A DNA stretch of 64,000 bases, taken from the NCBI GenBank assembly GCA_014885115.2, contig WKLE02000853.1:54626-118625 (forward strand). Reading direction: 5' to 3'. The translations under genes were made by a program, and so were the position numbers. Below the pieces are notes generated by a model that worked only from the letters and a program-made list of their open reading frames with translations, searched no databases and was not told where the DNA came from. This stretch comes from Asterionellopsis glacialis. Lineage: Eukaryota > Bacillariophyta > Plagiogrammaphyceae > Rhaphoneidales > Asterionellopsidaceae. This document shows, piece after piece, positions 1 through 64,000 of the stretch (positions are counted from its first letter, which is position 1; the number at the start of each line of letters is the position of its first letter).

Positions 1-1
1 A

Positions 2-987
2 TATTGGGCAAGTAAATTAAAATCTCAAAAGGAACAACAACTCCACGAACTATCCGAAGAGGAAGAACAAGAGGAAGCTCGTAGGGAAGCTGAAGCTGAA
101 ATGTACCGACAAGAACAAGAACAGCTTGAACAAGAAGCAGAAGCTGAACGAATCCGAATTAGAGAAGAAGAAAGGCAGCGCGAAGACCCCCATGAAGGTG
201 AAATTCTAAAGGAGGTGAGTTGAACGAAACTAAGGAACATTTTCTTTGTACTTTGTCTTTGAAAACAAAAAGTAACTCAATTTTTACTATACTAATTCCT
301 ACCCATTTGGAAATAATAAAGGCCGAAGAAGAAAGATTGCGTATCCAAAATCAAAACTTCAATACCATTGCTCAAAGTGCATCGAAAATTTCCGGTCGTC
401 CAACACTTGATAGTTTAAATGATGTACGCAGTGACGCATCACTCTCTGGTTTTTTGAATAAGTCAAGGAATCAAGAACCTGCCACTCCTAAGGATGCCAT
501 GATGGAACAGTTAAGGTCTATGAATTCACCATTGCCAAGTCCATCTCCCGCACCACGAGTAGAACCATCAACGCCCTCAGTTTTCCAACAAAATATCGCC
601 TCTCCCCCCCCACCGGCACCAAGGCCACTCGGTGTTGTTCCCCAACAGGCCAGACCTGCTGGTGGTACTGGACCGTCTATTAGAGACATGTTGTCGAAAT
701 CCAATAATTATGATGACGACGAGCCAGCACCAGCTCCTCCTGTACGCCAACAAGCTCCATTTGAACCGCAAAAGAAGAGAGTTGTCCGGCAACAGGTACC
801 CTTGGATAGCTTGGATGAAGATGAAGAATTTGAAGCATTCGCCAGGAATGGCCCCAACAAGGGCATGTCAATTGCAGATGCAATGAAAGCATCCAAGGCT
901 GACGATGGTGATCCTGATGAACGAGGTGCTCAAGAAAAGAGAGCCAAGATGTGGGGTATTGATATGTCGAAGTTCTCTGATGAGTAA
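2..987 (+). CDS. Acidic coiled-coil / Pro-rich protein, 5' partial
   Basis: The gene enters from the left edge, so its start is missing. Exon 2-214 encodes a strongly charged Glu/Gln/Arg coiled coil and ends at a GTGAGT donor. The intron is 215-321 (107 bp, phase 0) and the last exon is 322-987. The C-terminal part is disordered and Pro/Ser rich, with a run of prolines near 601-625, an acidic patch (DSLDEDEEFEAF) and a conserved-looking tail KMWGIDMSKF just before the stop. I do not recognise the family. The coiled coil plus disordered tail suggests a cytoskeletal or trafficking adaptor, but that is only a guess. An apparent open frame beginning near 220 is intron read-through, not a start. 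Confidence 0.75.
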
Positions 988-1744
988 ATAATAGCACATC
1001 CACTAGCAAGTAGGTACCATATCTTTCGGCTGAGAACAATCCACACTTTATGCAAAAGTTACACATTGCATATATTGATGCACGACTTATATTCCCTGTA
1101 GAATGAATGATTTACGGTCCGTCATGGCGAGGTGTTGTCGCCAAACACATTTAAAATATAGAAAACTTCCTTGACGTTCCAAACTCTCTTTTGAAACAAT
1201 GTATCGGGAAATTGAAAGAAATATTTCCTCATTTTTATTTTCTCGTAAGAAAGTTCTTGTATTTTGGAATAGCATCTCTATCTTTGTGTTGACAGTTGTA
1301 TAAGAAGTTCGAGAGTTGATTTGGAATTCTATCTCTCTACTCTAGAGAGAGTGTCTTCACCCTCCAAAAAAAATGTAGTCTAGTTTTTATGTTTTTTGGA
1401 GACTGAGATCGAAGAAGACGGTCCTTCTGTCGCTCGTAACATATATCGTCTGAGCATCTGTCCGTTTCAGTCCTCCTGACCGCACACAGAGAGACACCAT
1501 GAACGCATGCATTTCTCTACAAGTATTTCATCACACCACGCGTGCGTGTTTCACTTCTTGTATTTTAATTTGTGTGTGTCCCTATCCCCGTTGTTTTTGA
1601 GCGAGCGAATCTTGAATCCATCACCACCGAATGCTTTGCCAGAGAGGCATTAATAAGGGCATCAAAAAGTACAGCCGTATTCCCGAAGTCGAAAGACTTG
1701 TCTTTCATCTTTTGAACTCATCAATTGAAAAGTAAGATTCTAAA
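988..1744. other. Intergenic region upstream of EPSP synthase
   Basis: No convincing gene. The stretch must hold the 3' UTR of the coiled-coil gene and the promoter and 5' UTR of the EPSP synthase gene. It contains a small inverted repeat built on CTCTCT...AGAGAG around 1332-1351, a member of the CTCTAGAG-type motif that recurs between genes in this window. Confidence 0.6.
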
Positions 1745-3377
1745 ATGAGGATTCTTTCGGCAACTATTGCTGCCCTACTTATTGCGGCCAGACTTCCATC
1801 CGCATCTCCTTTTACATTTCTGCCCAATGCTCCATCTCACCAAACGACAACAACAGCAAAATTCGTTGGAAAGCCTACCATCTCTGAGGTTATCCGTACA
1901 AGAAGTGTATCACTGTCTGCTTCAGAAGTTGATACAGAAACAAATACTTTGACGTTGAGCCCAATCAAAAGTCTTGATGGCACCGTAACTCTTCCTGGAT
2001 CCAAGTCCCTTAGTAACCGTTGTCTCTTGTTGGCTGCCTTGAGTGAAGGGAATACTCGTGTTGAAAATTTGCTTGAAAGTGATGATATCCGTTACATGCT
2101 CGAGGCCTTGGACACCATGAAGGTACCCGTTGAGAAACATGACCCAACATGCGTTACTGTGACTGGTCAATCTGGCCCCATTAATTCGCCTCTTGGTGAT
2201 GATGAAGTTTGTGAATTGTTTCTTGGAAATGCTGGTACAGCTATGCGTCCCCTTGCAGCTGCCCTTTGTATGGGAAAAGGAAAATTTGTTCTTGATGGTG
2301 TCCCCAGAATGAGAGAACGTCCCATTGCTGATTTGATTGATGGATTACAACAGCTTGGTGCCGATGTTACCTGTGTCGAAGAAACCGGATGCCCCCCGGT
2401 CACCATCAACGCAAATGGTCTCAAAGGAGGAGAGGTAAGCAGCACATACCATAAGTATCATGCGTCTCATATGCACTATGTCATTTTTCCAAAATGAAAA
2501 TGGACTTCTTGGCAAATCTCATTTATTCTTTTGTTGCAACTGTAAAAAGGCTTCTATCAGTGGTAAAATGTCCTCGCAATTCTTGTCATCACTTCTCATG
2601 GCGTCCCCTGTCGTAGACGGGGATGTTACCATCTCTATTAAGGACGAGTTAATTTCTGCTCCTTACGTAGCCTTAACCATTGGATTGATGAAGAAGTTTG
2701 GAGTAAATGTTCAAATTGATGGCGACATGTCTGGGACTCCTTCTTTTCACATCCCAGCTAGTGAGAAATATACCAGCCCCGACTCTATTCTCGTAGAAGG
2801 TGATGCTAGTTCTGCAAGTTACTTCATCGCAGGCGCAGCCATTACGGGAGGTACAGTGACTGTTCGAGGATGTGGTTCTGAAAGTGTTCAGGGAGATGTT
2901 GCATTTGCAAATGTAATGGAGCAGATGGGAGCTACTGTAACTTGGGCTGCGGACAGCATCACTGTTACTCGTGATCCTTCTACTAAGCTTAAGGGTGTCG
3001 ATGTCGATTGTGACAAAATTCCTGATGCTGCCATGACTCTTTCTGTCGCCGCACTCTTTGCAGAGGGGCCTACAACCATTAGAAATGTCTATTCTTGGAG
3101 ATTAAAGGAGACGGAGCGCATGAAGGCTATCGTTGCAGAATGCACGAAACTTGGAGCCACTGTGGAAGAGTTCCGTGACTACTGTATCATTCACCCCCCG
3201 AAGGACAATAAGATTAACGACAATGTGTTGATCGAAACATATGATGACCATAGAATGGCGATGACCTTTAGCTTGGCAGCATGCGGCGGAGTGAATGTTA
3301 TCATTAATGACCCAGGTTGCACAGCAAAAACATTCCCCACCTACTTTGAAATGCTTGACGGAATTACAACACACTAA
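1745..3377 (+). CDS. 3-phosphoshikimate 1-carboxyvinyltransferase (EPSP synthase), plastid-targeted
   Basis: Joins shikimate-3-phosphate and phosphoenolpyruvate to give EPSP, the sixth step of the shikimate pathway, here predicted in the plastid stroma. Exons are 1745-2434 and 2550-3377; the 115-bp intron is GTAAGC...AAAAAG, phase 0. The product is 505 residues. The N-terminus is a signal peptide ending in SASPFTF, an ASAF-type plastid address. Family signatures are present: [10 protein letters not shown] (83-92), [10 protein letters not shown] (161-170), [29 protein letters not shown] and the C-terminal [10 protein letters not shown]. The Gly/Thr/Pro positions of the PEP loop are the ordinary ones, so a class I, glyphosate-sensitive enzyme is expected. 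It is a stand-alone enzyme, not part of a fungal-type AROM fusion. Confidence 0.96.
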
Positions 3378-4601
3378 ACTGGGAAATAGATGTATACGTT
3401 GATATTTCTAATCATATGTTTTAACTATTTGTAGTACTCCTTTGTTGTTTTCTGATAATTGAAGGAGTGTTACAATTATTGTAAGATCAAGTGATTGAAG
3501 GTATACTGGCTGCTGTTGTCACTTGTGCATGTGTTTTGTCATGTTTTCACTACTTGCAGTTGTAGAACAACCACGGACAATCAACTTTCCATTGATTTAG
3601 TAGATTCTTTTTGTTACAATAATGTTCCATTCCTTTTCAGTGTTTGTTTATGTTATTGATTGATAGCTGTTGCTCCATCGCGGTCATGTTGTACTAGCTT
3701 GTGGTCTTGTTGCTAGCATGTGTGTTTTCCCGGGTTGTTGTCTGTCATCAAAAGTCATTAGAATGTGTGTTTTCTCGTATTGTTCTCAGTGGGTGCAAAA
3801 AGGGATTGAAGAACAGAAATGGAATCTCGAAAAATTGAACTGACAGATCCGGTTCAATTGAACACAGTTCAACTCCTTCAACTCCTTGTTCAATTGAACT
3901 GGAACGTTCGGTTCAATTTTTGACTCATTCCAACAGTCGAAAAAATTTAGTCATATGAATCATATTCCGATTGAACCAAAAATTGAACTGAACCAAAAGT
4001 TCTATCTACCGGGCCCAATCCAATACCGGACAAAATGGGAAAGAGGTAGAATTTTTTCCGGCTGTGGCATACAGTAAGGTCCGGTCGCCTCTAGCGCATC
4101 CTGACTGTTTCGATGTTCCCTTGGTTGTAAAGTACGTTATGTAAAGGTCTAGTAGGAAACCAAGGGAATATTTAAATGAAAAAGGTAAGGGTAAACACGT
4201 ACCCCAGTCCCCCCAGCAGTCCCCCTGTCACAGACGGCAGAAAGGTTTCCGTCCCCCCACACGCCGCACAACCCTTGCACAGCAACCACAGGCCACACAC
4301 AACAAGAAAGGACTCCATCCGTGTATGCAGAAAATCATCGGCATCTCCAGCCTTTGTGCGGTCTGTGCTTCAACATCTGCATCATCCTTTTTTTTTTCTC
4401 GAGATGTGTGATATGGAAGTGACAGGGAATTAGAATGCTGCTCTGACCCGAGAAGAAGGGCAATCACTTGTTAATGTAACTTCATTTTGATAATCTTGCT
4501 ACACAAAAAATCTCCATCCCTTATAAATATTGGCAGTCATTGTGTTTGAAATTCCAGACTGAACGACATTAAACAAAATTAAGTGTCGTATATTTGAAAA
4601 A
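3378..4601. other. Intergenic region with GGTTCAATT repeats
   Basis: No supported gene. An 85-codon open frame at 4176-4433 is Pro/His-rich low complexity and looks spurious. The notable content is the repeat cluster at 3830-4000. A TATA-like TTATAAATATT lies near 4520, about 80 bp before the next gene's start codon. Confidence 0.55.
3830..4000. repeat. GGTTCAATT / AATTGAACC repeat cluster with inverted arms
   Basis: Many copies of GTTCAATT and its complement AATTGAAC occur within 170 bp. Two 16-bp arms, 3907-3922 and 3977-3992, are inverted copies with one mismatch, separated by 54 bp. They could form a cruciform or RNA hairpin. The origin may be a degenerate small foldback element. Confidence 0.7.
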
Positions 4602-7269
4602 ATGATGTTCCGCACGACAAATGTGGCGTTTTTAGTGGGTATCTTGAATAGGCTTGCCTTTTATTCCATTTGTATACAACAGTCCAATTGCTTTTCCTTT
4701 ACAAATTTACAAACTCAATCATTCCTACAATTAGATACTCCATTATGCGTCACTGGACGTTCTTCATTCAGTGATGTGGGCCTGTATATGGGACGACCGA
4801 AAACAAAAGCTGCCATGACGAAAAGTTGGTATCCTCGAAAGGTTGAAGTAGATCCTGATGACATATTTGCGGACGTTGCAGATACAACGGAAGAATTGGA
4901 AGAAAAGTCGATCCAATTGATGACAGCTCTGATTGAGAAAGGCCTGGACCAAACCTTGGAATCGACTGAAGACAAGAGAGCTTTCAGACTTGCCCAAGGT
5001 CGTTTTTTGGACTTGACTTGTACAAAGGAGGGTGAAACGCTCTTGGAAAATTTATTTGATGATGTTATTGCCGAAAGTGAGCCTGATGAGGTCATACGAG
5101 GTGCAGTAATTGCATTACAATCACTAATGGTCATGGGAACTCAAGTGGGTGTCAAAGGATCCCAAAAACAACTTCAGAATATGGTGGCACATCTCTGGCG
5201 CCGAGATGATAATTTATACTTTGAAGATGATTGTGAACGGGATGTTCTAGTTTGGGATTTTGACAGCATCCGAAGACTAAAACATCGCGTCGATATTACG
5301 GCAGGGACGCAATTACTTGCAGAACTTAAGAAAAAGCGGTCATCGCAAGGGGCATTTGATTTGTTAGTCGAACTGGGAGCCTGGGAGCCACACGAAGATC
5401 TACCGTTGTTGAGAAGTGGCTTCCCGATACATTTTACAAAAGATGAAGAAGATGCTGCAGAAGAAGCGATATCTACAGCTTTGGACCCTGATGAATTACT
5501 TGGTTTGCGACAGGATCTACGTGACCAGAAAATTTACACCATTGATAGTGCCGACACTTCTGAAATCGATGACGGTTTATCAGTCGAAATTCTAAAAAAC
5601 GATGATGGCAGCACTCGACACCGTTTTTGGATTCATATCGCAGATGTCGATCGATGGGCACCGCCTACTTCTAAGATTGCTGAAACAGCCAAGAGGCGAT
5701 CCACGACAAATTACTTACCGAACCGAGTCATCCCAATGTTTCCACACATAATAGCCGAAGAGGCATCGCTGACTACCAATAGGGATGTGTGCGCATTATC
5801 GCTTGGTGTGGAATTATTAGATGACGGTTCGATTGACACTTCTAGTATCGTGGTTATGCCTTCGAAAGTCTCTGTGTCTTATCGGTTAACATATGAGGAC
5901 GTGGATGAAATGCTTGAAGAGGGGGTAGGATATAGCGAAGAGTGGCAACTAGGAGCTCTTCTTGATGCAGCTAAAAAAAGGCGACAACATAGAATAGAAA
6001 ATGGGTCAACTGAAGGCTTTGTCCCGAATCAAATACCGCAGGCGACTGTGAGTGTTACCTCCAATCCAGACGCAATTGATGGCTTTGATATCGATATCAG
6101 AATTGAAGCATCACAAAATGCAGGAATAAATCAAACAGAAGGCGCAACTGACGGGTCAAATATGTCATCAGAAACTAGCAATGTCCCTCCTTTATCTCCT
6201 GCATACATGATGGTCACCGAGATGATGATTATGGCGGGAGAAGCTCTTCCTAAATGGAAACTCCACATGGATAAGAATGGTGATTCAGTAAATGGAGACA
6301 GGCCATTTTTGGACAACTCTTTGGTTCTCCCCTTTAGAGGACAACCACACCCTGGTAAGATATTTGTTGTTGACTTGCTTCAATGTTCTCCTTAGAAAAG
6401 TATCTCTCCATTTCTTTCAAATTATCTGACATGTCCTTTGCCTTTGTCGTTGTGGATTATTTTCGAAAGATTTCAAATCTCGTGGTCGAGAAGTTCGAAT
6501 ATTGAATGATTTACGAGAAGGAATGCAAGGTGGTGGGTTTTGTCACGCTTGGTACGCACGACGTTTTTTCAAACCTGTCACCGTATCAGACATGGATAAG
6601 CCCCATTACGGCTTAGGTCTAGATTGTTATGTGCAATGGTCAAGCCCAATCCGTCGACTAGGTGATTTACAGGTACGCACTCGCAATAGCATTTCTCGAT
6701 TAACAGAGAATGTACTAGGCCCTGCTTTCTAACATTGCTATTGCTCTATTGCTTTGTCAAATCAGGTTCACTCTGCTGTGAAGCGTTACCTCCGTCGACA
6801 GCGACTGAATGAAATGATGGAAAATGGGTTGACTATCCCGTCAGAATTGTGCGAGAATGCTCTTGGTTGTGCTGTTCCTATTCCAGTAGAAGATTCAAAG
6901 GACGAAAATGGAAAGTACTCTGAATACTTGTGTCTTGATAGTGTTATAGGAGACAATATCAACTTCAAGGATGGGATTGGTCTTGTGAAGGCATCGAGGA
7001 ATTTACAACGTCTTTCACAACAGTATTGGGTATTTGAACATCTTGACCGTACCTTGAAGAATAATCCTGAACAAGCGGTATTTGATGCACTTGTTCTTGG
7101 TTGTACTGACCCGGACAGGCTTCAATATGCTGTGTACATACAAGAACTAGGTTTGGAGCATCGATACCTCTCAGAGATTGGACAGTTACTTCCAGGAATG
7201 TCACTAAAGTTGAGGGTTGCAAGTGTGACTCCCCGTATGGGACTGCTAAAACTGGCAATAGGTGGCTAG
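4602..7269 (+). CDS. RNase II/R family (RNB domain) 3'-5' exoribonuclease, organelle-targeted
   Basis: Hydrolytic 3'-to-5' exoribonuclease for RNA maturation and decay, predicted in the plastid. Exons are 4602-6354, 6470-6672 and 6766-7269, and the product is 819 residues. The N-terminus is a hydrophobic signal followed by NCFSF, consistent with plastid import. The RNB catalytic strand is TIDSADTSEIDDGLSVE at about 313-329, with metal-binding D315, D323 and D324. E321 stands where E. coli RNase II has Asp, as I recall is usual in cyanobacterial and plastid members. Exon 2 carries SSPIRRLGDLQ, the conserved RNA-binding arginine motif. A C-terminal S1-like segment follows (GMSLKLRVASVTPRMG). 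A plant RNR1-like role in plastid rRNA and mRNA processing is inferred. Confidence 0.9.
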
Positions 7270-7769
7270 AATTTTTTTAAATAGAAGATTGGTTTGCAAC
7301 GCAACTTTTTGTTTTTTCCTCTCAAAGAGACATTACAGTGCTCGAATCAGTAGGTAATAGGGCGCTACGACCGGTACGGGTATGCCTGTTCGTACAAATA
7401 TACTTAAAGTCAATTATTTGCAACGAAGGTACAAGTCTATATTCTACACTGAAAAACTTCTCATTTTATACCTGTAGAAGTGTTTCACATCCGTGTTTAT
7501 TGCCATTCTATGTAAAGATTTAAAATTAGATGATTGTCAGTTGAGGTTATTGAAATTATGGAATTGATTTTTGAAAATGAATCTTGGACGTACCTACAAT
7601 CCTTTTATTATGCACAACAATCCACTATAAATGAAAACTACACTGTACTATTCTAAACTAGCTTGTGGTTGGTTGTCGTGAGCTTTTCAGGATTTTTAAA
7701 TGCTGAACTTGTAAAATCTGTACAAGATACCGCAAATCACTCATTTTTTCACTTCACAGATTCGTACAC
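7270..7769. other. Convergent intergenic region
   Basis: AT-rich 3' flank between the plus-strand exonuclease gene and the minus-strand frame that ends at 7770. Nothing else is recognisable. Confidence 0.5.
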
Positions 7770-8204
7770 CTATAATTCTTCCTCAACCTGAAACAAAGTA
7801 AAAGAATACAGTCTATCTGTTGTATTGAGACTTAAATCAATGTTATCTTGTTGATTCTTCAATGTTAAGAGGGGAGGAAACCAAATATATGAAACGTGTC
7901 CATCTGTAAACCCGTTTGTTATTGCATCAACAAGACCTAGGAGAGTACATGGCTGCTGCACTTGGTGGTGAAGGGATGACACAGGAACACCTGCTTGCTT
8001 GTTCGGATTAGAATTTGACAAATCAGACAATGCATTAACACCTGTCGTCTTCAATTTTGTCAGCGTTCGAGAACATGATAAAGTAAGCATTTTACTACTG
8101 TAGACCAACGCCGGTAGCAAATATCCAGGTAATGAAAAATGTACCTGTAAGCTCTTCATCAGAAAAGTGTTGTAACATATCACATCAAAGAACCATCGTG
8201 ACAT
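7770..8204 (-). CDS. Hypothetical protein or terminal exon
   Basis: A 144-codon minus-strand frame with an ATG at 8204 and a stop at 7770. Its composition looks coding: LPGYLLPALVY, a Ser/Asn-rich middle, then a hydrophobic VSYIWFPPLLTL and an acidic end. I do not recognise the family. A consensus-like acceptor (CTTACAG before codon VHF) lies at about 8145, so this may instead be the last exon of a longer gene whose upstream exon I could not place. The next gene upstream on this strand, the WD40 protein, ends in a plausible stop of its own. Existence is moderately supported; the 5' structure is not. Confidence 0.4.
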   Translation of the reverse strand: MSRWFFDVICYNTFLMKSLQVHFSLPGYLLPALVYSSKMLTLSCSRTLTKLKTTGVNALSDLSNSNPNKQAGVPVSSLHHQVQQPCTLLGLVDAITNGFTDGHVSYIWFPPLLTLKNQQDNIDLSLNTTDRLYSFTLFQVEEEL

Positions 8205-8271
8205 GGCACATAATGTATAGTTCTATCCGATTATGTCTATGAAGTTTATATTGAGTTACCCCTGGTTACTT

Positions 8272-8318
8272 TCTCTACTACAGTAGAGAGAAACATACCG
8301 ATTGTAGTAGCTACAATC
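8272..8318. repeat. Two adjacent short hairpins
   Basis: TCTCTACT-AC-AGTAGAGA (8272-8289) is an 8-bp perfect stem. Just after it, ATTGTAG-TAG-CTACAAT (about 8301-8317) is a 7-bp stem. They lie between the WD40 stop and the small downstream frame and could act as 3'-end or processing structures. Confidence 0.5.
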
Positions 8319-8442
8319 CATTAGTGCTTTTCGAAAATGCCTATCTATCAGAAGAAAACAAATACCTGCCCGTTCATTACAATATGGCGACGGGGGAGTG
8401 TTACCAACCATCTAGTTTGTAAAATTATGTTTTTTGGCGTTG

Positions 8443-10614
8443 TTATCCTCCTCGCCACAGATATAGATCACCATCATCCGAACCACAAACAACAGCTGAT
8501 CCACAATCATTCAGTGCTAAACAAGTCAAGGATGATCGAGTTCCATGACGATCCACTAATTTGGATGGAATAGAACCACATAAGTAAGGATTTTTGTCGT
8601 CATTGTCGTCATTGTCTTCCGCTACCATTTCACCTCGACTACTTCGTTTTCGATTGTGACTCTTCTTTTTTGATTTAAGCTGCTGTTGTTCCCTTTCTTC
8701 CTTTTTCCACTTTGTTTGGGACCAGTCATAAAGTTTGATGACATCTTCTCTGTCCATACTGTCATCACCATTGAATGATTTTATAGAAGTAAAGGATGCT
8801 ACAAAGTCATGAGCGGGTGTTATAGATACACTATATGGGGTTGATGAATGTTGAACTGATGTACGGATTTGTTGTGGAAGAACTTCCATCCTACTTGGAT
8901 CAAGTAAGGAATGTACGAGTTCCAGGTCAGGTGTAAGAGAGGAAAGTAGAACTGTATCTACACCTTCATTAGGGGAACCACAAAGACTAAGGAGAATAGG
9001 GTGGCTCGCACCTGATTGATGATAGTGTAGTGGTCCGGGTAATGAAGTGAAATCATATAGTCTGGATGTCGGTTTATCCAAGGCATAAACATGATCATAC
9101 GGAAACTGTGGAAGTACTGGTTGTCGTCGTTCTACTTTTCCTTCTTCTGTTGAAATGGGCATTTCAGCTGTAGCTCTAGTAGGCATTCGTATATCCCATA
9201 ATTTGACTGTACTTCGACCTCCTAAATCACTAGAATATTCATGAGCTGTAGCAAGGTAATGGTCTGATACAAAACATATTGAGGTTATGTTTTCGTTTTG
9301 TAGAAATCCATTATCCTTAGACGTCATATCAATACAAACAACATTCTTGGCATTCTTCTTCTTGTCCTCATTTTTATTACTATTGTTGTTGTTGCTGTTG
9401 TTGTTGTTGGTTATTTGTGATGATAGACGATTATCCATAACTGAAAGAGAAAAACAATCTTCAAAGTTATCCACATGGGCTGCTAAAAGGGTACAAGATG
9501 ATGTTTCTCGAAAATCCCATTTAGTATCATTCCGGATATATTTGTTAATGTAAGGTTCATAATAGGCCGATGACGATGATGACCATCCGTCAACTTCCTG
9601 CATGGAATAACACAACGAGAATGCATCTGTCTGATTCCTAATCATGTATTGCAATGAATATTTTGAATCATCACAATTTCTATCAAAACGTCGTTTAGGT
9701 CCTGGTATGTTCCAACCTTGACGTTTCACAAAGGATTGTTCGGTAGTATATGATGATCCTCCAGGGTGACTCCTACTACTGCTAGTTGTAGGAGTACGAC
9801 CATTACTACTACTCCTAATTGTAGATATCCGTTCTTGACGAACAGGTAATGAAAAAGTTTTGCAACACCCATGGAGTGGTGGATGATTTCGATGGTTACC
9901 CCCGCCACCCCATGTAGATGCATGTTCTGTGGCAAAGACCTGATAATCACCTGTGGGTGATCCAACAACAAATGCATCACCACCTTGTATTCCTTTCATT
10001 TTGACATGATATCCATCCACTAAATGACATGTAGATCTGTTGTTTTGTTCTAATTCTACTTTTCCAGCAAGCAATGTTCCTATAGGTCTAGTTCCTCGTG
10101 TCGCAGTTGTTGATTCTCCTCCACGTTGGTTATCATTCTCATTGTCCGTCATATTGTTGTTGTTTGATTGATATCTTGGTAATTTGACAATATCAATTTT
10201 ACCAAATTTATCAGATGCCATAATGACATCATGTTGGTTAAAAAATTCTATATTTTGATAAGGTTCATAGGTATCCCAATCATCTTGAATCATGGCATTC
10301 CGACGAAATACAAGATTAGATCCATCCTTTTCGTATTGATCTACTGCATTGTTATTTGTTCTAGTAGGACTACTACTACTACTACTACTACTACTACCCC
10401 CCAACAACCGTCGTCGTGCTATTTGTTGACCTACATGTTTTTGAATGGATCGACGATATTTTCCAGAGAAACATTGTAAGCTTGATGATACTGACGATGA
10501 TGCCCATGACACTGATGATGTCCATCGTTGTTCATTATCATCAGCAGAATGTGGTATTGGTGGAACATCTAATATAGAAGCATATGGATATCGTTCATTA
10601 TTATTTTGTTTCAT
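8443..10614 (-). CDS. WD40 repeat protein with Ser/Asn low-complexity tracts
   Basis: One uninterrupted 723-codon frame starting at ATG 10614. Recognisable beta-propeller blades include HVDNFEDCFSLSV, ITSICFVSDHYLATAHEYS, GRSTVKLWDIRMPT and the C-terminal GSAVVCGSDDGDLYLWRGG. Between blades are homopolymeric tracts: nine serines coded by an AGT/ACT triplet run at 10371-10397, and Asn-rich stretches near 9370-9410. The VKLWDIR blade resembles DDB1-binding WD40 proteins (DCAF class), which would make it a CRL4 substrate receptor, but that is inference from one motif. It is transcribed divergently from BUB3 across a 757-bp shared upstream region. Confidence 0.82.
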   Translation of the reverse strand: MKQNNNERYPYASILDVPPIPHSADDNEQRWTSSVSWASSSVSSSLQCFSGKYRRSIQKHVGQQIARRRLLGGSSSSSSSSSPTRTNNNAVDQYEKDGSNLVFRRNAMIQDDWDTYEPYQNIEFFNQHDVIMASDKFGKIDIVKLPRYQSNNNNMTDNENDNQRGGESTTATRGTRPIGTLLAGKVELEQNNRSTCHLVDGYHVKMKGIQGGDAFVVGSPTGDYQVFATEHASTWGGGGNHRNHPPLHGCCKTFSLPVRQERISTIRSSSNGRTPTTSSSRSHPGGSSYTTEQSFVKRQGWNIPGPKRRFDRNCDDSKYSLQYMIRNQTDAFSLCYSMQEVDGWSSSSSAYYEPYINKYIRNDTKWDFRETSSCTLLAAHVDNFEDCFSLSVMDNRLSSQITNNNNSNNNNSNKNEDKKKNAKNVVCIDMTSKDNGFLQNENITSICFVSDHYLATAHEYSSDLGGRSTVKLWDIRMPTRATAEMPISTEEGKVERRQPVLPQFPYDHVYALDKPTSRLYDFTSLPGPLHYHQSGASHPILLSLCGSPNEGVDTVLLSSLTPDLELVHSLLDPSRMEVLPQQIRTSVQHSSTPYSVSITPAHDFVASFTSIKSFNGDDSMDREDVIKLYDWSQTKWKKEEREQQQLKSKKKSHNRKRSSRGEMVAEDNDDNDDKNPYLCGSIPSKLVDRHGTRSSLTCLALNDCGSAVVCGSDDGDLYLWRGG

Positions 10615-11371
10615 GTTGTAATAGATACAGTAGTGTATTCAGTAAGTTTGTTTCGTGTGCTGAAAAAAGTAAATCAACATTGCGGCGGTGATGTGTGTGT
10701 CACAAATAGACTACCTACTTGTAATCATCAGGTCATCTGTTTTCTTTTTCAGTTTTTCCGACAGACGAGAAAATCAAAAAGAAGAAAAAGAGAACAGGGA
10801 GCTCCCACCATCCCATCCGCGCCAAAAAAAATCAAAAATCTGTGCACTTCTTGTACTTTGAAAAGAAATGATAAAACATTAAAATGATGGGAAGTGATTG
10901 GGTAAGGTAGTTTAACGAGTGTTTAACGTTCGTCCATCCATCGTAATATCTCTAACCTTTACCAAACTAGAATGCCCCAAAAAAATTGAAAATTCAGTGC
11001 AGGAAGGGCGAAAATGGCAACGGCTACATAGAAAGAAATGGAAAGTGTGTGGTTTTCTACAAGACAACGACACAAAATTATCGATCGATATCTATCGATC
11101 GACATCAAGCGCATCCCTCCACCGACCGTCATTACTGTAGTCCTAGTTCTCATCATCTCCACTACAAAAAGAAGGATTTGATTACAAGAACTGTTTCTAA
11201 AGCTACAAGGAAGAATATTATTTCGATACACAGACAGTTAGTCAATAAACACAGTCAGAAGAAAAAAAGTTATAAGTTTCTTTTTTTTGAAAATAGAAAC
11301 CAATCTCTTTTCTATTCATACAGTATCTCGCATTATAATACTTGCACAATACTTCAAACAAACAAACAAAT
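10615..11371. promoter_or_regulatory. Divergent promoter region between WD40 gene and BUB3
   Basis: Two genes start outward from this stretch, so it must hold both promoters and 5' leaders. Open frames inside it are low complexity and not credible. It contains the ClaI-type inverted repeat at 11081-11102. Confidence 0.55.
11081..11102. repeat. 10-bp perfect inverted repeat, TC spacer
   Basis: TCGATCGATA, a 2-bp TC spacer, then TATCGATCGA. The near-perfect dyad sits in the divergent promoter about 270 bp before the BUB3 start codon, so a palindromic factor-binding site is plausible. Confidence 0.7.
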
Positions 11372-12642
11372 ATGGCACAATCACCACCCGAAGCTAAAAC
11401 CTTACCTCAACCACCGACAGATGGTATTACAGCGTTAGCCTATTTATCACCCAATTCTTCTGGAGGAAAACCATCTTTATTAGCATCCACAAGTTGGGAT
11501 GGGTCGGTACGGATACATGATACACAAGCCATGACATTGGTTACATCTCATGTTATGGAATCAGGACCATTGTTAAGTCTTGCTGCTCTTTCAGATAGTA
11601 CTAGCGGTGGTGGTATCCTTGTCACGGGTGGCTTGGATGGTACTGTACGAAAATTTGATATTTCAACATCCACTGTAACCATTATTGGGAAACATTCTGG
11701 CAATGGAGATGCGGGTGCTGCTTCGAATGAAAATACCCAACAACAACAAAAGGTCGGATGTTCATGCTTAGTGGCTCTTCAAGGTCCATATGAAGGACTT
11801 GTAGGGTCAGCTGGTTGGGATGGAATGTTTCATTTATGGGATACTACACAAACAACCGCTGAACCTATGGCTAGTATTCAATTGCCTGGAAAAGCATTCG
11901 GTATGGATTATGATCCAACACATCACCGCATTGTAATTGGTTGTTCAGGACGTAAAATGGTATTTTTGCAAGTTCGTACCACTACGACACCACAAGTTGA
12001 AAAGGTATTGGAACGCGAATCGTCCTTGAAATATCAAACACGTACCGTTCAATTTTTCCCCGATGGATCTGGATTAGCTGTAGGGTCTATTGAAGGACGT
12101 GTGGCCGTTGAATTTTTAGATGACTTGGGTATATCCTCCAATGGGATGAAAAAATATGCCTTCAAATGTCATCGTGATGGTGATGTTGTGTATCCAGTCA
12201 ATACGATTGCATTCCATCCACATTATGGTACCTTTGCTACTGTACGTCTCGTTTGTCATTGAACACAACAAAACTAGGTTCTTGTTGAAACTTGCTTTCC
12301 TGAACAAGATGGTAATGACAGATAACCGTCCCTGTCCTATTTTACAGAAAACTAACTCCTCTTTGTCTTTCCTCTTTCTCGTTCGATCTCTCTCTTTTTT
12401 TAAATAAACAGGGGGGTTGCGATGGAACCGTTGTTACTTGGGATGGTCTTCACAAAAAGAAGCTTACCACTTTACCTAAATTTACAACTTCAATTGCAGC
12501 TCTCGCTTTCAATCATGATGGATCAGAGTTGGCTATAGCGTCTAGTTATACGTTTGAAGAGGGTGAAAGAGATCATCCGCGAGACGAAATTTATGTACGG
12601 CAAATGTTGGAATCCGAATGTAAACCTAAGCAAGCATCTTAG
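11372..12642 (+). CDS. BUB3: BUB3 mitotic spindle checkpoint WD40 protein
   Basis: Seven-bladed WD40 protein that recruits BUB1 and BUBR1/MAD3 to kinetochores and supports the mitotic checkpoint complex. Exons are 11372-12241 and 12412-12642, with a 170-bp phase-0 intron GTACGT...AACAG; the product is 366 residues. The ATG at 11372 follows an in-frame TTG that is not a likely start. Diagnostic BUB3 features are RESSLKYQTRTVQFFPDG, GSIEGRVAVEFL, KYAFKCHRDGDVVYPVN, GGCDGTVVTWD across the splice junction, ELAIASSYTFEEG and the tail IYVRQMLESECKPK. These separate it from the related RAE1. A Gly/Ser-rich insertion near residues 115-130 makes it slightly longer than animal BUB3. Confidence 0.96.
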
Positions 12643-12788
12643 ACTCAGTAAGTTTTGTTCAAACGATTCTCTATTTAGGGGATCTACTTTCTCAGAACGA
12701 ACTATACAATTAGAAAACTGGAAACACTCATGAAATAATAATATGCATTCCTACTCGCAGCAATTTTCTTCTTCCTAGTCTTTCAACT

Positions 12789-13601
12789 TTATAACGTGTC
12801 GTAGGATAATAAGCGCCAGAATTTGCGATTAGCAGATTCCCATGCTTCGTCCATCTTTTCATTGAGAGCACCACGTGCTTTAGTTTCCCTTCGTTGCTTT
12901 CTAATTTCGATAGCGGAAAGCCAGGCTTCCCGGACCTCATCTTTGCTAAATCCTCTGTCGTGCAGAAGAATCTTTTCACGGTCCTTGTAGCTAAGCTTCA
13001 GCTTTCGTCGGTGTCGACGTGGTTGACGTGCCTTTTCATACGCATCCAAATCAACAACATTCTCGCTTTCATAGTTCCAATCAAGTGATACAGGTGGTCC
13101 CAGCTTGGACACGGGATGGTCTCCCAATGTCATATTGTATTCTCGTACTTGTATGCTTGAAAATGATACATTACGGTCTACTGAAGGTGAATCGCCATTA
13201 CCATGTTTCAATGCAGATTTGATGGGTTTACCAGTTGCCGTTCGAGCCTCATCTGGATGAAAGCAAAGACATGGGTCCATCAGCGAATTAAACATTTGTC
13301 CAAGCATCCCCGAGTCTTCCTCCCCGGTTTCATTACCTTCTTCGATGATTGTTTCTTCCTTGGTTTCCTCGTCAATACTCGTTATTTTCGATAAGGATCT
13401 TGGTCGTTCAATCACTAATTCGGGTTCATCTGGATCATCATGTGATTGGAATATAATTCTATCAATGACTAATTTGCCATTCCTGACACTGCCAATAGCT
13501 TCAATTTCAGTTCCTAAACTATCAAAACTTTCACATATTTTGATAGACGGATGCTCCTCATCTTCTTCAACGACTTCGATTGCTTCTTGTTGTATTCCCA
13601 T
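12789..13601 (-). CDS. Diatom-conserved protein of unknown function (VSLDW family)
   Basis: A single 270-codon exon from ATG 13601. The acidic N-terminal half is followed by a basic C-terminal half. The core RNVSFSSIQVREYNMTLGDH followed by PPVSLDW is a motif I associate with a large family recurring in diatom genomes with no assigned function. Downstream comes a basic helical segment (QPRRHRRKLKLSYKDREKIL) and a Lys/Arg-rich amphipathic end. No signal peptide or membrane segment is visible, so nuclear or cytosolic location is likely. It is convergent with BUB3; the stops are 147 bp apart. Confidence 0.8.
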   Translation of the reverse strand: MGIQQEAIEVVEEDEEHPSIKICESFDSLGTEIEAIGSVRNGKLVIDRIIFQSHDDPDEPELVIERPRSLSKITSIDEETKEETIIEEGNETGEEDSGMLGQMFNSLMDPCLCFHPDEARTATGKPIKSALKHGNGDSPSVDRNVSFSSIQVREYNMTLGDHPVSKLGPPVSLDWNYESENVVDLDAYEKARQPRRHRRKLKLSYKDREKILLHDRGFSKDEVREAWLSAIEIRKQRRETKARGALNEKMDEAWESANRKFWRLLSYDTL

Positions 13602-14731
13602 TATTATTATTTGTTTATTTTATTGTTTTGCACGCAAGTGGAGATTGATACCTCTTTGTCTTGTTCTCTGATGCAAGTTTTGGTGTTGGTAGCAAAGCAA
13701 TAAATTTTTTTTTATGCGTGTCAATGGAGTCACTGTACACGCTAGTAATCTACCAATACCGGTTCCAAGTCGTGTGTACGTATGGCCGAGAATCGGTTCT
13801 TCCCTCTCAAATTGCCAGCCACGAAACTGCGTGAGCAGACTTTCATGAATACTGGAGCACAATAAAGTACTCAAAATTTGAGTATCTTAGAACGAATGAC
13901 AACACACATGGTACCAGGTACTGGTATCACGTACATAAAAACTCGATGGGTCTTTTGAGTGGTCGTGCGTGGAAATCGGAATGCGTTGACACCAGTACTT
14001 TAAGATTCATAAATTTATACATATATGAAAATACAATTTGTGCTACCTGGCGTTCAAATCTTTCAAAAATTTCGTCTATTTCTGTCTCGATTATCACAAT
14101 GGACCGTCGTGAGAAAAGAATTTATATTCATATACGTATATATATGCATATCTCAAAGTGTACACGACTCGTTGACCGTCTGCCAATGAGATGTCCTTCG
14201 AATTCGCTAAATATACTCATACTTACAGACTGTGAATATTCTGAACCCCAAGTAAACACGACACTCCTTTTCGGCCTTTGTTTTTAAAAGGCAATGTGCG
14301 TCTCGATTGGTCCCAAATGAGGAGGAAAGCAATGTCGCTCCGGTCATTGTTATTATCTCTATCTCTAAGAAACTCTTCAATAGTCTAGTCTTATCCTTAA
14401 TCTTCTTAATTGTACAAACGCCTGCACTTCTGTCACGATTTGAATTTCATCCCGTTTTCTGAATGGGTTTATATTGATGTCTTGCCAGGGGAAAAAAATT
14501 ATGGAGCCCGCTGTTGGTGGTTTTGTACCTTGTCGCCAAACATAAAAAAAGGAACGACAACAACGCAAAGTCATCAAAAGAGAGGCCCGTACACGTGCCT
14601 TTGGTTGGTTGTTCCTGACATGCAACAATAATAGTCTCGGTTGAAAGTTTAGTCGTTGGGATACAGACAATAAAAAAAGAAATTGATTAGGAAATATAGT
14701 CTTCGTTAGACGACATTAGAAGTCAGTAACA
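13602..14731. other. Intergenic region between two divergent genes
   Basis: No supported gene; frames of 97-113 codons here are compositionally noise. It contains a GGTACCAGGTACTGGTATC element at 13910-13928, one of the dispersed TACCAGGTAC motifs. It is the upstream region of both the VSLDW gene and the SAC3 gene. Confidence 0.5.
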
Positions 14732-17700
14732 ATGTCAGGGTTTGGAGGAGGAGGAGGAGGGTTTGGATCGAATCCTCAACAACCACAATTTGGCGGTGGC
14801 GGCGGCGGTGGTGGATTTGGATTTGGATCAGCTGCTCCTACTCCTTCGTCTACCTTTGGAGGTGGTGGAGGAGGAGGATTCGGAGGTCCGTCGTCTGGAT
14901 TTGGGGCAGCTCCACCTTCCTCTCACACCGGTACTGCTGCTGCTTCTCCATTTGGTGGTGCTTCTGGAGCACAACCTCCAACTGCTACAACGTTTGGGAC
15001 TTCTCCTAATTTGTTGTCAGGTCCTGGTACTTCTGGATTTGGACAACAACAACAACAACAACAACAACAATCGTCTAGTACATTTGGAACATCCTCTGGA
15101 TTTGGAGGTGGGGGAGCAACTGCAGCACCATCAGGGTTTGGAGCTTCTTCGACTACAACTACCACTGGATTTGGCTCGTCACCGAGTAACACAGCAACCA
15201 CAACTTTTGGGAGTTCAGCAGCAAATTTATCATTTGGAGGAGGAGGAGCAACACCTGCACCGGCAACATCCTTTGGTGCTGCAGCACCTACTCCATCCTC
15301 CACGGGACCATTTGGTGCAACAGCAACAACAACATCTACTCCATCATTTGGTGGTGCGCCAGCTCAAGCAGCAGCTCCATTTGGCACGACATTTGGTGCC
15401 AATCAGCAAGGAAGTATGTCTCAACCTACAACAACCTTTGGTCAATCATCGAATCTTGCAACTACAAGTTCGTTTGGACAATCCAGTAACACGAATACTG
15501 CACCAGCTTTATCAAATCCTTTTGGAGCATCAAATGCAAATGCACCAGCAGGGTCGTCCACTATCAGATTTGGATCATCTGCAAATGTAGTACCGAGTAA
15601 TGATACACAGGGAGGAGGAGGAGGATTTGCAAGTAATTCCACGTTTGGACAATCCTCAGGACCCTTTGGTTCTTCGTCGGCTGGAACACCTGGTACGCAA
15701 ACTACAACATTTGGATCAGCTCCCTCTACTACGTTTGGTAGCAATGGTGGTGGTAACACTTCCTTTGGTGGTGGTGCTATGTCGTCGAGCAATGAAGACA
15801 TGGAAAACAGCAATACCAATATGTCAAATTCTTCTTCATTTGGACAAGCTTCCTCAGCATCATTCGGGCAGCCTAGTTTCGGTGCATCAAATAATAATAA
15901 GGAATGGAGAGCATCTGACAGATTAAGTCCTTTACCGGAACAAGGTAGTGGCCAATCAATTTCACCTGTACCAAACTCTGGTGCATGGTCGCCAACACCT
16001 CCGGAGGGAGCTAAAAGTGCGAAAGATGAAAAATTGGCAAAGTTGAATGCCAAACAGTTGATGAAAGCCAAACTTCAAGCAGCGAAAAAGAAATTAGAAG
16101 AAGGAAAGCGACGAAAAGAGGAAGCCAAGGCCAAGGCTAGTAGTAGTGGTAGTAGTAGTACCAATACACAAAAGGCAGATAAAGTCAATTCTTCTGGACT
16201 AAACCCAGAAGCAGCATCGTTTACACCTGTTAGTAGTAGCAATGATTACAACAAGTCACTTGCTGAACGCAATGCAACCCGATTTGCAACCAACAAGGCA
16301 AAGGCTTCAGCAGCACAATTACCATCAGATCTGCAGGGTGTAACTACCCAAAAACATGACGAAGAAGTGGTTGTTTTGTCAGCCACACTCGAACGTGATA
16401 CAGATAAATTAGAAAATGCGGTAGCGTTGGTTGGACTTTGTCGTCATATGTGTCCAGATGATGAGTTGGTTCGACGAGAACGTGAAAGTGATATTCAAGC
16501 ACTTGAAGTACCTCAACCGGGAACAATTCATCCACAGAATTGGACATTGCGTGACACCGCAGTTAAGAGATTTAGAAGATCTGCGGCCGATTACAAATTA
16601 AATGTTCCAGAATGGGTTCGACCACCAGATGTTTTGGAAAGAGTTTGTGGCTATCTAGAAGAATGGGTCATGGAACGGGATCGTCAAGGATCAGACCCCC
16701 GCTTTCCCAAGTCAGACTCTCCACCATCGCTAGATGTGTACCAGTTTGTTTGGGACAGGACTCGTATGATTCGTAAGGATTTTATTTTACAAAATTATGT
16801 CGGAACTGGGGGCAACTGTGATGCCCGGGCTGTTCGTTGTCATGAACGTATTGCACGGTGGCATGCCATGTGTGAACATCAACTAAGTCACATCCAAGAC
16901 TTTGTTACTATGCAGAGTCAACAAAACATTCAGGAACTAGGACAAACAATGAAGACTTTGAATCAGTATTATGATGACGCCTTGGGGAGGTCTGTTGTTG
17001 AAATAGCAGACGAAAACGGGAAAGAAATACCTTCTTCCATATCACAGGGCAACCATGGCTGTAGTTCTGATATTGTGATGGGAAGTTCGCCTAATGATTT
17101 CAATGGAGCTCCTCTTCAAAATACTGCGGATTCCGTTGCGACGCGAATACTTGGTTCTCATACAATAACTAGTCCTGCGAGGGGTACAGCAGAGCCGGAG
17201 ATGAGAGCCTTGTATATATTACTCACCATGAATAACGACGGTGGCATGGAAGTCCTCAAATATGCGTCTAATTTATATCAGAAAAGACGTGACATATATG
17301 AGTCGCGACCTGTGCAACTCGCACTCCAGATTTTCAAGGTAAGCAAAATCCACAGGAGTATCTGTATACCTTCGTTATATTCTTCGCTTTTGATAATTCT
17401 TTGATTTTCTCTTCACTCTAGGCTACGAAAGATTACAATTATGCTCGATACTTTTCTCTACTGAGGTCTCCGTCTACTCCGTATTTATTTGCCTGTATTA
17501 TGTTCAAGCAAGTTGAGCAAATGAGAAAGGTTGCAATGCGCATCATGTCAAAAACTTATGGCGCGAAACGGAAAGATACTGGCGAATCCGTGTATGATAT
17601 ATATCCGTTGAAACTTCTGGTCCGACTGCTTTGCTTTGAGGACATCGAGGAGGCACGGGCAGCATGTAAACACTTCAATATTACAGTCGAAACAATTCAG

Positions 17701-20535
17701 AGTTCGTCCGGTAAATCATTTGAGGTCATTTATTGGCGCAAATCCGACTTTCGTGAACCAAAAGATCCCGAGAAGGGGTTTGCACTTTCTCTGAAGCCAT
17801 GGAAAATGGTCAAAACAATAGAAAGCAAGCTAAATGGTGCAACGCGCTTAGCTGTTTGTAGAGGACAAGTAAGTGGTGAAGGAGCAACACTGTCAAAGAT
17901 TCCATTAAATTCTAGCGCGCAGCAAGCACAGTTGTCGCCGGAAGAAATGGAGAAGCGAAAGCGAGAGGAAGAAGCAGCTAGAGCAGCGTTTGCTAAGGCT
18001 GAAATGGAAAGAGAAAAGAGTCGCCAAGAGGAGGAAGCTCGGATGAGGATCAAGGCAAAAGCAAAGGCAAAGGCGGAAGCAAAGGCAGCCGAAGAAGCTA
18101 AAAAGAAAGCACTTCTCGAGGCGGAAGCTAAAATGAAGGCTGTTGCAAAGGCTAGAGCTGAAGAGCAGGCTCGTAGAGAAGCTGAAGCGAAAGAAAAGGC
18201 ATTGGCCGAGGCCAAAGCTGCTGAAGAAGCGAGACTCAAGGCTGAAGCACGCGCAAAGGCAGAGGCTGAAGCACGCGCAGCCGAGGAAGCTCGACAAAGA
18301 GCTGAAGCGAAAGCAAAGGCTGAAGCCGAAGCGCGAGCTGCCGAAAAGGCTAGATTGGAAGCTGAAGCAAGGGCAAGGGCCGAAGCGAAAGCTAGGGCTG
18401 AGGAAGAGGCTCGGCGAAGAGCAGAGGAAAAAGCACGTGCTGAAGCGGAAGCTAAACGTCGTGAAGAGGAAGCAAGGAGGCTCCGACTTTTGCAAATACA
18501 ACGTCAGAAAGAGGAAGAGGAAAGGAGAAGAAAAGAGGCAGAAGAACGAAGAATAGCCTTGGAGTGGAAGAAAAAAATTGATAGAGCAAGGAAGGAATTA
18601 ATCTGGAGGAAGTGGGTCTACAAGCTTGGGAGAAAAAGGTTTAGGTCGGAAAGCGATCATAGCTTTCATCACATTAACCCGACATTGAGCAGTGATTCGT
18701 CTATTGGGTTTCTTGTTAGAGATTTTGTTGATGAATATGATGTTGAAATACCTGCGCACAATGAAGTTCAAGCTGGTTACTATTTCAATCGACTTCTTGC
18801 CAAACATGTTGACCCTATTGATCATGCTAAAGCCCTAGAGTCTGCCTTGAATGATAATGTGTCCTTTGCAGGGAAATCCAATAAACGGAAAGAAATGATC
18901 TTGTTTAAAGTTGCGGTTATTTTCCCTCTTGGTAATGCTAGTTATGAATCCGAGAATCTGAATGAACTAATCAATACATGGATTGGTTCTAGGCTGCAAT
19001 ACGGAAATGTTCTCAAACACCAGCGTGCTAGTCATGCTGAGGTTCGCTCAGTTGCTGTCCGTGCGCTGAACAAAGATACATGCGAAGCTTGCGACGTTGC
19101 TATATTCGTCATTCCACCGCAACCAGCGGAGGCTCAGGACTCCAACATCGAATTCGCGGGCATAAGTGATCGCGTTCCGCGCTTGGTACTGAATCTAAGT
19201 GATTTGTCTGATTGGACTTATGCCCAGTCCATTGAGAGCGTCCTCTCAGATATTTTGGGTGACCAGCATGGTGGCAAGGGCATTATTACACCTCGAAACG
19301 ATGAGAATTTGGAAGAAAATTTAGAAAATGCCCTTCAGTCCTCTTGCGCAGCGCTTGTGAAATCTTTTGCGCACAACTGTATTGAAATCGCTCCGAGCAT
19401 TGACTTGATGCCAATATCGGAACTGTGCTTATTTTGCATCCGTAATGTCTTGTGGAAAAGTAGCTTCAGTAGAAAGCCGGAAAATGAGGATGACATTTTG
19501 GATATGGCGCGTGCGTCCTTGTTATCCTTGATAGTAGAACTTGACAATCTTTACAGTCAGATTAGGCAGAGTCGATTGTCGGATTGGCCTGCTCGAGAGT
19601 TCTTGGATGAAAGTGGCCGTGCTGTCCACAGCTACTTCAATCAGAACGTGCACCTCCCACAAACATGGATCGGTGCTCTTTGTCGAAGCTCTGTTGAGCC
19701 AGGTGTTATGGACTTGCATGCATCCTTAACAGGCACATTTCGCTACGTAATTGAAAATTTGTCCAACCGGGCTCCCATGGGTACGAAACACCTGTTTGAT
19801 GAAATGTATGAGAAGAAGCAATATCGACGGTGTCTTGAGAGTGCGCTGCTTTGGAAAGAAGGAAATGAAAAGACTGATTCTGTCTCTAATGACCATTACG
19901 TGTACTTTCCAAGAGGCAAGGCACAAGAAATTGTTGAAGGTGTTCTACACCGACTTGGACTAGATGACAAGGTAGAGGATCAAACGAGTGTTTTAGTGCC
20001 TACACCATCTTTGCGAGATTGGAGTAGACGCCAAATTGAAGCGGCTGAAGATCTTGCACTTGTAAGTGTTCCCTCGTCCAGCGGAACGGGGAGTGGTGTT
20101 GAATATGTGACTGTTAGCGAGCAGAGTGACACTGATGGATGTGGAGAAGACCAGTACGAAGAGGAGGAGGATAATGATGATGCAGAACCGCTACCAGTTG
20201 AAACACCCGTACGACCAGAAAAGACAGCAGCCCTTCTGAAGAAGGCAAAGATTCGCTTAGATGAAGAAGATGACACATTTTTATCTACAAACAAGCGAGC
20301 TCTCGATACTGTGGAAGACTTCCGAAGATCGTCACCTCCGAATAGCAAACGTCGACGGGAAAACCACATTTTCGTATCCAACGATAGAAAAGAAAGTCGG
20401 AATTTCACAAAACGATTGGAAGAATATGTAAATGGAACATCTACCGTAGATATCGATATTGGAAAAGAGAAGTTGTCGGACTTATTGCGTAGAGATATCC
20501 CACGAATCGATTCTCAGTTTAGATCCCCCGCTTAG
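14732..20535 (+). CDS. SAC3/GANP-type mRNA export factor with FG-nucleoporin N-terminus
   Basis: Scaffold of the TREX-2 complex, which couples transcription to mRNA export at nuclear pores. Exons are 14732-17338 and 17422-20535 (83-bp phase-0 intron), giving 1906 residues. Domains in order: 1-390, FG/GFG/SFG repeats with Gly, Ser, Thr and polyQ tracts, as in nucleoporins; about 430-470, a basic helix; about 565-960, the SAC3/GANP PCI-like domain (GLCRHMCPDDELVRRERE, RSAADYK, YQFVWDRTRMIRKDF, CHERIARWH); about 1043-1250, an unbroken Ala/Glu/Lys/Arg helix; then a globular part and an acidic tail with nuclear-type basic clusters. FG repeats ahead of SAC3 match the human GANP arrangement rather than yeast Sac3. 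Confidence 0.93.
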
Positions 20536-20615
20536 CTGTACGACTGCTAAAATAAGTTACAGCTCAAAATGTAAACCTTTTGAATCAAATAATTTTAAGT
20601 TATAGATATCATCTC

Positions 20616-20990
20616 TTAATTTTTAGTCTTTTTACTTGCCTTTGCTTTCGATTGTGGAGGGTTGTGTAACTTTTCCTTTTTGATAACTTCCGTAAGAAAT
20701 GTATCCGAATGTTTTTTGGCTGTCTGTACACATCCTATCAGGAGAGCCATATCGCCTCCCTCTTTCGGTGGAGGCAATTGTCCTTGATCATGCATACCTG
20801 AATATGCGTAGTCCCCGGCTTGAGGTTTGATTGCTTCAGTCCCCTTGGGTAGCCCAATCACCGCTATTTCTGTATTCGACGCATCGAACGAACATGTTGT
20901 TTCTACAACATCAGAAGAACCTTGAAATTTTCCAGTAGGTATTCGGTAGGTTGCTTTCACGGAAACAGCATGCCGACTTTGATCTGCCAT
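20616..20990 (-). CDS. Small conserved-looking protein of unknown function
   Basis: A 124-residue protein from ATG 20990; a longer in-frame reading begins at GTG and is unlikely. The N-terminal part is beta-rich (HAVSVKATYRIPTGKF, VVETTCSFDA), followed by a helical segment (MALLIGCVQTAKKHSDTFLT) and a Lys-rich tail. No signal peptide or membrane segment. I do not recognise it; size and layout suggest a small complex subunit. Its stop lies 80 bp from the SAC3 stop on the opposite strand. Confidence 0.65.
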   Translation of the reverse strand: MADQSRHAVSVKATYRIPTGKFQGSSDVVETTCSFDASNTEIAVIGLPKGTEAIKPQAGDYAYSGMHDQGQLPPPKEGGDMALLIGCVQTAKKHSDTFLTEVIKKEKLHNPPQSKAKASKKTKN

Positions 20991-21592
20991 AGTTTTTATT
21001 TTAAAAGTATTTCCCACGCTCAGATTAAGATAAGTGGAGCACGGAGGTATGATTGTTGTTTGTGTTTAATGGTAGGAGGACAAGTGACCACGACATGTTA
21101 TGTGAGACATGAGGCTGCGATGGCTATCAGCTCTCAAGATCCCTGTCTGTACCGGTAGAAAAGCATCAGCTTGACTTGCCGACTCACACGACTGCATCTG
21201 ACAAACAAAAAGTGGGGTGCGCTAGACTGACAAAGATCGAGACAAGACAAGTTTCAGTAAATACCGTACTTTTCGTCCTCGATACGGTCGGTCCCAATAG
21301 GGACTAAATAGAAGTAGGTACCATCTAGAGGTCCTCTCTCTAGAGAGTAGGACTTCTTGTAATAAAAAATGCCTGTGGTTCTTTTCTTTTTTCAATGTGC
21401 AAAAAAAATTACCATGTCTTAGTGTATTGAGTGGCATTTTTTGCCGAATCATCATGTTGACGCTGGTTTAGCCATCGTTTACTTTCTAACTGTATGTCAT
21501 TGATTCTGCAAAGGATCAGCTCATGGAATCTACAATACAAGTGTAGAGTTTGAAATTACGTGTAAATAGATAAGCCTTGTTCAAATTCAAAA
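20991..21592. other. Divergent intergenic region with palindrome
   Basis: Upstream region of the small minus-strand gene and of the TauE-like gene. No gene seen. Holds the CTCTCTAGAGAG palindrome at 21331-21353. Confidence 0.5.
21331..21353. repeat. Near-perfect palindrome GTCCT-CTCTCTAGAGAG-T-AGGAC
   Basis: The central 12 bp CTCTCTAGAGAG are a perfect palindrome. The flanks GTCCT and AGGAC extend the stem, with one unpaired T. It matches the CTCTAGAG/AGGACC motif family seen at 26.1-26.3 kb, 34.8 kb and elsewhere. Confidence 0.75.
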
Positions 21593-22556
21593 ATGACTCC
21601 TCATGTAACTATTCTTCGAAAGCAAGTCCATTCTGCTGTTATTGGGTAAGTTTATAAATAAATTTGGTGGACGTCGTGCTTTGATTAATACCTCCAAAGC
21701 TAAAGTACTTCTCATGCTTTCGATCATACTTTTATCCAAAAGATTTCTCGGTGGTGGAGCTGTTGGGCTTGTAGGGTGGGGTGGAGCACAAGTAATTATA
21801 CCTGGAATGACTCATTCTACCATGGGACTCTCTCAACTTTCTGCTACAGGCATTTCCCTCTCATGTCTATCTCTATCGACAGTTTCATCTGGTTTTAAAT
21901 TTGCACGTGACGATGCAGTCGATATGTATACCTCTCTAGCGATTGCAATACCATCTGTAGTATCTGCTCGTCTGGGTACTCACATCGCAAAAAGATTGTC
22001 AGGAGATGCACTATCTTTAATTTTCAATGGAGTGAGTATTATTCTAATTCCCATACATTTTCGGATCCAGCAAAGAGCACAAGAAAGGCGTAAGAAATCT
22101 ATCCAAGTCCTTTCTAAAAGCAGTGATAAATCTGCGCATGAACGATACCACGATGGATATGACAGTTTCGAATATACAAAAGCAGTACAACATGCAAGTT
22201 TTGGGGTCTGTTCCGGTTTTGTGAGTTCTTTGATGGGAGTTGGGGGTTTACCTCTCACAATGTCGTACCTGACGGAAGCTACAAATCTGCCACATCATTT
22301 AATTCAAGGCACTGCTATATGCGCATTAGTTCCTTCAATTATCACATCTGCACTGTCGAGGATTCATTCAATACCACTTGGAATAGCCGGTATTGTCGCA
22401 GGTGGTGCCGTCGTCGGAGGTTTTACTGGTGCTCAAGTTGCTTTGAATACGTCTGAAGAAAGATTGCGGCAGCTTTATATGCTAAGTCTTGTGGTGTTTG
22501 GGGGCAGATCAGTAGTAGCAGCTAGCAGAAACATCAAAAATATATGGTTCAAGTAA
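21593..22556 (+). CDS. TauE/SafE-family membrane protein
   Basis: Putative anion (sulfite/organosulfonate) permease of the TauE/SafE type; the true substrate is unknown. Exons are 21593-21645 and 21743-22556, giving 288 residues. The short first exon ends inside a membrane helix. Splicing at GTAAGT...CAAAAG joins HSAVIG to FLGGGAVGLVGWGGAQ and restores the Gly-rich first helix of the family, which is strong support for the model. A second Gly-rich repeat lies at GFVSSLMGVGGLPLTMSYL, giving the usual inverted duplication. Five to seven further hydrophobic segments surround a charged cytosolic loop (RIQQRAQERRKKS). Convergent with the next gene: stops 64 bp apart. Confidence 0.85.
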
Positions 22557-22620
22557 AAAAAAGAGTAAAAGCACTTACAATGAAATAGTACACGAAAGTT
22601 TTGGATACATCTAATAGTTA

Positions 22621-23511
22621 TTAAAAACCATCTCGTTTTCTAGCGGTTTCAATTGGCACAGCACGAAATACTCCTGCGATTCGGCTTTCTTCACGTCTCC
22701 ATCCGGTATGCCATCCAATTTGTCGAACAGACACAATCCCTTCCTTTGCTGAAAGATTTGAAACACTTCCAAAACAAGGAAGTGAAAAATACAAAGCTCC
22801 CTTTGGTATGGAAATGTCTCCGAAGGAAGATCCCGATTCCGGTGTTCCTTCGACGTTGACAAAAAATCTAACTGTTTGGGTTTTTCCTGTGTCAATCCTA
22901 TAACCCCCACCATAGCATTTCATCCGCTCAAAGCCACCTCGTAACCGTGCCATTTCTGCAGATTGAAGTACATATACAGGCGAACTCTTCCCACCAAAGT
23001 TATCTTTGACCATCGTGTCTTGGACTGTGTTGTCTGCTATAGATTCATCTCCTGTAAGAAAGTTGACATCCATAGTGAATTCAATTCTTTTTCCACTAGC
23101 TCCCCATCTTGGATCCATCCAAGTACCTTCCTCGCGTCCAATATCGATGTAGAATCGATATCCGACTCCTGATGTGTCGTCTTGTCCAGCTATTGTCCAC
23201 GGTGAATTTATCACAGTTTCTGTCGCCCCCTCAACAGAATCCTCTTGTTTCTTCGCTTCTGGCATGCTTGCTCTCAGCGCTTGTGCACGCTCAAGAAGCT
23301 TTTCCGCCTCTTCCCTTAGATCGTCCTCGGCGAGGCCCATTGAAACCCGCGTCCGACGAAAATCGCTGTTTATGGATAGACTCGAGCTTTGAAATTGAGA
23401 TATATCTTTGACATCATTCCTCACGTCTTGTCTCACTGTAAACCCCGTTGATACATGTGCCCCGAACAGCAACACTGATAAACACAACTGTAGAACAATT
23501 TGCATACTCAT
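22621..23511 (-). CDS. Plastid-targeted conserved protein of unknown function
   Basis: A single exon of 296 residues from ATG 23511. Residues 1-24 form a signal peptide ending HVSTGF, with Phe at the expected plastid +1 position. A helical region (EEAEKLLERAQALRASMPEA) precedes a beta-rich domain with GYRFYIDIGREEGTWMDPRW, SGKRIEFTMDVNF and GALYFSLPCFG. I do not recognise the domain. The motif density suggests a conserved family of photosynthetic stramenopiles, but that is impression rather than search. A thylakoid or stromal location is inferred from the leader. Confidence 0.78.
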   Translation of the reverse strand: MSMQIVLQLCLSVLLFGAHVSTGFTVRQDVRNDVKDISQFQSSSLSINSDFRRTRVSMGLAEDDLREEAEKLLERAQALRASMPEAKKQEDSVEGATETVINSPWTIAGQDDTSGVGYRFYIDIGREEGTWMDPRWGASGKRIEFTMDVNFLTGDESIADNTVQDTMVKDNFGGKSSPVYVLQSAEMARLRGGFERMKCYGGGYRIDTGKTQTVRFFVNVEGTPESGSSFGDISIPKGALYFSLPCFGSVSNLSAKEGIVSVRQIGWHTGWRREESRIAGVFRAVPIETARKRDGF

Positions 23512-24178
23512 TGTAATAAAGTTCTCTTCTAGTGGGAAAAACTTGAATTGTCAATTGTTAAGAAGATGAGAATTCTAGTGCTGATGAAGGTAGTTGAGAC
23601 GGCTTTGTGTTCGATCGTGTAATTTTTTTGGAGCTATTTGTATTATATTAGGATACAGTCAGTAGTCTACGAAGGTCGGTGACAAGATGTGTGCATTATG
23701 ATGATGATGTGTTCACGCGTGTTGCGGCAGGGAGTTGAAAATGTCATCAGCGCACTCTCTGAGATCATCTTGTTCTGTTGCGTGGTTTTTTCCATACTCC
23801 AACCACGACTCGCGCACTCCTGACGACAGCGGCGGAAACTCCTATGTGCCCAGGAAAATCTTAAACCCCTGAATATCAGTTCTGGTGAAGATGTACCGGT
23901 TTTATCACAAAACCTGGGGGTATTGAGGATGTCAGAATTCCTACGACAGACTTTATGTAGAATTCTCAGCATACCATGTACATCATGAGGTACGTCAGAT
24001 TCAATCTCTTCTGAATGGATGTGAGCGTGTATGTGTGGCCCTGATCACTGGGATCACCGGCGATCGCAGTGCAGTCAATTGTTCTTCAGCTTGCGTTTTT
24101 TGCATTCTCGTGGAACTCAAAAGTGTATTCAGCAACTAGCACAGCTCGAGTTTGAACTTACAAAGGGACGGAACTAAA
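23512..24178. other. Divergent intergenic region
   Basis: Upstream region of two plastid-protein genes facing away from each other. A dyad-rich stretch, TGATCACTGGGATCACCGGCGATCG, lies at about 24040-24064. No gene found. Confidence 0.45.
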
Positions 24179-25861
24179 ATGAAACTCACGGTGGCCTTAT
24201 CAATCTTGTTGGCTTCACCCGCCGCTCAGGCTTTTTCTACCAATGGAGGAGCCTTTGTTCGGGGTACACGAGCTGTAGCAGTTCGGCCTCTTTTCGGTAT
24301 CATGGACGAAGTGAATAGCGATGCCTTTGATTTGCTTAGTTCAGTGGCAAAATCGGCTGGGGACAAACAAAAGGCTGATGCTGGCGGAATTTCTCCTCAA
24401 TTGGAAGCTGCATACGAACAGTTCCTAGGTGAACTTGTCTTTTCTGCTAACGACCCTCGTGTGGACATTATTAATAATATTGATCGCTGCGGTGATTCGG
24501 AGTGGCTTGATTGGCTCAAGAACAAAGGCGAAAAGTCGAAGGATCCAGAGGAGCGCATTGCTCTTAAGGATTTGTACGAAATGATTGTTGATGTGCAGAA
24601 AAAAATGGAGCTTTCGAGGCTGGCTGAGGAGCGCAAAGCAAAGGAAGCTGAAGAAGCAGAAGCTGCAAGGCTTGCTGCTGCTGAAGCCGATGCAGCTGCT
24701 GGACGCAAACTAACTAACGCTGAAGTGTTGAAGAAAGCCGGAGCTATTGATACAGCCTCTACATATGAAGGTGTTGAACAGCCAGAAAAAAAGAAAGTCA
24801 ACTTTTATGAATCCGAACTTACTCCCGAGATTCGTTTGAGTTATGAAGACATACTCAAAAAGGTGCTTCCTCCCTACCAGGCTGGAGAGAGCACTGCTTC
24901 TATTGTTTACAACTATTATGATCAGTTTGACGCCCAGTTCGTTAAGGTATTAGATGAACGTGCTACTAATGGAGATGCTGATTCCAAGGCTATCCTTGAA
25001 GCTCTCGCCCAGGAACAGCAGAAGCGTCTTTCTACCGCCACCGAGAGCTTGAAAAGTGTCCTTTCTATGGGTGATCCAGGACGGATGATGGGTGCTATTG
25101 TAAAGCTTGCTCGTGAAGGTAAAGTCGATGAGCCTTTCCTGCTTCTCTTGGAAGCCAACGCAACTCAAGCAAGAGATGCCGGAGCCTACGGTCCTGCTGA
25201 GCTCATGGACAAGCTTAGAGCACGCGCCAACGAAGAGAAAGACAAGCAAGCCTCAAGCAAAGAAATTGTTCTTATTCGTAAGCTTTTGCGTGAGGATAGT
25301 TCTGCAGAGCGTGAAAAGATCTTGGAGGATGCCTTTACTCCGAGAGAACAATTTTTGGTGGCTGGAACTCCAGAGAACGCTCAAAAGGCCCTTGATGGTG
25401 AAGTACCTGATGAACAAAAACCTATGCCTGATGTGCCTCCTCCGGACTTCATCAACGCATGTAAGGCGGTGATGCTTAACTTTGGTAACCTTGAAACTGA
25501 CGATGACCGTGGTGATTTGTCGACACGTATCAAGACAATTGCTTCTGAAGCTGAAGTTGTTACAACTCGAATTTATGGAAAGGGTATGACATTGAGAGAA
25601 CAACAGGTAAGCTGGGGTTGTTAGCTGTTACATCGATGACTATTTTTTTTCAGATATAGAAAATGATTAACATTTTGTTTGTTTCTTACTCTTGAAAAGG
25701 ATCGTGCCTGGAAGGAACAGACAACCTCGATTTTCGATTTGGAAAGAATGGAAATTGAAGCTGAAAGAATGGGTGAAACAGCTCCTTGGGCCAATCCTGA
25801 TGCCGATGACGATATCATCCCTGGATTCGATGCTTCTGGAAAGATGAAGATTGGTGGATAA
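24179..25861 (+). CDS. Plastid-targeted helical protein of unknown function
   Basis: Exons are 24179-25606 and 25700-25861 (93-bp phase-0 intron), giving 529 residues. ATG 24179 is chosen because the hydrophobic leader LTVALSILLASPAAQAF starts there and ends in an ASAF-type AQAFS; an upstream in-frame TTG is not credible. After the leader the protein is almost all helix, with an Ala/Glu coiled coil at about 145-180 and a conserved-looking block EDILKKVLPPYQAGESTASI. The C-terminal exon ends PWANPDADDDIIPGF. No catalytic motif is apparent. A stromal scaffold or assembly factor is possible; function unknown. Confidence 0.85.
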
Positions 25862-26693
25862 AAAATATGCCTAATGGGTCACCACTAATTATCTGCGTAA
25901 TTTCATTTTTTTCCTCCACGCGATTGCGAATAAAATTAAACGAACATATTTAATCTCTAGACAACATAGGAAAATTCTTCACTTGGAGAAGCGCTAGGAA
26001 CTTGCCTATCAAAAATATATTCTTATACCATCGTACGCGTAAAAGCTTGTCTTTGAGGACGAGAATGATCACTGTGTAGTCTTGATACTGGTGTATATCT
26101 CGGAATTGAGAGGGACTTCACTAGTGCCCAGGTCTAAATACCTCTCTTTAGAGGTGTTTGAGCCTATCATATATTACTAGATTCCTCTAGGCCTAATAGG
26201 TTCTCTCTAGGGACCAGAGGTCCTCCTCAGCAAGTACACGTACTCCAGAGGAATCTAGAGGAACCTTTAGAGCCGGAAATAGTCCCTCTAGACTCCCTGA
26301 AGGACTAATTTAGGAAAGTCCCTCTAGACTCCCTGAAGGACTAATTTGGGACTACCATGCAAGATTTTTGAGGTGGTTTTTATGATGTCTTCCTTTTCTT
26401 GATAAAAAAAAATTACCCTTATCCCTACAATTGTAAGACCTTGTTGATGTTGATCTGACCTTCGGATCCTCCGAAGTCATACTTGGTCATACTAACTAGG
26501 GCTATACTGTACTTGCTTACTATAAGTAGGAGTGATACCAGGTACGTGGTAGCAATAGGACCCACATAGTCCTAATGTGATTCCCACGCTATTCCCACAC
26601 AGTGTCAAGAAAATCTCGTCTCCTCATTTCCTCAAGTTCACAAATTCAAATCAGACATCAGCAGGCACGTTGGTGTAGGCACTTGGCACTCAC
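25862..26693. other. Repeat-bearing intergenic region
   Basis: No gene. Dense with the window's intergenic motifs: several CTCTAGAG/AGAGGTCCT variants at 26137-26285, a tandem repeat at 26281-26352 and GATACCAGGTACGTGGTA at about 26534-26551. Confidence 0.6.
26281..26352. repeat. 36-bp tandem duplication, two copies
   Basis: Units 26281-26316 and 26317-26352 share their first 31 bases, beginning AGTCCCTCTAGACTCCCTGA, and differ only in the last few positions. Each unit contains CTCTAGA and an AGTCC/GGACT pair that can fold back. Confidence 0.85.
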
Positions 26694-28265
26694 ATGGTGA
26701 AAAGAATGCGTCCATCACAAGGACTATTATTTGCAACAATGGTAAAATGGCTATTACTAATAATATTTACGTCAATAGATGGTACATTTGCATTTCTCCC
26801 TCCAACATTGCGCTCATCTTCGCCAAACATTTGGTCATCGTCGTTGATGGCAAGTGCGTCACAATCGAGCAGGCGGCACGTCGATAATTTGGATGATAAG
26901 TTGATACCTAAAGACAATGTTAAAGAAAAGCCATATCCACAGCAAACTCCGCATTCTGGGAGGCATTTCTGGCCCTCCCACCCAGCGTATAACAACAACA
27001 CGAGGTCAACTTTGCGCCGAATATTTTCACGACGACAGAGACGGCGCAAACGTTTCTTGGAAGGGTGGTATTACCGTCTATCCTTAGTAGAGGAAAATGT
27101 GAGCTTTGCGTTTATTCTTTCTATTGAAGATCCAGGGATTGCTTCTTCTAACTTAAAATTGGCGTGCATACAAATTGTTGGTCCAGATGGGTATCTTGTT
27201 CAAGCTAGTAGAAACGACACAAAGTTTTGGGCGTGGGAAGGACAGCAAGGACTAGGGTATACATTTCAATACAGAGATCATGTAGATGAACAAGATATGA
27301 AATTAAGGACAGCTCTAAGTCTAAGTGAATGGAGGGAAAAAGTTAAGACTGGATTTCAAATACTGCCTACGCACATTCTTGGACGTGTTGAGGGCCACGA
27401 TGATACCTTGGGTGATTTACTGGAAGATCAAGGTGATCCTGGAAATTGTGAGTTTGATATGTCGATTGAACCCATAGTTGGTTGGGGAGATGCCAACAGT
27501 ACGGAACAGAAGAGTACCGCTGGATGGCTTGCATCCTTTTCTGTATTCGAACCTCATTGGCAAGTGACGTTAGCTGATGCAAGGGCATCAGGAAAGGTAT
27601 CATGGAACAATAAAACGTATGAGTTTAAAGATGAGCCATTTTATGCTGAGAAAAATTGGGGTGCCGCAATGCCAACAAAATGGTATTGGACACAGTGCAA
27701 TTGCTTTGATGGATACACTACTGGTGAAAACCAGCTTTCTATAACAGCGGGTGGAGGTATTCGCAAGATTCCCTTCGGCAAAGAGGAATCTCTAGGCATG
27801 GTAAGTGTGCACTTGAACGGGACCTTCTATGAAGCCGTTCCTTGGACTGGCAGTATGGAGTGGGATGTCAAGGAATGGGGTGAATGGAAATTAACGGGAA
27901 GATCTTTAAATCCCGAACAACCGTTTGAGGTAGAATACATCTCAACGTGCCATGATCCTGGTATTGTCATTCGAGCTCCAACCGTGAACAATGGGATGAT
28001 TCCATTTGCTCGAGATTCGTTCGAAGCCGATGCATCCCTTACTCTTTGGAAACTCGAATGGGACAAGGCAAAGAAAGAGTATGTCAGATGCAAAGGTCCG
28101 CCTCTCATTAATGGAGCTACAAGCTCTCAGGGAGCTGTGGAAGTGGGTGGACCCTGGTTCGAAGATTGGAAAGGAACATCTAAAATGGACCGCGTTTTAA
28201 AGGCATTAGTCAAGCTACCATACAGCTTTAGAAAACGATTTCGTAGAAAGAGACGTAAACAATAG
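26694..28265 (+). CDS. Tocopherol cyclase (VTE1-like), plastid-targeted
   Basis: Closes the chromanol ring of phytyl-benzoquinones to form tocopherols (vitamin E) in plastids. Single exon, 523 residues from ATG 26694. A second ATG at 26739 begins directly at the signal core VKWLLLIIFTSIDGTFAF and may be the real start; the leader ends in an ASAF-like TFAF. Family signatures are FLEGWYYRLSL (about 120-130), GFQILPTHILGRVEG, EKNWGAAMPTKWYWTQCNCF (about 317-336), LSITAGGGIRKIPFG and the C-terminal block PGIVIRAPTVNNGMIPFARD. An Arg-rich stretch just before the domain and another at the C-terminus are extra to the core enzyme. Confidence 0.94.
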   Translation: MVKRMRPSQGLLFATMVKWLLLIIFTSIDGTFAFLPPTLRSSSPNIWSSSLMASASQSSRRHVDNLDDKLIPKDNVKEKPYPQQTPHSGRHFWPSHPAYNNNTRSTLRRIFSRRQRRRKRFLEGWYYRLSLVEENVSFAFILSIEDPGIASSNLKLACIQIVGPDGYLVQASRNDTKFWAWEGQQGLGYTFQYRDHVDEQDMKLRTALSLSEWREKVKTGFQILPTHILGRVEGHDDTLGDLLEDQGDPGNCEFDMSIEPIVGWGDANSTEQKSTAGWLASFSVFEPHWQVTLADARASGKVSWNNKTYEFKDEPFYAEKNWGAAMPTKWYWTQCNCFDGYTTGENQLSITAGGGIRKIPFGKEESLGMVSVHLNGTFYEAVPWTGSMEWDVKEWGEWKLTGRSLNPEQPFEVEYISTCHDPGIVIRAPTVNNGMIPFARDSFEADASLTLWKLEWDKAKKEYVRCKGPPLINGATSSQGAVEVGGPWFEDWKGTSKMDRVLKALVKLPYSFRKRFRRKRRKQ

Positions 28266-28473
28266 AGCTATCTATCATATTTCAGAATAAATTTACATTT
28301 TACTGGTGCACAAAGATTATTGGGGAAGTACTTTTTTGTGTACAGGTTGTTTATTTAGTAACTTTAGACGAAAGGAGAATCCAGTTGACATTCGTTCCAT
28401 GATACTGCATCGTTCTTCTAGTATTCCATACAAGTCACATTACCCAATCGAACTTCCAGCGTATCATGCCGAT

Positions 28474-30622
28474 TTAATCGCACTTGATTCTTCCGTAAAT
28501 GTATTTGGTAAAGATCAAACTGGATTGGAACCCAGCACTTCCAAGCATGAGGAAGAAAGCAGCCGAAATGATCGCCATGTAACCGAAGTAGAAAGATGAC
28601 TGTAAGAAACCAGACATACCACTTCGGTGGAAATAGTAGTAGAAAGAGTAAGCATAGATGAATAATCCAGTCATACCGCCGTGAATGAATGATGCCCACC
28701 ACCAGCGGTGATCTTCTCTTGCCAACTGGAAGTACAACAAGGCAACGGTGATGAATGAAACGACAATAACTAGAAGGATGAAGGCCAGCAAGAGAATTCC
28801 AAAGAGTGTGTAAATTTGGTGTCCCCACATAGATGCAAAGATGTAATGAATTTCAATGTAAATTGCAGAGAAGGGTAAGAAACCAGCAACGCAAAACTGG
28901 AATGGTCGGCTCTTGTACCATGGGACTTCAGTTGGGATTTCCCTTGCCACCTTGGTGGTCCGAGTAGGGGCATCAAAATCACGACTGGCATAGTTCTTGG
29001 CCATGATTCCGCCAAAGATACTAAGAGGGACTGCCACAAAAGCCACAAGGGCAATGCAAGTAAGGATCGCTGTGAACGGGAAGGCGGAGGTGGAGCCATG
29101 GGCAAGAGCAATCGAATTAACCCACAAGAAAACAGCTATACAAGGAATGGGAAATAATCCAGTAGTCATAATTGTGCAATGAACCCAGTTTTTGCCGTTC
29201 ATTTGTTGGAACAACTTGACAGAAGCGTAACTTCCTACAGATGAGAAAAAGCAATAGAGAATAATGGCAGCAGCAAGCATGGAGCCACGCCTGTTGGTAG
29301 AGATAATTCCAGTCAAAGCCAAGGAAAGATGGCTGAAGGTGACAACGAGGAGCTGTTGACCCGTTCCGACTGCTGCACAGAAGAGGGCAGTATTTTGGGG
29401 GAAACGGAAGACATCTCCGTGGATTAATTTCCATCCAGACTAAAAGGTTTCAGGATACAAGGTTTGGGTGAGACAAAAGGAAGGATCAAATATCAAAAAT
29501 CAGTTACCGACAAAAGCACGAATGTTCCTCACCTCTTCTTCTTGCATTGTCGAGTCATCAAGATCCATGTATTTGGAGAAATCGTTCTTCAGTACCCTCA
29601 ACAAAATCACGGTCAAGAATGCTGTAAGAAGAAGTACTAATACGAAAGAGTTGATGATAGACAACCAATGAATCTCAAAAGTCTTAGGAAGGAATCGAGA
29701 ATCTGCGTAACGAGTCATGCGGTCCTTCCATTCGAGCTCCGGTTCATCGTACCACTCAACGGAGTAAGAGAATTGGACTTCAATAGGCTTAGAAGTATCG
29801 GTGATGTCAACCTTACGTTCCAAATCGGTGGTAACCTTGGAAGCAACGATCTTATTTTCATTGGTACCTAGGTAAAAGTGCAAATGAGGAAAGAGATAGG
29901 TCTTTGATCCTTCGACTTCTCCCAAGATAATATCTTCATCTGATGTGTCACCAATGTATCCCCACATGGGAAGGTCTTCTACGAACATTTCAAAAAAGTA
30001 GTTGTTGTGAATTGCTTCCTTGAAAGCATTGACTTCTCTTGGTCCTAGTACAGTCTTGCATAAAAGACGCCATGCAACAGAATCACCGTATGTAATTTCG
30101 TAAGGTGAAGTTTCGCGGCGATCACCGGTGATAGACTCACCCATCCGTTGCTTATGACGGAGACCACCCTTTTTTTTCTGGGCAATGCGGTGGGTTCCTT
30201 CTAAATCATGATTAATCTTTTCAGCTTCCTGTTCCTCCTCCTCGTGCGTTGCATGCGATGAGCAAAACGGGAGAGAATAGTAACGATATGTTTCTGTAGG
30301 ATTATTGAAAGGACTGTGGGTTGTAAAAAAGGTGAAGCAGTGTGACAGGTGAGTGAAAAAATGCAAATGCTGTTCTCGCTATTCCCGCAAGCATTTGTCT
30401 TTCCAAAGCTAATATTTATATACTGTGCGCTGTAGAAAGCTACAGAGGCATCCCAACGTACCCAACTTTGTTTACCACAATGTGGACTTGATCGTGTTCA
30501 TTGTGAACCCTTCCAACTTTAGCACGCTTTACTTTCTTTCCAAATGCATCAACAGGACTGCATGATGAAAGCAAAGCAATCACGGACAGAAGACCTGCCA
30601 ATTTGCCGACGGAAAGTATCAT
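28474..30622 (-). CDS. TM9SF nonaspanin (EMP70 family)
   Basis: Nine-membrane-span protein of Golgi and endosomes. Exons on the minus strand are 30622-30462, 30313-29533 and 29439-28474; the introns of 148 and 93 bp are GT-AG, and the product is 635 residues. The first exon gives a signal peptide and HIVVNKVG. Splicing joins it to PFNNPTETYRYYSLPFC, reproducing the classical nonaspanin N-terminus, which is strong evidence for this model. The lumenal domain is followed by one membrane segment at about 280-303 and eight more in exon 3, including HRWWWASFIHGG. The C-terminus IYGRIKCD carries the KxD/E COPI-retrieval signal typical of the family. Convergent with tocopherol cyclase (208 bp between stops). 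Confidence 0.94.
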
Positions 30623-31451
30623 TGTTGTATCGACTCGATGGCTCCCAACACTAAGAGTTGCACGATGTTTTCTTTTATTACTCGTAGTTCCTCTACTGTA
30701 CCAGGTAGGATCCGGTGCTGGCAAGGCCTAGTAGTAGTCTACCTCCGCGCCCCTGGGGCCTGCAAAATGACAATGAAAGCCGGTAGAAATCTATACTACC
30801 TAGAGTTTACTGGTAGTAGAATTGTACGTACCTGGTACGAGTAGGAACCCACAGACAGAAAAGGTTTTTTCACTCGCCTTTCTTTTTTCGATGCATATCC
30901 AATTTAAAACACTAACTAGCGTTGAGGATAATTTCCAACCTACGGTACCTGGAATCACAACATCCAAAAAATGTGTTTCATATCATCATTGTACCTGCTA
31001 AATAAGATAATCACATAATGATTCTGTCCATTCTACTGTCTATTGTTACCGACCGCAGTAGGTCCTAGATGTACCAGGTATTTCATTTCACTTCTCTAGA
31101 ATCTCTATTTGACCAGCATGGCTAAGATGTAAACATTCAAAACATGTTCAATTTAATGGAACTCCTACCCTTTTGCACTTTGTCTTCCATGCACAGTCAA
31201 ATATTTGCTGCTGTCCGCTCTTTCTATAATCTGTTCATTTGATTACATGATGAATAGGATAGCTATTGAGATAATTTTATAATTTTAATGCGTAATTTAA
31301 CAATGCTTTTTTAAATAGTTTGCGGCTTATAGCTATCAGAATAATGTTTTTAATATTTGGGCTCTATAATGTAATTTGCTTGCTGCTCTGGTACGTGTAT
31401 GTTTATTCTATGTATCCTATCTGTAGTGATAATCTTTTGCATATAACTTTA
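30623..31451. other. Intergenic region with TACCTGGTAC motifs
   Basis: No gene. Holds TACCAGGTA or TACCTGGTAC elements near 30699, 30829, 30945 and 31072, and TAGGTCCTAG at about 31063. It is the promoter side of the nonaspanin gene and the 3' side of the carrier-like gene. Confidence 0.55.
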
Positions 31452-32708
31452 TTATTCTTGTTTGGAAGCTGACATTAGATCCAACATGGTTTCATATCCA
31501 ATGAAAAGCAGAGCATTTGCTGGGGCAGCTCGAAGTACAGATACAACACCCGTGCGATTGTACTGAGCGCTGTTCAAAGCATGAACGACTGAACGGTAAA
31601 CTACTCCAGCAAATGCTCCAGATGCTGCAATTGCAACATTGGATGCTTTCTGCATGGTATTGCTCTTGTTCTCTAGACTATCAATTGCTTTCTTTTCATT
31701 CGTTGTGATAAGAGAAGACGAAGAAGAAAGTAATTCTTTCATTGCATGATAGGATAAGAAATATAGTGAAACACCAACCATTTCACTACCATATACAGAT
31801 GTAGCTCCCTTGAAAAGCCCCGTCACTCCTTGGTTCTTTAACAACGATGATACACCTTGTTGGAAAGATGTTGAAGCCACAGCAGATCCCATCATGGATT
31901 GACGAAGCATCATATGCGATCGGACTGCTTGCATTGGAGTAGAAAATGTAGCAATGACTGCTCCAGCACATGCACTCGAAGCTATTGTATTCAAAGAAAA
32001 CTGACTGGATGATTTCTCAACTCCCAGTTTTGTTTCCATTAAAGATTTTGTCCCAAATAGGAGACCGGCAACACCAGCTCCTGAAGCAATTCGCATACAT
32101 AATACTGCCCCGGTGCTTTGTGTTGTAGGTATCACAAACGATTTCGAAGAAGCATTCGACAGTCCATGCTGTTGCTGTTGTAAAACAGTCAATAAATCTA
32201 GGCTTCCACTGTGTACGGTAGTGCGAAAGGGTGTTCCACCCATCAAATAGGTGAGCGTTGAACGATTCATAGCCGTCAACGCGGAGCTTCCAAATACAAC
32301 TTCGGAAAATGCGCCACCAAATGTAGCCGCGACCAATATTTGTGTCGGCGAATAATTTTGTCCATGTGATTGGTACTTTCTTGTACTAGTTGATGATTGG
32401 TCGTCGAGCTTGTTCGAAAAGACAGTGTCTTGTGAGAAAGTAAATGTTGCCGTCAATGGGGCGGCGGCAGTAGGTAGCCGAGTCTTGGAGGAGTCACCAT
32501 CTGTTGGAGGTTTGTATGGTTCGATAAACAGGCGGAAACCAGGAAGACCTGAAAGTACTCGTACTACAGCAGGCCGTGGGTCATCTTTCAAAGCGTAAGA
32601 TTTCGCTAAGCGACGTTCATGACGACGATATATCGTTGATTGAGTCGATAATTGTTTCATAAGATTGCCTGGACTCTTGGTATCTTCGGTAGCTGCGATG
32701 GTAGTCAT
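31452..32708 (-). CDS. Degenerate mitochondrial-carrier-like (SLC25-type) protein
   Basis: A single 418-codon exon. The C-terminal two thirds has the repeat plan of mitochondrial carriers: Gly-rich helices (AGVAGLLFGTKSL, SACAGAVIATFSTPMQAVRS), the matrix-helix phrase GVTGLFKGATSVYGSEMVGV, and VLRAAPANALLFIGYETML in the last repeat. The PX[DE]XX[KR] signature is degenerate, appearing as PMQAVR with Gln in place of the acid. The N-terminal 100 residues are basic and Ser/Thr-rich with no repeat. A divergent carrier of the inner membrane or another organelle is likely; the substrate cannot be inferred. Confidence 0.72.
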   Translation of the reverse strand: MTTIAATEDTKSPGNLMKQLSTQSTIYRRHERRLAKSYALKDDPRPAVVRVLSGLPGFRLFIEPYKPPTDGDSSKTRLPTAAAPLTATFTFSQDTVFSNKLDDQSSTSTRKYQSHGQNYSPTQILVAATFGGAFSEVVFGSSALTAMNRSTLTYLMGGTPFRTTVHSGSLDLLTVLQQQQHGLSNASSKSFVIPTTQSTGAVLCMRIASGAGVAGLLFGTKSLMETKLGVEKSSSQFSLNTIASSACAGAVIATFSTPMQAVRSHMMLRQSMMGSAVASTSFQQGVSSLLKNQGVTGLFKGATSVYGSEMVGVSLYFLSYHAMKELLSSSSSLITTNEKKAIDSLENKSNTMQKASNVAIAASGAFAGVVYRSVVHALNSAQYNRTGVVSVLRAAPANALLFIGYETMLDLMSASKQE

Positions 32709-33951
32709 CGTGTCAAGCGAAGTAGAAAAAGATTTGCGATTTTATCAAAAAATGAATATTCCGAGTATCGATTAGAAAACTGTATTGTGGTCTTCTGTAT
32801 CGGTAAGTAATGACAAATAACAATAGGACCTAGTCAGTATCGACGGGAAGTTGCAATGCAGTAGCTTTTGTGTCGCGTTGATGTCTTGTCTTGATCAATG
32901 GTTGGTGACTGGCGATCGGTTTTATGTGTGGATTTTGGGAAAGATTGTTTTGATTGGGTTTCTCAAAGGCTTCGCATCCGAAAGTGCACGAACTTTGTGA
33001 AGGTTCAATCGCATAATTAACGCAAAGAAGAATCCTATCTTCTTTGATTAGGCGACAGCAGTGTACTTTCCCAGAGTCTTTTTGTCATATCTACTAGAAA
33101 TCCATCTTAGGATGGTACCTTGTACGTTCATCCTTTTCAAGCTATTCATACATGTACTTGGTATAATGTAGAATGTCTGTACCTCCGGGTCAATGTGGAA
33201 TATCTACAGGTACCAAGTACAGACAGTTGAAACTGCTGTCAAATTGGTCACATAGATCTCCACCTTTATGTAAAAAACGTCCTATCAACATAGTCACGGC
33301 GTTTTAAAAAGAGAAGCTGATTTTCAGAACACCCTCTCTCCTCGTCATTTTTTAATCCAGATTTTTAAAAACGCTGGTACAGTACAGTATCTATAATACT
33401 TCGTTGAACACCAGAGATAGCCATGGTGAGTTAGTGTTGGTACCAGCTACCAATATGAATATGATGTAAGGAAAATGGCAAACAACACTACATCACATAA
33501 AATTTTAAATTATGATTTTTTTCGTCATTATTATGTCGAGAAAAGAGACTGGGTACTTCTGGCGCTGGCATCTTTGTGAGACACCCATTTCATGAGGGTT
33601 GTGTGCGTAATTCCTCAACGACCATAGCTGTAATCCCAAATCCGGGGCATCACTGAAACAGCCAATCGTGGGCAAAAGAAGTGGCGCTTAGATTTTTGTC
33701 TTGGACTACGAAGGGTCCTACAGTAAGCAAGAAAGAGAGTTTCAATCATGCTATTTTTTAAGTATTGCAGTACCTGTATATTAAAAGCCACATCTGAAAT
33801 AAAAGTACTGCAAAGATGCTTCAGACTTTGGATAGTCGAATACTGTATATTGAAAGTCCCATCTAAAAGACGAGTACTGCAAAGATACTTCAGACTTTAG
33901 ATATTCGAATGCAGATGTGGGAAAAGATAATAAATGTGTTGTTTGTTATGA
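32709..33951. other. Intergenic region with tandem duplication
   Basis: No gene. Contains GGTACC/TACTTGGTA variants at 33110-33220 and 33438, and the 70-bp tandem duplication at 33771-33909. Confidence 0.55.
33771..33909. repeat. Imperfect ~70-bp tandem duplication
   Basis: Copy 1 (33771-33840) and copy 2 (33841-33909) share the blocks CTGTATATT, AGTACTGCAAAGAT and CTTCAGACTTT, and both end in TCGAA. They have diverged by roughly a fifth of positions, so the duplication is not recent. Confidence 0.75.
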
Positions 33952-34560
33952 TTATTCATCAATTGGTTGAAGCCATATAAATCCTCCAAATTCAGCAATA
34001 CTCCATCCTCCCGCATCATGTTGAATCCAATCTTCAAATTTACCTTTTGAGGTGACAATTTGTCCTTCGCTTAATTGTCCAACAATGTTATCAACAGCAT
34101 ATGGACCTGATTCTGGATTACTATGAATGTTTAAAAAACCTTTTTGTGTTCTTGTAATGTATCGTTTTCCAATACCCTTTGCAAGTTGTTCTTGTCGTGA
34201 ACGTAACGATTCAAGAAGAGAAGAAGAAGAATCGGCAGTATCTGCATCCACCATCTGATCATTTGACGTCGAAACGTCCGTATCGCCATTTGAGTCATCG
34301 TCATTATTGATATTGTCCTGAATCATTTTTAGAGAAGTACCTATTCTTGGTTCGTGATCCATTGGCTCATGAATGCCAGCACGACATGTTGGATCGATCC
34401 ATTTGGTTCCATAAAGTCGGTCATGTCTACATTTATGTTTGATGGTTGAAAGGTGGCCAAGAAATCTAGTAGAGTACCCAACGGTGAAGGATGTCGCACG
34501 TAGGGAGCAACACACAACTGTAAAGAAGACAAACCAATAGGGAGCGGGAGAGATAATCAT
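33952..34560 (-). CDS. Plastid-targeted protein with C-terminal SH3b-like domain
   Basis: A 202-residue protein from ATG 34560; a 15-codon upstream extension is possible but would spoil the signal peptide. The leader WFVFFTVVCCSLRATSF ends in ATSF, an ASAF-type plastid motif. An acidic Asp/Asn/Ser linker follows. The last 60 residues (GFLNIHSNPESGPYAVDNIV, QLSEGQIV, DWIQHDAGGWSIAEFGGFIW) have the spacing of a bacterial SH3-like fold. The partner or ligand is unknown. Confidence 0.75.
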   Translation of the reverse strand: MIISPAPYWFVFFTVVCCSLRATSFTVGYSTRFLGHLSTIKHKCRHDRLYGTKWIDPTCRAGIHEPMDHEPRIGTSLKMIQDNINNDDDSNGDTDVSTSNDQMVDADTADSSSSLLESLRSRQEQLAKGIGKRYITRTQKGFLNIHSNPESGPYAVDNIVGQLSEGQIVTSKGKFEDWIQHDAGGWSIAEFGGFIWLQPIDE

Positions 34561-35272
34561 TTTTATTTGATAAAAATATAAAACCAATGAAAGAGAGATC
34601 TGCACTTCGTTAAACGTTGATCCTTGTGCTGCTGTGTGTCTTGAGCGGTAGATAGATAAAAAAAATGATTTTGTCGGAACATACAGAAACCCAGTAGAAT
34701 CTTGAATCTTGAACAGAAGATATCAAAGCATATGATACCGGGTATGTATCAATGACGCTTATTTTTATGGTTTACTCTAGAGGACCTAGCAGCAGTTAGG
34801 GCCTCTAGAGAGGTCCTAGTAGCCGAGTAACGCTGTACCTGTACCTGGTACAAGGTATCAATTCATTATCTGGTACAGTTGGTACCAGTCTTGTAACATA
34901 ACCTAATAAAAAAATAAAAATATACAAAGAGTCACGTAAGAATATAGTATTTACTGACATACCAGGTAATCATGATAGTTGCGCAATAATACAGTAGACC
35001 CCGCCGCAACTTTCTTTTCAAAGATTACAGTTCAAACGCGTGCAAATAAATCATATATATAGGAAGAATTCAAAATTGAGAATTATTTATTTATATAAGA
35101 GATATTGAGTATTATACCACTCCTACATGTTATTATTTTTTTGAATGATGTGTGCTTGTTTTGGTAGACTGCTCCTGTCTTCGAGTCCAATGTGCGCAGT
35201 AGAATGATACGCAACGGTGTAAATGAAGCTACAGATGATAATTATGCAGACAAGCAGAGAGCGAGAGATTAG
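34561..35272. other. Divergent intergenic region with palindromes
   Basis: Contains the paired CTCTAGAG elements at 34775-34817 and a run of GTACCTGTACCTGGTACAAGG and related motifs at 34836-34890, then TACCAGGTA at about 34964. The first exon of the CCR4 gene may start somewhere in its right part, but I could not place it. Confidence 0.55.
34775..34817. repeat. Inverted pair CTCTAGAGGACCT / CTCTAGAGAGGTCCT
   Basis: CTCTAGAG occurs at 34775-34782 and 34803-34810. AGGACCT (34781-34787) and AGGTCCT (34811-34817) are exact complements in opposite orientation, so the unit can fold into a hairpin. Confidence 0.7.
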
Positions 35273-37522
35273 AGAGCATTTTCGTGTGTAGAAAACCAAG
35301 GAGCGCAAGGCTCCAATCTCCAATCGAGTGCAGCGGCAGCAGGAGCACGCACCCAGAAGGCTGCCGAACAGGAGCAGCCCCGAAAAGTAATTATCTCGCA
35401 CGCAAGTGCGAAAGCTAACAAGGACATTAACCGAGCCGTTGATAGTTGTGGCAGAGTCCATACATTCAAGGGAGACCTTTATCCGATCAAGCTCGCCGTG
35501 TTCGGCGTGCCTACAAGTAAAGTATGCCTTCAAAGGAAGGACTTTACTCATGGCACTTGTCTCTCCGAGTTGATCGGCCCGTCGAGGTGAGAGAATTTGT
35601 GAAATTTCGTTTCCTGTTTTTAGGTCTCGTTTTGACCTATCTTTCCGGTCCAAGGGTCTTACAAAACGCTTTTCTTATAATCAACATTATTTAAAGGGGT
35701 GCACAATGAGACCTCATGCTTACATGTACGGGAAAAAATTAGATGATAGGGACTTGGAAAAGCCATTGGCTCCGCATTCCAAGAAGTGCCGAGAACCTCC
35801 ACCTAACCACGAGTTTTCGTATCGGTGGTTTAGAGGGCCTCGTCATGAGCCTTGCGCTTACGAAAGTTGCCCACGAAGAACATCTTTTTCTCCGCATGAT
35901 TGGTCAATGCATGCATTGGGTGGGTCGGGATGCTCTTTACAATGCATGTCTAATCAGAGTTCCCTCAATAGGTGCATTTTCTGTAATTCGAGATGTTTCA
36001 TAGAAGCATGGAAAACCCAAAAGACAGTAGCAATTGCTGGACTTGAAGAAGCAAAAGGTGGAATTGGTGCTACGAACGGTTCTGGGAATTCGATTTCATC
36101 CACAGGTGGACTTTCCGGTGGGTACCCCTCAGGTTCGTCATTAAACGAAAGTGTAGGTGAGCCGGAGGGTGGAGGATGGGTTGAAGTTTGCCGTGATCAA
36201 GTGTATATTCCTACTGCGGACGATACAGGTAGAAAGCTAAAGCTTGAAGCAGCAGCTTATTCTTCCGAGACTGGTGAGCTTCTAATGCATCGAGTAGTAG
36301 AGACAGATCTTGTCTTGAGTCGGGCGCCAGATCCTGCGAAACGAAGTTTGGTGGCAGCTAAAATTGGAGGTGGTAGTGGAGGTGCACGATTCAGAATTGT
36401 CACGTACAACGTTCTGGCGGAGATCTACGCAACACAACAGCAATATCCATATTGCGATTTTTGGGCATTATCATGGGACTACCGGTGAGTGAAATACGCG
36501 TGTGCAGACAAGTTAAACAACGGTATTATTTTTTTGAGTGTCTAATTTCATGTTGGTATTGAATGTCACCAATCACGGTTTTAATTATCGTCGATAGATT
36601 CCAGAATATCTTGCGAGAAATTCTCGATGTTTCCCCTGATGTTGTTTGTTTGCAAGAAGTTCAGGCAGATTACTATGAGAATCAGTTTTATGCTGCCATG
36701 AGCGAGGCTGGTTATGAAGGTGTTTACAAACAGAAGACACGTCAATCGATGGGTTTGGCAGGTAAAGTTGACGGATGTGCTCTCTTTTGGAAAAGAACGA
36801 AGTTCCATCTTGTTGAGTCGTACAGCATTGAATTCAACGAGCTTGCGCAACGTCATGCATCGCAAGTTTTGGGGATGAATCCTCGTAGTGAGGAATGTGT
36901 TTCGTACCTGAATCGTTTGTCCAAGGACAACGTTGCTCAGTTGGTTGTGCTAGAACTTGTACAACCTTCTCGATCAAATCGGGATTTGAATCAAGTTTGT
37001 ATTGCAAATACGCATCTCTACAGTAACAAGGACTTTCCTGACGTGAAGTTGTGGCAAACTTGGCAACTACTTCAAGAACTTGAGAACTTTGTTCTCAGTC
37101 GAGGTTCGTCATTGCCTCTCATGATTTGTGGTGATTTCAACTCAACGCCAGACACAGCTGTATACGACTTGCTTTCACACCAGGCTGTCCATCCTGGGCA
37201 TCCTGATGTGAATGTAAATACGGGTGATGATGGTCCTAATGTTTTACCAGATGCTATCTCAATTACACACTCATTCCAATTGGGTAGCGCTTACCAAACA
37301 GTCATGGGTGAAGAGCCAAAACAGACAAACTTTACCAAACAGTTCAAAGGGGTTTTGGACTATATGTGGTATTCCTCTCAAAATTTGCGACCTTTATCCG
37401 CTGCTCCAATCCCTGATGAATCAGTTTTGTTACGAAATGGCACGGCCCTTCCATCGACTGAGTATAGCTCCGATCATCTCATGATGATATCTGACATGCA
37501 AATAATTAATAATGGGCCATGA
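35273..37522 (+). CDS. CCR4-type deadenylase (CCR4-NOT catalytic subunit), 5' end unresolved
   Basis: Mg-dependent poly(A) 3' exonuclease of the CCR4-NOT complex. Three exons are supported: about 35273-35586 (open frame without an ATG, so a further 5' exon is likely), 35624-36484 and 36598-37522. The phases agree at both GT-AG introns (37 and 113 bp); the first is very short. An N-terminal Cys-rich region (CAYESC, GCSLQC, RCIFCNSRCF, then EAW) resembles the zinc-finger-like start of plant CCR4. The EEP nuclease domain begins FRIVTYNVLAEIYA and includes CLQEVQ, NTHLYSNKDFPDVKLWQTW, ICGDFNSTPDTA, GVLDYMWYS and SSDHLMM. No leucine-rich repeats precede it. The stop is 5 bp from the opposing gene's stop. 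Confidence 0.9.
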
Positions 37523-37527
37523 ACATA

Positions 37528-39072
37528 TCACTCGTCTTCCTCTTCCATGTTCCACAGTTGAATCAAGTCCTCTTCATCCGTCCACTCCTTCTCAATATCA
37601 TCTTCAAATCGATTTTTCTTTAGTTCCGGTTCAGCATCCATGCCCTTTTCACGGATTTTATTAAATAGCTCTGCCCATTCTTCACTCGACGGCCCTTCTG
37701 TAATAGACGTGTAAGACCTTCTGCTGGACCACTCAAATTCTGGCACTTCTTCCAAAGCCTTTATGCGTTCGTGTGTCATCGGGGACAGCTTTCCACTGAG
37801 TGGTGGCAGTCCATCTGTTTCCTCTAGTATCTTTTGAAGTCTCAAAAGTTTGTTGTAGTGTTGTCTTTGACGGATAACCCACAATCGCAAGTCAGAGTTT
37901 TCATCGTCTTTCTTACTAATATTCACGTGGCCGTGCTCCCTTTGGTAAGCTTTCAATCGTTCGAGTTGACAGTACCATTTGTATGCTTGGCTGTCCCAAC
38001 AGAATTCGACTTTGGTCAACAGTTCAATACGTTCTAAAGTAAGAGACGTGTTCCTTCCTGCTAAGTACCGTTTGTATTCAGTTCGTTGATTCATCACCCA
38101 CTGTCCCAACGCAAAATTTTCAGAGTAATCTTGTGGAACATTGGAATGTCCGTAGCAATCATAAAAATCACATAATTCATCATATTTTGTTTGCCATGCA
38201 TTCGTACGTGACTTTTCTGCCCATTTTGTGACATCCACCACACTAAGTAACGCTTCTAAACGTCCATGGCTTAATGAATTACTCCTTCGTACATCATTGT
38301 CGTCATCGTGGTTTTCGGTGTTGTCAGTGGGTTTCTTCTTCTCTTGGAATAGATATTTATATTCTCGTTTCTGATTTGCTAGCCATTTTCCTAATTTAGG
38401 AAATTCTGCACAATCAATAGGAACTTCTGTATGTCCATATTGAGCTCGAAACAAGCATAATTCGTCAAATCGTCGTACCCACAAATATTGTTGAACATCC
38501 CAGACAAAGTCAAGTTGTCGTAGTGCATTCAACTTTTCCTCCGATAAACGTGGGCGTTTTTCACTATAAATGAGGCTGGCGTCTGTTTCGACATTATCAT
38601 CATGTTGTTGCTGATAAGGCTGTCGTCGACGGATCTGATGGCGATAATTATTTCGAAGAAGTTTGATCCATTCTAATAATTCTGGTTCGTTGTGGTCTGT
38701 TTCGACAAAAGAATGACCATGTTTTTTGTGAAATTTTTCTAGCTTTTTAATCATTTCACTCCATTTCTTTCGTCTGTGTTTAGATTCTGTTCTAGACTTT
38801 TTTGTATTGTCTGATGTTATGACTTCTTGGGTAATCAATTTTTGTTTGCTCTCTTTTATGTCGATAGATGATGTGGAAGATGATAAAGACACAATATGAT
38901 GCTGAATCATCTGATGTTGAGAAAACGGTGCTATAGGTTGAACGACCAAGTCGTAGCCTCTTCTTCTTTTTGTACGAGATAAATAGGATTTCAATGAAGA
39001 TGTCAACGGTAAGAATGATATCGAAAATACCAATATTGTTGTTACCAAACCATGCTGAATACGAAACACCAT
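37528..39072 (-). CDS. Helicase-associated-domain (HA) repeat protein
   Basis: A single exon of 514 residues. At least four repeats of the helicase-associated type are visible, each with a Trp, an aromatic-rich helix, GH, and W(V/L)xxQRxxY: GHTEVPIDCAEFPKLGKWLA, GHSNVPQDYSENFALGQWVM, GHVNISKKDDENSDLRLWVI, and a more divergent GHSFVETDHNEPELLEWIKL. Such repeat proteins without a helicase are greatly expanded in diatoms; the domain is thought to bind nucleic acid. A hydrophobic leader (LVTTILVFSISFLPLTSS) suggests entry to the secretory route or plastid, odd for a nucleic-acid binder. The C-terminus is acidic. Confidence 0.88.
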   Translation of the reverse strand: MVFRIQHGLVTTILVFSISFLPLTSSLKSYLSRTKRRRGYDLVVQPIAPFSQHQMIQHHIVSLSSSTSSIDIKESKQKLITQEVITSDNTKKSRTESKHRRKKWSEMIKKLEKFHKKHGHSFVETDHNEPELLEWIKLLRNNYRHQIRRRQPYQQQHDDNVETDASLIYSEKRPRLSEEKLNALRQLDFVWDVQQYLWVRRFDELCLFRAQYGHTEVPIDCAEFPKLGKWLANQKREYKYLFQEKKKPTDNTENHDDDNDVRRSNSLSHGRLEALLSVVDVTKWAEKSRTNAWQTKYDELCDFYDCYGHSNVPQDYSENFALGQWVMNQRTEYKRYLAGRNTSLTLERIELLTKVEFCWDSQAYKWYCQLERLKAYQREHGHVNISKKDDENSDLRLWVIRQRQHYNKLLRLQKILEETDGLPPLSGKLSPMTHERIKALEEVPEFEWSSRRSYTSITEGPSSEEWAELFNKIREKGMDAEPELKKNRFEDDIEKEWTDEEDLIQLWNMEEEDE

Positions 39073-39944
39073 GGCAGCATGCCGAAATATAATATGTATG
39101 TCTAAATCACAAGGTGAGAGAGATGATCACAGTTGTTTTGTAGCGTTGCTATTCTTTTTTTTTTTCGTTTCTTTTTTTCTTCTTGCGTGTTGGTTTCAGA
39201 GTTGTTGAGTTGTCCATGTTGATGTGTGCGGTTCTTTGCGCTCACATATGAATTTTGCATGGTCCCTTGGGTGTATGGAGATAATTCGACGAAGGACGGA
39301 CCAATAGCTATCCCCGTAGAAATTGTGTAGTATTTATCAGTACAGGCATCAGGTAGGACCGACAAACTGTATTTCCCCGAGGGTTATCGTTAGGGTCAAG
39401 AAATCGGAGGTGCTGTCCATACCACAGAGGTAGATAGGGTTAAAAATATGAAGGATTGGTCGGTGCTGATCGTAAGAATTCTGCGTGCTCTGTTCGCGCA
39501 AAAACTGCAGGCAGAGACTTGCTGTCCATGTTCAACCTTCGCGAACTTCGTTTGCCTCCTACCTGCGTTTCTCGCCGTCTTTGCAAGGAGTTTGGAAGGT
39601 TTTCTTCTTTCCTTTTTTTCTAGTCTACCGTACACGGTAGGACCCCCCGTGTAGACCGCTGACACACATGCTTCCACTAAGTTTCGAGATTTTTTCATTT
39701 CTCGACTATTACTCAACAAACAAAATACAGCAGCCTGCAACAAACAGTTAGGAGAGACAAGAGAACATAGTTCACTTACATTCGCTATTTTTGTTGACGT
39801 TTTTGTATCCGGCCTCAAAACTCGCTGGAGCCTCCTTTTTTGCAAACGAGGACAGTGAGATACGACCCGTTCTAATTGGGTGCCATAGCGGATGACGAAT
39901 CTGTAACTGTGGTATTTTCGCACGTGTGTTACCATTTTAAAAAA
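39073..39944. other. Divergent intergenic region
   Basis: Upstream region of the HA-repeat gene and the zeta-domain kinase gene. A 179-codon minus-strand frame at 39396-39935 has no family resemblance and overlaps the promoter area; I treat it as chance. Nothing else seen. Confidence 0.45.
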
Positions 39945-41126
39945 ATGTTGGTCAGAATCTCAAGAACTTTCTCACTTTTTAATAAGTTTCTCGCTGTTCT
40001 CTATTGTGCTCTGGTGACAATAAGTATCCGATATGCTATATTGGCGTCAACAGAAGTATTCAACGGAGGAAAAGATGACGTTCATTTTTTCACAAACGGC
40101 AGAACAATAACCAGTTTCGTGGGAGATTTGAGAACATACTCAGATACACCTTCGATTTTCTGGCCATTGCCACAGCAAAAAGCTTTAGTCATCGAAAAGT
40201 CCACTGCAGAAAATTATAAATCAAATGACTTCAATTTTTATGGAAGCTTTATTGAGGAAAGAAAAAATATGGACTATACCTATCATGTCAACTACGTTAA
40301 GTCTCGTCAGATGAAGCAAGATCAAATCATTGAGTCTTATCTGAAATCTGCTTTTATTAATGATAGCAATGGAAAGATCTGTTCGAAATCAAAAGACCCT
40401 TGGATAGTATTCACAGCTGGTGCCATGGGAAGTGGCAAAAGTCATACTGTGCGGTATTTAGCGCAACAAAACTTGTTTCCGCTTAAATCATTTGTATGGG
40501 TTGATCCAGATGACATCAGACACAAATTTCCTGAATTCAGTTTCTATGTTGAAAGCCTTCCAGAAAAGGCTGGAGAATTAACGAGAAATGAGGCTGGATA
40601 TCTGGCGGAACTTTTGACGACAGCGGCACTAAAGCGAGGTCGCAATGTACTTGTGGTAGGTATTACCAAACATAGCGGGCGACCCCAAAATAGCATTATT
40701 CATGTGTGACAACTAACCTCATAATTATTGTTTCCCGTTTTCTCTTTAAAAAAGGATGGCTCTCTAAGAGATTCAGACTGGTACAAACTTTATTTTGAAG
40801 AGTTACGTGAACAATATCCTAATTTGCGTATTGGTATTTTGTATGTGACTGCTCCGAGAGAGGAAGTGTTCAAGCGTGCAGAAGCTAGGTCTAAAATAAC
40901 GGGACGAGTTGTTCCGAAGGAAACTATCGAATTAGCATTGCAGCAAGTTCCAAAGTCGGTGCAAGTTTTACAGCCACTTTCTGATTTCTTTTCTGAGCTT
41001 CACAACCCCCCTTCAAGTAGTACAAATAATGGTATCCAACTCCGAACTGCAGGTCAAACCTGGGAAACCTTCAAGAATGCTTGGATTCAAAACTGCGCCG
41101 ATAAGAATTCATCACAGGATTTATGA
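39945..41126 (+). CDS. Zeta-toxin-domain P-loop kinase, membrane-anchored
   Basis: Belongs to the zeta-toxin fold of P-loop phosphotransferases. Bacterial members phosphorylate UDP-amino sugars; eukaryotic members are mostly uncharacterised. Exons are 39945-40655 and 40755-41126 (99-bp phase-0 intron), giving 360 residues. ATG 39945 is used because the longer frame starts at TTG. One hydrophobic segment (about 14-33) near the N-terminus predicts a type II anchor or signal. Walker A is GAMGSGKS at 159-166; WVDPDDIRHKFPEF supplies the conserved Asp pair. The splice junction creates DGSLRDSDWY, the zeta-family motif, confirming the intron. No antitoxin-like gene is adjacent, so a housekeeping kinase role is more likely than a toxin-antitoxin pair. 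Confidence 0.85.
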
Positions 41127-42926
41127 ATGGAAATGTGCTGTAGCAATACAACAATTATCTTTTTGTCCCATCTTGGCACCATTGCTTGCAACCAAAACTA
41201 GATATTTTCGTCCAAAATACGACAACATTTGGGCTCAATCAAACAGGTGGTTTACGTAAGTGTTTTGATTGTAGCATATGGTGTAATGAAACAAGAAGAC
41301 CGGCAAAAGTCTTCTAGAAGCCCATGTTCAAAATCGGCAATTAAGACGAGAGACGATAGCAACCACTGCTAGCTCCGGTGGCTACTCTATTATTATTATT
41401 TGAGCTGGAGCTGAAAATTCGATCGGCCTCGTCTGATTAAGCGACATACGTACATTTCCCTTTTTGTGTGTATTCGGCTTGCACCTTGTCCTCGTCACCA
41501 ACCGATAACACATGCAAATGAATACATGCAGTGACTACGTATAGGCATATTCAATCCTTTCATTTGCAAGCCTTCGCTACAAATCCTGTTGTGAGACTAC
41601 GTTTGAGCACTAGGAGACTACTCTAGATTTGACACTAACAATCTTCTGCAAGGAACGATAACCTTGGCGTGACTACCAAATTTAATTTTGACTTACTTGT
41701 ACCTTAATCGCGCTGTTCATCTACGCGTAGTGATACTTTTTAAGAAGATTTGATATTAGCACTCTAATATTAGAAGATTTGATCTTAGCACTCTAATATT
41801 AGCATGCCATTTTCACATTATCCTCCTATGTATTACTGGATAACCCACATTCCATTCAACCAAAATGAAATAATGGTCTTTAACAGTAGAAAAACATGGC
41901 CCCGGATTCCAACGGATCTTTCATTTTGGTGGGGTTACTGTAATCGTACTCGTGCTCTGATGTTATATTAAATGACGTGGCTCCAGTATTCTTTTTTCTG
42001 TTCATGCGAACCTTTCTAAAGTAGACTGCGATTGAGTACGTACCTGATTGAGAACTCGACGCCTCCAAGGAAATTATTGGGTTTTGACAAAATTACCCAT
42101 AATAATAATATAATAATATGTTCTCGAATCTCTTAGAAGACCTAAAGTATGGCAGGACCTTAACTTCTCGAACGGCAAGGTGGATATGATGGGGTCACGC
42201 ACTTCCAGTTGGGCACAAGCTGCAGAAAGTACTCACGAGTTGTACTGATATCGTACAAAGTTGAAGTAGATGATTCATCAAATTGTTTTTTATTAGTACT
42301 TACTGGATTGTTTTTTGGCTATTGTTCCCATAAAATTTAGGATCTCTACTACTACGAGAGGTCCTCCATACATTTTGTTTCACTTTAGTTAAGATTTTTC
42401 ACATCATGGCACATTTTTTCGGAAATACAAACTGTACAGCAGTGTATGGATTTGTCGAAGTGGAAAGAGTCGAGTGAACGTTGCTGCAACATAGCATATA
42501 TACGGAAGGTATGCTAAAGAATATTCGAGATATTACCATACCACATTTGTGTAAAGTAGACAAAAAATTGTAATTTTAAATGGTATATGATTTGTGTAAC
42601 TTCACCGCTCATTGGATATTTCCTACTTTTCTGTTTGCAAAAATTCTCAATATATTTTTAGTCGTTGGCAGTTCTGCGATAGCAGACGCCGCCGGCAACG
42701 CTTGCTCGTTATGTTCGTTTCCGAAAAAATTGTCTTCTCTGATTTATATTGCTACACGGTATCGTAGGCCCTACTGTACCTGTAGAGACACGACTTCTCT
42801 AATCCTGCGTAGAGAGACTATGATTGAATAGGATCATAATATTATTAGAGAGCGAGCATTAGTACTTTTTGATGTTGGGATCAACTGGCGTTTGATTCTA
42901 TTTCACTTGTTATTATTGTCGCGAGA
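41127..42926. other. Long intergenic region
   Basis: 1.8 kb without a supported gene. Contains the 29-bp tandem repeat at 41744-41801, AGAGGTCCTCC at about 42356 and a second motif group (AGGCCCTACTGTACCTGTAGAG) at 42767-42789. Short open frames here look random. Confidence 0.5.
41744..41801. repeat. 29-bp tandem duplication, two copies
   Basis: Units 41744-41772 and 41773-41801 differ at one position (GATATTAG versus GATCTTAG). The near identity suggests a recent slippage or duplication event. Confidence 0.88.
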
Positions 42927-44411
42927 ATGATGAAGAACCAAACCGCTATTCAATCTGCTTTCTACTCACAATCTAGACGAGCCCGAGTGAATAATGATGA
43001 AGGGTCCACGTCCAGCTTAGACGAATTTCTAGGAGACTTTGGCAAAGAATTCTCTGCAGCTTTGCCAAGCATTGTGACTGAAAACGACGAAGCTCGTAAT
43101 GTTGTTGAGGATGCTCGAGACTCATCTACAAACGGTTCCTATTCAGAATCAGATTATGAAACCGATGGATATTCAACAGCGAGTACTAATTACTCGGAAG
43201 AGAAGGAAGGGATCGATTCTTATGTGCTCTCAGGCAGTTATTCGGACACTTGGCAAAAGAACACGGACAATGAGGTACTTTCGAATCGTGGTTCACGTGG
43301 TTCGCGTGGTTCGAGAGAAATGCACTTGAGCGATGGTGAGGAATCCCTTGGAGGATCGACTGACGTTTCAGCAAATTTCGACAATATAGAAAACTTTGAT
43401 GCTGGAGACACTGACGAAGATCAAGAAAATTTATCTGTCGGCTCGAATGATTCACAACTGGTAAAAATGGGTTATCGGTTAGCCAGCAATGATCCGAAAT
43501 TGTCTGAAACGGATATTGTTGTGTCTTCTATGACCCATACTCTGGCTAATGCTATTGCCGATGCTTTGCCGGCAAATTCTAACCTGAAGAAACTCCGCCT
43601 GGTCTTTACTCCAGATGAGGAAGTTCATTACCGTAACTTTCAAATTATGGCAGACAGTATCGAAAGTAACACTTCCATCACAACGATAGAGATATTGAAC
43701 GCCAGGTTGGATCGTAAAGCTTCAGCTATTTTAGGAGCAATGATCTCTCGAAACAGAACAATTAAAAGAATGTGTCTAACTTGTTGTGAATTTATTGCAT
43801 CGGGGCTTGCAATTGTTCTTGTCGGAATGCAACATAATACATCGGTTACAGACCTTGTTATAAAGGCCTGCCAACTTGGCAGTGAGGACATAGATATAGT
43901 AGCTGCCTCACTGCAATTCGTCAAATGGAGGTGTTTAGTGCTCGAGGACGTTAATATTACTCTTGGTGGCATCCGCTTTCTGTTGGACAATATTGAAAAG
44001 AGCCAATATCTCAAAGAGCTTGATCTTTCAAATAACAAGTTAGGTATGAAAGGTGTCAAGTTGCTTGTGTCTGGTTTGCAATCTGAAAACCAAACGCTAG
44101 AAAAGCTTGGATTAGCATACTGTGGACTTAACCATGATGATATTGAGAGATTGGTTAACACTCTTCTAGAAAATCCTACTGTCAAGAGTATTGATCTACG
44201 TGGGAACGAGATTGGGGACCTAGGAGCATTAAGTCTTAAAAAATTGCTTGAACAGAACAAGAAGATTACGGAACTCCATCTTGATGGATGCAAAATCAAT
44301 GAAGAAAAAATGACTCTAATCAAAGACAGACTTTGGCATAATAACTCGTTCTTGAAGTCAATTCTCTCAACAGAATACAGTTTAGCAATCCGAGATCTAA
44401 CATCCCTTTAA
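42927..44411 (+). CDS. Leucine-rich repeat protein (RNI type)
   Basis: A single exon of 494 residues. The first 180 residues are acidic, Ser/Asn-rich and probably disordered. From about 200 onward run RNI-type leucine-rich repeats: KKLRLVFTPDEEV, LKELDLSNNKLGMKG, LEKLGLAYCGLNHDD, VKSIDLRGNEIGDLG and ITELHLDGCKINEE. This repeat type forms horseshoe protein-binding surfaces. No kinase, NACHT or membrane domain is attached, so the protein is probably a soluble adaptor; the partner is unknown. Confidence 0.87.
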   Translation: MMKNQTAIQSAFYSQSRRARVNNDEGSTSSLDEFLGDFGKEFSAALPSIVTENDEARNVVEDARDSSTNGSYSESDYETDGYSTASTNYSEEKEGIDSYVLSGSYSDTWQKNTDNEVLSNRGSRGSRGSREMHLSDGEESLGGSTDVSANFDNIENFDAGDTDEDQENLSVGSNDSQLVKMGYRLASNDPKLSETDIVVSSMTHTLANAIADALPANSNLKKLRLVFTPDEEVHYRNFQIMADSIESNTSITTIEILNARLDRKASAILGAMISRNRTIKRMCLTCCEFIASGLAIVLVGMQHNTSVTDLVIKACQLGSEDIDIVAASLQFVKWRCLVLEDVNITLGGIRFLLDNIEKSQYLKELDLSNNKLGMKGVKLLVSGLQSENQTLEKLGLAYCGLNHDDIERLVNTLLENPTVKSIDLRGNEIGDLGALSLKKLLEQNKKITELHLDGCKINEEKMTLIKDRLWHNNSFLKSILSTEYSLAIRDLTSL

Positions 44412-45102
44412 TAGACAAACCATTAATCAATTTTTCCGCTTTGATTGTTATCATCCTTCGTCCTTTTTCTATACATATGGTACAGGTAGTGGATAGAATT
44501 ATACACATCTCAAGGTGAACTTTACCATGAATCATGTATAGTTATGTAGAAAGTGTTGTGAGGAAAGTTGCATTTTTGCTGTACAAAGGACTGCAACACA
44601 AAGTTCTTTCAAAAAAAATGTGTATTATCCTGTTGCTATTAAGCTTTTGAAGAGCTTTACTAAGTTTCTAGTGCCAAGAGTCATTTTTCAATGTGCATTT
44701 TTGAATGTAGATGAAAGAAAAAGTGGTCAAAATCAAGAACTCTACCTTCAATACCATTAGTAGGCTACCAGAGTCTGGAGGATTGTGTATCTTTGGTTGT
44801 CACTAGTAAAAAAATACTAGCTACTAATGAGGCGATTCACCATTTGCTCTCTCTTTGACTTTTTAGTACTTAGTACANNNNNNNNNNNNNNNNNNNNNNN
44901 NNNNNNNNNNNNNNNNNNNNNNNNNNNNNNNNNCAATTAGTATGCAATACACCAGTAAAAACAGAGGAACAGAAATGATCACACTTTTAAGGTTCCTTTA
45001 AAAGGTTTATACATGTAGACTACGGCATATTTGTGATAGCTATTGCATTTCACTTTCAGTATCAAAGCAGAATTAAATGACAGATAGGGTTTTCTGGTCA
45101 AC
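44412..45102. other. Intergenic region interrupted by assembly gap
   Basis: No gene on either side of the gap. 44412-44877 is the 3' flank of the LRR gene; 44934-45102 is the 3' flank of the EGF-like gene. Confidence 0.5.
44878..44933. other. Assembly gap (56 N)
   Basis: A run of 56 unknown bases. The true distance is not known, so missing sequence or a collapsed repeat may lie here. Confidence 0.99.
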
Positions 45103-46055
45103 CTAGTCAATCCTTCTTTCAGTAAGACTATGGCCGGATTCGCTGCTTACATCAGATGGTGTAGGTGCTGCTACAATAACTGAATTATTTCCGTGATTTT
45201 CCAATGCAACTACATTGTCATAAAATGATCCGCTCCTACTAGTGGTAGTATTACGACGTCTTTTTCTCATAACAACATACCCGATACTGGCTAAAACTAA
45301 GATTAGACCTGTTACAATAAAAGGTGTAAGGCTCATTCTTGACGGTTTTTCATTCATGGTTTGGACGCCAGGAGCATCCAAATGTTCACAATGTGGTCCT
45401 AAAAATTCGCGTGGACATTGACAACCCAAATGGCTAGGTTTATTTTTCAGTTAATTTGTACCGTAGAAAGTAAGAAAGAAGAAATGGGAAAATGGGTTAC
45501 AGAGTGCTTAGGGTGAGTTCGAGCATAATTTAGTCGTTATCTACATACCAACAACACCATTAATACTCCTCTAGAAAACTACTTACCGAAAAGGTTGAGG
45601 ATCTTCGAGAGGGTGAGTAAGGCATTTACCACCATTTGTGCAAAAGCTTAGGTATGAATCGGCAGTAATTTTTGAATTGCAATACTCAGTTGCCGGGCTA
45701 CGACACATATAACCCGCAAATGATGAAAGATTATCCGCTATATTACAATTACAGGTGTAATCTCCGTTTTCATCCAAAGAACAAGGAACTGAACATCCTA
45801 CACCCGTCCAACCTATATTATTTTAAAATGTGGATAGTGAAAAAAATTAAAAGATGCGGACAAAATACGTCAACGTGGATACCTAGGAAAACCATAAAGT
45901 GATGATAATCAATAATAGTTTTTACCTGGCCGGCATACACATTTTTCAATCAGCTTCCCTGCATATGCATCTTTCTCAAGTGCAATGACATCACCAGCAA
46001 CTTTCGTGCAATAGCCACCGTTTGAACAAGCCAACGAGCACGTCGAAGATGACAT
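45103..46055 (-). CDS. EGF-like single-pass membrane protein
   Basis: Minus-strand exons are 46055-45926, 45812-45587 and 45433-45103, joined by GT-AG introns with matching phases; 228 residues from the ATG at 46055. Splicing assembles Cys-rich EGF-like units: ACSNGGYC ... CVCRPGWTGVGC, then CTNGGKC ... HLGCQCPREFLGPHCE. A membrane helix follows (TPFIVTGLILVLASIGYVVM), then RKRRR and a Ser-rich cytosolic tail. This is a type I layout, but no signal peptide is present. The ATG is preceded by CCATAG, a possible splice acceptor, so an upstream signal-peptide exon is probable. Role in adhesion or sensing is inferred only. Confidence 0.78.
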
Positions 46056-46575
46056 TTTCTATGGTGTTTCTTTCCCTTGTCCGATTGTGAAAATTCAAGT
46101 CAGATGTTAAACAGCAGAGAGAGAAATATCCACGAGTTCCCCACCGATCAAAGATAAGGAAGCTTGATGGCAACAATACAGGAGTCACAAATAGATAACG
46201 ACAATTGATTTCCCTTGTTTGGTTAACGTAAAAGAACGTTTAAAAACCTCAAAAGAAAGTGTTACTGAACGAGCGAAGAACTTCCAAAATCTTTTTACTA
46301 ATTGTGTGAGAGAGATCTGTCCAACAAGACTGAGAAAGCAGAAAATTTGGAGGGTATCTTAGATACCAGGTACCACGTACAGAATTCACCGTACGCATCC
46401 TTCTTCCTCAATGAAAAAATTTGGCAGGCTTGGGGTTCGCATTGGTGTTCGCCTATAAATACCAGTCTTGGGAATTTTTACGGATTGAAAATTTAATCTC
46501 TAGTCTAAGCATAGAAGCTTAAGGCTAGCGTTAAATCGTGGATATCAGACACACAAGCTGCACGAGTCACATCAC
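46056..46575. other. Upstream region of EGF-like gene
   Basis: Possible unplaced 5' exon of the EGF-like gene. Contains GATACCAGGTACCACGTAC at 46362-46380. The CpG-poor block begins just to the right. Confidence 0.45.
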
Positions 46576-46626
46576 CAAGTTGAATTTTGAAGAAGTATAG
46601 TAAGCTTTATGGTTTTGTGGCTGGTC

Positions 46627-47128
46627 TTATCCTTGCTGCTGCTGTTTTTGCATATGCATCATTGTAGAAGTATACAGATTATGATGATCTGCAGCAGCAT
46701 AAAATCTGACTATTGTTGCAAGTGCACCACCTAAACTGTGACCTGTCAAACATAATTCATATTCTTCATCCACATTAACATCACATTTGTTGCTTTGAAT
46801 GTTGGGGTATACATCATGTAATATAGCAAAAACTTGATTTCCTTTCTTCAAATCCTTGATGCACAAAGATGTCACCCAATTCTGATGGTAAGGGTAATAC
46901 ATGATTATTGCATCATACCATGGGTATTTTTCCATCTTGATCTAAATCATAATTATTATAACTCTCACAAAACACAATAATACATTGTTTGGCTGTATGA
47001 TTCAATGCTATCTCATATACACATTCTCTTTGTATGAGAGGGATGAAGATGCTCCTCATCTTTATGTTACTGCTTTGCCTCAGAAGGAAGGAATGGAATG
47101 CTATTGGTATCCTTTGTCGCAAAAACAT
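46627..47128 (-). pseudogene. Class-3 lipase relic, frameshifted
   Basis: The minus strand carries pieces of an alpha/beta-hydrolase of the lipase class 3 family in different frames. Upstream piece: ECVYEIALNHTAKQCIIVF. Then, in another frame, DIFVHQGFEERK. Then the nucleophile elbow LCLTGHSLGGALATIVRF, with its catalytic-type Ser intact. At least two frame changes separate these pieces, with no splice sites that would reconcile them. The stretch lies within the CpG-poor block and is best read as a decaying gene copy. Whether it was a host gene or cargo of a mobile element is unknown. Confidence 0.7.
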
Positions 47129-50100
47129 GATTAGACATGAGCAAGAAAGAGTTTTTCTCTTTGTGGATCAATTCTAAACTATTTTTTGAATGCCTTTGCT
47201 CCCAATATTTTCTTGTATTATGAATCATAAAGGAAGTTATGACTGGTATTATCCATGGTACTACTGCTAGTGCACAGTAACATGATGAAATGGCAAAGTT
47301 ATTACATAAAAGAATGACAATGATTCTTCTGTGGAATGCAATGAAGGCATGTGTTATGCTGTACTATGTGTTATAAAAGCTGGTTTCTTATGGTCTTCTT
47401 TCATTTGAGTTTGGAGCTACCAAATACAACAAGTCAGCAATGACATTTTTTGGCATGCATGATGGCCTCAGTTAGTGTCTGGTGCCTTTTTCCTTGAAAC
47501 CTATCCAATCAGTAAAAAGTCCTAGTGCCTAAGTGCCAAGGATTTGTCCTCAGCTGAGGACAGACATTATGTATGTGAGCCTGGGTTTATGTGCACAATA
47601 CATACAAATGATTGCACAAAAAATGGACAACAAAATGATGGTAAATGGCTGTTGTAAATGGCAACAGCTCCATGGCAAGAACACAACAAGGAATGTTACT
47701 TCAATATGATATATATAGTAAGACTAGAATTTGGCATGGACAAACCTCTGATCTCAAACTTATAAATCCAGTAGTAGACAAAAGCAAACCTTCTCCATTA
47801 TACTCTAGGCATAATCATTATTGAAAGGGGCATTGGAAAATTCTTGAACTAGAATCACTGATAATTGATGAAATTGTCTTGACAAAGAATCCACACATTA
47901 GGATATCATCCTCTTCTTTTTCAATCCTAAAAATTTGATAATCTTATTCCCCTTCTACTTTCCTCTACATTTAAGATCCTTTTGCACCATCTATAGTAGC
48001 TATCAAGAATATCTTAGATGCATATGACATGTGCTGTGTAAAAATTTGATAGTCCTTCATTATTCACCAACTGCCTCATTAATATATATATATTTTTAAG
48101 ATGTTAGATTTCACAGTTTAATTAAGCCCCATCTCTATGATGACCATGAATTCCCACTCTTTTAACTCATGCCACTTTCCAAAATCAATCACCCGATAAT
48201 ATTGAAATTCCTTAAAAGGACAATCACAATAGTATCTGGTCAGCTACTTTTTATTTTTTGCTAGTAGTAGAGATTAGTCTAGCATCTACATATACAGATC
48301 AATTATTTCTTCCCTTGTCTTGGAGAAAGAAATATTTGAGGCAATAATTTCTTCTGCATGTGTATATCCAGTACATACCAAACACAATACAGGGGTCATC
48401 AGAGTTGTATACTAACCCTTTTTTTTGGTAAAGTACCTGTGAAGCTGAACACTACTTAAGAAAAAAATCTGGTAAACTGTCGTGAATAAGGCCTGTTTAA
48501 ATTCAAGTTGGTGAAATAAATGATTCGCTAGATTTAATAAGGAAATCTGGTTTTCCCTACATCAACTTTTCAACAAATTTCTGTACCAAAAAGATGTATA
48601 ATTACACATATAATAGACTAATATACTAATATTTTGCTACTACTGCATTTCACCATTAGGAAACATCACTGTCTCTATTAGATCACTGTAGAAATGCGGA
48701 TACTCTGTTATTACAAACAAATACTCATATCCATACACAAATTAGTTCTCAATTCCACTAATGTACCATGTACAAGAGGCCTACAACTTACTTAGCTTTG
48801 TACTAATTTACCACGTACTAAAATCTGGTAAAAATAAAATCTCCCTAGGCCTTTTTTTAAGATTTTGGTAAATTAGATGGAATAAGAGACCGGTTTGAGA
48901 CTGGTAAAAATCATTGATTTGCTGGATTTGGTGAAAATCAATGATTACCCCTGTGTACATATATATATAAATTGCAGCAGACTTTTTATGGTGTTGGTAT
49001 CAGTACAGTCTAGCCCCATATTAACATTGGACCTCTTGTGGAATTATTATAAGGAATATGATGTCTGAGGGAAACAAACAACAATTTGCCTCTGTTTGTT
49101 TAAAAGAAAATATTGGCACTATTGATTAATTGTTTTCTTTTGTTCTTATAGCATACTTTGTGTGTTTGGTGACTTATGAGGAGAAAGAAATATATTATCA
49201 TTATGATTGATAAAAATGGTAGCCATAATTCAACAATTTAACATTGAAGGGTACCACAAAAACCATCATCTCTTCTCTGTATTATGGTTTCATTTGTTGT
49301 CTTGATTTTATACCACCTCTGCCAAAAAAACTATATTCACCACTGATTAGAAATTTTGTCTCTCATCCAATAATGACTGCAAACAATAAATATTAAATTA
49401 TCCAATCCAAGGACACCACATATAGAATGCAATATTTTATTTACATTTACTTAGTAGATGAAAGAGAGTTGTGTGTTGATTGAGGTACTTTCACTGTGCC
49501 AAAAATGTGGTTTGTCATGCCCCTACAGGTAGATTTTATTTACACTTGTTACCCATTTTAGCATGCAAACACATCATCAAAATCATGTCAATGGCCAAAA
49601 ACAAGGTAAGAGTAGATCTCCAGCAGACAATGCAGGAAAAATGATTGCACTACTCTACAATAGTCAAACTCAACAAACAATAAAGAAAGTCCACTAGAAG
49701 AATGGACCATGTTTCATAGATTGAATTCAGATACTAAACAAGATTTTTTTTCCTGAGGAGTCATTCATTCTGAACTTGCTTTTCCTTGTTCTATCGCAAT
49801 GCTCTGACAAGAAAAATTAGTAACTTGAGGAATGCTGCTTCTATTTGATTACTGGTGATCCAAGCTTAGGATCATTTTGTTTGCCAATTTTTAATTTTAT
49901 GATCTGCCCTTTAGCCTATTTTTAGTATAAATCAGCATATTTGATTGTTGCAGCTCTATAAGTAATTAAAACATAAGCTTGTTCTAATTTCCACAGTCAT
50001 TGGTGCTCCATATTCTTCAGTAAACTTGGCATGATATGGTATAATGATTGTGTGACAAGCACCAGTTTAGAACAGATTACATAAAAACAGTAAGTAGAAA

Positions 50101-53100
50101 GAAAAATCTATGCAGCAATTAGGGAAAAAATGTAAGAAAATAAGATCAAAAATTCCTGTACACATTGTTCTATGGGAATATTGGTCAGCTGAAATAAAGA
50201 AAACCAAGCTTGTTAAATTTTAGTGTGTGATCTGCTGGTTCAACATTTTGTGTAGTAGAAAACCATGCTATATGGACATTATATACTGGTAAATTTTTTT
50301 AGAACTTAAGGAAGGATACAAAAAAATCAAAACCAAAAAATCAAAATATTGTAAGTATTTCAGTATATTATGACAATTGCGGGAAAGCATATGCAGCACC
50401 CGCCCTTAGTAGTAGTAAGATTTTTGAAAGTGGTAAAAGCTCTAAGGACACTGATAATAATATACTATAATAAAAAGGTGGCGGAGAAAGCTCTATAATT
50501 TATGTTACTGTACTATTAGTACACTATCGGTACTGCTGTCACCATTGCACCACTAGTAGTCATAGTGATGATAAGTGTTAATAGTTCACCCCCCCCTTCC
50601 CAAAATACATATGGGGCAGTGATACCACCATAAAATGTATAAAAAAAGCACCAAAAGGATATAAATTGCATAGCTTGAATATTCCTTGAATCTACCAGCA
50701 TCTATTCTACATGCATCATCATCATGTGGATATGATGGAGCCAGCCTCCACTAGAGATAGTAAGGTCTATAAGTATATTGCATGAGAATGCTGTACTGTG
50801 TGATAAGAAAAAAAAGAAGAAAAAGAGAAAAAAGAAGAAAAAAAATAATAATAAGTTCAAATACATCATGGAAACCAATGCATCCATTATATTATAGTCA
50901 AAAACATTCAATTTTATACATAAGTCTCCAAAATTTATTACAATCCAAAAATGTGCAAGAGAAATTAAATCCAATAATTTTTTGGTTTTTCAACCATTTC
51001 ATTTTTGGTTTTTAACCATATATTTTGATATTTTGATAAACCCTCCATTGAATTTGTACACACACATACATGTCTACAACAAGCACTACTATGTATCCAG
51101 ATTTTTTTCACAGGTTTTTATATCTGGTAAGAACAATCCACTGTGCCTTTTATACTGATGCTTTCATGTTTTCATCTAAAGTATCAACATCCACACAGTT
51201 ATCTTTTTCACTGCTGTAAAATAAGTCATGTTCACCATTATAGTCTTCTCTGTTATTATTTTTTAGATTCCTCCTGCATGCCCCTTCCTCACTTGCTTCA
51301 ACAACTTCACCATTATCTTCATCCACCATTCCTTAATCAGGGTGTTCCTCCATTCTGTCTTTGTACTCTTTATCCCACTCCTTTTTTGCCTTCTTATCTT
51401 TTTGTATCATCTATTAATAGAATACAAATCCTGACTGATGCCACCCACTGTAGGCCTTTTGATGTTTGTTGGTACAAATCTGGACTGATGATATCCTTCA
51501 TATGCCTTTTGATATTTGTCTGTAAACCTTAAATAACTTATCTTTTGCTCTCCACTGTGACCAAACTAGTGTGTATATTTTCCTCATTTATACATCCTCC
51601 TCCCAAATATTATCATACATTAATGTTTATATATAAAGCAGCTTTTTTGGTGGCAAGCTTTCTGTCAGTACTTTATTACACAATCACCCCTATTGAGGAG
51701 GAAAGGTAGAATCAAACTTTGATGAATTAGTACTGATAATACAATAAAATGAGACAGACAACAGTAGGCTTTTTTTGAAAGCAGTATATATTCACTCTAG
51801 TTTTGATTTTTTGCAAATCATATAAGACTCCCAAGTATGTGTCCATTATTTCTATGTTCATTCTTGACAACAACAAGGAAAAGCACATAAGAGAGACCCT
51901 GCTACTTGTCAACTATCTCCAGGTGATGTACATACATAATGGCAAAAGCAAAGGAGGTCACATGTGGATCTTAGTGTTGGCTTTACTACCAGTAGTTGAT
52001 GGCAATGATAAACTTGTTGTTGTTGTTGTTGTGGCTGATCATAGTACTGTTATCATTGTCTCTCATGTGTGTCTCTTTTGGACTTCTTAGTGTTCCTCAT
52101 ATTTTTGTGTAGCCCCCCTGCCCCCCTCAACTAGCACTTTGGCATTCTTTGTTTTCTATTGCAATTGCAGCACTTCTTTGTTGATTTTGAATTTACCTGT
52201 CAATACAATGCTTTATGATTCATGTTTAGGACTCTTTTTTTGAATTTTTGAACCTTAAATACAATATGTCTCACTACTAATTGACTTTCAATATTGATTA
52301 ATTAAACTTCTGTGTTCAAGTACTTGCTAGATGACTATGCCCTAACTAATTTTTTCAAAGCATCCTTAGCATTCACAATTAGACAATTATAAGAGCTAGT
52401 ATTTTTACATTTTGTAATTATGTCCATTAATAAAAAGCAAAACTGCATTTATTTTATGCAGTGACAATAATTAAATGCAATCCTAATTTATTCATATGCA
52501 AATTGTATTATAACCCCCTTTTGGAATATTTATTGAATTTCTTGGTACACTTTCTACATATTTCTATGTAGACTTTGACTGCAATTTTTCAGGGATCTGT
52601 ACTGAATACTACACTAGAAAGATACCTGTTACTGGAAAAAATGAATCAGCCTAATCACAAATTATCACCACCAGTTGCAACAAGGCAATCCCCATGACAT
52701 GGAGTGTTGTAGCAACAATTCACCTTCCATCTTGTGATGAGACTCAAAGTGGCTGGAACTCCATGTTTCTGATAAAACAAGCTTTGTGAGTTTGGAACAA
52801 TGGCAACCAGTGCCACAGGATCTCAAAATTTTGAGGACAGTTGGTTCACATATTAAATCTGAGCATGTGCCAAATATAAGAGCCAACATTATGACAAACA
52901 ACCATCAATAAAACAAAATATTGAGGTAGAAAAATTCATCAATTTTTAAAACATTAAGCATCAATAATATAGAAGAACATGAGAGAGAAACACTCACATT
53001 TGTTCTTAAATCTCTAAAATAGGTTGAATGCTAATCAACAATCTGAGGGAGGAAGGCCAGACTGATGACTAGCATAGTTATAACCTTACTTCTAGAATAT

Positions 53101-53399
53101 ACACAGTAGATTATAGGAGTCTCACAGGCTATAAGCACCTTTATTGCTTCCACCCCCCCCCCAAAAAAACCACCACAGTGGCTTGCCCTCCAGGGAAGGT
53201 AACAAGACACAGGGTTAAAAGTTTGAGTAAACATAGACAGGCAGGGCCATCTTAGACACAGACTTTTCCCCTGTCATTGTCCAAATTGGAAGCTCTGGGA
53301 GCAGTCTGATCTTGGACACTGAAAAATTTTCTGTTTGTAGAAATTTGTACTACATGCTACCTACACTTGCCAATGTGTGCTCAATGCTTGCAACATTTT

Positions 53400-54470
53400 T
53401 CACACATTGTATAATGTTTATTTGTTGGTTACTATTGGTCCAAGTGCCAGAAGTTTGACACTCTTACCATTTCAGATCCCCATTTGGAGCATCCAAATCT
53501 CAAAGAGACCCAAGAGTGGTATGAGTACTCCCACAAGAATGTCCCAAAACCTCTTTTAGCCCATATTGAACAATACACTGTTAAACATGAGTCTACAGGA
53601 AAATTTGCAACACATCATAAGACAATTTGGGAAAATCTTCTTAACAAAAAGATACCCTGATGGCGAAAACACCCATCACAGTATGTTGATGAAATGCTCC
53701 AAACTATCAAAGAATCCAAGATCACTGGAGTTGAATGCGGAGAAGGCAATATCTACAACATTCGGAAAAGGGTGTATATCAACAAGACCACAAAAAAGTG
53801 TGGAAATTACCACCTGATTCCCCATGCCAGGCATCCCCAGCCCCATCTGTACAGGAGGATGATTTCTCTGACATGTCTCCCCCGCCTGGAGCACCACCAG
53901 ATCTGGTTCTTCCACTGTTATTGTTAAGGTCTAGACTGTAGATGTGTAGAAATGTCCTGATACAAAAAAAGGGAGTCAAAAGAGTATAAACTTGAGAAAT
54001 TACAAGATCTTGCACACACATCTGAAGGTGATGTTTTTGCAACAGGAATTTTTTACTGGTGTAACATTTTCTGTCCTATCACATTTCCTTCACCAATCAA
54101 AGTGCACCAAGGATGCCTTCCCCAACCCTGTTAGAGGTCACAGGATTAGAGATTTGATCGTTCTTAGGAAGGAGAAGAAGATAATCAACAGGAAAGAGCA
54201 GTGGGCCATTGTCGTGTGAACAGACCAGATTGTCAACAGTGCTGTGGGGAACTGCATGTGGTGCAAAGGTACTTTAAAGTCACCACAAAAGGTTCTCCTG
54301 CTGGGTTCTTTGATCAAGATGAAAGACAACAAGAAGTGGAGACTCAAAATGATGAACAAAATGAGGGAGGGGAGGAGGAGGAGAAGGTACCAGATGCAGC
54401 AAGACAAGTTAGACCTTGTGGTCAAAATATTGATGACAAGGACAGATTTGAAATTGGAATGACATGAATT
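53400..54470 (+). pseudogene. Unassigned broken coding relic
   Basis: Reading frames change repeatedly, but several stretches look once coding: PNLKETQEWYEYSHKNVPKP, VDEMLQTIKESKITGVE followed by YNIRKRVYINKTTKKCG, a Pro-rich stretch near 53,870, and a Glu/Gln-rich acidic stretch at 54,320-54,400. It lies immediately upstream of the piggyBac-like relic in the same orientation. It may be the N-terminal part of that element or a separate element. I do not recognise a family. Confidence 0.35.
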
Positions 54471-54479
54471 TAGGTAGAT

Positions 54480-55560
54480 GACAACAATGAACCAGCTACT
54501 GAGAATGTACCAGTACCTGGAGGTGAAGAAGATGAGTCACAGGTCTTTGATGAATGGGGGCATACTAGCTCCTGTTATAGGAAGGTGAATGGGCACAGGG
54601 ATACTCAAGCATCAATCCCATTCCTGACTGGTGTTTGTCCAACTATCCTACAGTTGTTTGAGATTTTCTTCATGAAGAACTTTACTTCAAATGTTATTGT
54701 TTCAGAAATCAACAAAACCATCATGGGAGATTCAGTTTCCTATTGAGAGTTCTTGAGGTGGCTTGGCTTGCAGCTCATGATGGGAAGAATTCAAGGTCCT
54801 CAGCAAAGTGATTTTTTGTCAGTTACGCCAGTCACAATCTTCAGTGGAGCACCATTTTGATGCAACAACTTAATGAATAGATCACAATTTGATGCTATCT
54901 TAAACTGTCTTAAGTTTACAGTTAGTGCACCAACAACATATTGTGAGAAGTTTTGGGAGATTTGTGACATAATTGAAGCATGGAATAAAAACATGCAGCA
55001 GAATTTCATTCTGTTGTGGATTAGCTGCCTGGATGAATCCATGTCAATGTGGACAAACAAGTTTACATGTTCTGGCTTCATAATTATTCCCAGGAAACCA
55101 TGGCCTTATGGAAATGAATACCATACTATGTCCTGTGCAACAAGTGACATACTGTAATCTTTGGAATTGGTGGAAGGAAAAGACCAGCCAAAACAAGGTA
55201 AAAAAAAGACAAAGAATTTGATATCATACAGTTGGTCTACTTTTAAGATTGACTAAGCCAATCTGGTATCAATCTAAGACTACCTTTTTGGATATTGGCT
55301 TTTGCATCCTCAAAGGCATTATTGAACTGAAGAAGAAAGGAGTCTATGCTGGTGCTTTGATAAAAAAAGAAGATACTGGCTAAACCTTACTTGTGGTGAT
55401 GAAATTTGTACACAATTTGACAATAAACAAGTTGGTGCTGACACAGATTTTTAGCAGGGCAATCTAGAAGATGCTCCCTTTCATGTCTGCCATGAAAGAG
55501 CCAGACTATCTTAAGTCCATCATGTCTACCTATGGTTCAAATAAACAAAAGGGGGAAAAG
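54480..55560 (+). mobile_element. PiggyBac-like (DDE_Tnp_1_7) transposase relic
   Basis: The series of blocks matches the order of piggyBac-type transposases. FEIFFMKNFTSN and EFLRWLGLQLMMG come first, then MNRSQFDAILNCLKFT. The first conserved Asp lies in WISCLDESMSMWTNKFTC, followed by IIPRKPWPYGNEYHTMSC and ELVEGKDQP. In a second frame come GLLLRLTKPIW, FLDIGFCILKGIIELKKKGV and MKEPDYLKSIMSTYG. Several in-frame stops and at least one frameshift make it inactive. One TGA (after GAPF, about 54,860) falls where I would expect Arg, consistent with CGA-to-TGA decay. Terminal repeats and TTAA target sites were not identified. Confidence 0.78.
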
Positions 55561-56303
55561 GAAACATCACAAAAATGGTAAGAAGGTGGTGAGGAAAACA
55601 AGACAGCACAATTCAAGTAGTATTGTGAAGTGATATACAATCACTTCAGGTACAGACATTCAATTGATGATCACAACTCAAAGAGGTAATCACCCATCAG
55701 CCTTGAAGTTGTGTGGAAGACACAACATTGGCCCTGTTGCATGTTTGCATTCCTCCTTGCTGCAACTGAAGTGAATATGATGCTTGGATTGAACCTTGCC
55801 ACAGGATGTCCATGAGAACCAATGCTTTCTTTTTATTGAAAGCTTGCATAGGTGTTGATTAGCAACCCGTATCTGGAGGAAGAAAGTGAAAGGGATCAAA
55901 GGAGAAGTGCAAGAATTGCCCAAAACTGCTGTCATGAGCTCTTCACTTAGCCCAAAAAAAGTAAATTTGATGGATCAGAGATCATAGTTTCAGCATCCAA
56001 TTATCCTCAAGTGACTTGTATTAGATGCCACAAAAAGATCTGAACCTATTGGTGATGCTTTCCTGGAGTATACCAGTGTGCTCAGTACTTCAATGAGCAC
56101 CTCATTGTATTGCAAAACAAAATTCCATTGTTGGACTGAGTTCAGTCTGTGCAACTTGTCATTTTTTTGTGTACTTTTGGAACAAAAAATCTGCAGGAAA
56201 TAATTAAGTAACACATGGTCACTACTACGTCATCAATGTAGAATTAAATAGAGCTAGATTGAACCCCTTTTAATGAAGTTCTTTTACATTGACCTAGGTC
56301 CAA

Positions 56304-56327
56304 AGTCAGACTGAATTCAGTCTGACT
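56304..56327. repeat. 24-bp perfect palindrome
   Basis: AGTCAGACTGAA and TTCAGTCTGACT form a perfect 24-bp dyad. A related, imperfect GGACTGAGTTCAGTCTG occurs about 170 bp to the left (about 56,134). It could be a foldback-element centre or an element terminus. Confidence 0.75.
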
Positions 56328-57516
56328 GACTGTATACAATCTGGTATTTAAACCTGAGAAATAACCATGAGGAGTGAGATAAAAATTCAGGATAGAGATT
56401 GACTTTTCTCTGCAAGGTGGAGGCTGGCATGTGAAAAAAGGGCAAAAACAGAAACCATTAATTAAATGGGGGGCTTTATCAAGAAATTTGTGTAATTAAA
56501 TGCACTTTATGGAAAAAAAGTCTAATTTTATGGTTTATGTATAATATTATCGATACTTTGGTTTCTGTGGCGTATTTATAAAATTAATTACTTAGTACAT
56601 TATTCTTTATTCTTTTTCACCTACTCCAAGTTTCATGAAATGGTCCAGGATATTTATATCCTTAGCAAAATACCACAATTTGCATTTTTGGAAAGCAAAA
56701 AGAAGAAACATATTTTAGTTGTTGATTTACACCCATCTCTTTGTAACCTCTGGAGATACTTTGCTAAATGGTATTTTTATCTGACATCTGGCACCACTAG
56801 TAGAAAGTGCTCTATTCTCCATACCAAAGTCTGCTGTATACACTTTAAAAGCAATTACAATAGTATATGATTTATTTTATTTTTGGTTTATTGCTATAGT
56901 GTGCAACATTGTGCATGTGGAGTATTTCAGACACTCTTAGATGACACTCATAGCGTGTTCTCTCCACCCATCAAAGGCCAGTCATGTAGATGTGGGTCAG
57001 AATCAAGGAGGAGATACCAAAGGAAGGAACTCCATTATCTTGTGTGAAAAGAAACCTTCAAACTAGATGCAAAGCCACTGCAGCAGTACTGTAAGTTTTG
57101 GCTCTCTTTTCTCTCCTTTTACCAACAACAACGAAAAAAAAACAATACTCGTTTAAAAATTGTTAATAAGCTGTGCTCAAAAAATATTTTTCTAGAGTGC
57201 TTAAAATATAGATTCCTAATGGACTCATGGTAGTTTCTCCACCACTTCATGTAACGTAGGCTTTTCTTCTATTATTTGAGTGAACCATCTTCTCAAAAGT
57301 TATGCTTTGTGCAGTATTGCATGAACTAGGGGACACACAAATGCGATTGAGATCGAGCCTTTTACGTCACGAAGAAAAAGTGAAATCAGTCTCAAGTCGA
57401 CGCAGCACTTTTACGAAAAAGCATGATTTCCGGCGTCCAAAATCTCAAAGACTGTTTTTATTCAAACTATAATACTCAGCAGCATTCGCAAACCATTTTA
57501 GTGCACCATCTTGTAT

Positions 57517-58590
57517 CTAATGGTCATCCGCAAGGCACCCCATTATTTTTGCATACATTTTCATATCTATGTTCCCTCCACTAGCTACCACTGCAACCGC
57601 TTTCCCAGGATTCACTTTTACTTGACCGTCAAGTATAGCAGCTAAACCTAGTGCCCCCGATGGCTCTAACACCAAACGATAATTTTCAAAAGCAAATGCC
57701 ATAGCTCTAGCAACACTTTCATCCCCTAAAGAAGCCAAAGCATCCGCAAGTCTTGGACCATTGATGGACCAAGTAATCTCTCCAGGGGCACCAGCCATGA
57801 GCGCATCGCAAGCAACCGATCTTTCAGGAGGGGGAACAGGATAAACGTCAGCCAACGACAAACGCTGTCTTCCCTCCGACAAGAACGAACGAAGGTGGTC
57901 ATCATAACCTGCCGGTTCGATTGTAATAACATTCGGTCTCGACGCAGCTGATTCGACTGAAAGGTTGATGCCTGCTGTCAAACCACCTCCGCCACATGGT
58001 ACGACAATAGATTCAAGCTGACTTTCGTTTGAATCAAGCATTTCCTTTGCTTGTTCAAGCAACTCAATACCAACTGTCCCTTGGCCATGGACGACATCGA
58101 CATCTTCGAACGGGTGAAGAAGTGTCATGCCGAATTCATCAGATATCGACTTTGCCATTCCAGAGGCAGCCACTTCTCGGTTGGTCCCTCCAGGTGCCTC
58201 GGACAGGTGCAACTTCGCGCCAAAACGTTTGATCCGATCAAGCTTCACTCTTGGAGCATCGTGAGGACTAACAATTGCACACGTCACCCCGAGCGATGTT
58301 GCAGCAGCAGCTAGAGCCTGCCCAAAATTTCCCGAGCTGAACGCTACAACACCCCGTTGGGCCGCTTCTCTATCATCTTCGACCAATCTAAGCAGCCGAT
58401 GCAGTGCACCGCGGTACTTGAAACTATTTGTCGTTTGAAGACATTCGGCTTTGATTAAGAGCCTGCGCCCCTCACCGCCAAGAATGGACTCGTTCACGAG
58501 TTTCGACTCTAAAAGGGGTGTTCTTACAACTAAAGGACGGAGAAGAGACGAAGCAGCTAGAACTCCAGCAGGTGTTGGGAGTGGTACCAT
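57517..58590 (-). CDS. PLP-dependent threonine/serine dehydratase-like enzyme (fold type II)
   Basis: Family members deaminate L-Thr or L-Ser to 2-oxo acids, or racemise Ser. 357 residues from ATG 58590; the frame continues upstream only to a GTG, and the chosen start gives a normal-length N-terminus ending VVRTPLLESK. Schiff-base Lys58 sits in NSFKYRGA, SSGNFGQA (85-92) binds the substrate carboxylate, GGGG (200-203) is the PLP phosphate loop, and ASGGN near the C-terminus contacts the pyridine ring. There is no C-terminal ACT regulatory domain, so it is the catabolic or serine-racemase type rather than biosynthetic IlvA. No plastid leader. Its 3' end lies about 280 bp from the CpG-poor block yet it has normal CpG content. 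Confidence 0.88.
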   Translation of the reverse strand: MVPLPTPAGVLAASSLLRPLVVRTPLLESKLVNESILGGEGRRLLIKAECLQTTNSFKYRGALHRLLRLVEDDREAAQRGVVAFSSGNFGQALAAAATSLGVTCAIVSPHDAPRVKLDRIKRFGAKLHLSEAPGGTNREVAASGMAKSISDEFGMTLLHPFEDVDVVHGQGTVGIELLEQAKEMLDSNESQLESIVVPCGGGGLTAGINLSVESAASRPNVITIEPAGYDDHLRSFLSEGRQRLSLADVYPVPPPERSVACDALMAGAPGEITWSINGPRLADALASLGDESVARAMAFAFENYRLVLEPSGALGLAAILDGQVKVNPGKAVAVVASGGNIDMKMYAKIMGCLADDH

Positions 58591-59369
58591 TGCAAAAACG
58601 GTTATCGCGCAACCTATTGTAGAGAGAACAAGGATCGGTGACTGCCGTAGAGAAAGAACAAAAGGAAAGACAAAGATGAGCACTCAAAAATAGTCAACAT
58701 GTGCACCCCTGTGATTAAGATTGTATCTTGTACACTCAAGGGCGGCAGTTCTTCTGACTGGTAGGACCTAGTCTAATACTCCAAGGAGTGCGGTATTCTT
58801 TTTCTTGTAGATGTTGTATTTCAAACGATCGAAATTCCTGATGTCCGACGGTATTATTTTATTCCAACACAGTGCAGCCCTCTAGAGAAAGGTTCCAACA
58901 AGTACAATGGGATCTAGGGATTGTCCTCGGTTGAAGTGCCGAACGAGCTCCAAACAGGGCCCTGACTAATAAACAAAAATAAAAGATAAGAAAGGGCTCA
59001 ATTCGCATAAACTTTTTGAATTTCCTTTGTTCGGCAGGGCGATTCTCTAATCATTTCTCATCAAGCGGAATACTTCTGGATCTCCATGTACTAGCTCCCC
59101 TTCGTGTTTGGCCTCAAACTGCAACACTTCATCAGTCGATGCTGAGTCACAATGTCGTATTAACAATGCTATGCTATAGAAGTTATTTGTTGTATTATGT
59201 ATTATTCATATCTGTGCACTATTCAGCTGAGCTGAGTTCTCTAAACGTTGTCCCCCGTCAGAGTCGAGATTCTTTATAGTTTCTTTGACATAACTGCTTA
59301 AAAATTTATGAGCGACATTTCTTCTTCCACTAGACGAGTCCACAAGGACGAGCAAGCACTAGACCTATT
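58591..59369. other. Intergenic region
   Basis: No gene found. TAGGACCTAG at about 58,763 is another copy of the dispersed motif. Promoter of the dehydratase gene and 3' flank of the RING gene. Confidence 0.5.
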
Positions 59370-59882
59370 TTACCATCGCCCCGAATGTCTTGATTGTTTT
59401 GATCCAACATTTCTATCCTCTTCTAGATCACGTCTGAAAAAGACATTACGACAAAGTGGACACTCTTTATGCGTTATTAGCCAGTTTGTGATACATTCTC
59501 GATGGAACACGTGTTCACAAGCCGGGTTTCGGGAGAAACCAGCTTGTTCAGTTCTCCCAAAATCTTCGAGACAGATGGAGCAAAACGGCATCTTTTTGAT
59601 ATTGCGAGCAAGACTAAGATTGTTTTCAATATATCTTTGTCTTTGAATTCGCTCTTCATCGGTCATAGCCTTTCCTTTTTCATATTCACCATCACGTACT
59701 TGGCGGGACTTGCAACAGAAAGCAACGATTGCTAGAACACAGAAGGCAATCACAGCAAAAGCGATCGACCCAACCACAAAAATATCTTCCTTGGTTTTGA
59801 TTTTCTCCTTGGCAAGGGTACTCATTCCATTAAAGATCAGTCGGCGTCGAAGATGTTGAGAGGGTGCAAAAGGTAATCCCAT
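59370..59882 (-). CDS. Membrane RING-H2 finger protein (ATL-like E3 ligase)
   Basis: 170 residues, single exon from ATG 59882. One membrane helix at about 34-57 (IFVVGSIAFAVIAFCVLAIV). The C-terminal half holds a complete RING-H2 domain: CSIC, 17 residues, C-E-H, FH, C, ten residues, CPLC, with all eight zinc ligands present. The arrangement of a single span followed by RING-H2 resembles plant ATL ubiquitin ligases; E2 binding and ligase activity are inferred. The substrate is unknown. Confidence 0.87.
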   Translation of the reverse strand: MGLPFAPSQHLRRRLIFNGMSTLAKEKIKTKEDIFVVGSIAFAVIAFCVLAIVAFCCKSRQVRDGEYEKGKAMTDEERIQRQRYIENNLSLARNIKKMPFCSICLEDFGRTEQAGFSRNPACEHVFHRECITNWLITHKECPLCRNVFFRRDLEEDRNVGSKQSRHSGRW

Positions 59883-60926
59883 CGTTTCAAGATTGTTTTT
59901 TAACGACTTTCTTGTTGCCTTGCGTCTGGAATAAGAAATCTGTGATGAGTGATGACTTCAGTCACTACGCAAGATCTCTGTGTGGAGAGTGGAGAGCCGA
60001 CGAAACTTTTGAGATTTCTGGATTACCAGGTGTGGTATAATCATGCGTTGATGCTTCTATACAATATTTAGTTCTGAATATTATCGATTAAATCTATCTA
60101 AAGAAATACATCTTATGTTCACATAGATTTTCTGGTATCGCTTGTTATATATATAATATCCTTTATCGCCACTTTAACCGACGATTCAACCGTTGAGCTC
60201 AGCCAGGCGGCAGCAGTCATGCATCACAAGATGCAAAACGGTTCACAGCATTCATTGAAATATCACATAATAAAACCATTACCTCTATGACGACATTTTG
60301 GAACCAATTACCTACCGCAATTAATAGTGATACCTGGTAGGGGTACATACCGTCCAATAAGATATATGACTAAGAGTACTCCTAGGTCCTTTGCAAATCC
60401 CAGAATATTTTATTGTGAATGATGATTGATGGTCTATCATACTAGTCCTAGCTACCTGGTAAAAGCTACTTGTACACATTCCGTACAGGTACTACAGACT
60501 ATTGTACCAGGTACGAGGTTCCCAGCTGGTGATACCTGGGATACTGACCGACTGTCTGTCTGGGTTACTTGATACTGGTACCAGTGTACAGTTGACGTAC
60601 ATGGTACGTTACTTGGTAACAGGTACAGGTACTGGTATCTTATACGCCATACGACGTACTGGTACAGGTACCTGGTAAATTTATGTCTACATGTACCAAG
60701 GGTACCTGTACCTGGTTGGACCTTACGTAACTATGACCGACCTGGTACAAGACAGACCTCACCCCACCGCACGATCAACCAACAGGAAAAACAACGAAAA
60801 GGCCAGAAACGACAGGGAAGACTCAACACGCGAAACAAAAGAAAGGCTTGGAGGCCACGATGGTATATACCTCACGCTAGAAGCAAAGAAAAAGACCTAT
60901 TCAAACTACCTTGCGTTGCGGCCGTT
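59883..60926. promoter_or_regulatory. Divergent upstream region of RING and cactin genes
   Basis: One kilobase between divergent start codons. An open frame at 60691-60930 runs into the cactin ATG, is low complexity and is not credible. The middle is a dense repeat cluster, listed separately. Confidence 0.5.
60330..60750. repeat. Cluster of TACCTGGTAC / TACCAGGTAC palindromic motifs
   Basis: At least a dozen full or partial copies of GTACCTGGTAC, GGTACCAG, GGTACAGGTAC and GATACCTGG fall within about 420 bp in both orientations, overlapping in places. Single copies occur in many other intergenic stretches of the window. The cluster lies roughly 200-600 bp upstream of cactin. Confidence 0.85.
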
Positions 60927-62879
60927 ATGACAAGCAGCGACGAGAATGACGACCGCGATCGGAAGCGTCGAAGAGAGAAGAGTGACGATAACAACGACAC
61001 CAAGGAGCGACGGAGAAGTAGGCACCATAAACGGAAGAAAGACCGAGGCGATGAAGAAGATCGGCGACATCGTAGGAAGGATAGAAAGCATCGAAAAAAA
61101 CGGAGTTCGTCTAGTCGTAGGCATCGGAAAGATGACCGAAGACAGAAACGTAAGAGGTCGTACTCTTCATCATCCGGAAGCAGTAGCTCATCCGAAAGTA
61201 GTGCTGGCAGTGACAGCGAAGAGGAACAAAGAGCGACTAAGAAAGTGGTGAACAAGCGTCTCCTTGAAAAGCTGTCTGCTAGAGGGGAGTCTCTCGAAGA
61301 GCGAGAGGAAAGGCGTGCGAAACGCCGTGCAGCACGTATCACTGCAAAATTTGGTTATACGGCCGATGACAATCCATTCAACGATCCCAATCTTCATGAG
61401 ACCTTTTCCTGGAAGAAAAGAGAAGATAAGGTCCAAAAAGATGACCATGAAGGTGACGGAGGAAAGTCTCGTTCTGGAAAACAAGATCATATCTTTGAAG
61501 AGATCGAAAAAGTGAGAAGGCGACGCGACGACAGGGAAAAACATTTTGAAGAAATGGAACGCATTAAAGGAGAAGAGAGCAGAATGAAGGAGCTTGAGAA
61601 TTATGACGAATGGGCTCGAAAGGAGGAGGAATTTCATTTACAGCAACAGAGGCAGCGCTCTGCCATTCGTCTAGTAGAAGGACGAGAAAAACCTGTTGAC
61701 GTCCTTGCTAAAAATTTGCTACTATTTGGTTTATCAGAAGAAGAGAGGCAGAATCGAGCTGCAGTGAAGTACCAGGAACGCTATAATGCCATGGACGAGT
61801 TGCAAACCTTGGAAGCAGAACTCGAAGAACCACACGTTTTTCTGAAAGATCTTAAGCTAAACGAACTTGAGGAGTTGCTTGAAGATATCGAAGTTTTCAG
61901 AAAACTAGAGCGTGAAGCTCTCATAGCTGCAAGAAACACTGGAAGAAATTTAGAGGAATATGATGACAGCCCTGTCCTAAAATATTGGGATGCGTTGCAT
62001 TTGGTAGCAAGCGACGAAACCCAGTTTCTTAAAACTGGCGGTTCAGGGGGATCTCATTCCGTGATGAAAGAAGATATTCAGAAACTATTCGAAGGGCAGT
62101 CGCAGGAAGCTTTGACTAAGATGCAAGGTGAAATAGTAGCGAAAATCCGCCGCTCGGCTGGTGGAAATGCGTTTGATACTGATGGGGGTGTAATTGATAC
62201 TGAGTATTGGCAAACCGTGCTTAATCAATTGACTGTGCATTTGGCAAAGGTAGAGCTGTCTGATTTGCATTCGAAAATGCTTGTTCGGCAACTCGAGAGA
62301 CTCGAGAAGAAAAAAGAGGCACTCAGTAAAGCTGCAGAGACAGCGAAAGATGAAAGGAAACAAGGAGACAGTGAAGCAAAGGCCGACACAGAAGCAGACG
62401 AGGAGAGAGCCATGGTTCCAAAAGGGGTGGAACCTGGCTTTGGTGATCTGGACGAGGAGCTTGGCCTTAGTAGTGAGGTTGATTTGCACACTATTTCTTA
62501 TGCATGGCAAGATAGATACCGACCTAGAAAACCGCGCTATTTCAATCGGGTCAAGACTGGCTATGACTGGAACAAATACAATCAAAGCCACTATGACCAT
62601 GATAACCCCCCTCCCAAGACAGTGCAAGGATATAAATTTAATATATTTTATCCTGACCTGATTGATAAGACTCAGACGCCGCAATACTTTTTAGAAAGAG
62701 CAGCCTCCGACGAATTTTGTATTATTAGATTCCGTGCTGGACCTCCATACGAAGACATTGCTTTCAAAATTATTAATCGGGAATGGAATCGCTCAAGGAG
62801 GCGGGGATTTCGTTGTACCTTTGAGCGAGGAGTATTATCTTTGTACTTCAACTTCAAAAGTCATTGGTACAGAAGATAG
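60927..62879 (+). CDS. CACTIN: Cactin, spliceosome-associated protein
   Basis: Conserved nuclear protein required for accurate pre-mRNA splicing. 650 residues in one exon from ATG 60927. The first 115 residues are an Arg/Lys/Asp/Ser-rich SR-like tail. The mid-domain (WARKEEEFHLQQQRQRS, REKPVDVLAKNLLLF, EEPHVFLKDL, LIAARNTGRNLEEY) is the cactin central helical region. The C-terminal 120 residues are the highly conserved cactin C-domain: DRYRPRKPRYFNRVKTGYDW, YNQSHYDHDNPPPKTVQGYK, NIFYPDLID, FCIIRFRAGPPYEDIAFKI, and a stop right after FNFKSHWYRR. The length fits the family. Confidence 0.95.
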   Translation: MTSSDENDDRDRKRRREKSDDNNDTKERRRSRHHKRKKDRGDEEDRRHRRKDRKHRKKRSSSSRRHRKDDRRQKRKRSYSSSSGSSSSSESSAGSDSEEEQRATKKVVNKRLLEKLSARGESLEEREERRAKRRAARITAKFGYTADDNPFNDPNLHETFSWKKREDKVQKDDHEGDGGKSRSGKQDHIFEEIEKVRRRRDDREKHFEEMERIKGEESRMKELENYDEWARKEEEFHLQQQRQRSAIRLVEGREKPVDVLAKNLLLFGLSEEERQNRAAVKYQERYNAMDELQTLEAELEEPHVFLKDLKLNELEELLEDIEVFRKLEREALIAARNTGRNLEEYDDSPVLKYWDALHLVASDETQFLKTGGSGGSHSVMKEDIQKLFEGQSQEALTKMQGEIVAKIRRSAGGNAFDTDGGVIDTEYWQTVLNQLTVHLAKVELSDLHSKMLVRQLERLEKKKEALSKAAETAKDERKQGDSEAKADTEADEERAMVPKGVEPGFGDLDEELGLSSEVDLHTISYAWQDRYRPRKPRYFNRVKTGYDWNKYNQSHYDHDNPPPKTVQGYKFNIFYPDLIDKTQTPQYFLERAASDEFCIIRFRAGPPYEDIAFKIINREWNRSRRRGFRCTFERGVLSLYFNFKSHWYRR

Positions 62880-63125
62880 TTCAATCGAAGCTGTGAAATA
62901 TCTGATGTTATTCTAGAAAATGGATCTTTACAATTCAGATTAGCGTGCAACGATACCATTTATGATCCTTTTTTTGTTAAGTAAATGACCACTATAGATG
63001 CACCTTACTGCAAGAACAATCTAAAGTAATGCTCTGCTCGATACTTTGTCTTCACTAGATAGCTAATGACAAATGCTCGACTTTCTGAGTATCCCTTGAA
63101 GTTAGAATAATTGTAAATCTTTCGG

Positions 63126-64000
63126 TCATTTCCTAGATGCTTCTCTTACCTTTGCAAAATTTATGCTAAAGTGAGTGTCATTACTTGTCTGTGATACGAG
63201 CAAGGCTTTCATGCGCAGCCTCGACTGGTCCGATAGCTTCGCAATATTCTCGTCAAAAAATTTTCCAGAAATACGAACCAATTTACTGTACCCGTCACTC
63301 AAGTCGAAAGTCATAACCACAACAGTGTTCTTTGAACTTAATGGTGCCATTTGGAGTTCATCAGCGAAGAGATTGGTGAGCACGCAATACTCTACGTACC
63401 CAACTGGAGAACCAGGAAGCTCCGACCAAACAGCGGATGCGTTATTCTGTATTGCGTCTTTATCAACTTGAATAGCAATTGAGACAACCTTACTTGTCCC
63501 ATCATTAGTTACTTCTGCTGTGGATAAACCAAGCCAGTCTGATTCCAATGGTGTGAAACAATCTTTTTCATATAAAACGGCACTCCAAGGAAAGTCTGAC
63601 ATGCCAAAATGAAAAACTACTTCCTCTGTGGAGTTTACTAAGCGGATGTTTATACTTTCAAATTGATTTAGAAATGTTGGTATCTGATTTGGGGATAGCA
63701 TCGACGCTGTAGTTGGAAAATCCGTTGGGGGTGTATTTGTCGGGTCCTCCTCCGACTTTTCAGACATAGTGGCGGTAGGAATATTTTCTGGGAAATATGC
63801 AGGCATTGCGGCCTGCAAGTTGGTTGGTGCAATTATTGTTGGTGTCTGCATTGGTGTCCGTCTACTAGTTGGCCACTGACTAGGGTCTAAAGACGATAGT
63901 GATGTGGGTATTGATGTTAGGAGATCGGTGTTTGGTATATTGGTTGGATTCTCTGTGATTGTGGACTCACTGATGGTCGGTGCAATGGATGGGAAAGATG
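63126..64000 (-). CDS. PT-rich extracellular protein, 5' truncated by window edge
   Basis: The minus-strand frame is open from the right edge to the stop at 63126; the start lies outside. The visible N-terminal third is Pro/Thr/Ser-rich with PTxxP spacing (PTNIPNTD, PTSRRTPMQTPT, PTNTPPTDFPTTA), typical of diatom secreted or wall-associated proteins. The C-terminal domain of about 160 residues is beta-rich (VVSIAIQVDKDAIQNN, VGYVEYCVLTNLF, NTVVVMTFDLSDGY). I believe it is a recurring diatom domain without known function. Convergent with cactin; the stops are 247 bp apart. Confidence 0.78.
   Translation of the reverse strand, partial: SFPSIAPTISESTITENPTNIPNTDLLTSIPTSLSSLDPSQWPTSRRTPMQTPTIIAPTNLQAAMPAYFPENIPTATMSEKSEEDPTNTPPTDFPTTASMLSPNQIPTFLNQFESINIRLVNSTEEVVFHFGMSDFPWSAVLYEKDCFTPLESDWLGLSTAEVTNDGTSKVVSIAIQVDKDAIQNNASAVWSELPGSPVGYVEYCVLTNLFADELQMAPLSSKNTVVVMTFDLSDGYSKLVRISGKFFDENIAKLSDQSRLRMKALLVSQTSNDTHFSINFAKVREASRK

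Follow-up and report, generated by a model that had tools for sequence, protein, structure and literature searches.

A block of 10,665 bp (46,576–57,240) within a 64-kb window, by which is meant the whole stretch of DNA analyzed, has lost nearly all of its CpG dinucleotides. The source genome looks like that of a diatom: among the 120 listed of 496 hits for a tocopherol cyclase ORF, the named ones include Attheya, Mayamaea, Odontella, Chaetoceros tenuissimus, Seminavis, and Epithemia at 50–57% identity, the two best hits reaching 64% and 62%. From the evidence of its sequence, this block is very probably an old nest of transposable elements, together with a gene fragment, that the host has kept methylated at CG sites and in which CpG has decayed to near mutational equilibrium. 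As a methylated transposon island it fits, in what is the best reading, the prediction from known diatom methylomes. The underlying process is already established, and the block is a very clean example of it.

Extent and edges of the CpG desert

In the block, 26 CpG are observed against 333 expected from composition (O/E 0.08), with TpG and CpA raised to O/E 1.43 and 1.34, respectively. CpG accounts for 26 of the 1,713 CG/TG/CA sites, whereas the flank rate would give 355 (binomial log10 P ~ −131). The preliminary description of this DNA had proposed that CpG O/E be examined together with any TpG and CpA excess, and the two agree: about 251 CpG are missing and 281 TpG and CpA are present above flank levels. 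Its report of ordinary CpG density on both sides also holds, with flank O/E values of 0.82 and 0.90. Because CpG O/E in the flanks is nearly the same outside open reading frames of at least 150 amino acids as inside them (0.82 versus 0.83), the desert does not represent ordinary intergenic composition.

A two-state HMM, whose two rates were taken from the block itself and its flanks, recovers the desert as a single segment (46,568–57,129) containing 24 CG among 1,704 CG/TG/CA sites. The longest CpG-free gaps of the window, from 50,528 to 53,664 (3,136 bp) and from 47,118 to 48,194 (1,076 bp), lie where the CpG-free stretches had been placed earlier (about 3.1 kb at 50,530–53,663, and 47,119–48,193). 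The longer of these, a 3.1-kb run (50,529–53,663) spanning 499 CG/TG/CA sites, is longer than even the mean rate of the desert itself would lead one to expect, as a fraction of only 0.0042 of 5,000 permutations reaches such a length.

The most interesting feature of the block is the sharpness of its edges, both of which are abrupt in a 150-bp profile, at 150-bp resolution. At the left edge, CG makes up 6 of the 23 CG/TG/CA sites in the 150 bp outside and 0 of the 29 in the 150 bp inside; at the right edge, the inner 150 bp has no CG among 23 such sites and the outer 150 bp has 3 among 17. The sharp sequence edge may mark a chromatin boundary, as suggested earlier, or may be a breakpoint. The HMM places the right edge at 57,129/57,132, ~385 bp from the 3′ end of the adjoining gene, in place of the “~280 bp” first given as the distance to a live gene. 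This neighbor (57,517–58,683, minus strand) is an open gene of ordinary CpG density for a predicted PALP-family pyridoxal-phosphate enzyme, with its 3′ end toward the desert. The left neighbor is an open reading frame for a leucine-rich repeat (LRR) protein (42,927–44,411, plus strand). It is a tentative and rather doubtful proposal that these edges have stayed fixed for as long as CpG decay needs to saturate, which, if they are not recent breakpoints, would mean a methylation boundary passed on through a great many cell divisions with a precision of roughly 150 bp. If true, so stable a boundary would call for a dedicated boundary element or mechanism beside active genes, and the methylation domains of uncultured algae would be readable from sequence alone.

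Composition of the block and direction of its decay

As judged by homology, the block is a mosaic of repeats that also occur in the rest of the genome, a lipase-like fragment, and the remains of a piggyBac-type transposase; no intact gene was recognized in it. Four repeat parts were recognized in it. The class 3 lipase-like piece (46,630–46,941, minus strand) is open over 104 amino acids, matches positions 60–91 of the PF01764 profile, and ends close to where the desert begins on the left; its relatives in the genome share 40% identity over 47 amino acids and 53% over 32, and no close copy was found. A repeat of ~567 bp (48,388–48,954) recurs many times in the genome, in full or in part, the best copy being 90% identical. 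Another (51,514–52,970) is shared at 84% identity with a second contig (C179:31724-33206), with no CpG in the window copy and three in the other. A third repeat, of ~866 bp (53,044–53,909), is the one for which CpG-bearing copies are available. The transposase relic (54,651–55,776, plus strand) is recognized from two matches to DDE_Tnp_1_7 (PF13843) with nine internal stop codons in all, and its nearest DNA copy found, on contig C963, is 84% identical; PF13843 is matched also in one open piece. Typical piggyBac ends are terminal inverted repeats with a TTAA target duplication. A search of the block for tandem and internal repeats yielded three rows of low complexity, along with numerous direct and inverted pairs, short and imperfect, that look like chance, and an Rfam scan of the window gave no matches. 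Searches of the same genome returned 51 other rows for 46,577–53,200 and 15 for 53,201–56,200, with parts of the block lacking any match.

The direction of change is given by one 866-bp repeat and two relatives, on contigs C799 (29 CpG) and C932 (18 CpG, the copy being truncated by the contig end). At the 29 CpG of the first, the window copy has 14 TG, 9 CA, 2 TA, 3 other dinucleotides, 1 gap, and no CG; at the 18 of the second, it has 7 TG, 5 CA, 1 TA, 5 others, and again no CG. Eleven other dinucleotides are kept at 61–94% and 57–88% in the two comparisons. With no CpG of the C799 copy kept, 23 of them now being plain TpG or CpA, and the other dinucleotides largely conserved, CpG has decayed, and has done so in CG context. 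The window copy carries four CpG, none in common with either relative. The two relatives are 91% identical to each other and have 11 CpG in common, of which the window keeps none (4 TG, 4 CA, 1 TA, and 2 other), so that the change is polarized.

The decay is also specific to CG, since transitions concentrate there and not at CHG or CHH. C→T or G→A changes to the window copy affect 28 of 56 CG, 3 of 61 CHG, and 22 of 249 CHH positions from C799, and 14 of 36, 6 of 57, and 21 of 220, respectively, from C932. Over all pairs, the transition fractions are 0.075 for CA, 0.069 for CT, 0.106 for AC, 0.12 for TC, 0.167 for CC, 0.198 for GC, and 0.66 for CG, the CC and GC values including C and G that also lie within CpG. 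Between the two witness copies (L055 and L056) there are likewise sites with CG in one and TG or CA in the other, so that the witnesses are themselves decaying. Other comparisons (L051, L014, and L052–L054) involve relatives that are already CpG-poor and say little on direction; among three copies of the 567-bp repeat, that of the window has more CpG (five) than its relatives (three each).

Methyltransferase genes and the origin of the CpG loss

Methylated cytosine deaminates to thymine, which would account for the near-total conversion of CpG to TpG or CpA. CG methylation of the nest would be upheld by the host, with DNMT5-type maintenance as the most likely route; deamination would turn nearly every CpG of the nest into TpG or CpA; and CpG loss and gain would approach balance at an O/E of ~0.08, so that the island is probably near CpG equilibrium. 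If equilibrium holds, the 26 remaining CpG point to a C→T rate raised ~18-fold (bootstrap 11–35), as compared with 1.4 in the flanks, an estimate that presupposes both equilibrium and a simple two-rate model. An acceleration of this size falls in the range for 5-methylcytosine. The preliminary description had read the block as a silenced, methylated island. Of this, CpG loss by deamination is well supported by the TpG and CpA excess, the CG-only loss, the CpG-bearing relatives, and the methyltransferase genes of the genome, and it would follow from the same reading that the cytosines of the block were, and presumably still are, methylated and that the island is “silent” in transcription.

Two DNMT5-like genes are found in the genome by homology of separate frames. 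One (contig C1019) has Tudor and DNMT domains followed by a frame with an SNF2 part; the other (C368, 45.4–50 kb) has a DNMT frame and then one with SNF2. In both, the PF00145 and PF00176 frames are consecutive on one strand, and pieces of both match chain 7r76_A, named “DNA repair protein Rad8” by its depositors, which we take to be Cryptococcus Dnmt5. The successive frames probably form one gene in each case, and DNMT5 may well perform the methylation of the block.

Possible candidates for a RID-type methyltransferase, as judged by homology, are C398 and C44. The first is a chromodomain DNMT that resembles chains named DNA (cytosine-5)-methyltransferase 1, its chromodomain being borderline (24.9 bits, just below the 25.1 cut-off). 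With such a gene in the genome and mutated DNA that is largely repeats, a RIP-like burst might be considered, in which duplicated DNA is mutated C→T at once, for example by a RID/DNMT4-like enzyme, and not by slow decay of methylated sites. Classical RIP favors CpA. Here, the changes sit in CG context and the CpA transition fraction is not raised; moreover, the CpG-free sequence includes the lipase-like fragment, for which no near copy turned up and which a process triggered by duplicates would spare unless the fragment had been carried in. A possible grouping of diatom DNMT4 with fungal RID, of moderate support in PMC9998398, adds to the case for such a burst, which is nevertheless improbable.

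CpG-poor DNA in the source genome and in other diatoms

The block is typical for its source genome. Among the 43 piggyBac-type matches listed, the 20 that were cut out, including the window's own and two that adjoin on one contig (L013 and L017), are all CpG-poor, with CG/(CG+TG+CA) at or below 0.079 in 20 of 20 (median 0.027); for 136 tiles taken from other regions, each of 800 bp, the median is 0.186. The loss of CpG, previously described as “unusually complete,” is thus so relative to the flanks and not relative to these 20 matches, 19 of them elsewhere. A second desert was found in one of 12 other regions examined (L043, 860–7371), where Pfam gave nothing significant on three open pieces.

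This recurrence bears on two further explanations. The abrupt edges and the lower GC of the block (0.353 versus 0.416 and 0.437 in the flanks) might suggest recent insertion of CpG-suppressed foreign DNA from a virus or another organism, and suppression before arrival had been offered earlier as the alternative. Several of the block's repeats recur in the same genome, one with CpG-bearing copies, and other contigs hold similar deserts; foreign insertion is therefore disfavored and very unlikely, although it may apply to those parts of the block that lack a match. An assembly chimera, with repeat DNA from elsewhere joined between two genes, might be suspected in a genome of 1,503 contigs, some with N runs, and from the sole N run of the window, a 56-N gap at 44,878–44,933 that lies 1.6 kb from the desert on its left side. 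There is, however, no N in the block or at either edge; transitions from desert to gene-like sequence also occur inside other contigs (such as L043, L003, L004, L006, and L010), and joining would relocate a desert and not create one, leaving a chimera with very little probability. Least probable of all is drift of AT-rich neutral DNA without methylation, for although the block is AT-richer and has no recognized intact gene, its GpC O/E is 0.99, the non-ORF flanks retain CpG, and the CG-specific loss seen against C799 and C932 contradicts it.

Methylated transposons of vertebrates and other eukaryotes decay from CpG to TpG or CpA in the same CG-specific manner. Unlike vertebrate-type decay, the loss here is near-total, with 3.1 kb lacking any CpG, and is confined to sharp-edged islands instead of extending genome-wide. 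The DNMT5-type genes with an SNF2 part are like the system of Phaeodactylum tricornutum in which transposon methylation depends on DNMT5a; there, according to PMC9998398, loss of DNMT5a correlates with global loss of methylation, and DNMT4 and DNMT5b are reported absent. The same paper describes Tudor domains in some DNMT5b and a chromodomain in nine diatom DNMT4, types that two genes here match by homology only. In the diatom Cyclotella cryptica, methylation falls mostly at CpG, and genic DNA with essentially none lies beside repeat blocks that are hypermethylated over as much as 30 kb (PMC5124317). Those blocks are likewise repeat-rich and beside gene-rich DNA, but methylation was measured there, whereas the present evidence is a mutational footprint alone in another genome.

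A literature search, judged mostly by titles and carrying no claim that the observation is unpublished, returned no title on near-complete CpG loss in diatom transposons. These results suggest that, in the source genome, raw sequence may separate long-methylated from unmethylated domains (O/E 0.08 versus ~0.8, with edges placed to ~150 bp), so that long-term methylation domains and the stability of their boundaries could be mapped in diatoms known from assemblies alone.

A separate observation concerns nucleosome spacing: in gene-rich sequence, CpG autocorrelation displays, with no significance estimate attached, a weak and broad rise at ~140–190 bp.

Extent and content of the CpG-poor block

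The preliminary description placed a CpG desert of some ten kilobases over transposon relics in the window, and the shortage is real. Composition alone would give 333 CpG across 46,576-57,240; 26 are observed (O/E 0.08), compared with O/E values of 0.82 and 0.90 in the flanks, and uninterrupted CpG-free runs are found at the positions reported (50,528-53,664 and 47,118-48,194). The excess of TpG and CpA proposed there as a check on deamination is also present (O/E 1.43 and 1.34, respectively), while the same-letter control GpC stands at 0.99. Because flanking non-ORF DNA has a CpG O/E of 0.82 and flanking ORFs 0.83, the depletion is not an intergenic effect.

The edges are sharp. A two-state HMM on CG among CG, TG and CA sites, with both rates derived from the desert and flanks themselves, marks 46,568-57,129 as the window's single low segment, where CG accounts for 24 of 1,704 sites (0.014, versus 0.207 in the flanks). 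In 150-bp bins, CG falls from 6 of 23 sites to 0 of 29 on entering at the left edge; at the right edge, the inner bin has 0 of 23 and the outer bin 3 of 17. This sharpness is of interest, as the edges may represent either the junction of an insertion or a boundary of methylation long inherited in place. On the left, a fragment of a class 3 lipase-like gene, on the minus strand, ends close to the edge and suggests a junction; the relatives found for it share 40% identity along 47 residues and 53% along 32. The desert contains no N run; the only one in the window, 56 N at 44,878-44,933, falls within a low-CpG kilobase (44,001-45,000; O/E 0.33, with a CpG-free gap of 374 bp) at the 3' end of an LRR ORF, which was not called as desert.

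DNA comparison against its own genome resolves the desert into a mosaic of repeats: a 567-bp repeat (48,388-48,954), a 1.46-kb repeat (51,514-52,970), an 866-bp repeat (53,044-53,909), and a piggyBac-type transposase relic (54,651-55,776) matched in two pieces with stops in each. Further stretches, among them most of 49.0-51.2 kb, have no long match in that comparison. The longest CpG-free run spans 499 sites. Even with the mean rate of the desert itself, 5,000 permutations average 256 and reach that length in a fraction of 0.0042, so the run exceeds expectation, and age or methylation may vary among the components of the mosaic. The window itself (C368:54,626-118,625, in a 40.3-Mb genome of 1,503 contigs) carries, near the desert, genes for a tocopherol cyclase, cactin, SAC3/GANP, a PALP enzyme and helicase-associated repeats; among the 120 matches listed of 496 to the tocopherol cyclase, diatom relatives are 50-57% identical and the top two reach 64% and 62%. 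The source is taken to be a diatom.

CG-specific decay in the 866-bp repeat

Two CpG-bearing relatives of the 866-bp repeat provide a view of how CpG was lost. The copy on contig C799 (L056, C799:89691-90542) has 29 CpG (O/E 0.71) and that on C932 (L055, C932:9884-10619) has 18 (O/E 0.51), against 4 in the window copy (O/E 0.10-0.12 over the aligned parts). At the positions of the 29, the window copy has 14 TG, 9 CA, 2 TA, 3 other dinucleotides, 1 gap and no CG; at those of the 18, it has 7 TG, 5 CA, 1 TA, 5 other and again no CG. Away from CpG, conservation of eleven other dinucleotides relative to the window ranges from 61 to 94% for C799 and from 57 to 88% for C932. Transitions at C or G are concentrated in the CpG context, both from C799 to the window (28/56 in CpG, 3/61 in CHG, 22/249 in CHH) and from C932 (14/36, 6/57 and 21/220). 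None of the 11 CpG common to the two relatives is kept in the window copy, and at sites where the relatives agree, transitions affect 10 of 22 shared CpG positions versus 18 of 241 non-CpG C or G. Judged from these fates and context-wise transitions, the loss is a CG-specific decay of one-time CpG.

Deamination of methylated CpG to TpG and CpA, the mechanism offered in the preliminary description, is the best explanation, and the alternative raised alongside it, that the DNA was CpG-suppressed before arrival, is disfavoured. The ratio of TpG plus CpA to CpG implies, under a simple model with equilibrium assumed, a mutation rate for C in CpG about 18-fold that of other C (bootstrap 11-35; 1.4 in the flanks). 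As such acceleration is within range for 5-methylcytosine deamination, an exotic mutator is unnecessary.

The remaining repeat comparisons use CpG-poor relatives and are uninformative on the direction of change; in the comparisons with the three copies of the 567-bp repeat, for example, the window copy has 5 CpG against 3 in each relative. Where a CpG is private to one of the two relatives of the 866-bp repeat, the counterpart is mostly TG or CA, as if these copies were at an early stage of decay.

Similar depletion elsewhere in the genome

Within this genome the desert looks typical rather than special. Among the best 20 of 43 piggyBac-type (DDE_Tnp_1_7) matches, one being the window's own and two being neighbours on C1267, the CG fraction never exceeds 0.079 (median 0.027), versus a median of 0.186 in 136 comparison tiles, each of 800 bp, taken from other regions. 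Of these 20 loci, 19 yield a low segment in the HMM, the exception (L015) being a match near a contig end; so does one of two reverse-transcriptase loci (L002), and so do none of 15 partly overlapping loci (L023-L037) from methyltransferase gene surroundings and just upstream of the window. Of 13 further 10-kb regions, a non-random set from contigs with a transposon or methyltransferase match elsewhere on them, one was all N and two had more than 1 kb of N; one of the 12 with letters, L043, has a low segment, and all eight of the 136 tiles below 0.05 lie in L043. This second desert (L043:860-7371, or C528:20860-27371; about 6.5 kb) retains CG at 10 of 943 sites, a residual fraction nearly equal to that in the window (0.011 versus 0.014), and a family search of three of its open pieces recognised none. 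One piggyBac-type match, L004 (C706:61761-62870), is free of internal stops yet has CG at only 1 of 214 CG/TG/CA sites, so either CpG can be lost sooner than the reading frame is broken, or selection acts on the frame.

Methyltransferase genes and known methylation landscapes

PF00145 matches number eight in the genome, at six places. Two genes are DNMT5-like by homology, one on C1019 (a Tudor domain, a DNMT domain, then an SNF2 frame) and one at about 45,400-50,000 on C368 (L036; DNMT, then an SNF2 frame); pieces of both match chain 7r76_A, named Rad8 by its depositors, which we take to be Cryptococcus Dnmt5. The latter is on the window's own contig but outside the window, with 51-56 kb between it and the left edge of the desert downstream, a proximity that is probably coincidental. 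C398 encodes a borderline chromodomain with a DNMT domain, the nearest chains being named DNA (cytosine-5)-methyltransferase 1, C466 a DNMT2-like protein, and C597 and C44 further methylases. This set, predicted from sequence, fits the published diatom repertoire, which includes DNMT5a and DNMT5b, with Tudor domains in some DNMT5b and a chromodomain in some DNMT4 (PMC9998398).

The desert is a clean case of a known phenomenon. Methylation in Cyclotella cryptica is mainly at CpG, and repeat blocks that are hypermethylated over as much as 30 kb alternate with genic blocks that have essentially none (PMC5124317); in P. tricornutum, DNMT5a loss is correlated with global methylation loss and overexpression of young transposons (PMC9998398). 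The block in the window is the long-term trace to be expected of such a landscape, seen here as a footprint in sequence. A limited literature search returned no title that deals with nearly complete loss of CpG from diatom transposons, and no priority is claimed. In gene-rich loci and the window's flanks, CpG autocorrelation has a weak, broad rise at about 140-190 bp, which could be noise from the structure of the genes or else point to genic methylation spaced by nucleosomes.
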